Part shown: one piece after another, positions 1-64,000 of the stretch | Numbering within the stretch: position 1 is the stretch's first letter | Layout: each line of letters starts with the position of its first letter | Source: Pirellulales bacterium | GTDB lineage: Bacteria > Planctomycetota > Planctomycetia > Pirellulales > S012-138 | Assembly: GCA_028066245.1 (NCBI GenBank) | Contig: JALCBR010000010.1 | Location: forward strand, 1 to 64,000 | Direction of reading: 5' to 3' | DNA length: 64,000 bases | Position numbers and translations under genes: made by a program | Notes under the pieces: model-generated | The model's input: only the letters and a program-made list of their open reading frames with translations | The model's database searches: none | What the model was told of the DNA's origin: nothing

Positions 1-5
1 CGCCC

Positions 6-365
6 ATGTCGGTGGCGATTGAGAAGCTGCGCGGCTTTATCGCCGACCACAAGGCGGAAGTGTTATCCGTTGATGATCGCAGCACGATGCTGGAGTTCCA
101 AACGACGGGTTGGGCCATGTTCCGCCGTAGCAGTGACCGTAAGGTACTGATGTATATGCGGCTGGACTTCTCTGAAGATCAAGTTGAGTTTGATCGGCAC
201 ACTGGATCGCAGCACGTCGTCACACGGATTGACGTATCTGTGATTCTGAAACGCAGTCGCGATCGCCGCAAATCGCAAGCCATTGAGCTGGCCCGAAACC
301 TACTCTCCAGCCTGAGGTCTTATCTGATGGCCAGCGAAGAGATCGAGGCGTTAGAAGCCGTTTAG
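6..365 (+). CDS. Unknown protein, possibly the C-terminal part of a larger one
   Basis: A 119-residue frame ending in TAG. It begins five bases into the window, and the codon before its first ATG is open, so the true start may lie upstream and this may be only a C-terminal domain. The product is soluble and mixed alpha/beta, with a basic stretch near residues 82-90 (KRSRDRRK) and a helical tail. I do not recognise a family. It converges on the lipoprotein gene that ends at 440. Coding looks real because codon use matches its neighbours and the frame is compact; the function is unknown. Confidence 0.55.
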   Translation: MSVAIEKLRGFIADHKAEVLSVDDRSTMLEFQTTGWAMFRRSSDRKVLMYMRLDFSEDQVEFDRHTGSQHVVTRIDVSVILKRSRDRRKSQAIELARNLLSSLRSYLMASEEIEALEAV

Positions 366-439
366 CGAGTGGGTTCACCATCGCCAGGCCATGGATCGCA
401 TGTGACGGAGCGTGCAGGCTCGTCACTTTCAGCGGCCAA

Positions 440-1903
440 TCAGTTCGCGGCGGGGCGACCAATCTCGAATTCAACAGTCGTCGTGCCAAATCGCTGCGCC
501 TGCGTGTCCTCAATCGTGAGGATTAGCTTGTAGCGGCCGGGATAGATCTGTGGTGGAAGCTTGACAAAGTAGTTGAGGAAGAAGTCTCGACGCTCGTTCT
601 GACAAATATCTTCGATTGGCGCCAGCACTTCTTCCGCGACGCGCTGTTTGGCTTCGTTCTGAATGATGTAGCTGCCGCGCAGTTTGGTGCGATAGCCTTC
701 TGGTCCCGGCGTACTGCGGAAATTTTCGATCTCCGCATACAGCAGCACGGTCTCCTGAGGTTGAAAGACATCCTTGGCGAATGGTGTTGTGACGCCGTAG
801 CTTTTCACCTCGCGACAAAACATCGCCTGCTTGATGCGTAAGTTGGCCAACTCGGCCAGCCGCCGGTGAGCCTTGGCGAACCGCTCCATTGCTGCTGCCG
901 CGCGCTTGGATGCGGTGGGAAATGCCTCGTGATCGAGGTACTCTGCCAGCCCATATATTTCCTCAATCCAGAAGTCCTGGCTGATCGCTGGAATCCCCTG
1001 GATTGGCCTCAGAGCGTCTTCTTCCCGCTCGGCCATCAAGTACAGCATTCGTAGGAATGCGTGTTCTTTGACTTCGGCATCGCTGCGGGGCACATCAACA
1101 GTTTGTCGCTCTAGGAGCGCGATGGTCTCATCCAGTGATTGCTGCCAGGCGTAACCGTGCGCGTATTCACGGTTGTCGTGGCCTGCTGTACGGTCACTGT
1201 CGGTTGATGTATTGGTGTAGGTCGCCTGTGATATGCGATCTGACCGTGGATCGTAAGGTCCTTCCAGCTCATCGCGCCTACCTTCAGTATGGAGATCCTG
1301 TGAGGGTTGAAGTCGTTGCGCCAACTCCTGCGCGTACGAAAACGGGTTGGGTTGTGGAGCGTCCGTGTTCTGTGCCCGTCGATGGTCAATTGCATGGCGC
1401 CGCGAGCCGCCCTGATTTTCATCGTCACTGATCACGGAATTGGCCACCCCAAAACCGGACGGCGCCGCTGGTGGAGTACCATGGTTGTGATGCTGGGGGC
1501 CCGCCGGTCCTGATTGAGCGTATTGCGAACCTTGCCCGGGAAGAGTTGTGCTGCCTGCGACCGTGACCATGGAGATGATCTGACTTCGCATCACAGGATT
1601 TTCAATCTGAGCCAGCGAGGTCTCGAATTCAATCCGCTCTTGCCGTGAGAGTTTGCCATCCAGCTCAAGCCTGTTCAGAGCCTGTGAGACTGCATTGTCC
1701 GCCGAGGGTTGAGCCTCAGGCGGGTTGTTCTCCGGAGTTGAGAATGTCTCTGGACTTTGAGTTGACTGGAGCTGAGCAGCGTCGCTTGTGACTGACTGGC
1801 TTGCTTTCGAATCTGCTGGACTGCGCAGGAATGATCCCAACTGTGGACTCGCACATCCTGTGATGCCACAGCTCAAGACAATCAATGCAAACGCCCAGCG
1901 CAC
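440..1903 (-). CDS. Predicted secreted lipoprotein, planctomycete type
   Basis: I place the start at a GTG (1903) because the residues after it form a short lipoprotein signal peptide: a basic N-terminus, a hydrophobic core, then lipobox ITGC at residues 14-17. A GGAGAG lies 13 bases upstream. The open frame extends to an ATG at 2062, but that adds 53 residues before the lipobox. The 487-residue product has a low-complexity region rich in Ser, Gln, Pro and Asn (about residues 20-200), a helical middle part, and a beta-rich C-terminal 120 residues (FAKDVFQPQETVLLYAEIEN and similar). It probably sits on the cell envelope. No enzyme motif is visible. Confidence 0.75.
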   Translation of the reverse strand: MRWAFALIVLSCGITGCASPQLGSFLRSPADSKASQSVTSDAAQLQSTQSPETFSTPENNPPEAQPSADNAVSQALNRLELDGKLSRQERIEFETSLAQIENPVMRSQIISMVTVAGSTTLPGQGSQYAQSGPAGPQHHNHGTPPAAPSGFGVANSVISDDENQGGSRRHAIDHRRAQNTDAPQPNPFSYAQELAQRLQPSQDLHTEGRRDELEGPYDPRSDRISQATYTNTSTDSDRTAGHDNREYAHGYAWQQSLDETIALLERQTVDVPRSDAEVKEHAFLRMLYLMAEREEDALRPIQGIPAISQDFWIEEIYGLAEYLDHEAFPTASKRAAAAMERFAKAHRRLAELANLRIKQAMFCREVKSYGVTTPFAKDVFQPQETVLLYAEIENFRSTPGPEGYRTKLRGSYIIQNEAKQRVAEEVLAPIEDICQNERRDFFLNYFVKLPPQIYPGRYKLILTIEDTQAQRFGTTTVEFEIGRPAAN

Positions 1904-2143
1904 GTTCAAACCGGCTCTCCACGAAAACCCGCGTCGAGGGAAGGGGCGAGGAGAATAAGAAACGCCGAATCCACAAGCAAGGCGACTTGCCGCTAGCAAT
2001 GCCATCAACAAGATGTGAATGGAACCTCGCCGCCAGATTTCCGACGCCATGAGAAATGCCATCGTTTCCGTACTGCTGCTGCATCAAGCGCGAGCATCGA
2101 AAGATACGATGCCACTCGACCACTTGCCATGGCGAGGTTGGCT

Positions 2144-3106
2144 CTACCGCGGGTATCCGGGATAGCGGTCGCCCAGGCGAGGTCCAACTGCGCCGTTGTC
2201 AGAGGGTTGCGAAGGGTGTTGGGGAGCGGGATTGCCCAGAGCGGGCGCAGTGCTGGGTGGCCCACCCAGGGCGGCCAGCGCCGCCTCCGCTTCAGTGAAT
2301 TGCGGTTTCAATCGCAGCGCAGCTTGGAAATGAGCCCGAGCAAGCGCATGTTCATTCTTCTGGCTCAATAAGTATCCCAAGTTGTATTCGGCGATTTCCG
2401 GGGCATGTGTGGCACGAAGACTCTCCAACGCCGCGTCATACTTTCTCAGTTCCACTTGCACGGTTGCCAAGTTGTTGCGGTACAGTTGTCCATCCGGGGC
2501 AGCGGTCACGGCTTTTTGTAACGCAGACTCGGCTTCTTCAAACCGGCTTTGCCGGGCATAGCACAGCCCCAAGTCGTTCTGCACACTGGCATTGCCGGGT
2601 TCAATCGCCACCGCCTGAAGGTAGAGCGTGGTTGCGGTAGCAAAGTCGCCTTCGCGGTCGTACAGTCTGGCCAGGCCCATCACGGCATCGATGTGCCGTG
2701 GATCTTGCTCAAGTGCTCGGCGGTAGTGCTCAATGGCGCCGGCGCGGTTCTGCGATTGTTCGGCAACTTGTGCCAGGCGCGTGCTTAAGTTCGGGCTCGA
2801 TTGCACGGGGGAAGTCAAACTGATCTCCGGCGCCAACGGGGCGTTAACTGGCTCCACCGGTGTCGATGTTCCCACGACAAAGTTCTTGACGCGATCCCAC
2901 GGGGATGTCGAGTTCCCCTGAGCGATGTTTTGCGGATTCGCTGACGCTGGTCCGCCAGAGGTGAACGAGGGCGCGTATCCACTTGAAGTCTCAGTTGCTG
3001 AACAGCCAAAGCTGGTTGCCAGGACCGCGAATGTGGCGGCAGTCAGCAAGGTTGGGCGGAAGCATGTCTGTTGAGCACGCTGTCGGATGCTGTTGACTAC
3101 GGCCAT
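2144..3106 (-). CDS. TPR-repeat lipoprotein
   Basis: A 320-residue product. The signal peptide ends in a lipobox-like SFGC about residue 35. Several tetratricopeptide repeats follow from about residue 105 to 265, with typical spacing (ALEQDPRHIDAVMGLARLYD, AVAIEPGNASVQNDLGLCYA). The C-terminal 50 residues are Pro/Gly/Ala-rich and probably disordered. The start at 3106 is supported by GAGG eight bases upstream; an in-frame GTG nine bases earlier is less likely. TPR lipoproteins usually scaffold envelope complexes, but no partner can be named. It lies 240 bases upstream of the lipoprotein gene on the same strand, so the two may be co-transcribed. Confidence 0.8.
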   Translation of the reverse strand: MAVVNSIRQRAQQTCFRPTLLTAATFAVLATSFGCSATETSSGYAPSFTSGGPASANPQNIAQGNSTSPWDRVKNFVVGTSTPVEPVNAPLAPEISLTSPVQSSPNLSTRLAQVAEQSQNRAGAIEHYRRALEQDPRHIDAVMGLARLYDREGDFATATTLYLQAVAIEPGNASVQNDLGLCYARQSRFEEAESALQKAVTAAPDGQLYRNNLATVQVELRKYDAALESLRATHAPEIAEYNLGYLLSQKNEHALARAHFQAALRLKPQFTEAEAALAALGGPPSTAPALGNPAPQHPSQPSDNGAVGPRLGDRYPGYPR

Positions 3107-3279
3107 CTGGCTCACCTCATTGAAGTTGGCAGTCCATCGCCGCCCGTGGCGCTTTGGAATCCTCTAATATCACCTTCTTGCCATCGGCAGTTTCGCCGGC
3201 AAACTCCTTCCAGCTTCTAAAGTTTGCGCACCAACAATGCAGTCAAGCATGCGTACGACCCCAGGGAAGCGTCTGCAAG

Positions 3280-3309
3280 TTGCTAGCATTTTTGGAAATG
3301 CGATATACT
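3280..3309 (+). promoter_or_regulatory. Candidate sigma70-type promoter
   Basis: TTGCTA at 3280-3285 and TATACT at 3304-3309 are separated by 18 bases. The -10 matches consensus at 5 of 6 positions and the -35 at 4 of 6. Transcription would start near 3316, about 25 bases before the strong ribosome binding site of the winged-helix gene at 3354. Inferred from consensus only. Confidence 0.4.
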
Positions 3310-3353
3310 GATTGCAGGCAGGCGGCACAGACAAGCACATGAAGGAGCGAATC

Positions 3354-3575
3354 ATGGCTGCCGTGGCAGAACTCTCTTGTACGGAGCGAATCGGGACGGT
3401 CGCTGGAGAAATCTGGCGACTACTGGAATCCAACGGGCCCATGTCCATGTCGCGAATCGTCGCCGAGATGGAACGTCCCCGCGATCATGTGATGCAGGGC
3501 ATCGGCTGGCTTGCCCGAGAGGACAAGCTGAGCTTCGAAGAAGCGCAGCGAGGCATCACAGTCTACGTGAGATAA
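3354..3575 (+). CDS. Small winged-helix protein, DUF2582-like
   Basis: A 73-residue protein. The start at 3354 is fixed by GAAGGAG (3341-3347) six bases upstream; an in-frame ATG at 3339 would sit on top of that site. The sequence fits a single winged helix-turn-helix: a first helix (IGTVAGEIWRLLESNGP), a recognition unit (MSMSRIVAEMERPRDHVMQGIGWLAREDKL), and a short beta wing (FEEAQRGITVYVR). This resembles the DUF2582 winged-helix family, small single-domain proteins of unknown target. It is transcribed alone and converges on the PDZ gene. A DNA-binding role is inferred from the fold. Confidence 0.75.
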   Translation: MAAVAELSCTERIGTVAGEIWRLLESNGPMSMSRIVAEMERPRDHVMQGIGWLAREDKLSFEEAQRGITVYVR

Positions 3576-3603
3576 TCGTTATGTGAATAGTCGCACAAAA
3601 CGA

Positions 3604-4605
3604 TCACAACCTCATTGCTCCCGCATCTTCATCATGAGCGCGGTTGACTGTGCGGTCCAGCCGCTGCTGCAATTGCCGCAGTTGCTCTTCGAGCGCTCTA
3701 ACGCGTGTCTCCAGTTGTTGAATTCTCGCATCAGCGTTTGATTGCGGCTCCAACACCAACGTTCTCGGGTCGCGCTGCTGCCCGGTTTGTCCTCCAGCGG
3801 CGGCGATGAGTTCCCGCAAGGCGGGAAGCTGGGCTTGCCGAGCGACGCCGTCGCGAATGATCACCAAAGACACGGCTCGACGCTCGTTTGATTGAATCAC
3901 GTTGGCCAACTCTGTTGGAGTTCTGACGCCTGCTTGTCCCGCTTGGACGATCAGGTCCCCTCGTCTCAACCCTCCATCGTGCGCGGGTGATCCTTCGGTC
4001 ACATTGACCACAAGCACCGCTGCGGCGCTCGCAGCACCCATTTGCTCTCGCAGTTGGTCATTCATGGCATGGGCGGTGAATCCGTGGATCTTAAAATTTG
4101 CCTCCACAACTTGCATCACACCGCCCTTGCCAGGGATCAATCCAAAGCCCGGAAAAGTCGTACGTTCCGCGTCAGGTCGAACTCCCAATGTTGCCTGAAC
4201 TTTGAGCGATTCCGATCCACGCGTTGGATGTTCGCGAACGACATTGAAGCTCACTTCGTGGTGAGCCGGGATGTTGACGAGAACCTGGGCGAGCGCTTCC
4301 AAGTTTCGGACGGGCTGCCGGTTAACGGCAGTGATGAGATCATTGACGGCAAGCCCTCCCACGTCCGCTGGACTGCCAGGAAGCACTTTCAAAACGCGAA
4401 TTCCCTGGCCGCCCTCATGAGAGTCATCCATCTCTGCGCCCAGGTAGCCTGGTTCCACGATTTGTCTGGCCGGCGGTGCGGTGCCGGTGATCTGCTGCTC
4501 AAGGCGACTCAACGCCGATTGTTCCCCTTGCGCTAAAACAAATCGCGGCGGCAAAAACAAAGCCACCGCGACAAGACCCATCACAACCAAACTGAAGTTT
4601 CGCAC
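3604..4605 (-). CDS. Secreted tandem-PDZ protein without protease domain
   Basis: A GTG start at 4605 is chosen because AAAGGAG lies six bases upstream and the residues after it form a clean signal peptide (VRNFSLVVMGLVAVALFLPP). The 333-residue product carries two PDZ domains: about residues 50-135 (YLGAEMDD...GIRVLKVLPGSPADVGGL) and 155-250 (VLVVNVTEGSPAHDGGLRRG). A C-terminal coiled coil with heptads (QQLETRVRALEEQLRQLQQR) follows at about 290-325. No trypsin-like domain is present, so it is not an HtrA protease; it more likely binds peptides or scaffolds proteins in the periplasm. The gene stands alone between convergent and divergent neighbours. Confidence 0.85.
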   Translation of the reverse strand: MRNFSLVVMGLVAVALFLPPRFVLAQGEQSALSRLEQQITGTAPPARQIVEPGYLGAEMDDSHEGGQGIRVLKVLPGSPADVGGLAVNDLITAVNRQPVRNLEALAQVLVNIPAHHEVSFNVVREHPTRGSESLKVQATLGVRPDAERTTFPGFGLIPGKGGVMQVVEANFKIHGFTAHAMNDQLREQMGAASAAAVLVVNVTEGSPAHDGGLRRGDLIVQAGQAGVRTPTELANVIQSNERRAVSLVIIRDGVARQAQLPALRELIAAAGGQTGQQRDPRTLVLEPQSNADARIQQLETRVRALEEQLRQLQQRLDRTVNRAHDEDAGAMRL

Positions 4606-4789
4606 AAGACTCTCCTTTGGGTGCCAGGCTGAAATCGCCGCAGGTTGGGCCAAGTTTGGATCAGCGCATGAGCGTGGATTCCAGGAATTCAGTATAGCCT
4701 CAACTCGCTTGAGCTGACGACTGAGTTGAGCATCGTTATCCTGAGACTGCCAAACGGAAGCAACTTGCTACTGTTCTCGTGGAGGGTAA

Positions 4790-5719
4790 ATGGAATTTCG
4801 AGAGATCACCGCGTCTGAGGAGCGTGAACGGTTACTCACGATTGTGCTTCGTGAATCACCGGAAGATGACGTTGCTGCGTTGACAACGCGTTTGGCGAGT
4901 GATGACCGCGTCTTGGTTGGCCTTGCCGATACGCCATTGTTGTCCGGTTTGGCCATCGCGGCACAATTGCAATCTGGCGGAGGTAGCTTCATTTGGCCCG
5001 TTCAACCAGCGGAAACCGATCCCGGCTCGGCCGATTCTCACGCGCAGCTTGACGTTGCCCTTGGCGGCATCACTCGCGCAGTCGCTTGGCTAAAGAATCG
5101 TGGTGCTGCGCACGTTCAAAGTCTGCTTGATCCGAAGGATGACTGGAATCAAACGCTCTTTCACACCGCAGGCTTCTCCCATTTAGCGGACCTCGCCTAC
5201 CTGGGAGCCGAGCCAACTGAGTTCCCAGAAGCACGACCTCAAAGCCGTCTGGGATTTCGTTCGCACAGCGAAACGATGCTCGATGCTCAGCTTTCCCAGA
5301 TGACGGTGATCTTGGAGCGAACTTATGCAGGCACCCAAGATTGTCCGGCAATGAGCGACTTGCAACCTGCGAAGAATGCGATTGAGAGCTATCAGAGTAT
5401 TGGCAAGTTTGATCCCCAGAACTGGTTTTTGATTGATGTTCAAGGGCAAGCTGCGGGGTGTCTGATCTTGGCCGAACAAACGGACGGCGCAATCCCTGTT
5501 CTGGAGTTGGTCTATATGGGCATCGTGCCTGAGGTTCGCGGTCGCGGATTTGGTGTGGAGATTGTCCGCTTCGCGCAATGGGTGGCACGAGAAAAATGCG
5601 CTGAGCGGCTGGTTCTGGCAGTCGACACGAACAACCAACCAGCATTGGCGATGTACGCCGAATGCGGGTTTGGACTGTGGGGGCAGAGACGCGCCATGAT
5701 CAAGAAGCTCGACGGATAA
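4790..5719 (+). CDS. GNAT-family N-acetyltransferase
   Basis: The 309-residue protein has a clear acetyl-CoA-binding GNAT domain in its C-terminal 150 residues. The signature lies in MGIVPEVRGRGFGVEIVRFA, where RGRGFG binds the pyrophosphate, followed by LAVDTNNQPALAMYAECGF. The N-terminal half (residues 1-150) looks like a second, degenerate GNAT lobe, giving an architecture like mycothiol synthase or other double-GNAT enzymes. GGAGGGTAA directly precedes the ATG. The substrate cannot be read from the sequence. The gene is monocistronic and converges on the DUF1501 gene, whose stop lies 47 bases further on. Confidence 0.85.
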   Translation: MEFREITASEERERLLTIVLRESPEDDVAALTTRLASDDRVLVGLADTPLLSGLAIAAQLQSGGGSFIWPVQPAETDPGSADSHAQLDVALGGITRAVAWLKNRGAAHVQSLLDPKDDWNQTLFHTAGFSHLADLAYLGAEPTEFPEARPQSRLGFRSHSETMLDAQLSQMTVILERTYAGTQDCPAMSDLQPAKNAIESYQSIGKFDPQNWFLIDVQGQAAGCLILAEQTDGAIPVLELVYMGIVPEVRGRGFGVEIVRFAQWVAREKCAERLVLAVDTNNQPALAMYAECGFGLWGQRRAMIKKLDG

Positions 5720-5766
5720 CGCCAAAGAGATCGACGCGTCGTGAATAACGAAATCAGCAAGAGCTC

Positions 5767-7224
5767 TCAAGCAAACAGGCCCGTGACGGGTTCACCCTTG
5801 ACCAATTCACGCGGTTGGTTGAGATGGTTGTGAACAATTGTGTCTGGCTTGATGCCAAGCAGGTGATAAAGCGTGGCCAGCAATTGCGTGGGATGGACGG
5901 GGTCTGCCAGAGGACTGGAGGCTGTTTCATCACTCTTGCCGTACACAAAGCCGCGCTTGATGCCGGCGCCGGCGATGCAGGCAGTGTAGCAGTATGGCCA
6001 ATGGTCACGTCCGTCATCACTGTTGTTGTTGCCGGATGTACTGACGCCGCGCTTGGGGCTACGGCCAAACTCACCCACGGCAACTACAACCGTCTCATCC
6101 AACATGCCGCGTTCGTCCAAGTCTTCGATTAATGCTGACAAGCCCGTGTCAAACATAGGAGCGGCTTGCGTTTTCATCCGCTTGGAAAGATTGATATGGA
6201 CGTCCCAGGAGTGGTTGTCGCTGTTGGCGGTCTTAGGCCAATTGACCTCGACAACGCGGGTGCCCGCTTCAACTAGGCGGCGAGCCAGCAGACAGCACTG
6301 CCCAAACGTGTTGCGGCCGTATCGATCACGTGCAGCATCTGTTTCCAGGGTCAGGTCAAAAGCGTCTCGCGCGCGGCCGGAAGTGACCAGACTGAGAGCC
6401 TGCTCGTAATATTTGTCCAAGTCATGTTTCGCCACCGCCTTGTCCAGGCTCTTCATTCCGTCATTAATCAGATCACGCAGACGGGCTCTTTGCTGCAAGC
6501 GAAACTTGGAAACTTCAGGGCGGAGCTTCAAATCATCAATCTTGATCTGATCCATCTTGTCCATGTCCATATCGTTCCCTGGGGGGAACAAGTAATACGG
6601 ATCATAGGCACGGCCAAGAAATCCAGCGGTGCCGCCCTTGTTGATGACATTACTCTCCTGCAACGGCCGAGGCATCATCACGAAGGGTAGCATGGGCACT
6701 TCTGGCGGGCGAAACTTCGTCACGTTGCAGCCAAAGTGCGGGAAGTCCTTGGGCGAGGGCGGTTCTAACTGTCCGGCCGGGCTGACCTTGTCTGTCGTGT
6801 AGCCGGTCAACATCTGATAGATGGCGGCTGTGTGGTTGAACAGACCGGTGGGCTCATAACTCATTGAGCGAATGAGCGTGACCTTGTCAGTCACTTCCGC
6901 GAAACGCGGCATTAAATCCGTGACTTTCACGCCCGGCGTCTTGGTGTCAATGGGCGCGAATTGGCTCTTGACGTTGTCCGGAACGTTTTCCTTGGGATCC
7001 CACAGGTCCAGGTGACTGGGACCACCTTGCAAATACAGCAGGATAACACTTTTCGCCTTACCAAAGCTGTCGTGCTTCTCCTGATCGGTAGCTGCCCGCG
7101 ATTCCGCCTGAAGCAAACCTGGCAGGCTCAATCCAAACATCGTTGAGCCGCCGACGCGCAGCAAATCGCGCCGCGTCAAGCCATCGCAGGTATCACGCAT
7201 CGCGCTCTGCGGAAAGACCAGCAT
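5767..7224 (-). CDS. DUF1501 family protein, Tat-exported
   Basis: A 485-residue member of the DUF1501 family, which has expanded in planctomycetes and belongs to the alkaline-phosphatase/sulfatase-like superfamily. Visible features are a twin-arginine signal ([10 protein letters not shown], residues 18-27), the hallmark [18 protein letters not shown], a central [10 protein letters not shown] segment, and the C-terminal [13 protein letters not shown] and [15 protein letters not shown] motifs. In planctomycetes such genes usually follow a DUF1553/DUF1549 cytochrome-type gene; none is present here. GAGG sits eight bases before the ATG. The biochemical activity is not established for the family; involvement in breakdown of complex substrates is inference from genome context elsewhere. 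Confidence 0.9.
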
Positions 7225-7578
7225 TGAGAGACCTCAGGGAAGCAGAGGACTAAGTGGGAGGGCGGTCAGCGCTTCCCCCACTTATTGCAGGGACCGCTGT
7301 TGGAGCACCATGCAATCTCCCTAAGCATATTGCCTGTAAGTAGTAAGTGTCAAATTCTGCCAGCTGAACTATCTCAAGAACAGCCATGCGACCCCCAATT
7401 CAACGGTTTGTTTGAATAATGCCTGCTGAGAAATGTTCGATGCCTTCGGTGTCCTAACTCATTTGAGTAAGTCGAGTTTCGCTGGCTGTCGCTCTCGCCG
7501 ATCTTCGCCTATCATCAACACTGGGACTAAGTGTTCAATTTTGCGCATGCGATTGTTGGCACTCGAAAAGGACTGAGC
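7225..7578. other. Divergent intergenic region with a hairpin
   Basis: A 354-base region between the divergent DUF1501 gene and the sigma54 activator gene; no gene is seen. It holds an 8-base inverted repeat, TAAGTGGG (7251-7258) and CCCACTTA (7277-7284), with an 18-base loop. This would lie in the leader of the DUF1501 transcript 27-60 bases before its start. No convincing -35/-10 pair was found. Confidence 0.4.
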
Positions 7579-9606
7579 ATGCTGGCATATTTGGTTATCC
7601 GTGAGGGTTCGAAGTGGACGGACGTGTTTCGCTTGATTCCAGGCGAAACCGTACGCTTGGGCCGCGCGCCGACCAACCAAATTGTGCTCAAAGACGACCG
7701 CTGCAGCCGTTTTCATGCGGAGGTGTCCTGCACAGAGGGCGATTGGGTTATCCGCGATCTCCAAAGCCGCAACGGAACGGCTGTTGGCGGTGACCTGCTG
7801 GAAGGGGACCGTTCGCTGCAACCGGGCGAAATCATTCGCATCGGTCGTTCACAACTCGCGTTCGTGCACGATTTATCCAAGGCGTTTGGCGACGGACGTC
7901 CAGTTCCTGAACTCTCTCCGGAAGAGTTGGCCACGCTCAACGAGCAGACGTCCGCCTCAGTGGATGGAATGTCAAAAGACATCCTGTCCCCGCCGGAACC
8001 GACAACAATCACCCACCGGCGCGGGCACACACGATACTTGGAGCCGATTGAACCAGACGATTCGCAAATGCCAGGCGCCAGCCAGGCTTTAACCAAGCTT
8101 TGTCGTCTCGGATTCGAGTTGGGGAAAAGTCCCAACGTGGAAGCGATGTGCCAACTGGCGCTGACTGGCGTGTTTGAGGTTTCGCAAGCGAATGCTGGTG
8201 CGGTCTACGTGTTCCCCAGAGACTACGTGGGCGAGCCTGAAGCAGAGTTCTTGGAAATCGTCGCTTCGCGAGGTGACGAAGGGACTCGCTATCAGCCGAT
8301 TTCTCCCTTCCTTGCCAATACTGTTCTCAGAGAAGGTGAGGCCTTGCTCGCACGCAATATCATGGGCGACAGCACGATCGCCAGCCGCGACAGCAAGGGT
8401 GAGATCCATGCCACGAGTGTGGTCTGCGCGCCCATTCGCCGTAACGGAAATGTCTACGGTTTGATTCATTTGTTCTCGACGGATGAGCAACAAGCCCTGG
8501 ATCCGGAAGACCTGGACTTCACCTTGGCAGTCGCGGATTCTGTTGCCGTTGCGCTGGAGAATGTCAACCGGCGTCAGGAACTGGCAGAGAATCTTGACCA
8601 AGTGCTGGGGGAAAACGAGCAGCTTCGCGAACGGTTGGGAGTAGAAAGCGAAATCGTCGGGGGCAGTCCCGTGATCGCTAAGATTACTGAGCAGATTGCG
8701 CGCGCTGCGCCCAGCAAAGCCACCGTGCTGATTCGCGGCGAGAGCGGAGTCGGCAAAGAACTGGTCGCACGCGCGGTGCACTTCTCCAGTCCCCGTCGTA
8801 AGAAAAGCTTTGTTTGCATTAACTGTGCAGCGCTTTCAGAAAGCCTGCTGGAGAGTGAGCTCTTTGGGCATGAGCGCGGAGCATTTACCGGCGCGACGGA
8901 CCGCAAGATTGGCAAGTTTGAAGCGTCCGATGGCGGCACGATCATGCTCGATGAAATCGGCGAGATGAGCCCGCAAACGCAGGCCAAATTCCTGCGAGTC
9001 TTGGAAGGGCATCCGTTTGAACGCGTCGGCGGTAGCGAACCTGTGCATGTTGACGTCCGCGTGATCGCCGCGACCAACCGTGATCTGGAAAAGGAAGTTG
9101 AGAAAGGCAACTTCCGTCGCGATCTCTACTTCCGTCTGCGGGTTGTTGAGATCATCGTTCCTGGTTTGCGCAAGCGGCCGCAAGATGTCCCTGTCCTGGC
9201 GCAGTACTTCTTGGAAAAGTACTCCGCCGAAACAGGACGGCGAATTCGCGGGTTTTCCGCTGACGCGCTACAAGAAATGCAATCCTATCGATGGCCGGGA
9301 AATGTCCGTGAGCTCAAGAACGTGATCGAACGCGCCGTTGTGCTCTGCAATGCAGACGTGATCGATGTTGATGACCTGATGCTTTCTAAGCTCGCTACTG
9401 CAGGCGAAACTACGGAAATGCCAGCAGGGCCGAATACCTATCAGCCGTTGTCTCTGGCGGATCTTGAAAAGAAACACATCGCCGCCACATTAATTGCGAC
9501 TGGCTGGAACAAGAGCCAGGCCGCCGGCATTCTTGGAATCGAACGGTCGACGCTGGACCGTAAGATTCGCCGTTACGAGATCCGGCGCGATTCACAGATC
9601 GCGTGA
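7579..9606 (+). CDS. FHA-GAF sigma54-dependent transcriptional activator
   Basis: A 675-residue enhancer-binding protein. Domains in order: FHA (about 1-95, with LGRAPTNQIVLKDDRCSRFHAE and SRNGT phosphothreonine-pocket residues), a linker, GAF (about 155-320), AAA+ (about 365-600) and a Fis-type HTH (630-670, WNKSQAAGILGIERSTLDRK). The AAA+ core has Walker A GESGVGKE at 387-394, GAFTGA at 434-439 for sigma54 contact, Walker B IMLDEIGEM, and the sensor motif VIAATNRDL. The start at 7579 is favoured by AAAGGA 6 bases upstream; an ATG 48 bases earlier lacks one. An FHA domain in place of a receiver implies control by Ser/Thr phosphorylation. Targets are unknown; a sigma54-like promoter precedes glnB at 56.2 kb. 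Confidence 0.93.
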   Translation: MLAYLVIREGSKWTDVFRLIPGETVRLGRAPTNQIVLKDDRCSRFHAEVSCTEGDWVIRDLQSRNGTAVGGDLLEGDRSLQPGEIIRIGRSQLAFVHDLSKAFGDGRPVPELSPEELATLNEQTSASVDGMSKDILSPPEPTTITHRRGHTRYLEPIEPDDSQMPGASQALTKLCRLGFELGKSPNVEAMCQLALTGVFEVSQANAGAVYVFPRDYVGEPEAEFLEIVASRGDEGTRYQPISPFLANTVLREGEALLARNIMGDSTIASRDSKGEIHATSVVCAPIRRNGNVYGLIHLFSTDEQQALDPEDLDFTLAVADSVAVALENVNRRQELAENLDQVLGENEQLRERLGVESEIVGGSPVIAKITEQIARAAPSKATVLIRGESGVGKELVARAVHFSSPRRKKSFVCINCAALSESLLESELFGHERGAFTGATDRKIGKFEASDGGTIMLDEIGEMSPQTQAKFLRVLEGHPFERVGGSEPVHVDVRVIAATNRDLEKEVEKGNFRRDLYFRLRVVEIIVPGLRKRPQDVPVLAQYFLEKYSAETGRRIRGFSADALQEMQSYRWPGNVRELKNVIERAVVLCNADVIDVDDLMLSKLATAGETTEMPAGPNTYQPLSLADLEKKHIAATLIATGWNKSQAAGILGIERSTLDRKIRRYEIRRDSQIA

Positions 9607-9677
9607 AGGTCTCTTACAACTGGCGCCTACTTCCGCACATCCAACGGTTGTTGCATGCAGAACAACGTGGAAAAACA

Positions 9678-11273
9678 TTACGCGCTGTTTGCTTCTGCTG
9701 CTACTAGGACATTCTCGCTTGCGGGGCGCGAGGGTAGCTTGATCACAAATGTCGTTCCGCGGCCTGCTGCCGTTTCAAATGTGATAGAGCCACCGTGGCG
9801 CTCAGTCACGATCTGATAAGCGATTGCCAGTCCCTGGCCGCTGCCGCGACCGACTTCTTTGGTCGTAAAGAAGGGTTCGAAAATTCGGCTTTGGACATCT
9901 TCAGGAATACCACAACCAGTGTCGGTGACGCTAATCTCAATTTCCTCGTTTGCGAAACCTGTTTGCACAAAGATCGCCCCGCGCTCCGGATTGGCATCGG
10001 AAATCGCATGAGCCGCGTTTACAAACAGATTTAAGAACACTTGGTTCAATTCACTCAAGTATCCTTCAAAATCGGGGATCTCTCCAAGTTCAAGCCTAAC
10101 GTCGGCAACATACTTGATTTCATTGCGGGCCACCGTCAGAGTGTTCGTAATCGCCTCATTGATGTTCAGCGTCGTTTTTTGATCGGCGCTGCCTCCATGT
10201 GAGAAGTTCTTCATGGCGGAGACGATGCTGCGTATTCGGTCTACACCCTCCAGAGTTTGCTCGAAGGCTTGTGGCGCATCTTCAAAGATGTAATCGAGAT
10301 CTACTTCTGCCTCAAGTGACGTCAATTGTTCATCATCGGGAATTGTTGTGCCTACACTGCGTAGATTCGCCAACGACGATTGATAGGCGCCAATCATTCG
10401 CTCGAGGTCGCCAAACATATCCCGGCACGCCCGGACGTTGTCGCCGACGAACTGAGTTGGCGTGTTAATCTCATGAGCAATGCCAGCGGCGAGTCCTCCA
10501 ACCGCGGCAAGTTTTTCAGAATGCAAGAGTTGCATTTGAGCGCTTTCCAGTTCCTTTGCTCTTGCGGCCGCTTTTGTTTCAATGCGCTCGTTCGTTTCTT
10601 CGAGTTGCGCAGTGTGAAATGATGCCTGCTTCATTTCTTTCACACTATTGAGGATTGAGTGGATTAAGACAATGTCTTCAAAGATGACCCACGCCGCGTG
10701 TTCCAACGTGCGCCAGGGAGTCGCCGTTAGGACTCCATAGACTGATTCTGGCCAAAACATCCCTCGAATCAAATGGTCGACGGCGATGACGGCGGTGGCC
10801 GTCATCAGCACGCGCCAATCGCGATAAACGGCGAGAAAGGCCAAAGACCCAAACACATGAAAGTGAGTTTCGATTCGCCCTCCGGTTAGGTGAATCAATA
10901 GTGCGGATGTGAGCATCTGCGCCACAGCGATCATGTGCCGCGTGAGCACCGATCCTGGATAGCGCAAAGCCAGGAAGATGGGCATGGCACTCAGGGCTCC
11001 ACCCAGCGCAATCGCAGCGATCAAATGAACATGGATCTCACTTGTCCCGCCAGTCCAAGTACGTGGCGAAATCCAAATAGCGGCGAGGACACCCATCACC
11101 CATTGGCACGCCATGAGCAACGCGAACATTCGATCGGTTCGCGCACTTCTCCGCTGACGCTGCGCCCGAAAGATCTCGTCCGCACGCGCCATGAGCAACT
11201 CCGAAGCGTGCAGGTTGTTATCCATGCTTGTTTGGGAGGTGATTGACTTACTTGTCGCATTGAGCTGATTCAT
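9678..11273 (-). CDS. Membrane sensor histidine kinase
   Basis: The 531-residue kinase is the last gene of a four-gene operon. The N-terminal half (about residues 45-215) has six hydrophobic segments including the THFHVFGSLAFLAVYRDWR block, with His at 137 and 139; similar blocks occur in membrane sensor modules of other signalling proteins. A coiled coil (ETNERIETKAAARAKELESA) leads to the H box GLAAGIAHEINTPTQFVGDN, with phospho-accepting His at 267. The catalytic domain shows N box NLFVNAAHAI, G1 DTGCGI and G2 GRGSGQGLAIAY. The start at 11273 has GAGG upstream and overlaps the preceding gene by 26 bases. Its natural partners are the two receiver-domain proteins encoded upstream. Confidence 0.92.
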   Translation of the reverse strand: MNQLNATSKSITSQTSMDNNLHASELLMARADEIFRAQRQRRSARTDRMFALLMACQWVMGVLAAIWISPRTWTGGTSEIHVHLIAAIALGGALSAMPIFLALRYPGSVLTRHMIAVAQMLTSALLIHLTGGRIETHFHVFGSLAFLAVYRDWRVLMTATAVIAVDHLIRGMFWPESVYGVLTATPWRTLEHAAWVIFEDIVLIHSILNSVKEMKQASFHTAQLEETNERIETKAAARAKELESAQMQLLHSEKLAAVGGLAAGIAHEINTPTQFVGDNVRACRDMFGDLERMIGAYQSSLANLRSVGTTIPDDEQLTSLEAEVDLDYIFEDAPQAFEQTLEGVDRIRSIVSAMKNFSHGGSADQKTTLNINEAITNTLTVARNEIKYVADVRLELGEIPDFEGYLSELNQVFLNLFVNAAHAISDANPERGAIFVQTGFANEEIEISVTDTGCGIPEDVQSRIFEPFFTTKEVGRGSGQGLAIAYQIVTERHGGSITFETAAGRGTTFVIKLPSRPASENVLVAAEANSA

Positions 11274-11886
11274 GGCACACCTCGTCTGGGCCGAAAAGTG
11301 GGCAACCAAACACTGCGGACATCATGGTCTCGCCGTGGCATTTCCCCGAGATTACCTCCGCAAGCGCATCACCGCCGATCGACGAACCTTCATGGTTGCG
11401 CGCAGGAGTAATACCGCCGCAAAACCGCAGGTGCCCGGATTGATCGTAGGCGACGATGTATCCGGACGTCCTGGCGCCAAATCGCTCCGTTTCTGTGCCG
11501 TCCATGTCAAAATAGATCTTTGCGTTAGGCAGCGCACGAGCTTTTTGCCATAAGCTTGATCTTGCCCAAACGACATTGCGCCCCGGCGGAATTCGAAAAA
11601 CAAAGTACAGTCCCACATCGTCTGCAACTGTGTGTGCCAAAATCCGGTTAAGAGTTTCGAGCGTTGAATGCGTACACGGGCACTGTGGGTGAACAAACAT
11701 TACGATCGAGATCTCGTTGGGGCCTCTTTCAAGCGTTGTTTCGGTGGGCCACTGTTCGACAGCATCTCCACGTGTTCCGGGTGTGCCGGAGTAGTCCATG
11801 AGGTAGAAGGTCCCGGCAAGAATCGCGATCCCCCAAACAAGGAGCAATACTGCCAGTCCGGTGTGTCCTCTCTTTGAATGCGTCAT
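11248..11886 (-). CDS. Membrane-anchored thioredoxin-fold protein, RedB-like
   Basis: The 212-residue protein has one N-terminal membrane segment (residues 10-30, GLAVLLLVWGIAILAGTFYL) and an outside-facing thioredoxin-like domain. The putative redox site is the CPC of VMFVHPQCPCTHSTLETLNR, on the expected helix after the first strand. SGYIVAYDQSGHLRFCGGIT resembles the cis-Pro/strand region, but with no obvious cis-Pro. The C-terminus holds four more Cys. It resembles proteins often labelled RedB; that label is not firm. Its ATG overlaps the stop of the upstream response-regulator gene by four bases, and its end overlaps the kinase start, so it is translated as part of a signalling operon. 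A redox-sensing or accessory role for the kinase is inference. Confidence 0.75.
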   Translation of the reverse strand: MTHSKRGHTGLAVLLLVWGIAILAGTFYLMDYSGTPGTRGDAVEQWPTETTLERGPNEISIVMFVHPQCPCTHSTLETLNRILAHTVADDVGLYFVFRIPPGRNVVWARSSLWQKARALPNAKIYFDMDGTETERFGARTSGYIVAYDQSGHLRFCGGITPARNHEGSSIGGDALAEVISGKCHGETMMSAVFGCPLFGPDEVCHESAQCDK

Positions 11887-13088
11887 GGTGTCGACACGGC
11901 CTCCGGTTCTGTAGGTGACTCCACATCTTTTGGTTGTTCGGCCGAGTCAACTGCTGGGATCCTAACCCGAATCGGCTCGCGGACCCCTTCGGTGCTGATT
12001 GCGAATCTTTTAAGGCGCGCGCACAGCGGCGGGTTAATGACATGGCCAGAGGCGACCAACACGTTTCCGTCCCGGGAGCAAACATGCTCTTCCAGAATCA
12101 TCCCTTCTTCGAGCTCTGAAAGCGTCACGTCTTCAACACGTTCGCCCATGTTTGCCAGCTTGACGAGAGCGGCGAGGACGCGTTTGTCATAGGCAGCGGC
12201 ATCTTTCTTCATTTGAACGACGGCTTGCTGATCCGTCATGCCGGAGTTGCGGAGCTGATCGAAATCAAGTGTCGCCCGAAGAATGAGTGCCGAGAGCGGC
12301 GGTTTCCGTTCGCCGTCTCCTCTTGAATCGTCGCAACGTGAAAGCTGGAATTGCACTGTATCAGCGACCAACTCCAAACGTGGAATCCTGCGAATCAAAC
12401 CAGCACCAATCTTGGGGTGTTCGCGGAACTTTGCCGACTCCTCGCCAGATAGTTTTGCGCCCGATCTCACCTTCTCCAAGACGTCGTTCGACAAAGCGAT
12501 GCATCCAATCTGCGATAACATTGCTCCCATTTCGATTTCCCATGTGCGCTCGAGTGAAAGCTCGGCTGCAATGTCTCGCGCAATTCGGCGCAGGTTGGAA
12601 AGCCTTCCGAAAGCCTTGGGATTAACAAGCGAGAGCACATCTGTCATCAAGCTGACGCTTCCAGCGACCGTCTTGGTGAGCATTGCCGTTTCTTGGATCT
12701 GCAACTTGTACCGCAGAATCCCGCTTTCAATCGTCTCTGCAAGTCGCTCGGGCTCGCAGGGTTTGTTCAAAAAGCGATAAATCGCTCCGCGATTGACGGC
12801 ATCGGTTGCCGTCTTTTGATCCGCATTGCCGGTCAGCATGATGCGGACGGTGTCAGGGCAAGACGTTTTGACTTGTTCTAGGAATTCAACTCCATTCATC
12901 CCAGGCATCGTCATATCAGAAACGACGACTGCGAATGACTGAGCCTTATTCGTTTGTTGAATGCGTTGAAGCCCTTCTGCGCCGGAGAGGCCGCATTCTA
13001 CGTCAAACATCTTGCGCAGATGCCGCCGGTACCCTTGAAGGACGTTGGGCTCATCGTCAACGAGCAGAACTCGACGGTTCTCAGTCAT
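11883..13088 (-). CDS. Response regulator with degenerate HD-GYP output domain
   Basis: A 401-residue protein. Residues 1-125 form a receiver domain with acidic residues DDE at 11-13, phosphorylatable Asp58 in VVSDMTMPGMNG, Thr86 and Lys109. The output part aligns with the HD-GYP fold of RpfG-type cyclic-di-GMP phosphodiesterases, but the metal ligands are missing: the HD pair is replaced by Ser192-Gln193 in LSQIGCIALSNDVL, and the HHE..D..GYP segment reads QFQLSRCDDSRGDG. The HP of FREHPKIGAGLI is kept. It is therefore probably catalytically inactive and acts by binding. The gene overlaps both neighbours by four bases (ATGA). Confidence 0.88.
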   Translation of the reverse strand: MTENRRVLLVDDEPNVLQGYRRHLRKMFDVECGLSGAEGLQRIQQTNKAQSFAVVVSDMTMPGMNGVEFLEQVKTSCPDTVRIMLTGNADQKTATDAVNRGAIYRFLNKPCEPERLAETIESGILRYKLQIQETAMLTKTVAGSVSLMTDVLSLVNPKAFGRLSNLRRIARDIAAELSLERTWEIEMGAMLSQIGCIALSNDVLEKVRSGAKLSGEESAKFREHPKIGAGLIRRIPRLELVADTVQFQLSRCDDSRGDGERKPPLSALILRATLDFDQLRNSGMTDQQAVVQMKKDAAAYDKRVLAALVKLANMGERVEDVTLSELEEGMILEEHVCSRDGNVLVASGHVINPPLCARLKRFAISTEGVREPIRVRIPAVDSAEQPKDVESPTEPEAVSTP

Positions 13089-14305
13089 GACCGAAGCGCC
13101 TTTTTCTCACATGAACAGATGGACTCTGCCGCTGTTCGCCATCCCTCCAACTGATCCGTAACGCCGAGTCTGGCAAGATATTCCGCGTCGATCTCCTGCA
13201 CTCGCCACAAGCTGTCGTCGGTTATGCAATTCACGATGTAATTCGCAGCGTGGACAGCCATCAGTACGTCAAAACTCTCCACGCAACTGTGCCCAGGTTC
13301 GTGGTGGAATGCAACTGCCTCTACGATTTGTGACGGCAGCCCCCAAATTTCGAGCAGATGTGCGCCAACATCCGCGTGCGTTACACCAAAAACCGCGCGT
13401 TCCGCTTCAACGATCGACACTCCCGATGACGCTGCTATCGAGAAGACCTCGCGGTATTGGTCAGGCAGATTCGCCGCCAGAACAAGCATCCCAACGTCGT
13501 GGAGCAGTCCAGCTTGCATCGCGAAGTCGAGCAACGAGGCAGAGCCCCCCATGAGCCCTGCGATTTTCCTGGCCAAGTTACACGTCAGCAAACTATGTTC
13601 AGTCAGTTCCTCAAGTGAAAACTCGGGGAGGCGTGCCGTCTCGAATTCAGTAAAGATCCCTGCTGAGAGAACAATCGGACCAATGTTATTGAGCCCCAAA
13701 AGAGTGGCCGCCTGGGCCGGACTATCAACCTGTCTGGGCAACCCAAAGAAGGAGGAATTCACGAGCTGCAACAGCTTCGCGGACATACCAACATCTTTGG
13801 AAATAAGCTGAGCGACGCGCTGAATGCTGGGATCCGCAGAGCGCAGCTCTTCGACAAGCTCGTTGTAAATGTTAGGTAGACTCGGCAGAGACACCACACG
13901 CGAGACGAGCGCTTCCAGTTCTTTCGATGCCAGACGCGTCTGCAAAGACCCTGCCCTGCGAATCGTGCTGTAGAGCGTATCGGCGTCGCATGGTTTAGAA
14001 AGAAACTGATGTGCTAGCCCGACTGAGCGTAGCAAGGACTCTCGCTCCGAGTGACCGGACAAGACGATTCGTACTGTTGCCAAGTGTCGCGCTTCGACCT
14101 CCTTGAGTAATTGCGCTCCATCCATACCCGGCATCTGCATATCGGAGACGATGACATCAACCGGCTGTTCCTCAAGCAATTGAAGCGCTTCTTTGCCGCT
14201 TTCGGCGAATAGCGTTTCCCATTCGTCGCGATAGCGTCTCAACATTCGGCGCAAGCCAGCGAGAATGCTGGCCTCATCGTCGACGAAAAGCACGCGTTTC
14301 TTCAT
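13085..14305 (-). CDS. Response regulator with HDOD output domain
   Basis: The 406-residue protein is the first gene of the operon. The receiver domain (1-120) has DDE at 9-11, Asp55 in VIVSDMQMPGMDG and Lys107. Residues about 140-340 form an HDOD domain, starting LPSLPNIYNELVEELRSADP, with KLLQLVNSSFFGLP and a retained LLHDVGMLVLA. HDOD domains are a non-catalytic HD relative used in signalling. A short C-terminal helical tail ends CSCEKK. AAGGGG precedes the ATG by 9-10 bases. With the second regulator, the thioredoxin-like protein and the kinase it makes a self-contained two-component system. Confidence 0.9.
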   Translation of the reverse strand: MKKRVLFVDDEASILAGLRRMLRRYRDEWETLFAESGKEALQLLEEQPVDVIVSDMQMPGMDGAQLLKEVEARHLATVRIVLSGHSERESLLRSVGLAHQFLSKPCDADTLYSTIRRAGSLQTRLASKELEALVSRVVSLPSLPNIYNELVEELRSADPSIQRVAQLISKDVGMSAKLLQLVNSSFFGLPRQVDSPAQAATLLGLNNIGPIVLSAGIFTEFETARLPEFSLEELTEHSLLTCNLARKIAGLMGGSASLLDFAMQAGLLHDVGMLVLAANLPDQYREVFSIAASSGVSIVEAERAVFGVTHADVGAHLLEIWGLPSQIVEAVAFHHEPGHSCVESFDVLMAVHAANYIVNCITDDSLWRVQEIDAEYLARLGVTDQLEGWRTAAESICSCEKKALRS

Positions 14306-14581
14306 GATTTCTACCCCTTTTCTTCATACTTGTACCCCCAAATACTACTTAGCTTGCAGAATGATGTGCGCCATGCATCAGCCGATGGCCACAGTCTTCT
14401 AATTCCGTGGCAAGCACTACTGTCCGCCTTGCACGATTTATTCCGGTAAAGCGGAAAAAGCTGCCTGCGCGCCAATGGCAGATCGTGAACAAGTACTGGA
14501 ATACATGCATTCAACTTACGACATGTTGAGCGGGCATACCCCGATGGCATAATTCCAGAGGATGATTACTACTCTTTGATT

Positions 14582-14653
14582 TCAGTGCTGCCTGACCAAG
14601 GAATGTCGCAGCGCAAAGGCGATCTGTTCTTCCGTGTAACGCTTCTTCTTCAT
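14582..14653 (-). pseudogene. Remnant of IS3-family orfA transposase start
   Basis: After a strong GAGGAGG and an ATG at 14653, the minus strand encodes MKKKRYTEEQIAFALR, which matches the conserved N-terminus of IS3-family OrfA proteins (HTH_Tnp_1). The similarity stops after about 16 residues and the frame closes at 14582. The usual continuation, the rest of the helix-turn-helix and OrfB, is absent nearby. This is a truncated insertion-sequence end, not a functional gene. Confidence 0.55.
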
Positions 14654-14672
14654 GGATTTGATCCTCCTCGAA

Positions 14673-14700
14673 AATGCAAGGTAACGAATTTCCTTGCATT
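14673..14700. repeat. Perfect 9-base inverted repeat
   Basis: AATGCAAGG (14673-14681) and CCTTGCATT (14692-14700) flank a 10-base spacer. It lies 12 bases upstream of the orfA remnant ribosome binding site, so it may belong to the leader of the lost insertion sequence. It could equally be a protein-binding site or a weak hairpin. Confidence 0.5.
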
Positions 14701-15177
14701 CCGCCTGGACCAAGATTCCCACAGCAGGTCACAAATACAAGCTATGCGGATTTCTATTACGACGCTTATACCGAACACTCCACGGGGAGAAGTTAGAAAA
14801 CGTGATAGGGAACGAATTATGGAGAAGATTCAGTCACATGGCTTCGACGCTTAGGTGACAGAGGAATAACTTGTAGTAGTCAGCGCTTGATCTGACGGAG
14901 GCATCCTAACTTAACATGGTTGTCAGTTGAGTGTTGCCAAGCTTTGTCCTTTCACCAGCCTGCGGAGTGTCACTAGCTCTACCAGTGCTTGACATGTCGG
15001 ACACTGCATCCGAGATCAGCGGCTAGCCGCGTTTCTCCCGAGACGTGGGAGTGATTGCCACCGCCGATGGTACGGGGAGGCAACGGGAGTTGGGAATGAT
15101 CGCGAGGAAAGCCGGCTTGTCGATCGCCGCCAAGTGTGCTTCCAAATCGTGATTCAAGGTCGCTCAGTTTGAGTGAT

Positions 15178-16227
15178 TTAGTAATCCCAGATGAGCTGAG
15201 CGGCATACGTAAAATCGTTGGGGCGCTTGTTCTTGTCTGGCGTGCTGTCATACCGATCTTGCATCGAGAGTCGCAACGTGAGGTGATCCATCTCGTCGAT
15301 CTGGATTTCCCAGCCAGTGTTCATCCGCGTGCGAAAGTTATTGAAGTTGCGCACGTCAGGGAAGTAATCCACTTTCGCGTCCAGCCGCTGTTTGCGCGTC
15401 AGGCGATGATCAAAGTCCAATCCGGCGGATGCTTCGGGAATCGAATCGGAATTATCGCCTCCAAACTCGCGTGACACTCCCGCACCGGTCCGCGCTTGAA
15501 CTTTTGTTGTCTCTGAGCGCATCAGCCAATAGGAGAAGCCGCCGTCGCCTTGCACGCGAAGATCCCAGCCGGCGAATTCATCGTACTCGTTAGTGTTGTG
15601 CACAAACGTTGACCAATCGGAATCGGGGATGACCGTTTCCCACCGCCATTCGGCCGTCGATTCGTTCTTTGATAGTTCTTGATTGTTGAGTGCCAGAACG
15701 TGATTCCAATCAATGCTTAAAACGTGACGTTTCGTCGTCCGTTTGATCTTTGTGCCTGTTCTCGTATTGAAGAAACGGCTGTTCCCTTCCGCTCCGTTCA
15801 CGCCGAACTCGATCCGTAGCGACCAGATCTTTGGCTTCGGTTCCTGCTTGGGTGACGGCGGAAGCTCCTGCAACTCCGGCAGGCTGGGCAACTCCAAACC
15901 GGGAAAAACGTCTTCACCCCAGTTGCCCAACACGTCCGGCGCAGGCAGCTTCCAAGAGTCATCTTGCTGTTGGAACGCGGGGTTTGGCGCCAGCAATGCC
16001 TCGACTTCGCCTGGGGGAAGCGGCGCGATTGATTGCAGCGCGTCAGACGTCAGCGGTCGAAACGAGGTCACAACCTTCGCATCAGTGCTGGGCAATCTCT
16101 TGGCGCTGGAAATTGCAGCTTTCTTCGCCTTGCACTCGCACGCGCGCACCATGCCCACGGCACAATGTGCTTGAATCAGGGCGATCACAAGGATCGCATG
16201 GATGCGCACTGTTTTCCGCTCGGACAT
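15178..16227 (-). CDS. DUF481 outer-membrane beta-barrel protein
   Basis: The C-terminal 230 residues match the DUF481 family (YdiY-like, salt-stress-induced outer-membrane proteins). Alternating strand patterns start at KIWSLRIEFGVNGAEGNSRF, and the protein ends in an aromatic residue (AQLIWDY), typical of outer-membrane barrels. Before it lies a Pro/Leu-rich linker (LPSLPELQELPPSPKQ). The start is uncertain: at 16227 the protein has 349 residues and a signal-like segment (TVRIHAILVIALIQAHCAVG), but GGAG touches the ATG. The frame is open to a GTG at 16407, which adds another hydrophobic segment. The function of the family is not established. Confidence 0.8.
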   Translation of the reverse strand: MSERKTVRIHAILVIALIQAHCAVGMVRACECKAKKAAISSAKRLPSTDAKVVTSFRPLTSDALQSIAPLPPGEVEALLAPNPAFQQQDDSWKLPAPDVLGNWGEDVFPGLELPSLPELQELPPSPKQEPKPKIWSLRIEFGVNGAEGNSRFFNTRTGTKIKRTTKRHVLSIDWNHVLALNNQELSKNESTAEWRWETVIPDSDWSTFVHNTNEYDEFAGWDLRVQGDGGFSYWLMRSETTKVQARTGAGVSREFGGDNSDSIPEASAGLDFDHRLTRKQRLDAKVDYFPDVRNFNNFRTRMNTGWEIQIDEMDHLTLRLSMQDRYDSTPDKNKRPNDFTYAAQLIWDY

Positions 16228-16663
16228 CTCCAGCAAATCTTGGGGTTGCGGACTGGGTGCTCGTGGAGGTTGTCGGCAGGTGTCGAGCACGAGAACCAAT
16301 ATCAGGAGGGAGGCGAGGACGGTAGCAAAAGCCCTCCAACCCAGCAACAACGAATAACAAGCTCTGTTGGCTCCGTGCTCCATTGGTGTCGTGCAGACTC
16401 TGCCCACGGTGACCCATTCAAGTCAACCCAGTGGGCCTAGTGGATGAGTTAAGAGATCAAGCAGCAACTGCTTGCTAGCACGCCTGGAATCGAGAGCTTA
16501 TGTATTCGGGCTGACCAACTGCCAGTTTGCCCAAACTCGCCTTCACCTGCATGCATGGCCGTGGCATCATGTGGCGTTTCATGGACGAGGTTCGCGGCGA
16601 GCTCTTCCGCGTGTTTTGTCGCGAGCGTTGAAACAGCAAAGAAGTGACAGGGAGGTTGTTTGC

Positions 16664-17719
16664 ATGCCGTACGCGGCGAGCATTGAATTGACGCCGGGAC
16701 GCGTCGTTGGAGTCGGTTTTCCCTGCTACCTGGTCGCCGAGATCGGCCAGAACCACAACGGCAACCCCGCCTTGGCGCAGCAGCTGATTGAACGGCTCTC
16801 GGGAAGCGAGATTGACGCGGTCAAGTTCTGCAAGCGACACCTGCAGAGTGACTTGACCGAAGAGTTTTCTCGCCAAACGTATGACAACCCCAACAGCTTC
16901 GCGCCGACGTATGGCGAACATCGTCAAGCGCTGGAACTTCCTGAAGATGTTCACCAACGGCTGCAATCGCAAGCCGGAGATGCCGGTCTGACTTGCTTCG
17001 CCACCGCTTGCGACCACGAAAGCGTTGAGTTGTTGGAGCGGCTGAACGTCCCTTGCTACAAAGTCGCCAGCCGTGACCTGACAAACCTTCCGCTCATCGA
17101 ACACATTGCGACAACCGGCAAACCGGTGATCCTTTCCAGCGGCATGGACGGTCTGCGCGAGATCACTGACGCCGTGAATACTGTCCGCGCCCACCATCAT
17201 CGGATGATTCTGCTGCACTGCACGAGCGCGTATCCAACGCGTGATGAGGACGTCAACCTTCGCGCGATGGAAACGTTGCGGACAGAGTTTGACTGTCCCA
17301 TTGGGCTTTCTGATCACAGCTTGGGAACGGCGATTCCATTGGCGGCGGTCGCCCTTGGTGCGTGCCTGATTGAGAAGCATGTAACGCTCAACCGCAAGCT
17401 GCGGGGGAGCGATCACATTTGCAGCTTGGAGCCCGACGAGTTCGTCGAGATGGGCAGATCGATTCGGCGCATTGAAGCCGCTTTGGGTGATGGCGTGAAA
17501 CGCGTGGTCCCGGCTGTCAATGCGGCCAGGCGAAAGCTGGGGCGCACGTTGGTGGCTAAGTTCCGCATTCCGTCAGGAACCCAACTCACCGAAGCGATGC
17601 TGTGCCTGAAAACGGCCGGTGGCGGAATCCCTTGGAACGCCAGGCATCAGTTAATCGGTCGCACCGTCTGCCGTGAGATTCCCGCGGACTCTCGATTGGA
17701 CTGTGCGGATGTCGAATAG
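16664..17719 (+). CDS. Sialic-acid-synthase family protein (NeuB/SpsE)
   Basis: The 351-residue protein contains a NeuB TIM barrel and a C-terminal SAF domain. NeuB enzymes condense phosphoenolpyruvate with a hexose to give a nine-carbon 2-keto acid. Visible motifs: LVAEIGQNHNGNPALAQQLI, VKFCKRHL, the CFATACD and YKVASRDLTNLPLIE strands, ILSSGMDG, LLHCTSAYPTRDEDVNLR, and GLSDHSLGTAIPLAAVALGA. The SAF part is RTLVAKFRIPSGTQLTEAML. The start at 16664 has GGGAGG upstream; the open frame extends 64 residues further with no family similarity. It begins a three-gene set with the cytidylyltransferase and oxidoreductase that follow. Which sugar acid is made is not clear. Confidence 0.9.
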   Translation: MPYAASIELTPGRVVGVGFPCYLVAEIGQNHNGNPALAQQLIERLSGSEIDAVKFCKRHLQSDLTEEFSRQTYDNPNSFAPTYGEHRQALELPEDVHQRLQSQAGDAGLTCFATACDHESVELLERLNVPCYKVASRDLTNLPLIEHIATTGKPVILSSGMDGLREITDAVNTVRAHHHRMILLHCTSAYPTRDEDVNLRAMETLRTEFDCPIGLSDHSLGTAIPLAAVALGACLIEKHVTLNRKLRGSDHICSLEPDEFVEMGRSIRRIEAALGDGVKRVVPAVNAARRKLGRTLVAKFRIPSGTQLTEAMLCLKTAGGGIPWNARHQLIGRTVCREIPADSRLDCADVE

Positions 17720-17816
17720 AAACATACAAACGAGTCAACCTCGCGACGCAAGCACTCCGCTGAGCATCTTTCCGGCGCCAGCGGTCGATCATCGTCATCG
17801 TCTGCTGCGGTTAGGG

Positions 17817-18545
17817 ATGACAACGCGCGTTATTGTGCAAGCGCGGATGGGTTCGCACCGCCTGCCGGGCAAGATTTCCCGACCGTTGGCCGGGCGTTCC
17901 TTGCTGTCCCGTGTGCTGGAACGGTTGCGTCAGTGCAAAGAACACCTGGACGAAACGCAACAACAAACTTTGCAGTTTGTGGTCGCCACAACCATGGACC
18001 TGGCGGACGACTGGACCGTGCGCGAATGCCGCCGGATGGGCGTCACGTTCTTCCGTGGATCAAGTGAAGATGTGCTCGCCCGGTACCTGGCGGCATCAGC
18101 AGACTTGCACCCCAATGACATCGTGATCCGGGCGACGGCCGACAATCCGTTCTATTGTCCCCTGCGAACGGCGGCCGTGATCAGGCGACACCGAGGCAGC
18201 CGCACGGATTACACGTGCGTTCGTGGCCTGTCGTATGTGGTTCCGGAAGTGATGCGCGTCGGCGCGTTACGGCAGATGGGCCAAGTTGCTCGCGACCCTG
18301 AATGCCGCGAGCACGTAACGTCCTATTTTCGCCGGGAGGTCAGCCAGGGCCAGTTCAGGGTTGAGCAGTTGCCGCTCCGGTGGCGCGGTTTGCGGCCGGA
18401 AATCCGCCTGACCATTGACACGCCAGCTGAATACCAAGCGGCACAGCGACTATACGATCACTTGGCCGTTTCCCGGCAGGCGTTTCCGCTGGAAGATGTC
18501 TACCGTTATCTTGATGAGCAGCACGGCGCGCGCCGCGCCGCGTAG
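17817..18545 (+). CDS. Cytidylyltransferase, SpsF/NeuA-like
   Basis: A 242-residue nucleotidyltransferase of the CMP-sugar (SpsF/NeuA) type. The glycosyltransferase-A fold begins immediately after the start with VIVQARMGSHRLPGKISRPL, the CTP-binding loop, followed by FFRGSSEDVLARYLAAS and IVIRATADNPFYCPLRTAAV, the metal-binding region. It would activate the product of the preceding NeuB-type synthase. The start at 17817 fits the domain boundary, but an ATG at 17709 overlapping the synthase stop is in frame and could be used, adding 36 residues. Neither has a strong ribosome binding site. Confidence 0.85.
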   Translation: MTTRVIVQARMGSHRLPGKISRPLAGRSLLSRVLERLRQCKEHLDETQQQTLQFVVATTMDLADDWTVRECRRMGVTFFRGSSEDVLARYLAASADLHPNDIVIRATADNPFYCPLRTAAVIRRHRGSRTDYTCVRGLSYVVPEVMRVGALRQMGQVARDPECREHVTSYFRREVSQGQFRVEQLPLRWRGLRPEIRLTIDTPAEYQAAQRLYDHLAVSRQAFPLEDVYRYLDEQHGARRAA

Positions 18546-18605
18546 TCTGTGAGGTTGGTCGCGCAAGTTGAACCGCCTCGTTCTTCGCTTCCAGCGATTG
18601 TTCCG

Positions 18606-19670
18606 ATGTCTCAATTGACGATCAATCTTTCCCGTCTGCGCGTGGCCGTCGTGGGGCTCGGTTCCATTGGCAATCGCCACTTGAACAACTTGCATCAGTT
18701 GGGCGTCGAGCAGCGCTCAGTCGTTCGACGTTCCACCCAGACTAACCCGGCGTTTGCAACTCCACCCGATGCCGAAGTCTGTTCCAGCGCTGAAGGTGCG
18801 ATCGCCCATGGCATTGACGTGGCGATTATCTGCACGCCGTCCAGCCTGCATTTTCCATCGGCGGCGCCGTTCATCGAGGCGGGAATTCCGGTGTTGATTG
18901 AGAAGCCGTTGGAATCGACGCCTCGCGCCGCGAATCGCCTTGTGGATTTAGCGCGGCAGCAAGGTTCATACGCCGCGGTGGCGTATTGCATGCGGTACCA
19001 TCCCGCCTACCGCGCCGCGTACGAATTCATCTGTAGCGGAAAGCTGGGAGAAGTCTCTTCAGCCCAGGCGCACTTTCACACTTACCTTCCCGACTGGCAT
19101 CCCTACGAAGACTTTCGCAAGTCGTACGCTGCGCGAGCCGACCTGGGCGGCGGCGTCATCCCCACGCTCGATCATGAGATTGATTTCCTGCTGTGGACGC
19201 TTGGTCCTGGCCGCCTAATCGACGCCAGGCTGACAAGCGGACAAGAGAGCTTGCAGATTGACGTCCCTGTGGCGGCGAATTTGACAGTGGAGCATGAGTC
19301 TGGGCTCCATTCTCAGATCAGCTTGGATTTCTCCAATCGTGATTTCTCGCGGGGTTTTCGTTTCTGCGGGACCACCGGAGAACTCCGCTTTGATATGGAT
19401 GAGGGCGTTTTGTCCTTCGCTGTCGCAGAATGTGCGGATCAGTCGGACCAGCCTGAGAAGCTAGCGGTTGCTACCGCAGACGATCTGAACGCAATGTATC
19501 TCGCGATGCTCCGGCAGACTCTGACGGAGATTGCTACGGGAACAACACCGTCAACGCCACTAGTCGCAGGCGTCCAATCGCTGGAAATCTGCGATCAGGC
19601 GGTGCGGCTGAACGTAAAGCATGAACCTAACGAAATACCAGTTGCCGGCTCAAGGATTGGCGAAGTTTGA
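18606..19670 (+). CDS. Gfo/Idh/MocA-family oxidoreductase
   Basis: A 354-residue NAD(P)-dependent oxidoreductase. The Rossmann motif VVGLGSIGNRHLNNLHQLGV is near residues 15-34; IICTPSSLHFPSAAPFIEAG and VLIEKPLE (catalytic Lys of the EKP motif) follow; and the C-terminal domain has DLGGGVIPTLDHEIDFLLWT with the conserved D..H pair. Enzymes of this family act on nucleotide-sugar or inositol substrates. Following NeuB- and SpsF-like genes by 60 bases on the same strand, it probably modifies the sugar acid or its precursor for a surface glycan. The start is set 20 residues into the open frame at the first residue compatible with the fold. Confidence 0.88.
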   Translation: MSQLTINLSRLRVAVVGLGSIGNRHLNNLHQLGVEQRSVVRRSTQTNPAFATPPDAEVCSSAEGAIAHGIDVAIICTPSSLHFPSAAPFIEAGIPVLIEKPLESTPRAANRLVDLARQQGSYAAVAYCMRYHPAYRAAYEFICSGKLGEVSSAQAHFHTYLPDWHPYEDFRKSYAARADLGGGVIPTLDHEIDFLLWTLGPGRLIDARLTSGQESLQIDVPVAANLTVEHESGLHSQISLDFSNRDFSRGFRFCGTTGELRFDMDEGVLSFAVAECADQSDQPEKLAVATADDLNAMYLAMLRQTLTEIATGTTPSTPLVAGVQSLEICDQAVRLNVKHEPNEIPVAGSRIGEV

Positions 19671-19794
19671 CTGCCGTGCACTGGAGTCTGGCGGTGGTGC
19701 GCTGTCCGAGGCTATAAATGGATGATAGCAGGCGTTCAGTTAGGCTCGTTTGCCCGTTTTTGGGTTGAAGAAAATCATCCTTCAAGGATCACCG

Positions 19795-21132
19795 ATGAAA
19801 TTGCATGCGTGGATGAATCGTAGCGTTTTTTGCAGGCGCCTGATGGGATTTGGACTCGTGATCGCGATTGCGGCGGTCGCGACGGCCCAACAACCGGCCG
19901 GGTCCCAGAATGCCGCTTCGGATGTGAGTCAAGATCGTGCGACGGATATCGATACACGTCCGCTGCCCCTTGGCGTTGAGATTGCGTTTCCCAACGTGAA
20001 CTGGCCGGGATGGGAAAGTCCGGAGGAGTCCGGCAGGAGCGTCGACTTTCGACCGATCTTGCTTACGCACGCTGGCGACCAATCCAACCGCGTCTTTGTT
20101 CCCACGCAACGAGGCGTGATCTATGTGTTCGCCAACGATCAAGAAACAACGCAGGCGGAGGTCTTCCTTGATCTCAAGAGCATCGTTTCCTACAGCCCTC
20201 GCATGAACGAGGAAGGCTTTCTGGGAATGGCCTTTCATCCGGACTATGCGTCCAACGGAGAGTTCTTTGTTTACTACACAAACAAGCATCGTCCGCATCA
20301 AAATGTGATCGCGCGCTATCGCGTCAGCCAAGACAATCCGAACATCGCCGATCCGAACTCGGAAGAGATCCTGCTGGTGCTGGATAAGCCATTCTGGAAT
20401 CACGATGGCGGCACGCTTGGCTTTGGGCCGGACGGTTTTCTGTACATTGCCGTGGGCGATGGCGGTGCGGCCAATGATCCGCACAAGCACGGGCAAAATC
20501 TTTCGACCTTGTTAGGCACGATTTTGCGCATCGACGTGGACAACAAGCAGGAGGGATTGGCCTACGCAATTCCCGCCGACAATCCCTTTGTTGATGTCGC
20601 AGATGCAAGGGGTGAGATTTGGGCCTACGGACTGCGCAACGTCTGGCGGTTTGCTTTCGACGCGGAAACCGGCCTGCTGTGGGCTGGCGATGTTGGTCAG
20701 GACGAATGGGAAGAGATCGACCTGATCGTCAAGGGAGGCAACTACGGCTGGAACGTTCGCGAAGGTTTACACCACTTTGTTCCCAAGCGGCGACGCCGCC
20801 CAGCCCAGGAACCAAAAAAGCCTGAAGGCATGATCGATCCCATCTGGGAGTATCACCACGATATCGGCAAGTCGATCACCGGTGGATTCGTTTATCGCGG
20901 CAAGAACATCCCCGAGCTGCAGGGCGCCTACCTGTATGCGGACTACGTTTCCGGACAGATCTGGGCTCTGTGGTATGACACGGATTCCCAACAGGTGACA
21001 GCGAATCGCGAGATTCCTTTGCCTGAGAGCATTCCCGTGATGTCTTTTGGAGAAGACGAGCAAGGCGAAGCGTACTTCACGACGTTCTCACTGGAAGGCC
21101 AAGGGATCTATCGGCTAACGCCACGCCAGTGA
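19795..21132 (+). CDS. Secreted PQQ-type sugar dehydrogenase (GSDH family)
   Basis: The 445-residue protein starts with a signal peptide (MKLHAWMNRS...GFGLVIAIAAVATA). The remainder is a six-bladed beta propeller of the soluble glucose/sorbosone dehydrogenase type. Characteristic motifs are GFLGMAFHPDYASNGEFFVY, WNHDGGTLGFGPDGFLYIAVG (the catalytic-His/PQQ region), GLRNVWRFAFDAETGLLWAG, DVGQDEWEEIDLI, GGNYGWNVREG and SITGGFVYRG. AAGGA six bases upstream sets the start. Such proteins oxidise aldoses or related compounds in the periplasm; the substrate is unknown. It converges with the ThuA-like gene. Confidence 0.9.
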   Translation: MKLHAWMNRSVFCRRLMGFGLVIAIAAVATAQQPAGSQNAASDVSQDRATDIDTRPLPLGVEIAFPNVNWPGWESPEESGRSVDFRPILLTHAGDQSNRVFVPTQRGVIYVFANDQETTQAEVFLDLKSIVSYSPRMNEEGFLGMAFHPDYASNGEFFVYYTNKHRPHQNVIARYRVSQDNPNIADPNSEEILLVLDKPFWNHDGGTLGFGPDGFLYIAVGDGGAANDPHKHGQNLSTLLGTILRIDVDNKQEGLAYAIPADNPFVDVADARGEIWAYGLRNVWRFAFDAETGLLWAGDVGQDEWEEIDLIVKGGNYGWNVREGLHHFVPKRRRRPAQEPKKPEGMIDPIWEYHHDIGKSITGGFVYRGKNIPELQGAYLYADYVSGQIWALWYDTDSQQVTANREIPLPESIPVMSFGEDEQGEAYFTTFSLEGQGIYRLTPRQ

Positions 21133-21301
21133 CGCTCTTCAGCCAAACGATCAACCGGCCCGATAATATTCAGCTATAGGCAGGATTCATGGTCGAAGGG
21201 CTGTCCTGGCCGAGCAATCCTCGTTGCTCAGGCACTTCCCCGGACAAGCTAGTTCGCCTGCGGTCATCGCAGCTGGGAGTTGGCTCAGCGGCGGATTCAG
21301 G

Positions 21302-22396
21302 TCAAGGCCGTTCGAGGCTCCAGTCAGACGGTTTGACGCCACGTTTGTACCCGTCAAAACGGAAACGCGTTGGCTTAAACTCACTGAAAAAATCTACGTT
21401 CGCGGCCTCGGGGACCTCGCCTTCCAGGTTGAGACCCCAGTAGCAGGCGTTGACCAGCAGCCGGCGGACGCCCTTGTTGGCAAAGTCTTGCGATGCGCCA
21501 ATTGTACTAGTGAAAATGCGGGCCGTTTTTCCAGAGGGAGCTTCATAAACATTGGTCCAGGCAATCGGCATCATGGGGGCGTTCTGTTCACCGGTCACAG
21601 GCTCAGAATCTTCTCGCATGCCAGATAGCACCTGACCCAACACCAGCGGCTGGCAAGTTTTCCTCAGCGGCAGTCTAACGCGATAGACATCGGTCGGTCC
21701 CCAGATGTCGCCGTCGCCAATGCCGCGCAAGATGGGGTGCGACTGTTGGCCTTCGACGAAGACTCCGCGCGAGCTTTGCCTACCGTGCTGTCCATGATGT
21801 GCGACCCAAGTTTCACCCAAGACATGGCGGCCGAAGCCACCTTGCCACTGGCGCCCGTTGACGGAATATCGTTTGTATGTCTCGCTGCTGTCGAGCTTGA
21901 ACGCATGTGTGGATGTGCGGATCGCCACGATCGGCTTGCCGGCTTCGACATAGTCGACAATGTACCGCATCTGCTCGTCCGGCAAGTCACGGTAGCGCGT
22001 AAAGATCACCATCAAATCCGCAGACTCCAGTGACTGGAGCCCAGGGATGTTGTTGTTGACGTTGGGGTTGATTTCTCCGGTTGCCGAATCGATGGCGAAG
22101 CACACCGTGCACTTGAAGCCGTGTCGTTGGGCGAGGATTTGCGCCAGAGCGGGCAGCGTTTCTTCCGAGCGATACTCCTCGTCACCAGAAATCAGCACAA
22201 TGTGTTTGGGCTCGCTGCGGAGATCTGCCGCAGGCCCTTGAGTTCCATCAAGTACTAAGAATGCGTCGTCCTGGCGCAGGGAGCTTCCCTCGCTATCGCT
22301 GCGGAGGGCTGTTGCTGGGTCTTGCGCCGCGGTAGGAAGCGATGCTATGCCACACAGGACGATGGCAAATATGCCGGTCATATGAAGTCGCGTCAT
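21302..22396 (-). CDS. Secreted ThuA-like (trehalose-utilisation type) protein
   Basis: A 364-residue protein with signal peptide (MTRLHMTGIFAIVLCGIASL...AAQ) and a class-I glutamine-amidotransferase-like domain of the ThuA family. Motifs include HIVLISGDEEYRSEETLPAL, DLMVIFTRYRDLPDEQMRYI, GKPIVAIRTSTHAF, where the nucleophile elbow carries Arg-Thr instead of Cys, and HHGQHGR. The lack of Cys means amidotransferase chemistry is not expected. The family is common in planctomycetes next to dehydrogenases and DUF1080 proteins and is linked by context to sugar breakdown. The frame is open 23 residues upstream of the chosen start, but the signal peptide favours 22396. Confidence 0.85.
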   Translation of the reverse strand: MTRLHMTGIFAIVLCGIASLPTAAQDPATALRSDSEGSSLRQDDAFLVLDGTQGPAADLRSEPKHIVLISGDEEYRSEETLPALAQILAQRHGFKCTVCFAIDSATGEINPNVNNNIPGLQSLESADLMVIFTRYRDLPDEQMRYIVDYVEAGKPIVAIRTSTHAFKLDSSETYKRYSVNGRQWQGGFGRHVLGETWVAHHGQHGRQSSRGVFVEGQQSHPILRGIGDGDIWGPTDVYRVRLPLRKTCQPLVLGQVLSGMREDSEPVTGEQNAPMMPIAWTNVYEAPSGKTARIFTSTIGASQDFANKGVRRLLVNACYWGLNLEGEVPEAANVDFFSEFKPTRFRFDGYKRGVKPSDWSLERP

Positions 22397-22629
22397 GGGA
22401 GATCTCAATCCGTGCAACACGTCTCGACGAACCGAAAAAGCGGAGTGGGCTCTCGATAGCAACAATAGCCCATCCTGAACAGCCCGTTAGGATAGCGGGT
22501 GAAACATGTTGCATCCACGATTCTCACGCCATGCCGGATGTTGTGCCTGTGCGATGGTCTTTGTGCGGTGGCTAGGAAGATGCGCGGTAAATTGCCTATA
22601 ATTCGGTTGTTCCTGTGTTTCGGCCCTGC

Positions 22630-23517
22630 ATGATTGTGATGGATTTACCTGCCGAAGTTTCCGCAAAACGCGATCAACTCCTCGAAGTGCTCCGTGGCTA
22701 TGGGAGTTGCGCCGTCGCGTTCTCTGCCGGAGTGGACAGCACCGTGGTTGCCAAAGCGGCTCAGCTGGCACTGCACAACAGTGCAATAGCCGTGACCGCT
22801 TCCAGCCCCAGTTTGGCTGCCGGAGAGCTCGAACAGGCCAAAGAACTTGCCGCACTGATGGGAATCAGGCATCAAGTCATTGCCACGGCGGAAGTCGAAC
22901 AGGACGCCTATCGGCGTAACGGCACAGACCGTTGCTACCACTGCAAGACAGAGCTCTACAGCCGCGTGGAAGAACTAACAGCGCGGCTGGACGTTGCGGT
23001 GATTTGCAACGGGGCGAATGTTGATGACCTGGGGGATTATCGACCAGGAATGACTGCTGCGGATGAGCACCAGGTTCGCAGTCCGTTGATCGAATGTGGG
23101 TTGAACAAGGAAGATGTCCGGCACTTGGCCGCTGCGTGGGAACTTCCCGTGTGGGACAAGCCGGCAACACCTTGTCTGTCCAGCCGGATTGCCTATGGCG
23201 AAGAAGTTACGCCGGAACGGTTGGCGATGATTGACGCGGCTGAACAATTCTTGCGAGAGCTAGGGCTCGGAGAATTGCGCGTGCGGTACCATCATGGAGG
23301 CTTGGCACGGATTGAAGTGCCTGCGGAATCAATCGCCAGCTGCGCGGCGAAGGACTTGGCAGGGCGCATCCATGCGAAATTCAAGGAACTCGGCTTTACG
23401 TTCGTTACGCTCGACCTGGCCGGATTTCGCTCTGGCAGCATGAACCATGGATTGGAACGCCAGAGTTCGCCGACTTTGGTGCAACTGCGGATTGATCCGG
23501 TTGCCAAGGGGCGATAA
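22630..23517 (+). CDS. larE: ATP-dependent sacrificial sulfur transferase LarE
   Basis: LarE makes the thiocarboxylates of the nickel-pincer cofactor of lactate racemase-type enzymes by giving up sulfur from its own Cys. The 295-residue protein has the PP-loop ATP pyrophosphatase motif SAGVDS at 32-37, the conserved RCYHCKTELY, and CLSSRIAYG with Cys182 at the place of the sacrificial Cys (Cys176 in the Lactobacillus plantarum enzyme). The C-terminal helical oligomerisation part is intact. No larB, larC or larA lies in the window, so it may serve a distant locus or a broader sulfur-transfer role. Start choice is uncertain by 15 bases. Confidence 0.88.
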   Translation: MIVMDLPAEVSAKRDQLLEVLRGYGSCAVAFSAGVDSTVVAKAAQLALHNSAIAVTASSPSLAAGELEQAKELAALMGIRHQVIATAEVEQDAYRRNGTDRCYHCKTELYSRVEELTARLDVAVICNGANVDDLGDYRPGMTAADEHQVRSPLIECGLNKEDVRHLAAAWELPVWDKPATPCLSSRIAYGEEVTPERLAMIDAAEQFLRELGLGELRVRYHHGGLARIEVPAESIASCAAKDLAGRIHAKFKELGFTFVTLDLAGFRSGSMNHGLERQSSPTLVQLRIDPVAKGR

Positions 23518-23734
23518 GTCGGCGATTTTGCCTTTCCCAGCGAATGTGTCTCGCTTCAAACCTTTCCACTCCGCGCGGTTTCAACGGTCATCCGGTCGGA
23601 ATCAAGGCGTGTCAAGTAAATCGGCGCGCGGCTGCGGCTGACAATCCGTAGAATAGAGGAAGCGAGCGAGCATTGTGCCGATATTTGACTACAGGTGCAG
23701 GCAGCGAAGATAGCAACCGGAATTAGAGACCGAC

Positions 23735-26062
23735 GTGGAATTTCTTAATCCAGGCATGTTGGCGCTTGCCGGCGCGGCCGCAGCTCCGGTGATCTTGCAT
23801 TTGATCATGCGGCAGGCGCCCAAGCACATCATCTTTCCGGCTTTGCAGTTCATTCGCCAACGGCAAGAATCCAACCGTCGCCGACTGCGATTGCGCCATT
23901 TGCTCTTGTTGCTGCTGCGGGCCATGGCGCTGGCCTTGCTAGCCTTCGCCTTGGCGCGACCGAGCGTGACGGCTTCTGGGCTGTCCGTTAGCCAGGAAGC
24001 GCCAGTCTCCGCCGTGCTGGTGATTGATACTTCGCCGACGATGTCCTACCTGGAGGAAAACAAAACCCGCTTGGAACACGCCCAGGAGATCGCGAAGTGG
24101 TTGTTGGCGGAAATTCCCAGCGAGAGCCAAATAGCGGTGATTGATTCGCGGATTGACTCCAACGTCTTTCAAGTGGACATCAACGCGGCCGTGGAGTTCT
24201 TGAATGATTTGCAGCTAACCAACATCCCTGCGCGTTTTGATTCCGCTATTGAGTCCGCTTGGGATCTGGTCAAAAAGGGCGATCATGACGCCAAGGAGAT
24301 CTACGTCTTTACGGATCTGACTCGTGGCGGATGGCCATCAGAATCGGCAACCCGGTTGGCGGAAATGGCCAGCGAAAACCCCGGTGTCAGCGTGAACGTG
24401 GTGGACGTGGGCGTCTTGAACCCCCAAAACACACGGCTGGCCGCGCTGCATCTCTCCAAGCAAAACATCTCGCAAAGCCAGACATTGACACTGCGCGGGG
24501 AGGTGGAACGCATTGGGCAAGTCAACCAGGCGAACGTGCAACTGTGGCTGCAGGACGATGACGGCGAACTTGTGATGCGAGATCAGAAGTCGGTGAGTTT
24601 CAGTTCTAGCGGTGGCGCAGAGGTGGAGTTCTTGCTCAGCAATCTGCCTGCCGGGACACATCAGGGTGAAGTGCGGCTTTCCTCACGTGACAAACTGGCG
24701 ATTGACGATCGGCGCTATTTCACTGTTGATTCCAAACCGAAGTGGCCTGTCCTGATGGCATCACCATCGCTCAGCAGAGAGTATGACGCGGAATACAACG
24801 TGTCTTACTTGGCCGATGCACTGACGCTGCGATTTGACGGCACAACGCTTGACCAAAATGAACTTGGCAAAGCGAACTACTCGGACTACTCCGTGATCGC
24901 GCTGGTTGATCCTCGTCCGCTTTCCGCCGACGAATGGAACGGACTGCGAGAGTATGTCGAGGAAGGCGGAGCTTTGGCGATCTTCTTGGGGCGAAATGCC
25001 GGCGGCGGCGATCGGTTTAATATTCCTGCTGCCCAAGCATTGCTACCGGGTGAACTGAGCCAGGTTGCCACCTGGTCACAGCGTGATGTTCACATTGATG
25101 AGTTCGATTACCGCCACTCCATGCTGAGCCGATTTCAGGAGTGGGACGCGCCTTGGAGAGATTCTTGGATCTATCGAGCCTGGCAATTCAAGAATACCTA
25201 TGAAGGTGTGCAGACCATCGTCCAATTCACCAACGGCACGCCCGCGTTGCTGGAACGCGTGATCGGAGAAGGACGCGTGCTGGTGATGACCACGCCGATT
25301 TCAGATGACTTGCGCCGCGATGATGACCCCAATTACGAGGGTTGGACCAATCTGCCAATTGCCGATCCTCGCTGGCCGTTTGTGGCTTTGATGAACGAGT
25401 TGTTTTTGGATCTGGCCGTCAAAACGGATGAGACGCTTAACTTTCCCGCGGGACCGGGCATGACGGCCGTCCTGCACATTGATCCGGACGCAGGCATCGC
25501 TCGGTACAAGCTCCGCAACCCTCCCACGGAACGTTACCCGGCCGGCGAAGAGATGTTTCGTGATACGAACCCGGTCGACGCGCGCATTCTTGTCTCCTCG
25601 ATTGAAGAGATCGGCAACTACCGCGTCGAGCTACGCCCCAAAGGCCTGGACCGCGGCTTTTCTGTCAACCTCTCCAGCGAGCAAACGGATTTGGAGCGGA
25701 TTGACATCAGTTCGCTCAATGCCTTCTTTGCTGGTCGTGAAATTCCGGTGGCCAGGACACAAGATGAACTCCAGAGGAACGTCACGTTCACGCACTTTGG
25801 CCAGGAGATGTTTCCCTGGATCATTCTGATCGTCGCGCTGATCATGGGTGTGGAACATGTGTTGGCAAACCGCTTTTACGGCATGAGAGATGCGCCGACT
25901 GATCAAAAAGATAATCGTTCTGTGCTGGCCGGGTTCCGTACGTCCCCTGAGACGAGAAACGCCCAGGAGAATTCCCTAGGCGAAACCCCAGCGGACTCGC
26001 GTGATTTCGGAAACGGATCACCGGCAGCACCGGGTAATCCAACGCCCGCTGCACCAGCGTGA
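23735..26062 (+). CDS. BatA/VWA-domain membrane protein
   Basis: The 775-residue protein begins with a BatA (aerotolerance-type) N-terminus: FLNPGMLALAGAAAAPVILH, then a basic loop and a second membrane helix (residues 1-78). A von Willebrand A domain follows (about 90-240). Its MIDAS motif reads DTSPT instead of DxSxS. A beta-rich middle part includes PKWPVLMASPSLSREYDAEY and EYVEEGGALAIFLGRNAGGG, a ThuA/GATase-like region. A membrane helix (FPWIILIVALIMGVEHVLA) is near residue 700, then a polar Pro/Ala-rich tail. The start is GTG. With the next gene it forms a pair related to Bat operons, but the usual MoxR and DUF58 genes are not adjacent. Confidence 0.85.
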   Translation: MEFLNPGMLALAGAAAAPVILHLIMRQAPKHIIFPALQFIRQRQESNRRRLRLRHLLLLLLRAMALALLAFALARPSVTASGLSVSQEAPVSAVLVIDTSPTMSYLEENKTRLEHAQEIAKWLLAEIPSESQIAVIDSRIDSNVFQVDINAAVEFLNDLQLTNIPARFDSAIESAWDLVKKGDHDAKEIYVFTDLTRGGWPSESATRLAEMASENPGVSVNVVDVGVLNPQNTRLAALHLSKQNISQSQTLTLRGEVERIGQVNQANVQLWLQDDDGELVMRDQKSVSFSSSGGAEVEFLLSNLPAGTHQGEVRLSSRDKLAIDDRRYFTVDSKPKWPVLMASPSLSREYDAEYNVSYLADALTLRFDGTTLDQNELGKANYSDYSVIALVDPRPLSADEWNGLREYVEEGGALAIFLGRNAGGGDRFNIPAAQALLPGELSQVATWSQRDVHIDEFDYRHSMLSRFQEWDAPWRDSWIYRAWQFKNTYEGVQTIVQFTNGTPALLERVIGEGRVLVMTTPISDDLRRDDDPNYEGWTNLPIADPRWPFVALMNELFLDLAVKTDETLNFPAGPGMTAVLHIDPDAGIARYKLRNPPTERYPAGEEMFRDTNPVDARILVSSIEEIGNYRVELRPKGLDRGFSVNLSSEQTDLERIDISSLNAFFAGREIPVARTQDELQRNVTFTHFGQEMFPWIILIVALIMGVEHVLANRFYGMRDAPTDQKDNRSVLAGFRTSPETRNAQENSLGETPADSRDFGNGSPAAPGNPTPAAPA

Positions 26063-26176
26063 TGAGGAAGGAGACTATTCCGCAGTGAATTCGCACAGAT
26101 CGCTCTGACGTGTCACACTTCACGCGTTCAATGACAAGACGATGGGCTTGACCCATCGGTCCTTTGACCGGCTGTC

Positions 26177-28477
26177 ATGCCTTCGATTTCGATCAATCCA
26201 ATCTTTCACCTAGGCGTGGTCATTGCCATTGCCGTGGTGATGACTGCGCTCTTGTTGTTGGGTCCGGCGGCCAGCCGCATCAAGGGGCGACGTCGTGTCT
26301 GGCTCATTGCGCTGCGTCTTCTGGCGATCATTGCGATCATTTTTTCCATGCTGCGGCCAACGCTTGTTTACAAGTCAACGGAAGAGCGGATTGCGACGCT
26401 GCCCATCATTGTGGATGATTCGCGCAGCATGGGAATTTCCGATGACGGCGAAGTGACTCGGTGGGAACAACTGCAAGCAGCGCTCGAGGAAGCGCTGCCT
26501 GAGTTGATGGACCTGGGCGAGAACCTGAAGGTCAAGTTCTATCGCTTTGGTGCTGAGCCGGAAGAAATAACGCTCAGCAGCGGCACGTTGACTTTTCCTG
26601 ACGAGCCAACAGAGTCGGAGACGGCCATCGGCCATGCGATCTCGGAAGTACGCCGCCAAAACGCCGGCGAGAGAATCATCGGCATGGTGTTGCTGACTGA
26701 CGGCAATCAAAAGGCGATCGTCCCGCGCGACCGGCCTCCCCTGAACGAAGCCCGAGAGTTAAATGCCAGCGGAGTCGCGCTCTATGCGGTCGCTTTTGGT
26801 ACATCTTCCAGCCAGGAACAACTTCGCGATATCAGCATTGAGCAGCTCTCCGCGCCTGAGCGCATCTTTGAAAAGAACAAGATGCTGGTCACAGCGCAAG
26901 CGCGGCTGTTCGGATTCGCCAACCGGGCGATGCAAGTCGATTTGCTGATGGAGAACGGTGCGGGTGAAATGGAGGTCGTTGACTCGCAAACTATCCAATC
27001 GCGACGAGACGGTGATATCATCCCGATCGAACTTTCGCACATTCCTCGCCTGCCTGGAGAACGCAAAGTTCAAGTTCGCGTTGCGGATCAACAGGGTGAA
27101 TTGGTGACCGTCAACAATGAACAAAGCACATTTGTCACTGTTGATGCCGGCGGCATCAGCGTGTTCTACATGGAAGGGAAGCCGCGTCACGAGCAGAGAA
27201 ACGTCCGCAAATCGCTGGATGGATCAGCCAATATCGAGCTGATCCTCTTTCCACTGGACGCCGAAGAGTTCATTCGCGCCGGGACGGTCGATAACCCACG
27301 CCGCCCCGCGACAATCGCTCCGCTGCTTGACGAAGCGTTCACGCCCGGCCGTCACAATGTTTACATCTTGGGAGATGTCGACAGCAAAGCCTTCACGCCT
27401 GAAGAACTCGTCCGATTGCGGGAGTGTGTTGACGTTGGCTCTGGATTGATCATGATCGGCGGGGCACACGCATTCTCCGGCGGTGGATATGCTGACTCAC
27501 CGCTGGCAGCTGTCCTGCCGGTCGAACTCAATCGATTGGGAAACCAGCAATACGGGCAACCCATACGCTCGGACTTGCACATCGCAGGGCCGATACAAAC
27601 TGTACCTTCGGCATTGAATGACCGGCATTACGTGATTCGGCTAGAGAGCGAACGCGATGCCAACATGCAGCTTTGGCGAAACTTGCCGCCGCAAGATGGT
27701 GTCAACAAGATCCAGCCCCGCAATAGCGCCAACATTCTGCTGGAGGGGACCGCTCCTACGGAGCCGGGGAGAATTCCTATTCTTGTGTCTGATGTCTATG
27801 GCGGCGGTCGCACGTTGGCATTTGCCGGTGATTCCACGCACCGCTGGGTATTGCCCGGCTTCGGCGATCAGCACAAACGCTTTTGGCGGCAGTTGATCCT
27901 TTGGCTGGCACAGAAAGATCAGGGCGCTGATGGAGCCGTTAGGATTGTCCTCGACGAGCGCCGGCTGCGGCAGAACGCCCGAGCAAGTTTTACTTTGCAA
28001 GCTTTTACGACGGAAGAAGAACCGATTCCCGACGCTGAGTGGACGGCACAGATTGTCCTACCAGACGGCGAGAAACGCCAGCTCAACTTAAACCGGCGCG
28101 GCAATGATATGGTTGGTTCGTTCGCGGAAACGCTCGCCGCAGGCGATTATGTCATTGAAGCCCGCGCTGTGCGCAACGGAGAAGAGCTCGGAGCGTCGCG
28201 GGCACGGTTCCTGGTCTTTGAACAGGATTTGGAGATGGATCGTCCAGTGGCGGATTTCGACGCGCTGGCAACCTGGACTGCGGCTTCCGCCGGCGGCAAA
28301 GTTTATGGCCCCAAACAATTCTCAGAACTGATCGAGGAATTGCGCAAGCTACCGCAGCAGTTGAGCAAGACATCTTATTTGAAAGTCACGCTCTGGGACC
28401 GTTGGCCGCTCTACGCGATCATCGCTTGCCTGATGGTGGCCGAATGGTTCTTCCGCAAGAAGTGGGGCTTGGTATGA
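26177..28477 (+). CDS. VWA-domain membrane protein with GATase-like domain
   Basis: A 766-residue membrane protein, second of the Bat-like pair. Two N-terminal membrane helices (residues 8-28 and 40-58) are followed by a VWA domain with an intact MIDAS motif DDSRS. Then come a beta-sandwich region (RKVQVRVADQQGELVTVNNE) and a class-I glutamine-amidotransferase-like domain (about 320-590, with VYILGDVDSKAFTPEELVRL and GLIMIGGAHAFSGGG) that lacks a catalytic Cys. A final membrane helix (WPLYAIIACLMVAEWFF) ends at the basic C-terminus. Such proteins are widespread in planctomycetes; a role in envelope integrity or stress is inferred, not shown. No strong ribosome binding site is seen. Confidence 0.87.
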   Translation: MPSISINPIFHLGVVIAIAVVMTALLLLGPAASRIKGRRRVWLIALRLLAIIAIIFSMLRPTLVYKSTEERIATLPIIVDDSRSMGISDDGEVTRWEQLQAALEEALPELMDLGENLKVKFYRFGAEPEEITLSSGTLTFPDEPTESETAIGHAISEVRRQNAGERIIGMVLLTDGNQKAIVPRDRPPLNEARELNASGVALYAVAFGTSSSQEQLRDISIEQLSAPERIFEKNKMLVTAQARLFGFANRAMQVDLLMENGAGEMEVVDSQTIQSRRDGDIIPIELSHIPRLPGERKVQVRVADQQGELVTVNNEQSTFVTVDAGGISVFYMEGKPRHEQRNVRKSLDGSANIELILFPLDAEEFIRAGTVDNPRRPATIAPLLDEAFTPGRHNVYILGDVDSKAFTPEELVRLRECVDVGSGLIMIGGAHAFSGGGYADSPLAAVLPVELNRLGNQQYGQPIRSDLHIAGPIQTVPSALNDRHYVIRLESERDANMQLWRNLPPQDGVNKIQPRNSANILLEGTAPTEPGRIPILVSDVYGGGRTLAFAGDSTHRWVLPGFGDQHKRFWRQLILWLAQKDQGADGAVRIVLDERRLRQNARASFTLQAFTTEEEPIPDAEWTAQIVLPDGEKRQLNLNRRGNDMVGSFAETLAAGDYVIEARAVRNGEELGASRARFLVFEQDLEMDRPVADFDALATWTAASAGGKVYGPKQFSELIEELRKLPQQLSKTSYLKVTLWDRWPLYAIIACLMVAEWFFRKKWGLV

Positions 28478-28672
28478 GTGGGCGCGACGGGTGGTAGGAC
28501 ATAGTGCGTGCGATTCTGCGCGCTGAAGAGCTCTGAGAAGCCTCCAGTCGATATCCCGTTCTTGCGTTGCGCCGTGTCGAAGTTGTCGCCTCGAGGTAAG
28601 ATAGTGCGATCGAGAGCGCATCGCCGATGTTCGCCGGAATCGCACGATGAAGGCAATGAGAAGGAGAGAGCC

Positions 28673-29257
28673 ATGTCGCCTGTTTCTTCACATCGATGTC
28701 AATCGTTGATCTTTGTGTTGCTCGTGACAGTTGTCGCCATTGCTGGTTGCGTTCCCAGTCTCAACGCGATCTACACAGAAGAGGATATCGCATTTGATGA
28801 AGCCGTGGTGGGCAAGTGGGTGCCTGATGACCAAGATGAAGTTTGGGAGTTCACCAAACACAGCGAGAACACATATCGCCTCATGTACAGGGACAGTGAC
28901 AACAAGCACGGAGTCTTTGAAGCCACGCTGGTAAAGGTTGGTGACGCCCGTTTTCTTGACTTGACGCCATTGGAGGATCCGGAACTAACGCAGAACGCGC
29001 TCTGGAAATGGCACCTGTTCTCAACGCACACCTGGTTGTTGGTGGAAAGCACTTCCCCTTCCATTAAGCTGAGGGCAATGAACCTCAACTGGGCCAAAGA
29101 ACATCTGCAGAACCACCCGTTGGCGTTAGAGCACGTGATTCAGAATGATCGCGTGCTCATCACCGCGGAAACCAAAGACATTCAGGAGTTCGCCACCTTG
29201 CACATCAATACGCCGGAAGCCTACGGCGAGGTGTACACGTTGCACAAAGACGAGTAG
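28673..29257 (+). CDS. Small predicted lipoprotein
   Basis: A 194-residue product. AAGGAG six bases before the ATG at 28673 sets the start. The signal peptide ends with lipobox IAGC (about residues 24-27). The mature part is a lipocalin-like, strand-rich fold: FDEAVVGKWVPDDQDEVWEF, YRLMYRDSDNKHGVFEATLV, and a C-terminal VLITAETKDIQEFATLH. The WVPDD...W.F opening is seen in many small secreted proteins that bind or report on ligands, but the ligand is unknown. It is followed 38 bases later by the SDR gene. Confidence 0.8.
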   Translation: MSPVSSHRCQSLIFVLLVTVVAIAGCVPSLNAIYTEEDIAFDEAVVGKWVPDDQDEVWEFTKHSENTYRLMYRDSDNKHGVFEATLVKVGDARFLDLTPLEDPELTQNALWKWHLFSTHTWLLVESTSPSIKLRAMNLNWAKEHLQNHPLALEHVIQNDRVLITAETKDIQEFATLHINTPEAYGEVYTLHKDE

Positions 29258-29295
29258 CAAGTGGCAATGCCACAACAACGACAGACAAAGTCAGT

Positions 29296-30171
29296 ATGAA
29301 ACTCATCTTCGGTTGCGGCTACCTTGGCGAGCGTGTGGCCGCGCTTTGGGAGCAACGCGGCGAAACGGTTGTCGCCGTGACGCGATCCGCGGATCGCGCC
29401 AAAGCGTGGACGGCAGCGGGCCGCAGCGCCATTGTCGCCGATGTCACACAAGCGGACACGCTCAAACGACTTCCGCAAGCGGACACCGTCCTGTGGGCAG
29501 TGGGGTTTGACCGATCGACGAACGCGAAGATGCGCGACGTCTATGTCAGCGGGCTGAGCAACACCTTAACCACGCTAGCCGAACACCCACCGGGACGGTT
29601 CGTTTACGTCAGCTCGACAAGCGTCTATGGCCATGCTGACGGCGAGGTCATTGATGAAAGCTCCACCTGCACCCCGGACCGTGAAAACGGTCACGTCTGT
29701 TTAGAGGCTGAAGCGCTGTTGCAGAACGGACCATTAGCTGAGCAGACGATCATCTTGCGTCTTGCTGGCATTTACGGTCCAGGGCGGTTGCCGAATCTCG
29801 CCAGACTTTCTGCCGGCGAAGCCATCGCTGCGGAGCCAGAACACCGGCTCAACTTGATTCACGTCGACGACGCAGCTGCGGCCGTCACCGTTGCTTCGAC
29901 GGAGAATGTCGAGAGTCCGAACCTGTTTGTGGTTGCTGACGGGCAGCCGGTCAAGCGGCGGGAATTCTACCAACAGGCTGCCACGCTGTGGCAAACGCTG
30001 CCGCCAGTCTTTGATCCCGTGCTGGCGTCAAGATCTCGCCGAGGATCAACCGCCGACAAGCGAATTGACAACACCAAACTCCGCCATAACCTCTTGCCAA
30101 CACTCCTCTATCCAGATTTCCAATCGGGCCTGACGGGCATTCACTCCGCGGGAGAAGAGACAGGGAACTAA
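29296..30171 (+). CDS. SDR-family NAD(P)-binding protein, YeeZ-like
   Basis: The 291-residue protein is an extended-SDR relative with an unusually short opening: the nucleotide-binding loop GCGYLGERVA starts at residue 6, as in YeeZ-type proteins, in place of the common GxxGxxG. VYVSSTSVYGHADGEVIDES supplies the active-site Ser/Tyr region (S..YG), but the usual YxxxK helix reads NGHVCLEAEALL, so the catalytic Tyr and Lys appear to be missing. RLAGIYGPGRLPN and a substrate-binding C-terminus follow. Catalytic competence is doubtful; it may bind a nucleotide-sugar or NAD without the classical chemistry. It ends 71 bases before the convergent M20 gene. Confidence 0.82.
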   Translation: MKLIFGCGYLGERVAALWEQRGETVVAVTRSADRAKAWTAAGRSAIVADVTQADTLKRLPQADTVLWAVGFDRSTNAKMRDVYVSGLSNTLTTLAEHPPGRFVYVSSTSVYGHADGEVIDESSTCTPDRENGHVCLEAEALLQNGPLAEQTIILRLAGIYGPGRLPNLARLSAGEAIAAEPEHRLNLIHVDDAAAAVTVASTENVESPNLFVVADGQPVKRREFYQQAATLWQTLPPVFDPVLASRSRRGSTADKRIDNTKLRHNLLPTLLYPDFQSGLTGIHSAGEETGN

Positions 30172-30242
30172 GGGAGCCCGGAGGCATTTCGCTGTCACAA
30201 ACCACGCAAGTGTTGGCACGCGAGATCAGATATCGTTGGAAG

Positions 30243-31634
30243 TCACTTTTCTACTCCTATCAGATCCAGCACGGCGGTGGATGTGGCCACCACGCCGGTG
30301 CGGATCGAGAGTTCCGCGTCAGGATAGTAGACCGAGGAGTGCAACGACGGTGGCGGCTGGCCAATCCGCTCGTAGCCCGATAAGCGCAGTGTTTCCACGC
30401 TGCCCAGCCGGAACATGAAGATCGGCACACCAGCCAGACCGTAGTGGCTGAAGTCTTCCCCGCCCATCTGTGGTTGAGCCGGCACGACGTTGTCTTCGCC
30501 CAAGGTTGCTCTCCAGGAAGGAAGCAAGCGCTCGACGAGCTCGGCATCATTTTTCATTGCGGGCGTGCCTTCACTGATGGTGATTTCGGGTTCCGGCGCG
30601 TTACTGGCTTCCGCGATCCCCCGAGCTTTGCGGCGGATGGCGTTCAACACGTGCTCGCGGGTCTCATCCTTGTAGCTGCGTACGGTCAGTTGCAGATGGC
30701 ACTGGTTAGGGATCACGTTGTGCTTGGCGCCAGCATGAATCGCACCCACGGTGACCACCGCTGAATCAATCGGTGAAACCTCGCGGCTGACAATTGTTTG
30801 CAACGCCATCACCAACTGTGCCGCCTGCACGATAGGATCAACCGTAGTGTGCGGGTAGGCTCCATGTCCTCCGCGCCCATGCACAATGATGTCCACGCTG
30901 TCCACATTGGCTAGCGCATATCCAGGCGTGTAGCCGATCTTGCCAGAGTCAAGTGCGGAGTCAACGTGCAACGCCAATGCGTAGTCGGGTCGTGGAAAGC
31001 GTTCAAAAAGCCCATCATCCAACATGGCTTTGGCGCCTGCGCCTCGCTCCTCCGCCGGCTGTCCAATGAAGACCAGGGTTCCGCTCCACAAGTCTTTGTT
31101 GCCTGCCAGGTAGCGAGCTGTTCCGATGAAGCTGGTCATGTGGATGTCGTGACCGCACGCGTGCATGACGCCGGTTTCGACTCCCTCCTTCGTTGTGACC
31201 CGAACTTTGCTGGCGTACACCAGGTTGGTTTCTTCGGTCACGGGCAGTGCATCAAGATCTGTCCGTACCATCACCGTCGGGCCTTCGCCGTTCTTCAACA
31301 CGCCGACAACGCCGTGTCCCCCGACGCCGTTGGTGACGTCAAAGCCGAGCGAGCGCAATTCCTCGCCGATTCGCTTGCCCGTCTCGACTTCCTCATAGGA
31401 AAGCTCCGGAGTTTGATGCAGATGCTGATAGAGTTCGAACAGCGACGAGAGGTGATCGCCAGCTGAGATCCACTGGACTGGAGGCGTAGGTTCCTGGGCA
31501 TCAAGTCGTTGAGACCCTGTTACGGTCAGCACAAGCAACGACGCAACTGCCAAAACGCGTAGCTTTGTACCCTGCAGCAGGGACGTGCGAGAGCGCGAAA
31601 TATCTGTGCTAGACGCGATTGATCGACGGGCCAT
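30243..31634 (-). CDS. Secreted M20-family amidohydrolase
   Basis: A 463-residue metallohydrolase of the hippurate/N-acyl-amino-acid amidohydrolase (M20D) type. A signal peptide (residues 1-47, KLRVLAVASLLVLTVTGSQR) sends it out of the cytoplasm. Zinc-binding and catalytic motifs are visible: RTDLDALPV, MHACGHDIHMT, GQPAEERGAGAKAMLDDG with the catalytic EE pair, HVDSALDSG, and the C-terminal MGGEDFSHYG and SLHSSVYYPD. The dimerisation-domain motif GRGGHGAYPH is intact. GGAG lies 8 bases before the ATG at 31634. It probably removes acyl groups from amino acids or peptides in the periplasm. Monocistronic. Confidence 0.92.
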   Translation of the reverse strand: MARRSIASSTDISRSRTSLLQGTKLRVLAVASLLVLTVTGSQRLDAQEPTPPVQWISAGDHLSSLFELYQHLHQTPELSYEEVETGKRIGEELRSLGFDVTNGVGGHGVVGVLKNGEGPTVMVRTDLDALPVTEETNLVYASKVRVTTKEGVETGVMHACGHDIHMTSFIGTARYLAGNKDLWSGTLVFIGQPAEERGAGAKAMLDDGLFERFPRPDYALALHVDSALDSGKIGYTPGYALANVDSVDIIVHGRGGHGAYPHTTVDPIVQAAQLVMALQTIVSREVSPIDSAVVTVGAIHAGAKHNVIPNQCHLQLTVRSYKDETREHVLNAIRRKARGIAEASNAPEPEITISEGTPAMKNDAELVERLLPSWRATLGEDNVVPAQPQMGGEDFSHYGLAGVPIFMFRLGSVETLRLSGYERIGQPPPSLHSSVYYPDAELSIRTGVVATSTAVLDLIGVEK

Positions 31635-31833
31635 CTGTATCTCCACAACGTGAGAGTGCGGACACTGACATGAAAGGGCACATGAACCCTAGCGGTGCGA
31701 CGTGTTCACCCCATCGCACGGCGCACATCAAGTATCGTTGCCGAAGATCGCAACGCAAGCAAAACGCAGTATCAGCGTATCCCCCAGAAACATGGTCGCC
31801 GGGAAGGAATGCCAAGTCCGCTGCCCAACAACG

Positions 31834-32358
31834 TCATGCTTCGAGATTGAACGAACCCTGCGAGGTGGAGACGTCATCGCCTGTGATGTGGGCGTTCTCT
31901 CCAGCTTGAATTCCATGAGCCGGGATGGAATTGAGAACTTGTTGGCGGTGCGGACCACTCAACGTGGAATGCTGTGACGGCTCCGCGCCCAGTTGCTCGC
32001 AGAGCTGGGCCCAGGTCGTCCGTTCTTCTTCGAGAACTCGGAGGACTCCAGCGAGTTTCTCCGGCACGCCGTCAATCATGCCTTCCACCAGTGCTCTCAA
32101 GACGAAGACATAGATCGCGGCGACTTTGCCAGCCAAGTCCGGCGCATGTTCGCTGCGCAGCCCAGAGAGGATCTGGCCGACGATATCTTGCGCCTTGAGT
32201 AACGGCTGCTTGGCTGCATCAGCGTTACCGTCTTGCAATGCTTGATAACCTTGCCGCACGTTGCGGATGGCTGCTTCGATCAACATCAATTGCAGCTTTT
32301 GCGGCGAGGCCGTCAGCACTTCAGCCTTGAGATAGTCATCGCGCGACGAATGGCTCAT
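31834..32358 (-). CDS. fliS: Flagellar export chaperone FliS
   Basis: A 174-residue FliS. The conserved helical bundle begins with YLKAEVLTASPQKLQLMLIE, the flagellin-binding signature, and runs to about residue 125 (LEEERTTWAQLCEQL). The C-terminal 45 residues are an extra polar tail. FliS binds the C-terminus of flagellin in the cytoplasm and prevents early polymerisation. The start at 32358 has GAGG five bases upstream; the open frame reaches 32415 without a ribosome binding site. It lies 60 bases downstream of fliD on the same strand, the usual fliD-fliS order. Confidence 0.9.
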   Translation of the reverse strand: MSHSSRDDYLKAEVLTASPQKLQLMLIEAAIRNVRQGYQALQDGNADAAKQPLLKAQDIVGQILSGLRSEHAPDLAGKVAAIYVFVLRALVEGMIDGVPEKLAGVLRVLEEERTTWAQLCEQLGAEPSQHSTLSGPHRQQVLNSIPAHGIQAGENAHITGDDVSTSQGSFNLEA

Positions 32359-32418
32359 GCTTTCCTCAGTGAATGGTTGCGCAATTCTGGTTGACTCAAC
32401 GGGCGACAGCAGCAAGTG

Positions 32419-35400
32419 CTAGAGCGGCGGCAGCGCCGTCAAACCGGAGATGGCCGAAAGGTTGTTCTGGATCTTGGCAATGGCCGTCTCTGCCCTGAAG
32501 AATTGGTTAAGCAGGCGCTCGCGGACTTTTTCCAAACGTTCGTCCAAAAACACCAAGCGCTGCTCGTTGTCTTCAACTCGGCGGGTGATTGACTCAATGC
32601 GGCTGGTCAGCAGCGAGGCCCCCTCACCGGCAAGTTGTTCTGTCAGAGCTTCAAACTTGGCCGCAAATCCGGATTCTGTCTTGGTAAAGAATTCTTCGAC
32701 ACTCTCTCGGTCCGACGCCAGCTTGGCTTCCAGAACATCTTTATCCAGCTCAAGTTTGCCGTCTTGGGAGAATGTGATGCCTAACTGTCCCAGGTTTTGA
32801 ATTTCTCCAGCCCCAAAGAACCGCCCAGAGAGAAGCCGCGAGAGATCTGCATCCACGCGCAACACGGCGGAATCACCCTGCAGCACAGCGCTGACGTTTT
32901 GAACCTCGTCAAATTCCGTCAAGTCGTCAATCTTGTCGCGAAGGCTGTTGTACGTATTGACGATCGCCTCAATGCTGCCCAGGAAGTTTGTGTTGGTTGT
33001 TGTAATGTTGACGTTGACGGAGGTCAGTGACGCCTGATTGATGGTGACCGAAGCTCCGTCGATGACGTCTTCAAAGGTGTTCGTTTCACTGACGGCCAGA
33101 ATGGGCACAGGCGTGTCTGATCCGCCCAACAGCAGGACGGCGTCACTTGCTGCTGTGGTTTCGATGAAGGAAAGGTTCAGGCCGGAGATGTCCAGCAACA
33201 GTTCACCCTTTTTGCCGGTCTGCTGGCTGGCCAGGCTAAGCCGGACGGGATTGACGGATGTTCCGTCATTGACCAGCGCCGCCTGTACGCGGCCTCCGGA
33301 AAGTTCATTGATTTGCTCGGCCAGATCTTCCAGCGTGTCTGTGGCGGCCAGGTCAATAGAAACTGTCGTTGCGCCGTCAATGGCCAGCTCTTGCTGGCCA
33401 CCCACGGTGATGAGCGAACCGTCACCGAGGATGTGTAGGTCCCGGGCTGTTGTGCTGCCGGCTTCTTCGACGCGGAAGATTCCTGCGCCGCCGGAATTGT
33501 CTATCAAGACCAGTCCGTCGCCGGCATCGTTAATCTGTGCGACGACATCCGTGGCTGTTGAGTTGATCTCGTTAATGACGTCGCCCACGGTCTCAATGTC
33601 ATTCTGATCCAGCCGGATCGTGAATTGATCGCCGTCGGCATTCGTGATTGTAATGCGTCCCTTGGCGACTCCGGCTCCGCCGTTGAGGTTCTCCAGCCGC
33701 GTCTGTTCGGTCACCACCTGACGGCGGAGCGACCCACTGTTCACGCTGTCGACGTTTGCATTCACGGCAATGCTAAATGCGTCCGCGGAATTCGTGGCAT
33801 CACCGTTGGCGACAATCAGGGTGCCGTTTCCGCCGGAAGTATCAGTGAGCTGGATTCCGTTTCGCGCGGGATTGAGCGCTGCGGTGATGTCTGTCGTGGC
33901 GGCGTTGATCAAGTTCAGCACATCATCCAACGTTTCCGCGCCGGAGAGGTCTACTGTATCGCTGCTGCCGTTGCGGTCTTGCAGTGAGATCTGTCCCAAC
34001 GTGCCAAAACCTTGTCCACCATTGAGCGTAGAGAGCAGAACGGTCTGTAAGCCGCCTTGGATTCTCCCTCCGGTGATCACATCGGCCACCGCGGCATCTT
34101 GCACGCCGAGGTCTTCAAGGATGGAATTTCCGGCCACCGAAGTGACGCTGAACGTATTGGCGTTGTCAGTCGTCAGATCGGTGAAGACGAGTCCGTCACC
34201 ACTGCCGGCGATTTCCGCACGCAGACGACCGGCCAGCGAGGTGTTCAGCGTCTCGAGCAGATCACCCAGCGTCGTTTCCACCGGCGGCTCTGTCGGCGAT
34301 GCCAGAGTGGCCGCGTCAGTCACGTCGATCACTCCGCTTCCTGAAGACCCCTCAGCGAAGCCAGCGCGGAACAAAACCCCGGCGGTTGGGTCAGCCGCCA
34401 GCGAGGCCGCGACGTTAGCTGCCGTGGTATTCCCCTCGTCAATTTCGATCACCAAGGTTTTGGCGCCGCTATCGTAAGTGTACAGTTCGTTGCCGGCCGT
34501 TACGGCGGCGTTATCAACGAACGAAACTTGCACGCCGTCCAGCGTGGTCCCGTCATCCACGGCGGCAAAGTTCAGTTGGGCATCCGCGCCGTTGGCCGCC
34601 GTGGTTGAGCCTGTAACGAAGAGTGAGTTCTCGTTGATGGCGTTGAAATCAACCGTTGCGGACGTCCCATCGCGAAATTGAAAAGTGAGATCGGCCAGCG
34701 AGTTGCTGATGGCGACGCCGCGACCATCATTGAGCTGAGCCAAGTCGAGGAAATCTCCCAGTGAGATGATATCGCCACCGGAAGCTTCTGCGGCGGCGAC
34801 ATCGATGCCGTCCAGCCCCAGCGCAGCCGCCGTTTCGCCTCCGTTGACTTCTTCAACTTTCAAGTTGGATGCTGTCTGCCCGGTGTTATCAACCAGCCGG
34901 AGCGTATCGCCATCCGCGGATGCTGTGATGTCGATCGTGTCGTTTGAGTTGATTGCTACCAGAACGTCCTCAATGTCAACGGCGAACCTCAGATCGATTT
35001 CTGCGCTTTCGCCGGAGCGGTCGGTAATCTTGATCTTGCCGCGACTGAAGCCAGCTCCGCCGTTGAGCAGATCCAGGTCAACGCCCTGATCCAGGAATCC
35101 TCCAAAGGCGAACGTGAAGTTCCCACCGCCTAGGGCAGTTGTTCCTGAGGCCACACCGCTGCTCAACAATTGATGGCTAGCGGCTAACTTAAGAGGCGTA
35201 AACTGCCGCGACCCGGCCGCTGGAGTGCCGGTGACGGTGACGTTCAAAAGCTCTGCGTGGCTGCTGGTTGCAGACCGTTGTTGAAAGAGCGTGCTTTGCC
35301 CGACGCTCTTCACAGAGATTTGCAGGCTGAGCAATGTCGCCGCCAGGTCTGTGAGCGCAACCTGCCGTTGCTTCAAATCCGATGTCCGCGCAGCCAACAG

Positions 35401-35496
35401 GTCGCGAGGCCGCGCTTGGATGGAGAGCAGCTTTTCAACGGTATCCGTGATCGGAATCCCGGTGATCAGTCCAATGTTGCTGGAGATGGCGCCCAT
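32419..35496 (-). CDS. fliD: Flagellar filament-capping protein FliD, very long form
   Basis: FliD caps the growing filament outside the cell. At 1025 residues this is about twice the length of the enteric protein. The N-terminal domain is typical (ISSNIGLITGIPITDTVEKL, then a coiled-coil arm). The C-terminal FliD_C part is also typical (VNTYNSLRDKIDDLTEFDEV and LNQFFRAETAIAKIQNNLSA). The extra length is in the middle: repeated units with the hook-IN pattern GGAGFSRGKIKITDRSGESA / LNGGQGFGTLGQISLQDRNG / LNGGAGVAKGRITITNADGD, each followed by an ITA or VAQI strand. GAGG sits four bases before the ATG. No other flagellar gene is nearby. Confidence 0.93.
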   Translation of the reverse strand: MGAISSNIGLITGIPITDTVEKLLSIQARPRDLLAARTSDLKQRQVALTDLAATLLSLQISVKSVGQSTLFQQRSATSSHAELLNVTVTGTPAAGSRQFTPLKLAASHQLLSSGVASGTTALGGGNFTFAFGGFLDQGVDLDLLNGGAGFSRGKIKITDRSGESAEIDLRFAVDIEDVLVAINSNDTIDITASADGDTLRLVDNTGQTASNLKVEEVNGGETAAALGLDGIDVAAAEASGGDIISLGDFLDLAQLNDGRGVAISNSLADLTFQFRDGTSATVDFNAINENSLFVTGSTTAANGADAQLNFAAVDDGTTLDGVQVSFVDNAAVTAGNELYTYDSGAKTLVIEIDEGNTTAANVAASLAADPTAGVLFRAGFAEGSSGSGVIDVTDAATLASPTEPPVETTLGDLLETLNTSLAGRLRAEIAGSGDGLVFTDLTTDNANTFSVTSVAGNSILEDLGVQDAAVADVITGGRIQGGLQTVLLSTLNGGQGFGTLGQISLQDRNGSSDTVDLSGAETLDDVLNLINAATTDITAALNPARNGIQLTDTSGGNGTLIVANGDATNSADAFSIAVNANVDSVNSGSLRRQVVTEQTRLENLNGGAGVAKGRITITNADGDQFTIRLDQNDIETVGDVINEINSTATDVVAQINDAGDGLVLIDNSGGAGIFRVEEAGSTTARDLHILGDGSLITVGGQQELAIDGATTVSIDLAATDTLEDLAEQINELSGGRVQAALVNDGTSVNPVRLSLASQQTGKKGELLLDISGLNLSFIETTAASDAVLLLGGSDTPVPILAVSETNTFEDVIDGASVTINQASLTSVNVNITTTNTNFLGSIEAIVNTYNSLRDKIDDLTEFDEVQNVSAVLQGDSAVLRVDADLSRLLSGRFFGAGEIQNLGQLGITFSQDGKLELDKDVLEAKLASDRESVEEFFTKTESGFAAKFEALTEQLAGEGASLLTSRIESITRRVEDNEQRLVFLDERLEKVRERLLNQFFRAETAIAKIQNNLSAISGLTALPPL

Positions 35497-35985
35497 AAGT
35501 CCTCATCGCTACCGAATCGACTCGGCGTTTCGTACCAAGGATGCCCATTCAAGATGTGGACACACCCAGGAAAGAATAGTGCCCGCTAGCTTCGCACGCA
35601 GCGACTCTATTCGTCAGTTATCGAATAGCGACGCGGTCCGGCTTGAGCCTGAGAAAAAATAGCGAATGTACCGATCGGACGGATATTACCGACTGAGTGG
35701 AGTAGAAGCACACACCGCCGCTCCCTGAGCCGTTGTTTTGACACGAGAGCGCTGGTTTGTAGTCCAACGCACGGCGCTGGGTTACCATGGCGCCGGGTCA
35801 TACATAGAAAACTAACCGGCGTTCACTCCAAGATGGATTCCAAGACTGCTGCGATTTGCAGGCTATCCGAGATCATTCACGGACTTGGCTCAAAACGAAC
35901 GTGCCGGTGGAAGTTTGTGGCGCTGCCAGGTGGAAAGAAAGAGCGACAAGGAGTTCGCACAGGCGTTTACTTCTGGAGAATACTG
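35497..35985. other. Divergent intergenic region, fliD / DUF4440 gene
   Basis: A 489-base region that must hold promoters for fliD (minus) and the SnoaL-like gene (plus). I see no gene in it. A sigma28-like -10 (TTCGATAA on the minus strand, near 35616-35623) lacks a good -35. No strong hairpin or repeat was found. Confidence 0.35.
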
Positions 35986-36444
35986 ATGTCGAGCAATATC
36001 TTGCGATGGTGTACTACGGTGGCTGTCCTCGTCTTGGTTCAAACGCCAGTGGTTTCTGGAGAGCAGATTCCACAAGATGCGACCGAACAGATCAAATCCG
36101 TACTATTCAAGCAGCAAGCTGCCTGGAATAACGGCGACATTGACGCGTTCATGGAGTCGTATTGGAAGTCAGAGAAGCTGACGTTCTCGTCCGGTGGCGA
36201 AACCACCCGAGGTTGGCAAGCGACAATCGACCGCTACAAGATGAAGTACAACAGTCGGGACCTGATGGGACAGCTCACCTTTTCCGAATTGGAAGTCACG
36301 ATGCTGGCAGGTGACGCCGCGCTCGCCCTTGGACGTTGGAAACTGGAACGAGATGAGCCAGCCGGTGGGAACTTTTCACTCATCTTTCGCCGACTCAACG
36401 GCGTCTGGCTGATCATCCATGACCATACTTCGACGGAAGAATAG
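35986..36444 (+). CDS. Secreted DUF4440 / SnoaL-like protein
   Basis: The 152-residue product has a signal peptide (residues 1-25, LRWCTTVAVLVLVQTPVVSG) and a single NTF2-like domain of the DUF4440 type. Typical elements are the first helix IKSVLFKQQAAWNNGDIDAF, the YWKSEKLTF strand, TTRGWQATIDRYKMKYNSRD, and the last strands FSLIFRRLNGVWLIIHDHTS. NTF2-like folds form a cone-shaped pocket used for small ligands or as binding domains. No catalytic residue set can be assigned. GGAG eight bases upstream supports the start; an in-frame start 51 codons earlier would bury the signal peptide. Confidence 0.85.
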   Translation: MSSNILRWCTTVAVLVLVQTPVVSGEQIPQDATEQIKSVLFKQQAAWNNGDIDAFMESYWKSEKLTFSSGGETTRGWQATIDRYKMKYNSRDLMGQLTFSELEVTMLAGDAALALGRWKLERDEPAGGNFSLIFRRLNGVWLIIHDHTSTEE

Positions 36445-36684
36445 TATTTTGCAAGAGCAATGCCTCCGCAGGTGCCCGCGAATCGCCATGACCTCTTGAG
36501 GGTCGCAATTAAGATTCGTGAGCTTCCGTCGAAGAGTGAACCGCAACGGCACCCACGTGATGCTTCGCACGGAGTAAGCCTTGCACGGCTCCAAAATCGC
36601 GCTCTACCGTATCACGATTTGGATTCTATTTGCAGATCACCCAGGCTGTCGAAAAAAATCAACAGCTTGCTATGCCACCGTCGG
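36445..36684. other. Intergenic, nothing recognised
   Basis: A 240-base gap between the convergent DUF4440 and sulfatase-fusion genes. Short open frames exist on both strands but none has a ribosome binding site or family similarity. No terminator-like hairpin with a T-run was found. Confidence 0.3.
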
Positions 36685-39600
36685 TTATCGAGATGAAACC
36701 TCGATCAACCGATCAAGCTCGGCGTTCAGTTCTCTCACAAGAGGTGACGAATCGGGCTCGCGAATGATGTTCTTGAGTTCGTAGGGATCAGCTTGAAGAT
36801 CGTAAAGCTCATCCATGTCGTCGAGTTCTTCGTAGCGGATGTATTTGTACCGATCGGTTCGGACCGCTTTGTAGCCCATGCGGTCCATTCGCTCGAACAC
36901 CGTGTCCGAATAGTATTCGATCAGAAATGACTTTCGCCATTCATTGACTTCCTGCCCTGTGAGAATCGGAACCAATGAGCGACCGTGGCGAACGTTTTCA
37001 ATCTCCAGCCCGGCGAATTCGATCATGGTGGGCGCGAGATCGAGAGTCAACGCTGTCTGCGTTGGTCGAATGCCAGGTTCGATTCTCTTGGGGTAGCGAA
37101 TCAACATCGGAATCCTTATTCCCTCCTCATAAGCTAGCCGCCTTACATCGTCCAGACCATGCTCCCCGTACCAGTATCCGTGATCTGATGTAACCACGAC
37201 GATGGTATCATCCAGTTGGCCATTGGTTTCCAGAAGCTCAAGCAACTGGCCAAGCCCTTCGTCAACCGCCATTAACATTTCCTGACGTTCACGGATCACT
37301 TTGTCTGAAGTGACCGTTCTCCGGCTCAGCGGAGGGAGATTGTTGATTCGCCTCATTAATGCGGGCTTGTCTGTGGGAGCAACGCCATAGCTTTTTCGCC
37401 TTGGCGGCTTCTCATTTCCGTACATGCCAGCGTGGCGATCTGCCGCGATGAATCCGCTGCGCGTTTGACCGTCCGGAGGTGCAACCGCGCTGCCATCATC
37501 TGCCTGGAAGATGTTTGGGTGCAGGGCTTTATGGGAGAGGTAGAGCAAGAACGGCTTTTCGCGTTCCTCTTTGACAAAATCGATGGCGAGATCATGAATG
37601 ATGTCAGTGACGTAACCTTTGATTTGAGTTCGTTCGCCATCCAGGTTGAACGTTGGATCAATGGCTTCCCCTTGCCCACGCATGCAAGCCCACTTGCGAA
37701 AGCCCGGCCGCGCGGTGTCATCGTTCCCCATGTGCCATTTGCCAATGAACGATGTATCGTACCCGCTTTCTTGCAGCCGCCTGGCAAAGGTTGGAAGTTG
37801 GTGGCTGCGTTGATTGCGAGCCAAATTGTCAGTGATTCCGTGATAGTGGGCGTGTTGTCCTGTCAGCAAAGTCGCACGGCTTGGTGAGCAGAGTGGATTC
37901 ACAGTGAACGAGTTGGTGAAGTAAGCTCCTTCCGTTGCGATCCGGTCCATATGGGGTGTTTTGACGTAGGGATGTCCTGCCACCCCCAGCTCGTCAAATC
38001 GCATATCGTCAACCAAAACAACAACGATGTTTGGCTGTTTGTTGACAGCTCCCGGCGCAATGCGCTGCGGTTGGCGAGCGGTTTCGTTCTTTGAAGTTCT
38101 GTCGTCGCGTGGTGTTTCTTGGTTCTGCAGTGACTTGACGAAAATGCCGCGGAACCAGACTTGGTGCCCGTGGTAATTCTGAAGCGTAATATGCCCGCGG
38201 TTTGATTTGGCAAGTTTGGCGTGACTCCGCAACGGACCAGCGTCAACTTGCTTATTGTATTGATCGCTGGCGATCTCATATTGGACGACGAGATGGCCGT
38301 TGAGATAGTGTTGAACTTCGTTCCCGTTGACAACAATTCTGCCTTGGTTCCACTCGCCGACCGGCCGCGTCGCGTCGCGTGTGGGTCCAATGATCCCATA
38401 GCACGCGGCAGCTTGTTCGGAGGCGGGCCGTCCGGCCTGACCGATGTTGTCGAGAACTTGATACTCAAGTCCTGACTCGTGAATTTGCTCGACATCTTCA
38501 GTGACCCGATAGAACACACCACTGTTGGCCCTGTCACTGACTTTCCATTCAAACTTCAACTCGAAGTTTTCAAACTGACTGTTAGTCACAATATCGCCGG
38601 GCTTGCCGGTCGACATGAGGCAGCCATCTTGGATGATCCAGGACTCCGTTGACTTTCCTTCTTCACCCTTGAAAGGCCTCCACCCCTGCATGGTCTTTCC
38701 ATCGAACAGTGAAACCCAACCATCCGATTCCGTTCGCTTGTTTTCTTTTGCATTCTTATCTTGAGCTTTGCCCTTTGGCGGCATGAGCTCAATCGGCGCG
38801 TAGTACGGCTTGTCACCTTGAGCTCTGCGCTTTTTGCCAAACTTCTCGCGCCGCTCGACCGCATCGAACGACCAATCCTGCCGATGATAGTTCCAACTTT
38901 CTGGGTTCAGTTTTTGCGCTGCCTGCCAAAAATGATCCGCTTTTCTTGCGTTTTTTTGCAGATGGAAGTAGACAGCCAGTTGGAAATTGGCCTCAGCCAG
39001 TTCTTCATCAAAAGTGCGTGACTTGAGCCGCTTTGCAATCTGTTCTTTGTTGAAAATGTATTGGCTGGAGGAACCGTTCTTGACCCAATCATGGATGGCG
39101 GTTGGATATTGATCAGAACCGGCTTCAATGCTCCCGAACGTATATTTTTTTGAATAGGCTCCGTCGTCCTTGCGGACGATTCGACCTTCCTCGTCGATCC
39201 AGACAGCCGAAGGCACGTTCGTCAAGTTGTACAAAGAACTGACGATGTGCTGCCGGTCGATAATCTGGGTGTACGTTGCATTGGCCCGATCAAACCACTT
39301 GCCTACCGCCGCTTCGCCGCCCGTATCCTGAGCCGCTGAAATGATGTGCAAACCGGAATCACTTAGTTCTTCATAGATCTCTTGCCAACCTAGCAAGTCT
39401 TGGCGGCAACCTCACCATGAAGCCCAGGTAAAGATGATGACCTTCTTGCCGCGGTAGTCAGACAGGCGAACTAACTTGTTGGAACGATCGCGAAGTTCAA
39501 AATCGTCAGCAACTCCCAATTTGTAGTTTGCCAAACTATCCACGCGGCGACCTAGACTCCAAACGCGTTCCTCGTTGTCCTTGGCAACAGGTTGGTTCAC

Positions 39601-39903
39601 GGTCTCAAGGAACAAGTCCAGCTGAATCCACTCTTTGCCATCTTCTGTGCGAATCAACTGCTGACGTACGTCATCATTGATCGGTACGCAGATTTCTCCG
39701 ATGCACGCCCCTTCAGGCTTGATGGTAAACCCGGTCAACGTTTGAAGGTCCTTGGTCGAGATCCATTGCGCCCCTTCGATCTCTTGAGTGCTTTCAAGAG
39801 GTACTTCTCGGCCGTCCACGAGAAATGTCTGCCCGCAAACTGGCGACAATGAACCGAAAGTAAACGACACTGCCACCGCAAAAATGATGGTTTTCAAGCG
39901 CAT
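36685..39903 (-). CDS. Redoxin-DUF1080-sulfatase fusion, candidate selenoprotein (in-frame TGA)
   Basis: Read through one TGA (codon 164, 39412-39414), this is a 1072-residue protein. In order: signal peptide (1-24); an unassigned domain with GACIGEICVPI; a TlpA/AhpC-like redoxin (about 125-275) whose active site reads FTWASW-TGA-GCRQD, where relatives have Cys-Gly-Cys; helices (about 285-345); a DUF1080 glucanase-like domain (about 395-594, GWVSLFDGKTMQGWR); and a sulfatase (623-1072) with formylglycine motif CSPSRATLLTGQ at 672, VLVDDMR, FIGKWHMG and SDHGYWYGEHG. Without readthrough the second part would have to start at TTG 39396, which has no ribosome binding site. A SECIS-like hairpin follows the TGA. 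Alternatives: a fresh nonsense mutation or a sequencing error. Confidence 0.72.
39381..39397 (-). promoter_or_regulatory. Candidate bacterial SECIS hairpin
   Basis: On the coding strand, 15-31 bases after the TGA, CTTGC and GCAAG form a five-pair stem around the loop TAGGTTG. In the E. coli fdhF SECIS the apical loop holds AGGTCT closed by TTGC/GCA about 17 bases after the UGA. The stem sequence, the GGT in the loop and the distance are alike. Overlapping pairings (GCCAA with TTGGC) compete, so the fold needs modelling. Confidence 0.5.
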
Positions 39904-40251
39904 CTTGACCTACTTAGTTGGCGGACTAATTTGAACTTTGGAGTCTTGTTCACCGACTTGAAAGGATGGAAGTCAAACACTTCTTCGGTGAAGTGACACG
40001 TAAGGCTGAAGGTCAGCATTGCCAAACCGACGTCAACGCCTAGCCACTTCCGCACCTTGTTCTAGCAAACTCTTGATTGACCAGCCGGCTACGTCAATCC
40101 AATGATAAAACCCAAGTCACGGCACAAATGTGCCGCGACTTGGATATGTAAAAGTGCACATGCATGTTGGCTCGAATTGAGCCGTACGGTGGCGTTTAAA
40201 GGTCAACTAACCGGTTACGCTAACGCGCTGCGTGATCGACTTCAACCGCAC
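39904..40251. other. Intergenic region with terminator
   Basis: A 348-base gap between two minus-strand genes. It holds the terminator of the cyanophycinase-like gene (40104-40143). The remaining 200 bases upstream of the redoxin-sulfatase start should carry its promoter; no clear -35/-10 or sigma54 element was identified. Confidence 0.4.
40104..40143 (-). terminator. Intrinsic terminator of the cyanophycinase-like gene
   Basis: CCAAGTCACGGCAC (40112-40125) pairs with GTGCCGCGACTTGG (40130-40143) through 14 positions with one mismatch, closing a four-base loop. Read on the minus strand, the stem is followed by GTTTTATC, a short T-run. It lies about 110 bases past the stop of the gene ending at 40252. 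Confidence 0.65.
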
Positions 40252-41916
40252 TCACTGCTTCGCTGCTCCTCCATCTTCGGACGTGTCAGTAAGGACCTTA
40301 CGTTCGGCCAGGTCATAACTTGATCCATCCGGCAACGCGATGAAGTCCGGCTTGTCCGGATAGACAGGCAACTCGCGGTTGTAGAAATGGGCTCGGCCGC
40401 GACCAACCACTTCAGCGTTTGACTTTTGCACGACAATTGCGGTCGCCTCGTCCAAGCCAATCCCTAGGAGCTGAGGGTACTTGTTGACCAGTTGAGTCAT
40501 GTCCTTTTGGCGACCACGCTGTGAGAAGTGCTGATCGATTGCGACACCGCTGATGAATCCCAAGCCACCGCGTTCGTACCCAGGAGCAATAATTTCAAGG
40601 TTGCCGACCGTGTTTGCTCGAGCGAGATACCGTGCTTGAATCGAAGCGCCCGCTGAAGACCCACCGACAACGCCGCCGCGCTGAAGCACTTCTTTCATCA
40701 GTCGATGTGCTTCTGTGCCATAGTAGGAGTCGGCCAAATTCCACTGCCGTCCCCCTCCAAACCAAACGCCCGTTGCATCCTTCAAAGGCGCCAAGAACTC
40801 CTCGTCACTGTTGGCTTTCTCGCGGTCTTTTGTGTGAATGAAGGTGGCGGACTTGACGCCCATTCTTTTCCAAGACGAAACCGTCCCTTGGCGTTCACCG
40901 ACACTATCCGCTTCACTGCACGGGACGTAGACCAGCTTGGCGTTTTCCACACCGCCGGCGAGTTCAACAAATCGTCTCATCAATCCACGTGGCATTCCGC
41001 CGCCGCCAACGATCACTAACGTACCGTTGTCCAGGAACGGAGTTTCCGGTTCAGCAGTTGGAAATGCGTCCAAGGTGCGGTCAATGGCATCAAGACGCCA
41101 TTGAGTCAAGTCAACTCGGTTGCGCTGACCGCGAATGGTTCGCGTGCGTAACGGCATTCGCTCGTTCGCCATCAGCATGAATGTCGCATCGCCCGACCCC
41201 TGACAGGTCATCTTTCGGCCAGCAAGCATGAGTACGGAGTCATCTTCGAGCCCGATTCCCACGCAACGAGGATGCTTGGCAAGTACGCTGAGGATTTCAG
41301 CTCTGGCTTCACTTGAGTTGTCAAACCCGCAGTGCAAGACACAATCAGGCAGGAGATGCAACCCTGGCGCGACTTGCGATGCCTGACCGGCGGAATCTTG
41401 CTTGACGAAATATTCGCCCAACAATTCAGCAGTTGATTGATCAGCGACGAGCGTCCCTCCCTTGCCAATGAAGCTATCGAAATCGGCTTTCAAGTCTCCC
41501 AACGCTTCAAGGTTTTCGCGGAAGCTTGATCCAGTTTGAAGGACGACGACATCCGATTCTTGCAGAGCCTCTTTCAATTTGCTTGCTGGAAACCCTTCAT
41601 CATAGTTGACTGCCTTGACCGATCCGTCTTCATCGTCCCGTTCCTTGAGCGCCGTTGCCAACAAGCTAGCCGGACTTGAGTTGTCACTAAAGCATACGAT
41701 GTTGCTCTCCGAGCCGATGCTTTCAAGGAGCCGTCCATGCGCCTGCAAATCTTGCGCGCCGTTGTCGACGATGATCCTGCCATTGATTTTCAGATCAATC
41801 GGCCAATCTTCAAATTTCTCGTCAAACTTTTGGGCGACTGCGCTTGAGCTGGCCCATGCGATGTTCACGAGTACAGCGACGGCAAGGAAGCATTTCATCA
41901 ATAACCTGTTGCTCAT
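40252..41916 (-). CDS. Secreted cyanophycinase-like peptidase (S51 family)
   Basis: The 554-residue protein has a signal peptide (MKCFLAVAVLVNIAWASSSAV after six further residues). The C-terminal half (about 295-530) is an S51 peptidase of the cyanophycinase type: GTLVIVGGGGMPRGLMRRFV, LVYVPCSEAD, GVWFGGGRQWNLAD, the nucleophile elbow GGVVGGSSAGASIQARYL, and LGFISGVAIDQHFSQRGRQK. The N-terminal half (30-290) is unusual and looks like a related but diverged alpha/beta domain (VVVLQTGSSFRENLEALGD, KGGTLVADQSTAELLGEYF) with no serine elbow. Cyanophycinases cut aspartyl-arginine dipeptide polymers; the substrate here could differ. The start may instead be the ATG at 41898. Confidence 0.85.
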   Translation of the reverse strand: MSNRLLMKCFLAVAVLVNIAWASSSAVAQKFDEKFEDWPIDLKINGRIIVDNGAQDLQAHGRLLESIGSESNIVCFSDNSSPASLLATALKERDDEDGSVKAVNYDEGFPASKLKEALQESDVVVLQTGSSFRENLEALGDLKADFDSFIGKGGTLVADQSTAELLGEYFVKQDSAGQASQVAPGLHLLPDCVLHCGFDNSSEARAEILSVLAKHPRCVGIGLEDDSVLMLAGRKMTCQGSGDATFMLMANERMPLRTRTIRGQRNRVDLTQWRLDAIDRTLDAFPTAEPETPFLDNGTLVIVGGGGMPRGLMRRFVELAGGVENAKLVYVPCSEADSVGERQGTVSSWKRMGVKSATFIHTKDREKANSDEEFLAPLKDATGVWFGGGRQWNLADSYYGTEAHRLMKEVLQRGGVVGGSSAGASIQARYLARANTVGNLEIIAPGYERGGLGFISGVAIDQHFSQRGRQKDMTQLVNKYPQLLGIGLDEATAIVVQKSNAEVVGRGRAHFYNRELPVYPDKPDFIALPDGSSYDLAERKVLTDTSEDGGAAKQ

Positions 41917-42451
41917 CGTTTGATTCCAATTATGGGGTCAGGGAAATCGATCAATTTCAAGAGTGACCGGCTGGCTTCGCAATGCTTCACAGTGAAGTCA
42001 ATTCTCGAAGCAGCAAGGCCGGCTTGGGGGGAGAGACTTTGGCGGGGGGATGTCAGTGCTTACGCAAATCGTTCTGCTCGGCAGGCTCTTCCTATTGCCA
42101 ACGTTGTTGGCGAATTCCACCGTGCAGTAAACCGACTCTAGCAACACCTGCAAGAGGCTGCTCAATCTTCATGCGGATGCGCCGCGTTTGGCAATCCTTC
42201 GACCTCTCGTTCTTCCCTGGCAAGTTGCGTTGCCAATGCAAGGCCGTCGTTCGTATGGCGTTTTGCCACCACCAAACGGCTTGCTGGCTTCACCTAGAGC
42301 AGTTGCTTGCATATGAGACACCAGTGTAGACGCTGCCAAACCGTATGGCAAAGACATACCCAGGCCGAATTCCGGCCATCGTCATCGTGGCATTCCAACC
42401 CGAGCCAAACGCCGGAGTGATTTCGCAAGCTGTTGGTAAATCAGCAACTTG
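41917..42451. other. Intergenic, mostly unassigned
   Basis: A 535-base gap. Open frames occur on both strands but show no ribosome binding sites, codon bias or family resemblance that I can support. A small inverted repeat GGCCG/CGGCC with loop AATTC is near 42363-42377. It may contain the promoter of the cyanophycinase-like gene. Confidence 0.3.
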
Positions 42452-42826
42452 CTATTTCTTAAACAGTTCGTGAGCCTCGTATCCAAGCCGGGCAGATTCG
42501 ACCAGCAGTCGGGCTAAGATTTGTTTGTTGATGACGTCGCGGAGCTTCGTCATGGCGAGATTCCAATTCCCGGTCAGAGGCCGGATGCTTTCAATCTTCA
42601 AGTCGCGCATGGCTTGTGCGTAGCTGTCAATCGTGTCCGCCATGGCGCGCAGTTCTTGCGCGAGTTCCTGGATGCCGGCAGCGTTTCTCGGCTCGGACGC
42701 GCTCTTCGATCGGCGCGGGGATTTGTCTCGTTGCCCTGCGCGCTTTCGTGTTGACTTTCCGCCGCTCGGGGAACCTCGCTGCGATCGCTCTTTTGCCCTG
42801 CGCGCTTCCTGATTCTTCTTTGCCAT
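42452..42826 (-). CDS. Small basic protein of unknown function
   Basis: A 124-residue protein with two parts. Residues 1-55 are very basic and low-complexity (KKNQEARRAKERSQRGSPSG, then KSTRKRAGQRDKSPRRSKSA), likely disordered and able to bind nucleic acid or polyanions. Residues 56-124 are regular amphipathic helices (GIQELAQELRAMADTIDSYA and ILARLLVESARLGYEAHELF). GGGGAG lies close before the ATG at 42826; the open frame runs 16 residues further upstream without a better site. No family recognised. The tail resembles histone-H1-like lysine-rich segments in composition only. Confidence 0.6.
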   Translation of the reverse strand: MAKKNQEARRAKERSQRGSPSGGKSTRKRAGQRDKSPRRSKSASEPRNAAGIQELAQELRAMADTIDSYAQAMRDLKIESIRPLTGNWNLAMTKLRDVINKQILARLLVESARLGYEAHELFKK

Positions 42827-43153
42827 GTGCTCCCCGAACTTGCGGCGAACTGTTGCCCGATGACCTATTGTCAAACGATACGTCCGCGGCGAATCGGCTC
42901 ATCATAGCGATGGCGGTGAAGCGACGGAATCCTTTCGCGAGTGGAGCAACAGGATTCATAGCGTGCTGTAGCGGAATCACGTCAGGTTGCGCAATCGTGC
43001 GAAAGACAACTCGCTTTCGTCATATGAATCACGATCGACCCAGAGCGCAGAAAAAAAACGGAAACATGTCTTCGTCAGTGTCAATTTCCACTCTACCTTG
43101 CGCAATCTTACGCGATTGCGTTCGCCTCGCGCGCAGTTGGAGGTCGGTCATTG
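42827..43153. other. Intergenic, nothing recognised
   Basis: A 327-base divergent gap between the basic-protein gene and the 82-residue protein gene. It holds an A-rich run (43052-43060) and no identifiable RNA gene, repeat or clear promoter. Both flanking genes should have promoters here. Confidence 0.3.
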
Positions 43154-43402
43154 ATGACAGTGGAAATGAACAGACAAAGCGAAGTTGCTCAGAGTCGCCT
43201 ATCGGCTGCGGCAGATGCGCTAACGTTGTTGAACCCGGATTTGGTGGAATGGACCACATACCCCCTCCGCGATTGGGGTTTACAGATTTCCGCAGAACTC
43301 ACTTTGACGGATTCCGAAGCGCCGTTTGAGCAACTTGCCGCATTGCTCAACCAGATTGCCGCGGAAGTCTTGATGCTGGATGTGCAACTTCCGCGACGTT
43401 GA
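43154..43402 (+). CDS. Small acidic protein of unknown function
   Basis: An 82-residue protein. GGAGG is 10 bases before the ATG at 43154 and 7 bases before an in-frame TTG at 43151, so the start is TTG or ATG. It has helix-strand-strand-helix character: an N-terminal helix (SEVAQSRLSAAADALTLLNP), strands DWGLQISAELTLT, and a C-terminal helix (APFEQLAALLNQIAAEVLML). No Cys, signal peptide or known motif is present. The compact, biased frame suggests a real gene; its function is unknown. Confidence 0.6.
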   Translation: MTVEMNRQSEVAQSRLSAAADALTLLNPDLVEWTTYPLRDWGLQISAELTLTDSEAPFEQLAALLNQIAAEVLMLDVQLPRR

Positions 43403-43630
43403 AGATCGGCAAGTGCTACGGACGTAGCAAGAGGCGGATGCGTGTGACAATGCCATCGAAACAAAGCCACATACCAACATGCGCACTCAGAACCAGAAAG
43501 CAGTGACCTCAAGACTAACTCAACGAGCGGCTTGGGGGATCTGCGCTCTCGCATCTGTACATCGATTCTGAGATTTTCCTCGCTCGTCTAACCATTCACC
43601 AATTCCTGTGACCCAGGGAGTAGTCAACGT

Positions 43631-43987
43631 ATGCGCTCATCCCATCAACAGACCACGGCAGACGGAACGGGGAGTGATGGCATTCAATGCGAATCTTGCG
43701 GGTGTCCAAGGATGCGGCACATCCAGCGCCGTGGTGGAAAGGGGTACGATACCTGGCGTAACCGGTGCTTAGATTGCGGCTATGAAACCGAGTATCTCCC
43801 TTCTCTGGAAAGGATTGCCTACGAGAAAGCTCGCATCCGTGCGGAAAACGGCTGCCAGGCTGTCGATGATGCGCTCGAGCGATTCTGGCGTGCCGCCAAT
43901 GCCGATCAACTGTCTCACGCGCTGATCGAGGACGAGTGCCCGTTCGATGATCGGTTTGAGTTGTGGCAAGCCGCTGACGTCCCGTAG
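43631..43987 (+). CDS. Zinc-ribbon protein of unknown function
   Basis: The 118-residue protein has a zinc ribbon between residues 20 and 50: a CESC knuckle, a basic loop (RMRHIQRRGGKGYDTWRNR) and a CLDCGYE knuckle. The rest is helical (LERIAYEKARIRAENGCQAV), followed by an acidic C-terminus. GGGAG is about 10 bases upstream of the ATG. It lies 75 bases before the HTH/zinc-ribbon/alpha-CTD gene on the same strand, so both may form one transcript. A nucleic-acid-binding role is inferred from the ribbon and its basic loop. Confidence 0.68.
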   Translation: MRSSHQQTTADGTGSDGIQCESCGCPRMRHIQRRGGKGYDTWRNRCLDCGYETEYLPSLERIAYEKARIRAENGCQAVDDALERFWRAANADQLSHALIEDECPFDDRFELWQAADVP

Positions 43988-44061
43988 GAATCAGCCGTTT
44001 GATTGATTCCATTCTGGCGTTCTTATCCGCAAGCGTTGGAGATCCAAAAGGGGCAACGGCA

Positions 44062-44691
44062 ATGTCAAGGAGGTTTGTAACACCCAGGGTCCTGCAACAG
44101 GTACGAGAACTCATTGCCCAAGGATGTCTGACTGTCGAGATTGCCCGGGTCACGGGACTCAGCCAATCGACGATCTTTAAGATCCGCCAAAGGCGCTATG
44201 ACGAACAGCGCTTGCATCGTCGATTTTCCGATGACATGCCTGAATACGAAAGGCCGGGTGACTCGACCGAAAATCACGACGGACTGGCAGAAGAGCCGCA
44301 GCAGAGTGACGACCCTTCCAGTACACAAGATAATGCGCGTAAGGTCACTTGGTGTCCGCAGTGCCGCTGTCACATCTTTCCCCCGTGTCAGCTTTGCCGC
44401 GCTCGCCGGCATCGACAGACGATTCAACAAGCAAAAGCAAAAACAGGGCGAAGTGTTGTCACTCCTGACAATGTTGATGAGCAGACACGCGCGCGATTGC
44501 AACTCAGCGTAGCTCAGATCGGTTTGCCGATGCGGATGACGAACTTCCTGCAGCGATCAGGGATTGAAACCGTCAACGACCTGCTGCATTGCACGCGAGC
44601 TGAACTGTCGAGAATTCCCAACATTGCTGGCAAGAGTATCGCGCAGATCATTCAGGCGCTGGAGCGACTGGGGTTTCGCAGCAAAAGTTAG
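44062..44691 (+). CDS. HTH-zinc ribbon-RNA polymerase alpha-CTD fusion
   Basis: A 209-residue putative transcription factor. Residues 7-45 form a helix-turn-helix (VLQQVRELIAQGCLTVEIAR, then VTGLSQSTIFKIRQRR). After an acidic linker comes a zinc ribbon with Cys 98, 101, 109 and 112 (CPQCRCHIFPPCQLC). Residues about 146-205 match the C-terminal domain of RNA polymerase alpha, with helix-hairpin-helix pattern (LQLSVAQIGLPMRMTNFLQR and AELSRIPNIAGKSIAQIIQA). Counterparts of E. coli Arg265, Asn268, Lys298 and Ser299 are kept (158, 161, 191, 192). It could bind promoter UP-element-like DNA independently of polymerase. The stop overlaps that of the convergent DUF420 gene by four bases. Confidence 0.8.
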   Translation: MSRRFVTPRVLQQVRELIAQGCLTVEIARVTGLSQSTIFKIRQRRYDEQRLHRRFSDDMPEYERPGDSTENHDGLAEEPQQSDDPSSTQDNARKVTWCPQCRCHIFPPCQLCRARRHRQTIQQAKAKTGRSVVTPDNVDEQTRARLQLSVAQIGLPMRMTNFLQRSGIETVNDLLHCTRAELSRIPNIAGKSIAQIIQALERLGFRSKS

Positions 44692-45158
44692 GTCGCCATA
44701 AAGGCCATCCAATAAAACGTCCACCCCGTGACGGCCGTCAAGCACATATCTAAAGCTGCCAACTTTGCCAAACGTATGTGCTTGGGACTATACGCACATG
44801 GTCCGGGTGGGTTGGGGATCTTTCGCAATGCTTGAGTGATCGTGACGGCCCATAGCAGGAACGTGCTAATCGCGAAGACGAGGTGGACTGCCAACACGGT
44901 GTTTAGCGTGCTGCCATAATAGGGAGAAGGCTCGGCGTCCGGTCGCCAGTCGTTGAGGCGGATGTCGATCTCGAACAAACCCACTGTCACCAGCAGGATG
45001 ACTGACATCGTCACTTGGACGCGCTTGTGCAGCAGATAGCGTTGCCGGTATTTCACCTGATAGATGCTCCACAGCAGCACCGGCACCACCACGAACATCG
45101 CCAAAAAGACGACATCGAGCATGATGGACGCGCGACTTCCGGGCAAGAATCCGTCCAT
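44688..45158 (-). CDS. DUF420 family membrane protein
   Basis: The 156-residue protein has four predicted membrane helices (MLDVVFLAMFVVVPVLLWSI, VTMSVILLVTVGLFEIDI, TVLAVHLVFAISTFLLWAV and LDMCLTAVTGWTFYWMAFMA). It matches DUF420, a family of four-helix proteins often encoded near haem-copper oxidase assembly genes. His residues in HKRVQV and AVHLVF are conserved in the family. No oxidase genes occur in the window. The start at 45158 has AAGGGA upstream; the open frame extends 17 residues further. Confidence 0.82.
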   Translation of the reverse strand: MDGFLPGSRASIMLDVVFLAMFVVVPVLLWSIYQVKYRQRYLLHKRVQVTMSVILLVTVGLFEIDIRLNDWRPDAEPSPYYGSTLNTVLAVHLVFAISTFLLWAVTITQALRKIPNPPGPCAYSPKHIRLAKLAALDMCLTAVTGWTFYWMAFMAT

Positions 45159-45404
45159 AGGAATCCCTTGAGGGAACGGTGTGATGCACCAGCCAAACGA
45201 GACGGCCACAGCCGTCAGTTTTCATGCCACATCTTGAATCTTCGGCAGCCACGCAGGGCGGAGTTATTGAAATCAGCGCAAGCCGCAGACCAGACTGCTA
45301 GCAGCCTCTCGCATTTTGGGCCCGGTCGAAGTACCACAACGTTCTCAACAGGCCGCGCATTGATCGCCGGCAACGCTTGATTGACCGAGCTCAACAAGAG
45401 CGAT

Positions 45405-45923
45405 TCACGCCGAACTGAGTTTGACGGTTGCTGCCACGGAGTCCAGGAGTTGCTTGTAGAACTGTCCCTGCGCTTGCAGTCGGAAGTCTCGGGCATTTTC
45501 ACTCTCCACGGTGATCTCAATCTGAAGAAACTCGCGCGGCAGGCACTCCTTCACGCGACTGGCCCACTCGACCAACGAGATCCCTGGTGACTGGAAATAC
45601 TCCTGGGCACCTAACTCTAGGAATTCATCGTCATCTTTGACGCGGTAGGCATCGAAGTGATAGATCGGCCGTACGGCCGGATACTCGTTGACCAGCACGA
45701 ATGTCGGGCTCGTGACGTTTTTGGGATCAAAATCCAGGGCTTGAGCCACGCCCTGAACGAAGTGCGTTTTGCCAGCTCCGAGTGGTCCGTCCAGCGTCAC
45801 GACAGCCCCTGCATTCTCAGGCAGCGCCAACGCCAGTGCAGCCGCAATTCGGTGTGTGTCGGCAATGTCGCTTGATTTGAACGTTGCTGCTTTCACTGAT
45901 TTCCGCCGCTCTCGGCGCCACAA
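45405..45923 (-). CDS. tsaE: tRNA threonylcarbamoyladenosine ATPase TsaE
   Basis: TsaE is the ATPase of the TsaB-TsaD-TsaE complex that makes t6A at position 37 of ANN-decoding tRNAs. The 172-residue protein has Walker A GPLGAGKT at 46-53, the family signatures NVTSPTFVLVNEY and IYHFDAYRV, the switch-like LELGAQEYF, and SLVEWASR near residue 130. Its length is normal for the family. The gene sits alone, back to back with the large BNR-repeat gene. The start could be a few codons later than 45923. Confidence 0.93.
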   Translation of the reverse strand: MWRRERRKSVKAATFKSSDIADTHRIAAALALALPENAGAVVTLDGPLGAGKTHFVQGVAQALDFDPKNVTSPTFVLVNEYPAVRPIYHFDAYRVKDDDEFLELGAQEYFQSPGISLVEWASRVKECLPREFLQIEITVESENARDFRLQAQGQFYKQLLDSVAATVKLSSA

Positions 45924-46144
45924 TGTGCGGAAACTACGCCGGCCATAAAGTTTTTGCAGGTTGGCCTGAGTGCGCAGATGGATTCTGTCTGTAAATCTAG
46001 CTAAAGTAGTGAGGTTTTATGCCGTCGGCCCTGCGGCGGCGGATACCAATCGCCAGCACGTGTTCGCACTCTTTCCCGTCACCGTGCGGACCGTTTCCCA
46101 CCGTTCTTGATCTCAGCTCAGCCCGATTTTTGGAGTGCATCCTG

Positions 46145-49100
46145 ATGACCCTTCGCTCCCGCCTTGAGAGGTTTCGTTTTCCACTGGTGGCGCTGCTCTT
46201 TGTTCTCGTGGCCGGCTTCGGCCTGAGCATGGCACCGCCAGTAGCGATCGGAAGCGCATCGGCCGCGTGGCAGCAGGACGAACCCCAGACTCTGTCCTAT
46301 GATGACGCCTCGTACGCGGGATTGGAATATCGAGAAATTGGTCCGTTTCGCGGCGGGCGGGCCGGATCAGTCACCGGAGTTCCTGGCGAAGATGATCTGT
46401 ACTACATGGGCGCCACCGGAGGTGGTGTCTGGCGAACAACCAACGGCGGCGATTCCTGGCAGAACATCTCGGACGGATACTTCGGCGGATCGATCGGAGC
46501 GGTCGCCGTCAGTGAGTGGGACCCCAATGTGATCTACGTGGGAGGTGGTGAAGCCACCGTCCGCGGAAATGTTTCGTCCGGGAACGGCATGTGGAAGTCT
46601 GTCGATGCCGGCAAGACCTGGAAGCACATCGGCCTGAGCGATACCCGCCACATCCCCCGCATTCGCATCCATCCCAAGAATCCGGACCTGGTGTATGTCG
46701 CTGCGCTGGGACACCTGTATGGTCCCAACGACGAACGCGGTGTCTACCGTTCGAAAGACGGTGGAAAGACGTGGGAGCAGGTGTTGTTTGTCAATGCCAA
46801 CGCCGGCGCCTGTGACCTCCTGCTAGATCCCAACAATCCTCGCGTCATCTACGCCTCCATGTGGCGCATCCTGCGAACGCCCTATAGCTTGGAATCCGGC
46901 GGAGAGGGTTCCGGTATGTGGAAAAGCACGGACGGTGGCGATACCTGGACGGAAATCACGCGCAATCCTGGTTTGCCGCGAGGAACCGTGGGCATCAGCG
47001 GGATTGCTGTTTCACCGGTCGATTCCAATCGCGTCTGGGCAATCATTGAAGCGGCTGACGGCGGAGTTTTTCGTTCAGAGAACGCCGGCGCCACTTGGCG
47101 GCGGACCACCGACGACCGCAACCTACGGCAACGTGCCTGGTACTACTCGCGAATCTACGCCGGGCCACAGGATATCGACGAAGTTTATGTGCTCAACGTC
47201 GGCTTTCATCGATCCACCGACGGTGGCGTCACCTTTGACGAACGGATTGGCACGCCGCATGGTGACCACCACGATCTGTGGATCGATCCCGCCAATTCCA
47301 ATCGGATGGCGATTGCCGATGACGGCGGAGCACAGGTTTCCTACGACCGAGGTCGCAACTGGTCGACTTACATGAACCAGCCCACCGCCCAGTTCTATCG
47401 CGTGATCACGGACAACCACTTTCCCTATCGCATCTACGGAGCCCAACAAGACAATAGCACCGTACGAATTCTGCATCGCACCGATGGCGGCTCCATTACC
47501 GAGAACGATTGGGAATCAACCGCCGGAGGAGAAAGTGGCCACATCGCCATTGATCCGGATGATCAAGACATTGTTTACGGCGGGTCCTATGGTGGACTGC
47601 TGATCCGCCGCAACCACCGCACCGGTGAAGTCCGCAACATCAACGCCTGGCCGGACAATCCCATGGGCCACGGCGCGGAAGACCTGGAACACCGCTTCCA
47701 ATGGAACTTCCCGATCTTCTTCTCCCCCCATCAACCCAAGACGCTGTACACGGCCAGCCAGGTGTTGTTCAAGAGTCATAACGAAGGGCAAACCTGGATC
47801 CCCATCAGCCCTGATCTCACCCGTAATGATCTGTCGAAATTGGGTCCGTCCGGCGGTCCCATCACCAAAGACAACACTGGCGTTGAATACTACGCTACGA
47901 TCTTTGCCGCCCAAGAAAGCCCTCACGAACAGGGCGTCATCTGGTGCGGATCTGATGATGGTCTGCTGCACGTTACGCGGGACGGTGGCGAAAACTGGGA
48001 AGATGTTACGCCGGTTGATCTTCCCAAGTGGGCGATGATCAACAGCGTGGAGGTGGACCCATTTGAGCCCGGCGGGCTGTACGTGGCCGCCACGTGCTAC
48101 AAGCTGGATGACTTCCGCCCGTATCTGTATCGAACCAAAGACTACGGCAAGACCTGGACGCAAATCACAACCGGGATTGACGCCGAGCATTTCACGCGCG
48201 TTGTCAGAGCGGACCCAGGTCGTCAAGGATTGTTATACGCCGGCACAGAAAACGGGATGTATCTCTCCTTTGATGATGGTGCCAGTTGGAAGCCGTTCCA
48301 ATTGAACCTGCCGTTGGTGCCAATTACCGATCTCACGATTAAAAACCACGACTTGATTGTCGCCACGCAGGGACGTTCGTTCTGGGTATTGGATGACTTG
48401 ACGCCGTTGCATCAAATGTCCGCGGACGTGCTCGCGGCGGACGCGCACTTCTACGAGCCACGACCGTCTTACCGCATTGGCGGTGGTGGAGGTGGCGGTC
48501 GTACAGCAGGCACAAACGCACCCGGCGGCGCGGTCCTGACCTTCCAGCTTGCCAGCACGGACCAGCCCGTCACGTTGGAAATCCGTGAGGCCGACGGAGA
48601 CGTTATCCGCACGTTCAGCACACGGCGCCGAGGCGGCGCGGGGCCGTTACGAGTCTCCGCCGGGCTGAACCGCTTCGTCTGGAACTTGGGCTATCCCAAC
48701 GCGGAGACGTTCCAGGGCATGATCCTCTGGTCAGGAAACACACGCGGACCCAGAGCAGTTCCCGGCACGTATGAAGCCCGGCTAACGGTGGGGAGAACCA
48801 CGCACACCAGGACTTTTGAAGTTCTGGCCGATCCCCGCAGTTCAGCATCGCAGGAAGATTTACAGGCTCAGTTTGATTTCCTGATCGAAGTCCGGGACAA
48901 GCTGACTGAAACGCACCGTGGCATCCGCCAGATTCGCTCGATGCGAAATGCGATCAACGACGTTCTCGCGAAAGCTCGCGGCGAGAGAAACATGGGCGAT
49001 CTCAACGATCTGGGACGAGCGATCAACGCGGAACTGACCGTTATTGAAGAAGCGCTCTACCAAACGAAGAACGAAAGCGGCCAGGATCCACTCAACTTTC

Positions 49101-49321
49101 CCATCCGGTTGAATAACCGGCTGGCAGCTTTGGCCAGCGTTGTGACCACGGGGGCATTTCGTCCCACGGATCAAGCTGTTGCTGTTCGCAGTCAATTGGT
49201 GGAATTGATCGACATCGAACTGGCCAAGCTGAAGAAGATCGTCGAGGAGCGCATTCCCGAGTTCAACAAGCTGGTCAAGGAGAAAGATATTCCCGCCGTC
49301 AGCACTGGCGGCGGCGAATGA
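46145..49321 (+). CDS. Large secreted BNR-repeat (sortilin/VPS10-like) protein
   Basis: A 1058-residue protein with a signal peptide (FRFPLVALLFVLVAGFGLSM, residues 10-29). The main body is a beta propeller of Asp-box repeats, seen as SxDGGxTW-type turns: RTTNGGDSWQ, KSVDAGKTWK, RSKDGGKTWE, KSTDGGDTWT, RSENAGATWR, RTKDYGKTWT and SFDDGASW. The closest families are VPS10/sortilin-like and BNR glycosyl-hydrolase-like propellers. After a Gly-rich linker (GGGGGGRTAG) comes a Ig-like domain (VTLEIREADGDVIRTFSTRR) and a helical tail (about 895-1040). Asp-box propellers bind or cut glycans or peptides; no catalytic residues can be assigned. GGAG is nine bases before the ATG. Confidence 0.88.
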   Translation: MTLRSRLERFRFPLVALLFVLVAGFGLSMAPPVAIGSASAAWQQDEPQTLSYDDASYAGLEYREIGPFRGGRAGSVTGVPGEDDLYYMGATGGGVWRTTNGGDSWQNISDGYFGGSIGAVAVSEWDPNVIYVGGGEATVRGNVSSGNGMWKSVDAGKTWKHIGLSDTRHIPRIRIHPKNPDLVYVAALGHLYGPNDERGVYRSKDGGKTWEQVLFVNANAGACDLLLDPNNPRVIYASMWRILRTPYSLESGGEGSGMWKSTDGGDTWTEITRNPGLPRGTVGISGIAVSPVDSNRVWAIIEAADGGVFRSENAGATWRRTTDDRNLRQRAWYYSRIYAGPQDIDEVYVLNVGFHRSTDGGVTFDERIGTPHGDHHDLWIDPANSNRMAIADDGGAQVSYDRGRNWSTYMNQPTAQFYRVITDNHFPYRIYGAQQDNSTVRILHRTDGGSITENDWESTAGGESGHIAIDPDDQDIVYGGSYGGLLIRRNHRTGEVRNINAWPDNPMGHGAEDLEHRFQWNFPIFFSPHQPKTLYTASQVLFKSHNEGQTWIPISPDLTRNDLSKLGPSGGPITKDNTGVEYYATIFAAQESPHEQGVIWCGSDDGLLHVTRDGGENWEDVTPVDLPKWAMINSVEVDPFEPGGLYVAATCYKLDDFRPYLYRTKDYGKTWTQITTGIDAEHFTRVVRADPGRQGLLYAGTENGMYLSFDDGASWKPFQLNLPLVPITDLTIKNHDLIVATQGRSFWVLDDLTPLHQMSADVLAADAHFYEPRPSYRIGGGGGGGRTAGTNAPGGAVLTFQLASTDQPVTLEIREADGDVIRTFSTRRRGGAGPLRVSAGLNRFVWNLGYPNAETFQGMILWSGNTRGPRAVPGTYEARLTVGRTTHTRTFEVLADPRSSASQEDLQAQFDFLIEVRDKLTETHRGIRQIRSMRNAINDVLAKARGERNMGDLNDLGRAINAELTVIEEALYQTKNESGQDPLNFPIRLNNRLAALASVVTTGAFRPTDQAVAVRSQLVELIDIELAKLKKIVEERIPEFNKLVKEKDIPAVSTGGGE

Positions 49322-49342
49322 TGCCTTGATTGTGATGCTTGT

Positions 49343-49368
49343 CTCGCCTGCACTTGGCCGCAGGTGAG
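49343..49368. terminator. Hairpin between convergent genes
   Basis: CTCGCCTGC (49343-49351) and GCAGGTGAG (49360-49368) form a nine-pair stem with one G-U pair and an eight-base loop, between the stops of the BNR-repeat gene and the helicase gene. No T-run follows on either strand, so termination efficiency is doubtful. Confidence 0.4.
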
Positions 49369-49450
49369 ATCACAGCAGCGCATGCGCCCACGCCGTGAAT
49401 GTGGAACGCGGTTGTGTGCGCGATGTTATCACATGGCGCGCTGCCGACTC

Positions 49451-51427
49451 TTACCGCTTGGCCGGTTTGCGCTTGCGCTGAGAACTGGACTTCTTCAATT
49501 TCCCCTGGCCAACTTTACGTTGCGGCGGAATGCGGTCCGCTTGGCCGGTCATTTCAAACAGGAAGCGGCTGGGAATGGTGGGACGCGGTTTGCCCCACTT
49601 GGTCCGCGCCAACGGAAACGACATGGTCAGTCGTTGTTGGGCGCGGGTGATGCCGACGTAGCACAGCCGGCGTTCTTCCTCGACATCGTCCAGGTCAATG
49701 CTCTTTTGGTGCGGCAGAATGCCTTCCTCCATGCCAACCAGGTAGACGTGAGGGAACTCAAGCCCTTTTGCGCCGTGCAGCGTCAACAGCACCACGGAGT
49801 TGCGGGCGAGTTCTTTTTCCTTCTCGTTCCCTGCCGGTCGATCATCGAGCGCGACTTCTCGAAGAAAATCCGCCAGGCGAGGTTTTGCCGCGTGCTGTTC
49901 ATAACTGCTGGCCGCGTTGACGACCTCTTCGACGGAGTTCCAACGGGAGGCCCGCTCATTGGGATCAGAATACAGCCGCTCCAGTTCCCGCTGGTAGTTG
50001 GTTTCCGCCAACAGGCTACGGATCAAATGAGCGACTTTGGGTTGATGCTGACGTTTGTAATACCGGTCGATCAACGCCTGGAATTCGCTGATCCCTGGGG
50101 AGCGTTCGCCATTGGCCATCACCTCCCACACCGGCTTGCCTGCCGCGGATGCCTGGGTGATAAGCTTTGATACGGCCTGGCGGCCAATGCCACGGGCGGG
50201 CGTGTTGATGATCCGCAACAGCGAAACGTCATCGCGCGGTTGCGAGACCGCTTTGAGATACGCCAGCACGTCACGAACTTCTTTGCGGTCAAAGAATGAT
50301 TGCCCACCGATCAAGACATAAGGGACGTCACGTTTGCGAAGCTCGGTCTCAAACGCCCTGGTCAGCTCATTGGTGCGAAACAAGATGGCGAAATCGCGCG
50401 GCTCAGCTTGTTTAGTTTTCAGCTTCGCTCGGATTTCCTCGATCACGGCGGCGGCTTCCGCTTCGGCATCGGCAAATTGCAAAATGCGAGGGCGTTCTCC
50501 GCCCGGCTGAGCCGTGCGGAGAGACTTCTCGTGCCGCAGCCCGTTGAAGCGGATTAACTCATTGGCCATTGCCAGGATAGGGCCGGTGGAGCGGTAGTTT
50601 TCTTCCAGGCGAATGACCTTGGCATCTGGCCAGTCTGTGTTGAAGCGGAGGATGTGCTGCACTTCCGCGCCGCGCCAAGAATAGATCGATTGATCGTCAT
50701 CACCCACAACGCACAGGTTGCGGTGCCGTGCGGCCATCGCTTTGACCACGCGGTACTGCACGCCGTTGGTGTCCTGGTATTCATCAACCAAAATGTGGTC
50801 AAACCGTCCGGCTTCCTCCGTCAGCACGTCCGGAAAACGTGTGAACAGCTCATCCGTCAACAGCAGCAAGTCATCAAAGTCCACCGCCGCGGAATTCTTC
50901 AAACTCAACTGATAACGCCGATAGGCGGCCGCGGCGATGTGCTCCCGGTCGTCAACGGCAATTCGCGCAGCATCCGCCGGCCGAGCCCCGGCCGATTTCC
51001 AACTACTGATGATGGCCAGCAGGTCGCCAGGGCGAAGACTGATCTCACCGGCGTCAATTTCGCGGAGTGTCGCCCGGGCTGCTGATTCCTGATCGCCGCG
51101 GTCGTAAATCGTGAACCGCTTGGGATAGCCCAATCGGGCGATGTGACGCTTGAGAATGTCCAGGCACAGCGAATGAAACGTTGAGATCCACGGCTTGCGT
51201 TTGGCGCGGTTGCTGCCGCAACTGGCCATTGCTCTGTCCCGCATCTCCGCGGCGGCTTTGTTGGTGAAGGTCACCGCCAAGATGCGGTCCGCCGGCGTCC
51301 CTGATTTGATCAGCTTGGCAATCCGTTGCGTGACCACGCGAGTCTTGCCTGTCCCCGCGCCCGCCAAGACCAGCATCGGCCCTGCCAGTGTATTCACGGC
51401 ATCATGCTGCGCGGCATTGAGCGACAT
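49451..51427 (-). CDS. UvrD/Rep/PcrA-type DNA helicase
   Basis: A 658-residue superfamily-1A 3'-5' helicase. Motifs in order: Q motif and Walker A (LNAAQHDAV, LVLAGAGTGKTRVVTQR), Ia (LAVTFTNKAAAEMRDRA), II (LVDEYQDTN), III (CVVGDDDQSIYSWRGA), IV (LEENYRSTGPILAMANELIR), V (TLHGAKGLEFPHVYLVGMEE) and VI (EERRLCYVGITRAQQRL). The C-terminus is short and basic (KSSSQRKRKPAKR), shorter than the Tudor-like tail of PcrA. It unwinds DNA during repair or removes protein from DNA. The start at 51427 sits where family similarity begins; the frame continues 28 residues upstream. It is most like Rep. Confidence 0.93.
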   Translation of the reverse strand: MSLNAAQHDAVNTLAGPMLVLAGAGTGKTRVVTQRIAKLIKSGTPADRILAVTFTNKAAAEMRDRAMASCGSNRAKRKPWISTFHSLCLDILKRHIARLGYPKRFTIYDRGDQESAARATLREIDAGEISLRPGDLLAIISSWKSAGARPADAARIAVDDREHIAAAAYRRYQLSLKNSAAVDFDDLLLLTDELFTRFPDVLTEEAGRFDHILVDEYQDTNGVQYRVVKAMAARHRNLCVVGDDDQSIYSWRGAEVQHILRFNTDWPDAKVIRLEENYRSTGPILAMANELIRFNGLRHEKSLRTAQPGGERPRILQFADAEAEAAAVIEEIRAKLKTKQAEPRDFAILFRTNELTRAFETELRKRDVPYVLIGGQSFFDRKEVRDVLAYLKAVSQPRDDVSLLRIINTPARGIGRQAVSKLITQASAAGKPVWEVMANGERSPGISEFQALIDRYYKRQHQPKVAHLIRSLLAETNYQRELERLYSDPNERASRWNSVEEVVNAASSYEQHAAKPRLADFLREVALDDRPAGNEKEKELARNSVVLLTLHGAKGLEFPHVYLVGMEEGILPHQKSIDLDDVEEERRLCYVGITRAQQRLTMSFPLARTKWGKPRPTIPSRFLFEMTGQADRIPPQRKVGQGKLKKSSSQRKRKPAKR

Positions 51428-51730
51428 GCGGAGGCGAATCCGTTCTATCTTCGGACGAACGTCAAGCGAGAGACGAACCGGCCATCCTATGGCAAAGAAA
51501 TCGCGTGCCAAGTCTTGTCACAATGAAATCACAGTTGCCGGGGCGCAGTGCAATTCTTATGTCGTTTGAACGGCTCATTGCCTGACGGGACCATCAAGCG
51601 GAGATCGCATATACAGCCATACGTCCCAACGCTACCGGCACAATCTCTCGCAGCTCACACTCGCGATACGTTCGTGCCGCTGAAATCCCATCCGTGGGAT
51701 TCACGGAGCCAGTTGAAAATCAACCGGGCA
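51428..51730. other. Intergenic region with a small hairpin
   Basis: A 303-base gap between two minus-strand genes. AATCCCA (51684-51690) and TGGGATT (51695-51701) make a seven-pair stem with loop TCCG, 30-47 bases past the stop of the M14 peptidase gene. No T-run follows, so it is only a possible terminator or mRNA 3' end stabiliser. Nothing else recognised. Confidence 0.35.
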
Positions 51731-54436
51731 TTAATGTGCCGGGCCGAAGAACACAGCGTTCCAAAACAATCGTTGGGTTGCGGGGCACATGGCACGGAAG
51801 TTTGGATTGTCGGTAAAGCCAATCACGTGACCACCGCCGCGCGATGAGTAAACGGTATAGGCCGCGCCGGGGAGCGTTGGAATCGTTTCCGGCCAGCAGA
51901 AACCCGAGGCAACAACGCGCTCTTTGTCCGCAGAAAACGTGACTAGGTTCCGCCCGTCGCCGTCGTCAAGTGGATCGCAGATCAAGCTACTGTTGAAGAG
52001 AAGTTCCAGGTTGCGATCCACGCCAAAGGTCACAAAATGATCGTCATACGTTTTCGCTCTAAGGAACGCGCCAGGCACGCGCTGCGGGTATCCGGCGCTC
52101 CCGCCTTCTTTGTTTGAGTCATCTTTCTTTTTGACTTTCTCTCTCCTGGTCAGGTTGAGCAAGCCAACATTCTCACTGGCTGCCCAGCTTGTGGCCGAGC
52201 CAATCGTGACCAGCGTACCGCCACGGCGAATCCAGTCGCGCAGTCTGACCAGCGCGCTGTCATTGAAACCTCGTCCATAGGAACCCGCAGGCAAGACCAC
52301 AACATTAAACCGCGAGAGATCCACCTGCGCGAGTTGTGAGACGCTCATCCGCGTTGTGGGGTATCGCCAGATCTGATCGAACAGGTACCAGGTGTGTCCC
52401 ACGTCCGCGCCGATCGGCGAATCAATCGCCATGGCGATCCGCGGCGGCTCCAGCCAATGCACCTCCGGCCCGCCAAAGCTGACGCCACGGTCGACATATC
52501 CGCTATCGGCTTTGTGAACCTTGATCCCATGCTCTTCCACGGCCTGCTTAACGGCGGCGGCCAATTCATCGCCTTCGTTTTCCGCTGTCTTGAGAATCAA
52601 CGTCCCCTTACCGTACTCGCGGCCGTTAACCACAAAGGGTTGATCCACAACGTGAATACGCAATCCAGCGCGGAGCCAGCCAGCAACGGCCGGCAACACG
52701 TTGTCATCATCGGCGGGGATCAAGTAAGCCACGTGCGGCTTTCCGCGCGGAAGGTCGCCCTTTGTTGTTGCTTCTGTAAGCGGCTCTGACAACGCCACGT
52801 CGCATTCGCTGGCCGCAACCGCCGGAACGTCATACGCCAACGGCAAGCTCCACGCGGTGACATCATAGATCTCGTTGCCCAGGTGTCGTTTCGCGCGGTC
52901 CAGTTGCCGCTCGACAAATTCCCTGTCCATCTGCACTTCGCGGTCCAGCAAGGATCGGACGAGACGACCGGCGGGCTGAGCGACCGGCACGTGATAACTG
53001 CCAGCGGGAATCGCGCGATCGTCAATCTCTTCTCCGTTGACGAAGCTACCGCGGACGTGGACCGTTTCGGTGACGGGATAGACTTCAATCCCGTTATTAA
53101 TCAGCAACTGTGCCAATCGCGCTGTCCGTGCGGGGCGCGAACCGTTCAGCAGAAAGAAATCGCTGACATTGCTGGTCTTACCCAGCCGAATCGAATCACG
53201 GCGTGCCTCGTGGAAGTCGCGCAGCAACTCTTCATGATCTCTTGCCGCCGTTTCAATGGTGGCCAGCGCGCTGACGTAGTTGTGGCGCACTCCGTCAGCG
53301 TAATGCAGTTTGCGATCATCCGCGCGCTCAATGACCAGCCCGCGCGCACTAGCTTGTTCCCACAGCATGCCAATAGAGCCTTGCAGCGTGGGCCAGCTTT
53401 CGCCGTAGCCTGGGTAGAAAGAATCAAACATTTCCCGCGTGGTATAGCCGAAGCCGTAGCGATCAAACCAACCTGCCTGAAACTGGCCAAACCGTTCCAG
53501 CCAATCTCGTTGTCGTGGCAAGATGTACTTGTTGATGGGGTCGGTCGGCGGCGGAAAGTAGAACGTTGAATCAGCGCCCATCTCGTGATTATCGACAGTG
53601 ACGTGCGGCTGCCAGTTGAGGTAGGCCGCAACTCGGTCGGCCGCTTCCCGTTGAGTTTGCAGGAACCAGTCGCGGTTCATGTCAAAGTAGTAATGGTTTG
53701 TCCGCCCGCCAGGCCAGGGCTCGTCATGCTCGAAGGAGAACCTTTCCGCGGAGGGAAATTCTCCCCGCGCCTTGCGATATCCGTTAACAAAGCGGTCACG
53801 GCCGTCCGCGTTTTGTACCGGGTCGATCACAACGATCACGTTGTCAAGCAGTTCTTTTGTCTGGCTGCGCTTGTCTGCCAGCAGATGATAGGCCGTCAGC
53901 AATGCCGCGTCGGAAGGTGAAATCTCGTTGCCGTGCACGGTCGCCTGCAGTAACACGATTGCCGGCGCTGTCTTGGCGATTTCAGCAGCCTGTTGTGACG
54001 TTGTCTGGCGAGGATCAGCCAGCAGCAAGTTTTGCTTTCGTAGTTCCTCTAGGCGCTCGATATTGTCCGCCGACGAGACGACCAGATGGTAGAGCTCTTT
54101 GCCTTCGTAGGACTCGCCGTATTGGTACAAGTGAGTTCTTTCCGGCGCTGCGGCAGCCAGCGCTTGCACGTATTGCAGCAGCTGCGCATGGCTGGAAACG
54201 TCGTCGCCCCAGTCATAGCCCAAAACGTCTTTCATCGTGGGGATCTGGGCGTCTGCATCCACTTCTGGCAGCGGCAGCAACCAGGGCGATTCTTTTTGGG
54301 CATCTTGGCCAAGTGTTTCCTGCGAAGTCGAGCTTCCCATCCCAATCAGCAAGAGAATGACGAGGAAAGACCGATATCCGATCCCAAGCTGCGTTCTCAG
54401 GGATGTCACCTGCTGTGTGTTGTGCTGCCGATTCAC
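51731..54436 (-). CDS. Secreted M14-family zinc carboxypeptidase
   Basis: The 901-residue protein has a signal peptide (YRSFLVILLLIGMGSSTSQE, residues 21-40) and an M14 metallopeptidase domain (about 75-380). Zinc ligands are in ATVHGNEISPSDAALLTAYH (His and Glu of HxxE) and the later His of VTVDNHEMGADSTFYF. The substrate-binding region DPVQNADGRDRFVNGYR is present. The C-terminal 500 residues include a GATase-like domain (FNVVVLPAGSYGRGFNDSAL, WIRRGGTLVTIGSAT), as in large planctomycete and Bacteroidetes M14 proteins. The proposed role is breakdown of peptides outside the cytoplasm. The gene is alone, with about 300 bases free on each side. Confidence 0.88.
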   Translation of the reverse strand: MNRQHNTQQVTSLRTQLGIGYRSFLVILLLIGMGSSTSQETLGQDAQKESPWLLPLPEVDADAQIPTMKDVLGYDWGDDVSSHAQLLQYVQALAAAAPERTHLYQYGESYEGKELYHLVVSSADNIERLEELRKQNLLLADPRQTTSQQAAEIAKTAPAIVLLQATVHGNEISPSDAALLTAYHLLADKRSQTKELLDNVIVVIDPVQNADGRDRFVNGYRKARGEFPSAERFSFEHDEPWPGGRTNHYYFDMNRDWFLQTQREAADRVAAYLNWQPHVTVDNHEMGADSTFYFPPPTDPINKYILPRQRDWLERFGQFQAGWFDRYGFGYTTREMFDSFYPGYGESWPTLQGSIGMLWEQASARGLVIERADDRKLHYADGVRHNYVSALATIETAARDHEELLRDFHEARRDSIRLGKTSNVSDFFLLNGSRPARTARLAQLLINNGIEVYPVTETVHVRGSFVNGEEIDDRAIPAGSYHVPVAQPAGRLVRSLLDREVQMDREFVERQLDRAKRHLGNEIYDVTAWSLPLAYDVPAVAASECDVALSEPLTEATTKGDLPRGKPHVAYLIPADDDNVLPAVAGWLRAGLRIHVVDQPFVVNGREYGKGTLILKTAENEGDELAAAVKQAVEEHGIKVHKADSGYVDRGVSFGGPEVHWLEPPRIAMAIDSPIGADVGHTWYLFDQIWRYPTTRMSVSQLAQVDLSRFNVVVLPAGSYGRGFNDSALVRLRDWIRRGGTLVTIGSATSWAASENVGLLNLTRREKVKKKDDSNKEGGSAGYPQRVPGAFLRAKTYDDHFVTFGVDRNLELLFNSSLICDPLDDGDGRNLVTFSADKERVVASGFCWPETIPTLPGAAYTVYSSRGGGHVIGFTDNPNFRAMCPATQRLFWNAVFFGPAH

Positions 54437-54752
54437 GGGGATGAGTCCTTGAAGTGCGAAAGTTGATGCGCGGATCTGGTGAACGGATTGCCTGCCGATA
54501 TGAGAATTTAGACTGCCTGCAGGCGCGAAGCTATCACTGAATGCAAAATTGGCGCGAATTAAAACGGAAGCATCGAATGCGCAGCCTGGGGGTAATGGAT
54601 CGGCTGAAATGATGCCTTAAATTTGAAAATCGTCAAAGTTTCACACGGAGAAGGCCCGATAACCGGGGACATCAGTCAGCCGCCCTCAAAGGATGGCAAG
54701 CTTGATTAAAAGCCAACACAAAGATCGCGCTCCAAGCCCATAGGCCAGCCAT
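54437..54752. other. Divergent intergenic region, nothing recognised
   Basis: A 316-base gap between the divergent M14 peptidase gene and the small gene at 54753. It should carry both promoters. No RNA gene, repeat or convincing promoter was recognised. Confidence 0.3.
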
Positions 54753-54974
54753 ATGTCCACGGTTCAACTCCAGACGTTTGTTGACAACGCCCATCAAACC
54801 CCGTCTCGTCCGGAAATGATGGTCACGAGAACGCTGGCGGAGATTCTTCCGGCCCTGGCACAAGCTCACGAACAAGGCATGGCTTGGTTGCAAGACTTTG
54901 CCGATGAGCCGGTCCAGATCAGCACGGACTTGGACGAAGTGATCGCCAGCTTCCGTGATTTCTGCATGGCTTAG
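54753..54974 (+). CDS. Small helical protein of unknown function
   Basis: A 73-residue frame with planctomycete-like codon use and a mostly helical prediction (TLAEILPALAQAHEQGMAWL, then DLDEVIASFRDFCMA). No signal peptide, Cys pair or known motif. The ribosome binding site is weak. A longer open frame on the opposite strand overlaps it (54672-54998), but its composition is less protein-like. Likely but not certain to be a gene. Confidence 0.5.
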   Translation: MSTVQLQTFVDNAHQTPSRPEMMVTRTLAEILPALAQAHEQGMAWLQDFADEPVQISTDLDEVIASFRDFCMA

Positions 54975-55153
54975 GGATTCATGGCTGAGAATTTCCACGC
55001 AGCCTCGCGCTCGCTGATGATCTCCTGATTTGCAAGCCGAGTTCTGGATGGCGTAGTCGCCGAGATGTCACGCAACTTCGGCGCGTCCGTCGTCACGCAG
55101 ACATCATGCGGTGGCATGATCTTTCCGAGGGCACCGCTGCCAACGACTTGGAT

Positions 55154-55999
55154 TTAGTCGATAGGCGAACGCAACGAATTCGTAGCGACAAACGTGGCCA
55201 AAGCGGTGTAGTACTCGCCGGGCTGAGGATCGTTGTGGTCGCCACCTCGGATCGTCACGAACTCCTTTTGCGCACTTGGCGCCAATTCAAACAGCCGCTG
55301 GCCTAACTTGTAGGGCACAACTCGATCGGCATCGCCGTGGCTCATCAGCAGCGGTCCGTCATAGCTGGCAATCTTGGCAGCGGAGTCCAGTCGTGTTCGC
55401 ATCAGCCAACGCACCGGCAGCCAAGAATAGTGCTCGGCGGCCGTATCTGGCAAAGAAGTGAAAGCGCTCTCCAGGATCAGTCCGCGCGCTCCATCTCTTG
55501 CAGCCAAGTCGACCACAACTCCGCTGCCCAGCGACCGTCCCATCAGTGTGATTTCACTCTCCGGCACTCCCGCCCGTTCAGACAGCCAGGCTCGCGCGGC
55601 GCGCGCGTCAGCTAGGATGCCTGGTTCGTCCGGCTTGCCGTCGCTCTGACCGTATCCGCGGTAGTCAAAGATCAGCACGGATGCATCCGCCAAATGGCGG
55701 ATCTTGTCCATGGTCCCTGCCCGTCCGATCAGGTTCCCGGCGTTCCCATGAGCAAACAGAATCACCGCCTGAGGATTCGGGTGGTCGAAATACCAGCCGT
55801 GAATCTTGACGCCGTCTGCGGCCGTAAACCACGCATCTTCAACATCCGCGTGAGTGGGCGTCCAGTTGCCTTTACGGCTGGGAAAAAAGATCAGCGACTT
55901 TTCCAAAAACGTCATCATGATCATGATCCCCAAATAGCAGCAGCCGATCGCCAGCAGCAGCTTCCGAATCTTCTTGATCCAACTGGTCATGGTCGACAT
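55154..55999 (-). CDS. Membrane-anchored alpha/beta hydrolase
   Basis: A 281-residue serine hydrolase with an N-terminal signal anchor (LLLAIGCCYLGIMIMMTFLE). The catalytic triad is readable: oxyanion region LFAHGNAGNLIGR, nucleophile elbow GRSLGSGVVVDLA, acid in SHGDADRVVPYKL and base in RGGDHNDPQP. VLIFDYRGYGQSDGKPDEPG is typical of the ABHD13/BEM46-like group. The enzyme would face the periplasm; the substrate is unknown. The stop lies 180 bases from the small gene at 54753, transcribed towards it. Confidence 0.88.
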   Translation of the reverse strand: MSTMTSWIKKIRKLLLAIGCCYLGIMIMMTFLEKSLIFFPSRKGNWTPTHADVEDAWFTAADGVKIHGWYFDHPNPQAVILFAHGNAGNLIGRAGTMDKIRHLADASVLIFDYRGYGQSDGKPDEPGILADARAARAWLSERAGVPESEITLMGRSLGSGVVVDLAARDGARGLILESAFTSLPDTAAEHYSWLPVRWLMRTRLDSAAKIASYDGPLLMSHGDADRVVPYKLGQRLFELAPSAQKEFVTIRGGDHNDPQPGEYYTALATFVATNSLRSPID

Positions 56000-56339
56000 T
56001 CGTACTCCGCTGAGACACGCCCTGATCTCAATCCAATACGCGGCAAATTACGGACAGCGTGGCGAGATGCCCAGCTTCTCCATGCTATCAAATCAGGCTG
56101 GATTCATCCCAATGTGAAAGCCAGCCGTGCCTGCCTGGCGATTGCAATGCGTTCGGATTCACGATCGGTCCGGGAGCGCCCAGCATTTCCCATTTTCGTA
56201 TTTCCGGGGCAGCAACAACCGGAACGATAAGCTCAATGGGGGATTCGTTGCCGGTTTCTGATCACGATTTCTTGTCACGGTGGCGCGGCAGAATTAGGAT
56301 TTGTCGAGTTGAAGCAAGATATCCTTGGAGCGTGCGACC
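56000..56339. other. Divergent intergenic region upstream of glnB
   Basis: A 340-base gap between the alpha/beta hydrolase gene (minus) and glnB (plus). It carries the sigma54-like promoter at 56237-56251. Short frames on the plus strand lack ribosome binding sites. Nothing else recognised. Confidence 0.35.
56237..56251 (+). promoter_or_regulatory. Candidate sigma54 promoter for glnB
   Basis: TGG at 56237-56239, eight bases, then TTGC at 56248-56251 reproduce the -24/-12 core TGG-N8-TTGC with exact spacing. The internal CACG of the consensus is not matched. Transcription would start near 56263, giving a leader of about 77 bases before the PII gene. Sigma54 control of PII genes is well known. 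Confidence 0.45.
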
Positions 56340-56687
56340 ATGAAGCTGATCATTGCGATCATTCAACCCAACCGATTGGAATCTGTGCGGCAAGAACTGA
56401 CCGCCGTCGAAGTCTTTCGGTTAACAGTGATGGACGTGCAAGGCTTCGGGCGACAAAAAGGTCAAACGGACTCTTTTCGGGGACGCGAGATTTCAGTCAA
56501 CCTGACCCGAAAGGTCGAGTTGCAAATCGCCGTGAATGAAGAATTTGTCGAGCCGACAATCTCCGCCATCATCAAAGGGGGACGTTCCGGCGAGCAAGGT
56601 CAGATCGGGGATGGCAAGATCTTTGTCCTCCCCTTGGAAGAGTGTATTCGTATCCGCACAGGCGAACGGGGCGGCGAAGCGATCTAG
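56340..56687 (+). CDS. glnB: PII signal-transduction protein (GlnB/GlnK family)
   Basis: The 115-residue trimeric PII protein senses ATP, ADP and 2-oxoglutarate. The N-terminal strand (MKLIIAIIQPNRLESVRQEL), the T-loop region VQGFGRQKGQTDSFRGRE, and the B/C-loop segments (VEPTISAIIKGGRSGEQGQI, GDGKIFVLPLEECIRIRTGE) align without gaps with E. coli GlnB. Position 51, the uridylylated Tyr in E. coli, is Ile, and Tyr46 is Phe, so uridylylation is not possible. Gln39 and Lys40, which bind 2-oxoglutarate and ATP, are kept. No amtB follows. GGAG 10 bases upstream sets the start. Confidence 0.93.
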   Translation: MKLIIAIIQPNRLESVRQELTAVEVFRLTVMDVQGFGRQKGQTDSFRGREISVNLTRKVELQIAVNEEFVEPTISAIIKGGRSGEQGQIGDGKIFVLPLEECIRIRTGERGGEAI

Positions 56688-56862
56688 CGCGAGAATCCCT
56701 TAGATCGGGTTCCCAATCGTGCTGCGCTCAACCGTGAATTGTTGTGCCACGATGGGTGAGCCGTGCGAGGTTCCTTCGCACACGGATTTGAGTTGAGCAC
56801 GTCACGGTGGCGTTAACGGTGGCGTTTTCAACGAACGGTGAGACTTCTCCAGAGCGAATTCC

Positions 56863-57570
56863 ATGGCCGAAATCAACCTTGCCAACAGTGCCGGCAGAGA
56901 CGCGGTTGTTGACGCGGAAAACGTCGTTGAACCGCGCCGTATCCGCTGGGTTGATTCCGCCGGGCGCCAGGTCCAGAGTGTGCGGATTCTCAAGTCCACC
57001 ATTGGCCAGGACTTTGAGGCGCTAGCTGAAAAGTTTGGATCTAACGCCGAAGTCGCGCATGCCCTGATGGATGGCGATCCGGAGGTTGATCTCGAAGTCG
57101 TCGGCGCGCTGCTCAAGGAAACGTCTCGTGTGTTCATTGACGACAAGCGCAACATCGTTCACCGCATCAATCACTGGGAAGTGATCCGCGGTCCTGACGG
57201 CAAAGAGCGCGAGCGCCGGCCCCGCAACCTGTTGCCGCCCAACGTGACGGGCGATTCCTCGCTCCGCTGGTCAGGCGTCTTCATCGCCAAGGAGGAGGCC
57301 TACCGGCGATTTGTCTTCGTCAACAAGCTCCAGATTCAGCACATCAACGGTCTGACGTATGACTTCCTCTTTGCGATGGCGAAGGAGTTGCAGGAGCGGA
57401 ACGCGCTGATGCTGTTGGGTGCGGGGCCCAAATCCAAACAACCGCTGATCCTGCGCCGCGGCGGCGTCCCCCACCGCGGGTTCTTGGAAGGTCGCGTGCA
57501 AGGTGACGCATATTGCCTGTTGTTGCATCTTTCCAACCTGGAGTTGAAATCCACGACGCCCGATGAGTAG
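56863..57570 (+). CDS. Conserved-looking protein coupled to an ATP-dependent ligase
   Basis: The 235-residue protein is not recognised. It is soluble and acidic-basic mixed, with helix HALMDGDPEVDLEVVGALLK near residues 66-85, a segment RINHWEVIRGPDGKERERRP, and a conserved-looking core VFIAKEEAYRRFVFVNKLQI and TYDFLFAMAKELQERNALML, followed by GGVPHRGFLEGRV. No signal peptide and no known nucleotide motif. Its stop codon lies inside the start of the ligase gene (eight-base overlap), so the two are translationally coupled and probably act together, for example as a loading or end-processing partner. That role is inference from context. Confidence 0.7.
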   Translation: MAEINLANSAGRDAVVDAENVVEPRRIRWVDSAGRQVQSVRILKSTIGQDFEALAEKFGSNAEVAHALMDGDPEVDLEVVGALLKETSRVFIDDKRNIVHRINHWEVIRGPDGKERERRPRNLLPPNVTGDSSLRWSGVFIAKEEAYRRFVFVNKLQIQHINGLTYDFLFAMAKELQERNALMLLGAGPKSKQPLILRRGGVPHRGFLEGRVQGDAYCLLLHLSNLELKSTTPDE

Positions 57571-59077
57571 TGCTGGACAACTTGACCGCGGACGGCTGGA
57601 GATTCGCCTGGGCAAGTACGCCACTGCGCCACCCACGGCGTTGACGGATCTCTCCTTGTTGCCACGAGTGCAGGATTATCGCCGGCACGTGGCCGGGCGA
57701 ATGTATCCCATCGGCAAAGAAGATATTCGCCGCAAGATTCCGCCGGCAGCTTATCAAGTCAGTCGCAAGTTCGATGGCGAATTCACGGCACTTTCTTTCC
57801 AAGATGGTGAAGCCATCAGCGTCAATCCCGGGGGAACCGTCCGGGTCAACCTGCCTTGGCACCAAGCCGCCGCTGAACAACTCGCTGCCGCAGGCGTTCG
57901 CCAGGCGTTGATCATGGGTGAGCTCTATGTGGCTGCCGAAAGTGCGCGCCGCCCGCGCGTGCACGACGTGGTGAAGATCGCCCGGCATCCCAGTTCAGAA
58001 GACGAACTCGCCCGGCTCAAGTTCGCGGCCTTTGATCTGGTTCAGCTCAATGGAGAGGATCCGCCGGAAACCTTTGACGAGTGCTGGAGTTTGCTGGCGA
58101 AGTGGTTTGACGACGGAGAGCTGATTCATCCCGTCGAGACCAAACCGGCTCAGGATGCCGCGGGAATTGAGAAGATCTTTCACAACTGGGTGGAGAAGGA
58201 AGGGGCCGAAGGTGTTGTCGCCCGCAGCGACACCGCCGGGATGTACAAGATTAAACCCCGCCACAACCTGGACGCTGCCGTGATCGGCTTCACCGAAGCC
58301 AGCGACGACCGGCAAGGCTTGCTGCACGACATGCTGTTGGCCGTGGGCAGGTCAGATGAATCATTGCATGTGCTGACCCGCGTGGGGGGAGGGTTCTCCG
58401 ATGATCAACGCCGCGAGCTGCTCTCCGACCTCAAGGACATGACGGTCGATAGCGAATACACCGAGGTCAATTCGGACCATGTTGCCTATCAGATGGTTCG
58501 GCCGGAATGGGTGGTGGAGATTAGCTACCTTGATCTCGTCTCACAAACAACGCGCGGAGCACCGGTCAACCGCATGGTGCTTTCTTATGATCAACAGGAC
58601 CCCGGGTACCGGGTGGTGCGGCGATTGCCTTTGGCAAGCGTGATCTCACCGCAGTTCATTCGCCGGCGCGAGGACAAGCGCGTGACGCCATCTGACGTGC
58701 GGATCGCGCAGGTTTCGCAGATGGTCGACGTCCCATTGGCTGACCAGAACGCCGGGCAATTCACCACACCCAAAAGTCAGATGCTCAACCGTGAGGTCTA
58801 CGTCAAAGAGCATCGCGGCAGTTTGATGGTCCGCAAGTTCCTGCTTTGGGAGACCAACAAGCCGCGCGATGGCAATGATGAGTTCCCCAAATTCGTGGCC
58901 TACTACACGGACTTCAGTTCAAACCGCAAGACGCCCTTGCAACGTGACATCCGCGTCTCCGATTCGCGCGAGCAGATCGAACGGCTCTGGAACGCCATGC
59001 GGGAGAAGAACATCAAGGCCGGCTGGAAACCGTACGAAGAAGACGCGGACGAGAAGCCCGACGACTCCGACAAGTGA
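57563..59077 (+). CDS. ATP-dependent DNA/RNA ligase-like protein
   Basis: The 504-residue protein has a covalent nucleotidyltransferase core: motif I KFDGE with candidate adenylated Lys69 (YQVSRKFDGEFTAL), a motif III-like GELYV...RPRVHDV region and FAAFDLVQLNGED, motif IV EGVVARS, and motif V MYKIKPR. A C-terminal OB-fold-like region follows to about residue 440 (VVEISYLDLVSQTTRGAPVN). The last 65 residues include HRGSLMVRKFLLWETNK and an acidic tail. Such enzymes seal nicks in DNA or RNA using ATP; the polymer is undetermined. It is separate from the NAD-dependent replicative ligase. The coupled upstream gene is its likely partner. Confidence 0.85.
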   Translation: MSSAGQLDRGRLEIRLGKYATAPPTALTDLSLLPRVQDYRRHVAGRMYPIGKEDIRRKIPPAAYQVSRKFDGEFTALSFQDGEAISVNPGGTVRVNLPWHQAAAEQLAAAGVRQALIMGELYVAAESARRPRVHDVVKIARHPSSEDELARLKFAAFDLVQLNGEDPPETFDECWSLLAKWFDDGELIHPVETKPAQDAAGIEKIFHNWVEKEGAEGVVARSDTAGMYKIKPRHNLDAAVIGFTEASDDRQGLLHDMLLAVGRSDESLHVLTRVGGGFSDDQRRELLSDLKDMTVDSEYTEVNSDHVAYQMVRPEWVVEISYLDLVSQTTRGAPVNRMVLSYDQQDPGYRVVRRLPLASVISPQFIRRREDKRVTPSDVRIAQVSQMVDVPLADQNAGQFTTPKSQMLNREVYVKEHRGSLMVRKFLLWETNKPRDGNDEFPKFVAYYTDFSSNRKTPLQRDIRVSDSREQIERLWNAMREKNIKAGWKPYEEDADEKPDDSDK

Positions 59078-59108
59078 CGTTCGTCATCCTGCTCAATCTC
59101 AAGAGTGC

Positions 59109-59531
59109 TCAATCGGTTCTGTCACGACGAGAATTCACCCAGGCGTTATGCAAGAAGAACGCAATCCCGGTGGCAGGAATGAACAGATACACGGCGACAG
59201 CGGATGCGGTGACTTCGTCCAGCCATAGCTCTTTGTAGATTTCATCCCAATCGACAACATAGGGATTAAGCAGAATGGAAACGACGGACAAGTAAAGAGC
59301 AACTCCACTCCAGCCGATGACAAACCCTAACCCCGTCAGAAATCTTGATGAAATCTCGGTCTGGCGACGCGCGACAACCAGCGGCGCAAGGATGAACACG
59401 CCGGGCATCACCAAAGCAACGAAGATCGCCTCAGGCAAAGCTCCGCTTCTTGCCATGCCCAACCAGGCAGACAACAAGCCCATCACCGTCATCAGGCGGA
59501 AGAGTGCCCCCAGATCAAACTGCCTCGCCAT
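59109..59531 (-). CDS. Small membrane protein
   Basis: A 140-residue protein. The N-terminus QFDLGALFRLMTVMGLLSAWL fits a motif common in small planctomycete membrane proteins. Four hydrophobic segments follow (residues 9-27, 33-52, 64-87 and 105-125). The start is at 59531; an in-frame TTG at 59576 would overlap the peptidase stop by 20 bases and is also possible. It lies just downstream of the S9 peptidase gene on the same strand and is probably co-transcribed. Function unknown. Confidence 0.65.
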   Translation of the reverse strand: MARQFDLGALFRLMTVMGLLSAWLGMARSGALPEAIFVALVMPGVFILAPLVVARRQTEISSRFLTGLGFVIGWSGVALYLSVVSILLNPYVVDWDEIYKELWLDEVTASAVAVYLFIPATGIAFFLHNAWVNSRRDRTD

Positions 59532-59556
59532 CGGTGTTCCGTTCCCCGAGCCGCGT

Positions 59557-61782
59557 CTATTCGCCTTGCTCTCCAATCAGCCAGTGGTCAAACCAACTGC
59601 GCAGCCTTTCCAGCCGGTCAACCAGCAGCCAGGGTTCCCCGGTGCGGGAAAGTCCGTGGCTGGAGCGCGGGTAGCGGACAAACTCCACCGGGACGCGGCG
59701 CTTCTTGAGCGCAATATACCATTGCTCGGCATCCGTGATGGGCGTGCGATAGTCTTCTTCGCTATGGATGATGAGCGTGGGCGCGGTCACGTTTTCCACA
59801 TAGCTCAACGGGGAAAGCCGGTTGTAGGTCTCGCGGGTTTCCCAGGGATAGCCGTGGAATTCGTATTCGGTCAGTCCCTGCGCATCTGAACTTCCGTACC
59901 AACTGTTCCAGTTGGAAATGGAGCGACTGGTCACCGCCGCGGCGAAGCGGTCGGTGGTGGCCGTCAGCCAGTTGGTCATAAACCCGCCATAGCTGCCGCC
60001 AGAGACGCCCAGGCGCTCGGGATCAATATCCGGGTATTTGGCCAAGGCGGTCTCGACACCGGTCAGGTAATCCTCGGAATCCATCTCGCCCCATTTGTCG
60101 CGGGTGGCGTACGTGAAATCATGACCGTAACCGGCGGAACCGCGCGGGTTGGTATACAGCACAAAGAAGCCGGAGTTGGACAAGATATGAAACGTGCGGA
60201 ACCAATAGTTGCCATAGGCCGAGTGCGGACCGCCGTGAATCTTGAGAATCATGGGATAGGACTTGCCGGGCTCATAGCCAACGGGCTTTATCAACCATCC
60301 TTCCACACCAGTCCCATCGGCGACCGTCCACGTCAGGCGTTCCGCCGGCATCAACGTCACCTCAGAAAGCCAATCATCATTGAAGCTGGTGAGTCTGGTT
60401 TCTCCCGTTCCATCCGCTGAAGCCAGATAGAGTTCGGTTACGTGCGTTGGATCGTTGCTGGCATAAGCGATCAAATCCGCGTCACGGGCTTGCGTGAACG
60501 CGGTCAGCGTGCGATCGCCTGCGGTGACCTGGCGCAACCGGCCATCGCCCACGGTGACTTCAAACACGTGCGAGTTGCCGTGCATCTGCGCGGACATTCG
60601 CAGCGTATCGTCATTGATCCAACGGGGGCTGCCGGGCGAATATTCCCAATCTGCGGTCAAGTTGCGAGGCTCCCCGCGGAAACGGCCGTCCGCCAGTTCG
60701 ACAAGGTACAGGTCCGTCTGAGCGCCGCGCTCGGGGGAAAACAAATAGGCCATCTGTTTGCCGTCAGGCGAGATGGCCAGCCCGCGCTCGGACCCCCGTT
60801 GATTGGTCACTTTGCGTACGTCGCCACCGGAGCGAGCCACGGTATAGACTTCACTGGTGTACTCGATGTTGTATTCGTCGTCCTGCTGTTCATTGCCGAC
60901 AAAGTACAACGACTTGCTGTCAGCGGACCACACAACGTTGCCCACATCAAACGGCGTCTCTGTGATCTGCTTGGGTTTGCCACCCTTTGCGGAAACGATG
61001 AACACTTGCGATTTTTCGCGATCCGGACGATCCGGAATCAAGTTGGAAACGCCGTCTCGCTTGTAGCGCATTGACGTGATGACCCGTCCGTCAAACCGTT
61101 GTTTGGAGAGCGTCTTGCTGACGGAGTCAGGAGAGATCCAGCCTTCCCGTCCGCGTACATCTGGTTCTCCCTGGGACTGATCTTTGGCTTTGTCCTCTTT
61201 TCGCTTTTTCCGCTTGTTGCGTTTCTTGTTGTTCTCTGGCCCGGCGTCATCCTTGCGCTCGCCACGTTTGACCATGGCAATCCACTTCCCATCCGGTGAC
61301 CAGATCGGCGTGGAGTCCACGCCATCGAGATGGAACGCTTCGCCGCCGGGCGCTGTGACACGCAAGAACCAGATGCTGTTGCGGTCGCCTCCGCGCCGCG
61401 AACGGAACATCAGCAACTTGCCATCGGGCGACCATGCGGGACCGCTGGATTCCACCGCTGGCGACGTGAACCGGTAGGGTTTGTCAACAGGCTTGCCGTC
61501 AGCCAGCCGTTGCATCCAGATCTCGCGGTGGCGAGTATTCTCCTCTTCCACAATCGTCATTACCGTGAACGCCAACAGGCTGCCATCCGGCGAAAGGGCC
61601 GAGCTTTCGATTGTGACCTCTTTGTAGAAATCCTGTGGCTGCAACCCGCGTTTGGTTTCCGCCCGATGTTTTGCATCCTGGGGGGAATCCTGGGCAAAGC
61701 CAGGACTGGTCGCCATCACGGCAACCACAAACAACAAAGCAATCAGGAGAAATGTCCAAGCAGACGTTGGCCGGTAGGTCAT
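59557..61782 (-). CDS. Secreted S9-family prolyl oligopeptidase-type peptidase
   Basis: A 741-residue serine peptidase. A signal peptide (SAWTFLLIALLFVVAVMATS, residues 8-27) is followed by a beta propeller of Asp-Gly blades (LSPDGSLLAFTV, WSPDGKLLMFRS, WSPDGKWIAMVK, ISPDGKQMAYLF). A very basic insert occurs near residues 180-205 (NNKKRNKRKKRKEDKAKDQS). The alpha/beta hydrolase domain (about 500-741) carries KIHGGPHSAYGN, nucleophile elbow GVSGGSYGGFMTNWL, acid in SEEDYRTPITD and His in YPRSSHGLSR. It resembles dipeptidyl peptidase/acylaminoacyl peptidases and is likely periplasmic. The start could instead be 61848. Confidence 0.92.
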   Translation of the reverse strand: MTYRPTSAWTFLLIALLFVVAVMATSPGFAQDSPQDAKHRAETKRGLQPQDFYKEVTIESSALSPDGSLLAFTVMTIVEEENTRHREIWMQRLADGKPVDKPYRFTSPAVESSGPAWSPDGKLLMFRSRRGGDRNSIWFLRVTAPGGEAFHLDGVDSTPIWSPDGKWIAMVKRGERKDDAGPENNKKRNKRKKRKEDKAKDQSQGEPDVRGREGWISPDSVSKTLSKQRFDGRVITSMRYKRDGVSNLIPDRPDREKSQVFIVSAKGGKPKQITETPFDVGNVVWSADSKSLYFVGNEQQDDEYNIEYTSEVYTVARSGGDVRKVTNQRGSERGLAISPDGKQMAYLFSPERGAQTDLYLVELADGRFRGEPRNLTADWEYSPGSPRWINDDTLRMSAQMHGNSHVFEVTVGDGRLRQVTAGDRTLTAFTQARDADLIAYASNDPTHVTELYLASADGTGETRLTSFNDDWLSEVTLMPAERLTWTVADGTGVEGWLIKPVGYEPGKSYPMILKIHGGPHSAYGNYWFRTFHILSNSGFFVLYTNPRGSAGYGHDFTYATRDKWGEMDSEDYLTGVETALAKYPDIDPERLGVSGGSYGGFMTNWLTATTDRFAAAVTSRSISNWNSWYGSSDAQGLTEYEFHGYPWETRETYNRLSPLSYVENVTAPTLIIHSEEDYRTPITDAEQWYIALKKRRVPVEFVRYPRSSHGLSRTGEPWLLVDRLERLRSWFDHWLIGEQGE

Positions 61783-62058
61783 GGTGAATCTCGGCGTCTG
61801 GGTGTGGAATTGAGTCTCAGGGAATCTTCGCGTGATGGTGGCACTCATGAAAGTCAGTCGATACGAATTCGCGCGGCGGCGAGAACATGGCGAGGAATTG
61901 CCAGTCCACTATAGTCAGACCGGCGCGGCCGCGCAAGCAAGACGCGATTATTGTAGAGTGGATATCTCGCCTCGCGCTCGTCGACCGCCCTCAATCTCGC
62001 GGTTTGCGTGAACTGCGCCACAATCGACGATGAGCACCTAAGACCGACTCGATTTCCC

Positions 62059-63423
62059 ATGGCTGCTGATACGCCCTCGGAGCCTGCGTTCACCGATGCG
62101 TCGTCCGGTTCCGCTGGTGAAGAACCGCTGAAGATTGTGCAGGATGCCACGTGCACGTTCTGCGGCTGCCTGTGCGATGACATCGATCTTTCCGTCAAGG
62201 GGAGCAAGATCACGCATGCTGAGCGGGCGTGCGAGCTGGGACAGTCCTGGTTTTTGAGCCACGGAATCGATGATCGTCCCTGTTGTTTGATTGAGGGCGA
62301 GCCAGCAGACATTGCCGACGGCATCGAACGGGCTGCGCGCATCTTGACGGACGCCAAGTATCCGATCATCGACGGACTTGCCGAGGCAACCTGCGCAGCC
62401 CAGCAGGCGGCTGTTGCCATTGGCGACTGGATTGGCGCCTGCGTCGATTCCGCCGCGAGCGTCGCCCATGGACCTGCGGAGATCGCCTTGCAGACAATCG
62501 GCAAAGTTACCTGCACGCTGGGCGAAGTGATGAACCGCGGCGACTTCATCATGTTTTGGGGCTCCAACCCGGCGGAAACCCATCCGCGGCATTTCACCAA
62601 GTACAGCTTGATGCCCCAGGGGATGTTCGTTCCTAACGGGCGGAAGGACCGCACTTGCGTGGTCGTTGATGTTCGCAAGACTCATAGCGCCCAAGAAGCT
62701 GATCTCTTTGTGCAGATCAAGCCGGGCAGAGATTGGGAAGCCTTGGGGGCACTCCGCGCGTTGTGCCAAGGGATTGACCTTGATCCGGAAGTTGTGGAAG
62801 AAAGCACCGGCGTTTCGTTGAGCGTTTGGCAAGACTTGATGGAACGCATGCAGGCGGCCAGGTTTGGCGTCATCTTCTTTGGCGCTGGTTTGGCGATGAC
62901 CCGCGGCAAGCACGCCAACTGCCAGGCTCTACTGGCTCTCACTCGCGACATGAACCAGCACACAAGGTTCGCCTGTCTGTCCAATCATGGACGGGGCAAT
63001 GTGGCCGGCGCGGAGAACGTCATCTCGTGGCAGACCGGGTATCCTTTCGGTGTGAACTTGGCACGAGGCTATCCCCGGTTCAACCCCGGCGAGTACACGA
63101 CCGCGGAGACGCTCGGTCGCGAAGAAGCGGACGCGGCCATGATCGTCGCCGCTGACCCAATGGCCAACTTGCCACAAGCCGCGCAAGAACACTTGGCCAA
63201 GATCCCCTACATCGTGCTTGATCCCCAAGACACACGGACGATGCGCGGAGCGACCGTTGCTTTCACCACGGCAACCTACGGCATCAACACGCCTGGCACA
63301 GTCTACCGAATGGACGGTGTCCCGCTTCCGCTCCGCCCGGCGTTTGCTTCGCCGCACCCTAGCGCCGAAGAAATCTTAAAGGGGATTGAACGGCAGGTAA
63401 GAACGTTAATCCGCGAGCGATAG
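62059..63423 (+). CDS. fhcB: Formylmethanofuran dehydrogenase subunit B (FhcB/FwdB)
   Basis: In tetrahydromethanopterin-linked C1 metabolism, this subunit forms part of the formyltransferase/hydrolase complex; in methanogens it is the catalytic molybdopterin subunit. The 454-residue protein has the iron-sulfur-like Cys cluster CTFCGCLCDD (32-41), ACELG near 58, and LAEATCAAQQAAVAIGDWIG, whose Cys112 aligns with the metal-ligand Cys/Sec of FwdB. Later parts include DFIMFWGSNPAETHPRHFTK and VVVDVRKTHSAQEADLFVQI. The rest of the operon (fhcA, fhcC, fhcD, mch) is not within the window. A GTG at 62008 is an alternative start; neither has a clear ribosome binding site. Confidence 0.9.
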   Translation: MAADTPSEPAFTDASSGSAGEEPLKIVQDATCTFCGCLCDDIDLSVKGSKITHAERACELGQSWFLSHGIDDRPCCLIEGEPADIADGIERAARILTDAKYPIIDGLAEATCAAQQAAVAIGDWIGACVDSAASVAHGPAEIALQTIGKVTCTLGEVMNRGDFIMFWGSNPAETHPRHFTKYSLMPQGMFVPNGRKDRTCVVVDVRKTHSAQEADLFVQIKPGRDWEALGALRALCQGIDLDPEVVEESTGVSLSVWQDLMERMQAARFGVIFFGAGLAMTRGKHANCQALLALTRDMNQHTRFACLSNHGRGNVAGAENVISWQTGYPFGVNLARGYPRFNPGEYTTAETLGREEADAAMIVAADPMANLPQAAQEHLAKIPYIVLDPQDTRTMRGATVAFTTATYGINTPGTVYRMDGVPLPLRPAFASPHPSAEEILKGIERQVRTLIRER

Positions 63424-63563
63424 CCCGCCACTTCACGCTCCAGGCTTGGGCTGCCATTCGCGACTTCTCGCCGCCGGGCAACTGATGCTTGTCCAGCAGA
63501 ACGCCGGACACTCCATCAGAATGACCGCACCGCACTGATGGTGTGGTCTTCCCTGGTGTCTAT

Positions 63564-63583
63564 ATTGACAATATACTGTCAAT
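63564..63583. promoter_or_regulatory. Palindromic operator over a -35 element
   Basis: The 20 bases ATTGACA-ATATAC-TGTCAAT are self-complementary at 18 of 20 positions. A -35 TTGACA is embedded (63565-63570) with a weak -10 CAATAT 17 bases later (63588-63593). The half-site GACAATAT recurs at 63586. The size and symmetry resemble TetR-family operators. Confidence 0.55.
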
Positions 63584-63645
63584 AAGACAATATCATGACG
63601 ACCAACCCAAGGAGAACGAAGAAGGCATCAGAAGCGAGAACAAAC

Positions 63646-64000
63646 ATGAACGACCGAGTGCCCAACGCACTGCATCGATCCGTCGTCAAGATCCCTTCGG
63701 GCTCGATCTCTTATATCGACCAAGGGAGCGGACCGCCGGTCATTCTGCTCCATGGTGCGCCCATGACCTCAATCGGCTTTGTCCGAGTGATTCAGGGGCT
63801 GGAGGCAAAGTACCGGGTCATTGCGCCGGACATGCCGGGATTCGGAATGTCGGTCGGAGCCAATGGCTTCAGCTACTCACTTCAAGACTATTCGAGGTTC
63901 GTCGCAGAGTTCCTTGATGCGATCGATGTGCGTGACGCTATCTTGTTTGTGAATGACTCAAGTGGCTGCATCGGTCTTCACGCCACGCCTGCAATCGCTG
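63646..64000 (+). CDS. Alpha/beta hydrolase, N-terminal part (cut by window end)
   Basis: The first 118 residues of an alpha/beta hydrolase. The family pattern is clear: ISYIDQGSGPPVILLHGAPM (oxyanion-hole HG), VIAPDMPGFGMS, YSRFVAEFLDAIDV, then AILFVNDSSGCIGLHATPA, where the nucleophile elbow is expected. There the sequence is NDSSG in place of the common GxSxG, so the nucleophile may be Asp, as in haloalkane dehalogenases, or Ser. An in-frame ATG at 63595 is possible, but it would precede the predicted transcript start. Regulated by the palindrome at 63564 in all likelihood. The catalytic acid and His lie beyond the window. Confidence 0.8.
   Translation, partial: MNDRVPNALHRSVVKIPSGSISYIDQGSGPPVILLHGAPMTSIGFVRVIQGLEAKYRVIAPDMPGFGMSVGANGFSYSLQDYSRFVAEFLDAIDVRDAILFVNDSSGCIGLHATPAIA

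Follow-up and report, generated by a model that had tools for sequence, protein, structure and literature searches.

The only six-transmembrane (six-TM) transducer listed for Halobacterium is the oxygen receptor HtrVIII, and published work compares its TM region with the heme-binding sites of cytochrome c oxidase (PMC3579733, PMC13401364). On the output side, the Hno network of Shewanella oneidensis contains HnoD, a REC-degenerate HD-GYP regulator without phosphodiesterase (PDE) activity (PMC6335343). Periplasmic redox control of c-di-GMP proteins has been established for HmsC/HmsD and PdeC (PMC8846402).

The operon considered here is found in the window, by which we mean the whole 64,000-nucleotide stretch of DNA analysed from a Pirellulales bacterium (contig JALCBR010000010.1, positions 1 to 64,000), and it shares features with the first two of these systems. 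As in the Halobacterium salinarum aerotaxis transducer HtrVIII, a six-TM sensory region precedes the signalling output, but HtrVIII is a chemoreceptor, whereas the window protein is a histidine kinase and not a methyl-accepting chemotaxis protein (MCP), though some of its relatives are MCPs. The window domain also has the six TM helices and conserved histidines that mark an HtrVIII-type region, a likeness drawn through haloarchaeal chemoreceptors that share the sensor profile and may be akin to HtrVIII. With the Hno network (HnoK/HnoS, HnoB, HnoC and HnoD) the operon has in common a branched kinase output, one branch being a REC-degenerate HD-GYP regulator (PMC6335343). The Hno network, however, takes its H-NOX/NO input through a soluble kinase, while the window has a membrane domain and a thioredoxin-like partner, and a REC-HDOD protein stands where the Hno network has HnoB/HnoC.

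As the earlier note proposed, the operon consists of four overlapping open reading frames (ORFs) on the minus strand, in the order REC-HDOD, REC-degenerate HD-GYP, thioredoxin-like protein and membrane histidine kinase. The first gene (13085..14305, minus strand) encodes a response regulator of 406 aa with Pfam Response_reg (1.3e-22) and HDOD (4.6e-55) domains. The second (11883..13088, minus strand) encodes a response regulator of 401 aa, with Response_reg at 8e-20 and HD_5 at 5.9e-20, and has an ATGA-type 4-base overlap at either end. The thioredoxin-like protein of 212 aa follows (11248..11886, minus strand), and the kinase gene (9678..11273, minus strand) comes last. Given the likely kinase ATG start at 11273, the overlaps of 4, 4 and 26 bases reported before are reproduced; the last becomes 62 bases if the kinase uses the upstream TTG at 11309, which opens a 543-aa ORF. 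Separate promoters for each gene, which would have spoken against a single operon, did not appear in a scan of its minus strand for internal sigma-70-like promoters, a scan that is weak and uninformative.

The kinase carries a Pfam HATPase_c domain (1e-24), an H-box reading GIAHEINTP and, by inspection, intact N- and G-boxes, as expected of a two-component kinase. Both receivers retain the phospho-accepting aspartate (D55 in the REC-HDOD protein, D58 in the other, by inspection), and their best NCBIfam score is NosR. The description of the second regulator as a degenerate HD-GYP protein holds in the alignment: SQ stands in place of the HD dyad and the HHE..GYP region is missing, leaving neither of the two motifs that define an HD-GYP phosphodiesterase. 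Judged from its sequence, the regulator cannot have a phosphodiesterase role, and by analogy with HnoD it probably acts through protein contact.

In the thioredoxin-like protein basic residues lead into a single N-terminal TM segment, and the thioredoxin-like part should therefore be located in the periplasm, anchored to the membrane. No Pfam or NCBIfam family was found for it, and a plasmid search with the protein returned no match. The earlier assignment as thioredoxin-like is nevertheless borne out, and a thioredoxin fold is supported by profile matches to the thioredoxin-like PDB entries 2ywi, 2cvb and 3u5r and by an AlphaFold model (pLDDT 70) whose Foldseek matches are TlpA/ResA-type thioredoxins, at E about 1e-3 or weaker. 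Structures were predicted from the window and L003 sequences, with two rows per alignment, and the models are thus moderate. In an alignment of 38 rows (A2), W18, H66-P67-x-C69-P70-C71, D127, G158, T160, R163 and G194-C195 are invariant, P70 being less strict (about 90% of rows). The motif HPxCPC is thus CxC and not CxxC, so that the window protein has the fold of TlpA/ResA-type thioredoxins but lacks their CxxC active site. Both of its cysteines are kept in 38/38 rows (C69-P70-C71 codons at 11674..11682, minus strand), and a third invariant cysteine, Cys195, lies in the C-terminal GC motif (codon at 11302..11304, minus strand).

A membrane kinase within an operon is also found in Myxococcus xanthus, whose red operon includes the membrane kinase RedC. 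RedB is presumably a name in use for such thioredoxin-like proteins. The literature found under that name mainly concerns a CRP/FNR regulator.

The N-terminal membrane domain of the kinase (10644..11141, minus strand; residues 57-222 of the 543-aa ORF) comprises six long helices in the AlphaFold model (AF2, pLDDT 78.5). No Pfam family, including MASE-type domains, was found for the window domain, the 33 members searched giving scattered weak matches, and a PDB fold search returned no solved structure with E below 0.001. Its alignment (A1) contains six conserved histidines, H93, H95, H140, H149, H179 and H204, and no conserved cysteine column. H93 and H95 are at the start of TM2, H140 at the end of TM3, H149 and H151 at the start of TM4, H179 in the outer half of TM5 and H204 at the start of TM6. 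Considering the modelled helix limits, the cytoplasmic C-terminus of the kinase and the positive-inside rule, these histidines would form a cluster on the periplasmic side.

A census was carried out from the sensor side to avoid selection bias, using the A1 profile against 292 Planctomycetota genomes. From 58 matches, 56 could be judged, and by a hand tally the thioredoxin-like gene lies immediately upstream on the same strand in 50 of them. Hence, when the kinase is followed, it is not the case, as the earlier note allowed for, that most homologous loci lack this gene. Seen from the partner side, a single-sequence search found a thioredoxin-like homologue in 36 of 98 related genomes, and the sensor gene is directly 3′ of 42 out of 45 strong matches (E<1e-30). 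Of the remaining three, one is fused to another kinase, whose membrane region differs (L072), one sits at a contig end (G032) and one is an orphan (G056). In most neighbourhoods the partner overlaps the gene carrying the window-type membrane domain at its N-terminus. Sensors that have diverged strongly (L162-L166, profile E 1e-15 to 1e-7) still have a CxC thioredoxin-like protein encoded ahead of them, and the homologue in one cyanobacterial genome, the MAG TGS_CYA1 (L003), is likewise paired with the sensor domain. Distance matrices across loci gave rho = 0.52 for sensor and partner, 0.45 for sensor and kinase and 0.27 for partner and kinase, with a partial sensor-partner rho of 0.46. The gene association goes far beyond chance. 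Some six-His sensors have no adjacent partner (L103, L153, L154, L159 and L160) and the partner is thus not obligatory in cis; for four planctomycete sensors of this kind a partner is encoded elsewhere in the same genome.

What follows the constant sensor changes from locus to locus: a histidine kinase, a hybrid histidine kinase, a GGDEF-EAL protein (L043, L128) or a chemoreceptor (L065, L066, L068, L149), with separate REC-GGDEF, REC-HD-GYP, REC-EAL or REC-HDOD regulators nearby in relatives. The thioredoxin-like gene and the N-terminal membrane domain of the kinase form one sensory module with a varying output. A search among planctomycete relatives for the gene order of the window, suggested in the earlier note, did recover it exactly, with 4-base overlaps, but only once (L142); related sets occur at four loci (L126, L143, L146, L172). 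The same genome also holds a paralogous cluster with a soluble REC-kinase, a REC-HDOD and a REC-degenerate HD-GYP protein, without sensor or thioredoxin-like gene. Because of this paralogue, the regulator pair is an output cassette separate from the input module. The idea that the four genes form a single conserved unit had to be given up: the partner goes with the membrane domain across all outputs, and both regulators occur in the paralogue with no thioredoxin-like gene. The operon is thus a combination of an input cassette (partner and sensor kinase) and an output cassette (REC-HDOD and REC-degenerate HD-GYP).

The histidines and the partner also tend to be lost together. In the 76 sensors that have a partner next to them, H140, H149, H179 and H204 never vary and the full six are present in 73, whereas of the 14 sensors that have none beside them, eight retain all of these four and five the full six (Fisher 4.8e-6 for four-His retention over these 76 and 14 related loci, phylogeny being ignored). 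Partnerless sensors show no such drop at R124, Q131, A157, Y162 or D164, and a comparable one at E147 and E211. Four genomes (G360, G168, G062, G016) have sensors short of one to six His and no real partner gene. With related loci and a small sample, the tie between His loss and partner loss is suggestive, not proof.

Beyond the Planctomycetota, a Granulicella megaplasmid encodes a GGDEF-EAL protein that bears the domain (53% identity) and has no adjacent partner, and a homologous domain is found on chemoreceptors of Pseudoalteromonas, Pseudomonas, Alteromonas and Marinobacter plasmids (hhalign 99.6%, 5.9e-24, Granulicella left out). A DUF6436 (PF20029) gene, whose product has CxC and a C-terminal GC, adjoins these receptors in eight Pseudoalteromonas records and on one plasmid each of P. 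aeruginosa and Alteromonas. Like the window partner, DUF6436 proteins have an N-terminal TM segment and adjoin a His-rich membrane domain; unlike it, they have GCxC as the C-terminal motif and accompany an MCP, and Pseudoalteromonas has the partner gene downstream. Profile similarity between the two is moderate (hhalign 93.4%, E 2.5e-7), the CxC and C-terminal GC being aligned. The window protein itself has no PF20029 match at the Pfam gathering cut-off, and weak matches come from eight of its 38 relatives (best E 0.0096). In Marinobacter the partner position beside the chemoreceptor is taken by a SCO1/SenC protein (1.4e-15, motif CDDVCP), and in Vibrio the neighbour is an unrelated small protein. 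SCO1/SenC proteins (PF02630) resemble the window partner in their thioredoxin fold, membrane anchor, periplasmic location and metal-capable cysteines, and differ in having CxxxCP where it has HPxCPC; the window partner has no PF02630 match. The sensor profile also matches haloarchaeal plasmid chemoreceptors (Halorussus, 4e-15). In Halobaculum such a receptor gene has a heme-copper oxidase subunit I gene on one side and nirK on the other, and the haloarchaeal loci examined have no thioredoxin-like neighbour.

How the two parts work together can be approached through the conserved residues. In the best-supported reading, to which we give a probability of roughly one half, a metal site of copper or heme type with His ligands controls the kinase, and the Sco-like partner loads it, reduces it or reads it; the metal, the ligand and the direction are what we infer here. 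The six conserved histidines at the periplasmic face would most likely ligate the metal (of copper or heme-copper type, possibly heme), and the CPC protein, behaving as Sco1/TlpA-like proteins do with cytochrome oxidase, would most likely deliver, reduce or read the site. Its state, be it metal loading, bound O2 or NO, or redox, would set kinase activity. Phosphate would then pass to both the REC-HDOD and the REC-degenerate HD-GYP protein, the latter acting by contact as HnoD does. This makes O2, NO or redox a plausible input. The cofactor in this reading is predicted from the conserved histidines, and the CPC of the partner is unlike the CxxxCP of Sco.

The main rival, which strikes us as possible if rather unlikely, is that the CPC protein itself senses the periplasmic thiol/disulfide or oxidant state and controls the membrane domain non-covalently, the His cluster being structural. 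Its three invariant cysteines in a thioredoxin fold would suit such a role, as would the L072 fusion, which places the thioredoxin-like domain directly on a kinase, and HmsC/HmsD and PdeC give precedent for periplasmic redox control. The absence of conserved cysteines from the sensor domain nonetheless argues against disulfide exchange with it, and His loss accompanying partner loss, together with the SCO copper chaperone in the partner's place in Marinobacter, also speaks against this rival. For the earlier note's view of the redox protein as an input or reset device, the part that stands is that it is a functional part of the system, being present at 50 of 56 sensor loci; the kinase is unlikely to receive a disulfide from it, as the sensor has six conserved histidines and no conserved cysteine. 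Disulfide transfer from partner to kinase was for the latter reason discarded.

Heme in place of copper comes second among the rivals and is less likely again: the domain would bind heme and sense O2 or NO in the membrane, and the thioredoxin-like protein would aid heme attachment or reduction. The domain is indeed common to haloarchaeal six-helix chemoreceptors, possible relatives of HtrVIII, but no fold match was obtained, and the partners are thioredoxin- or Sco-like and not heme-handling proteins. Very improbable, finally, is a general oxidoreductase whose co-transcription is incidental, only the two-component system being of consequence. The weak scores of the partner family against generic thioredoxin-like proteins can be quoted for this view, which the sensor-partner census disfavours: adjacency is conserved, distances covary across phyla and outputs change around the partner.

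The novelty lies in the input module, the partner plus the six-helix His-rich domain, which we found nowhere described in the openly searchable literature; searches on DUF6436, RedB and SCO-chemoreceptor links returned no description of the pairing. Taking a step further than the metal-site reading, and with the odds somewhat against us, we tentatively propose a portable gas/redox sensor made of the six-helix domain, a His-built periplasmic site of copper/heme-copper-like type and its own Sco/thioredoxin-like partner. Such a sensor would serve kinases, c-di-GMP enzymes and chemoreceptors in Planctomycetota, a cyanobacterial MAG and Gammaproteobacteria, Acidobacteriota and haloarchaea having the domain as well.

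What looked like a four-gene system is thus a pairing of reusable cassettes, an input one and an output one. The membrane domain has neither a Pfam family nor a solved structure, and yet several phyla as well as archaea use it on kinases, c-di-GMP enzymes and chemoreceptors; the thioredoxin- or Sco-like partner offers a concrete handle on what it senses. Recognising that partner would also link HtrVIII, an oxygen receptor that has been little studied, with a sensor widespread in bacteria.

The output part of the operon also occurs separately within the same genome, where a paralogous cassette on contig C59 (locus L187, 7059-10789) encodes a REC-kinase, a REC-HDOD and a REC-degenerate HD-GYP protein and is devoid of both membrane sensor and thioredoxin-like gene. 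In one genome (G296; locus L126, 5184-5681), a TAG stop interrupts the sensor region, although this locus retains the partner gene as well as the two response regulators. Convergent with the operon in the window, and outside it, lies a plus-strand gene for an FHA-GAF-sigma54 activator-HTH regulator (7531-9606).

At locus L072 (7384-10437, plus strand), a PAS histidine kinase carries the thioredoxin-like domain as an N-terminal fusion; the membrane region of this kinase differs from the six-helix His-rich domain, and its gene is preceded by a small receiver gene.

Chemoreceptors carrying the His-rich membrane domain are also encoded by Gammaproteobacteria. On a Marinobacter plasmid (L173, 2213-4302), a SCO1/SenC gene is located directly upstream of the chemoreceptor gene. 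The Vibrio counterpart (L175, 2812-4691) overlaps the gene for a 141-aa protein with several Cys, for which Pfam returned no match; at locus L174 a similar small protein comes next. A conjugative P. aeruginosa plasmid (L105, 2060-3759) harbors DUF6436 together with another such chemoreceptor, which seems to be truncated close to genes for a recombinase and a transposase.

In the haloarchaeon Halobaculum, a nirK/heme-copper oxidase gene cluster encloses a chemoreceptor with the same type of domain (L190, 1044-7618), a location hinting that this receptor senses NO, nitrite or O2.
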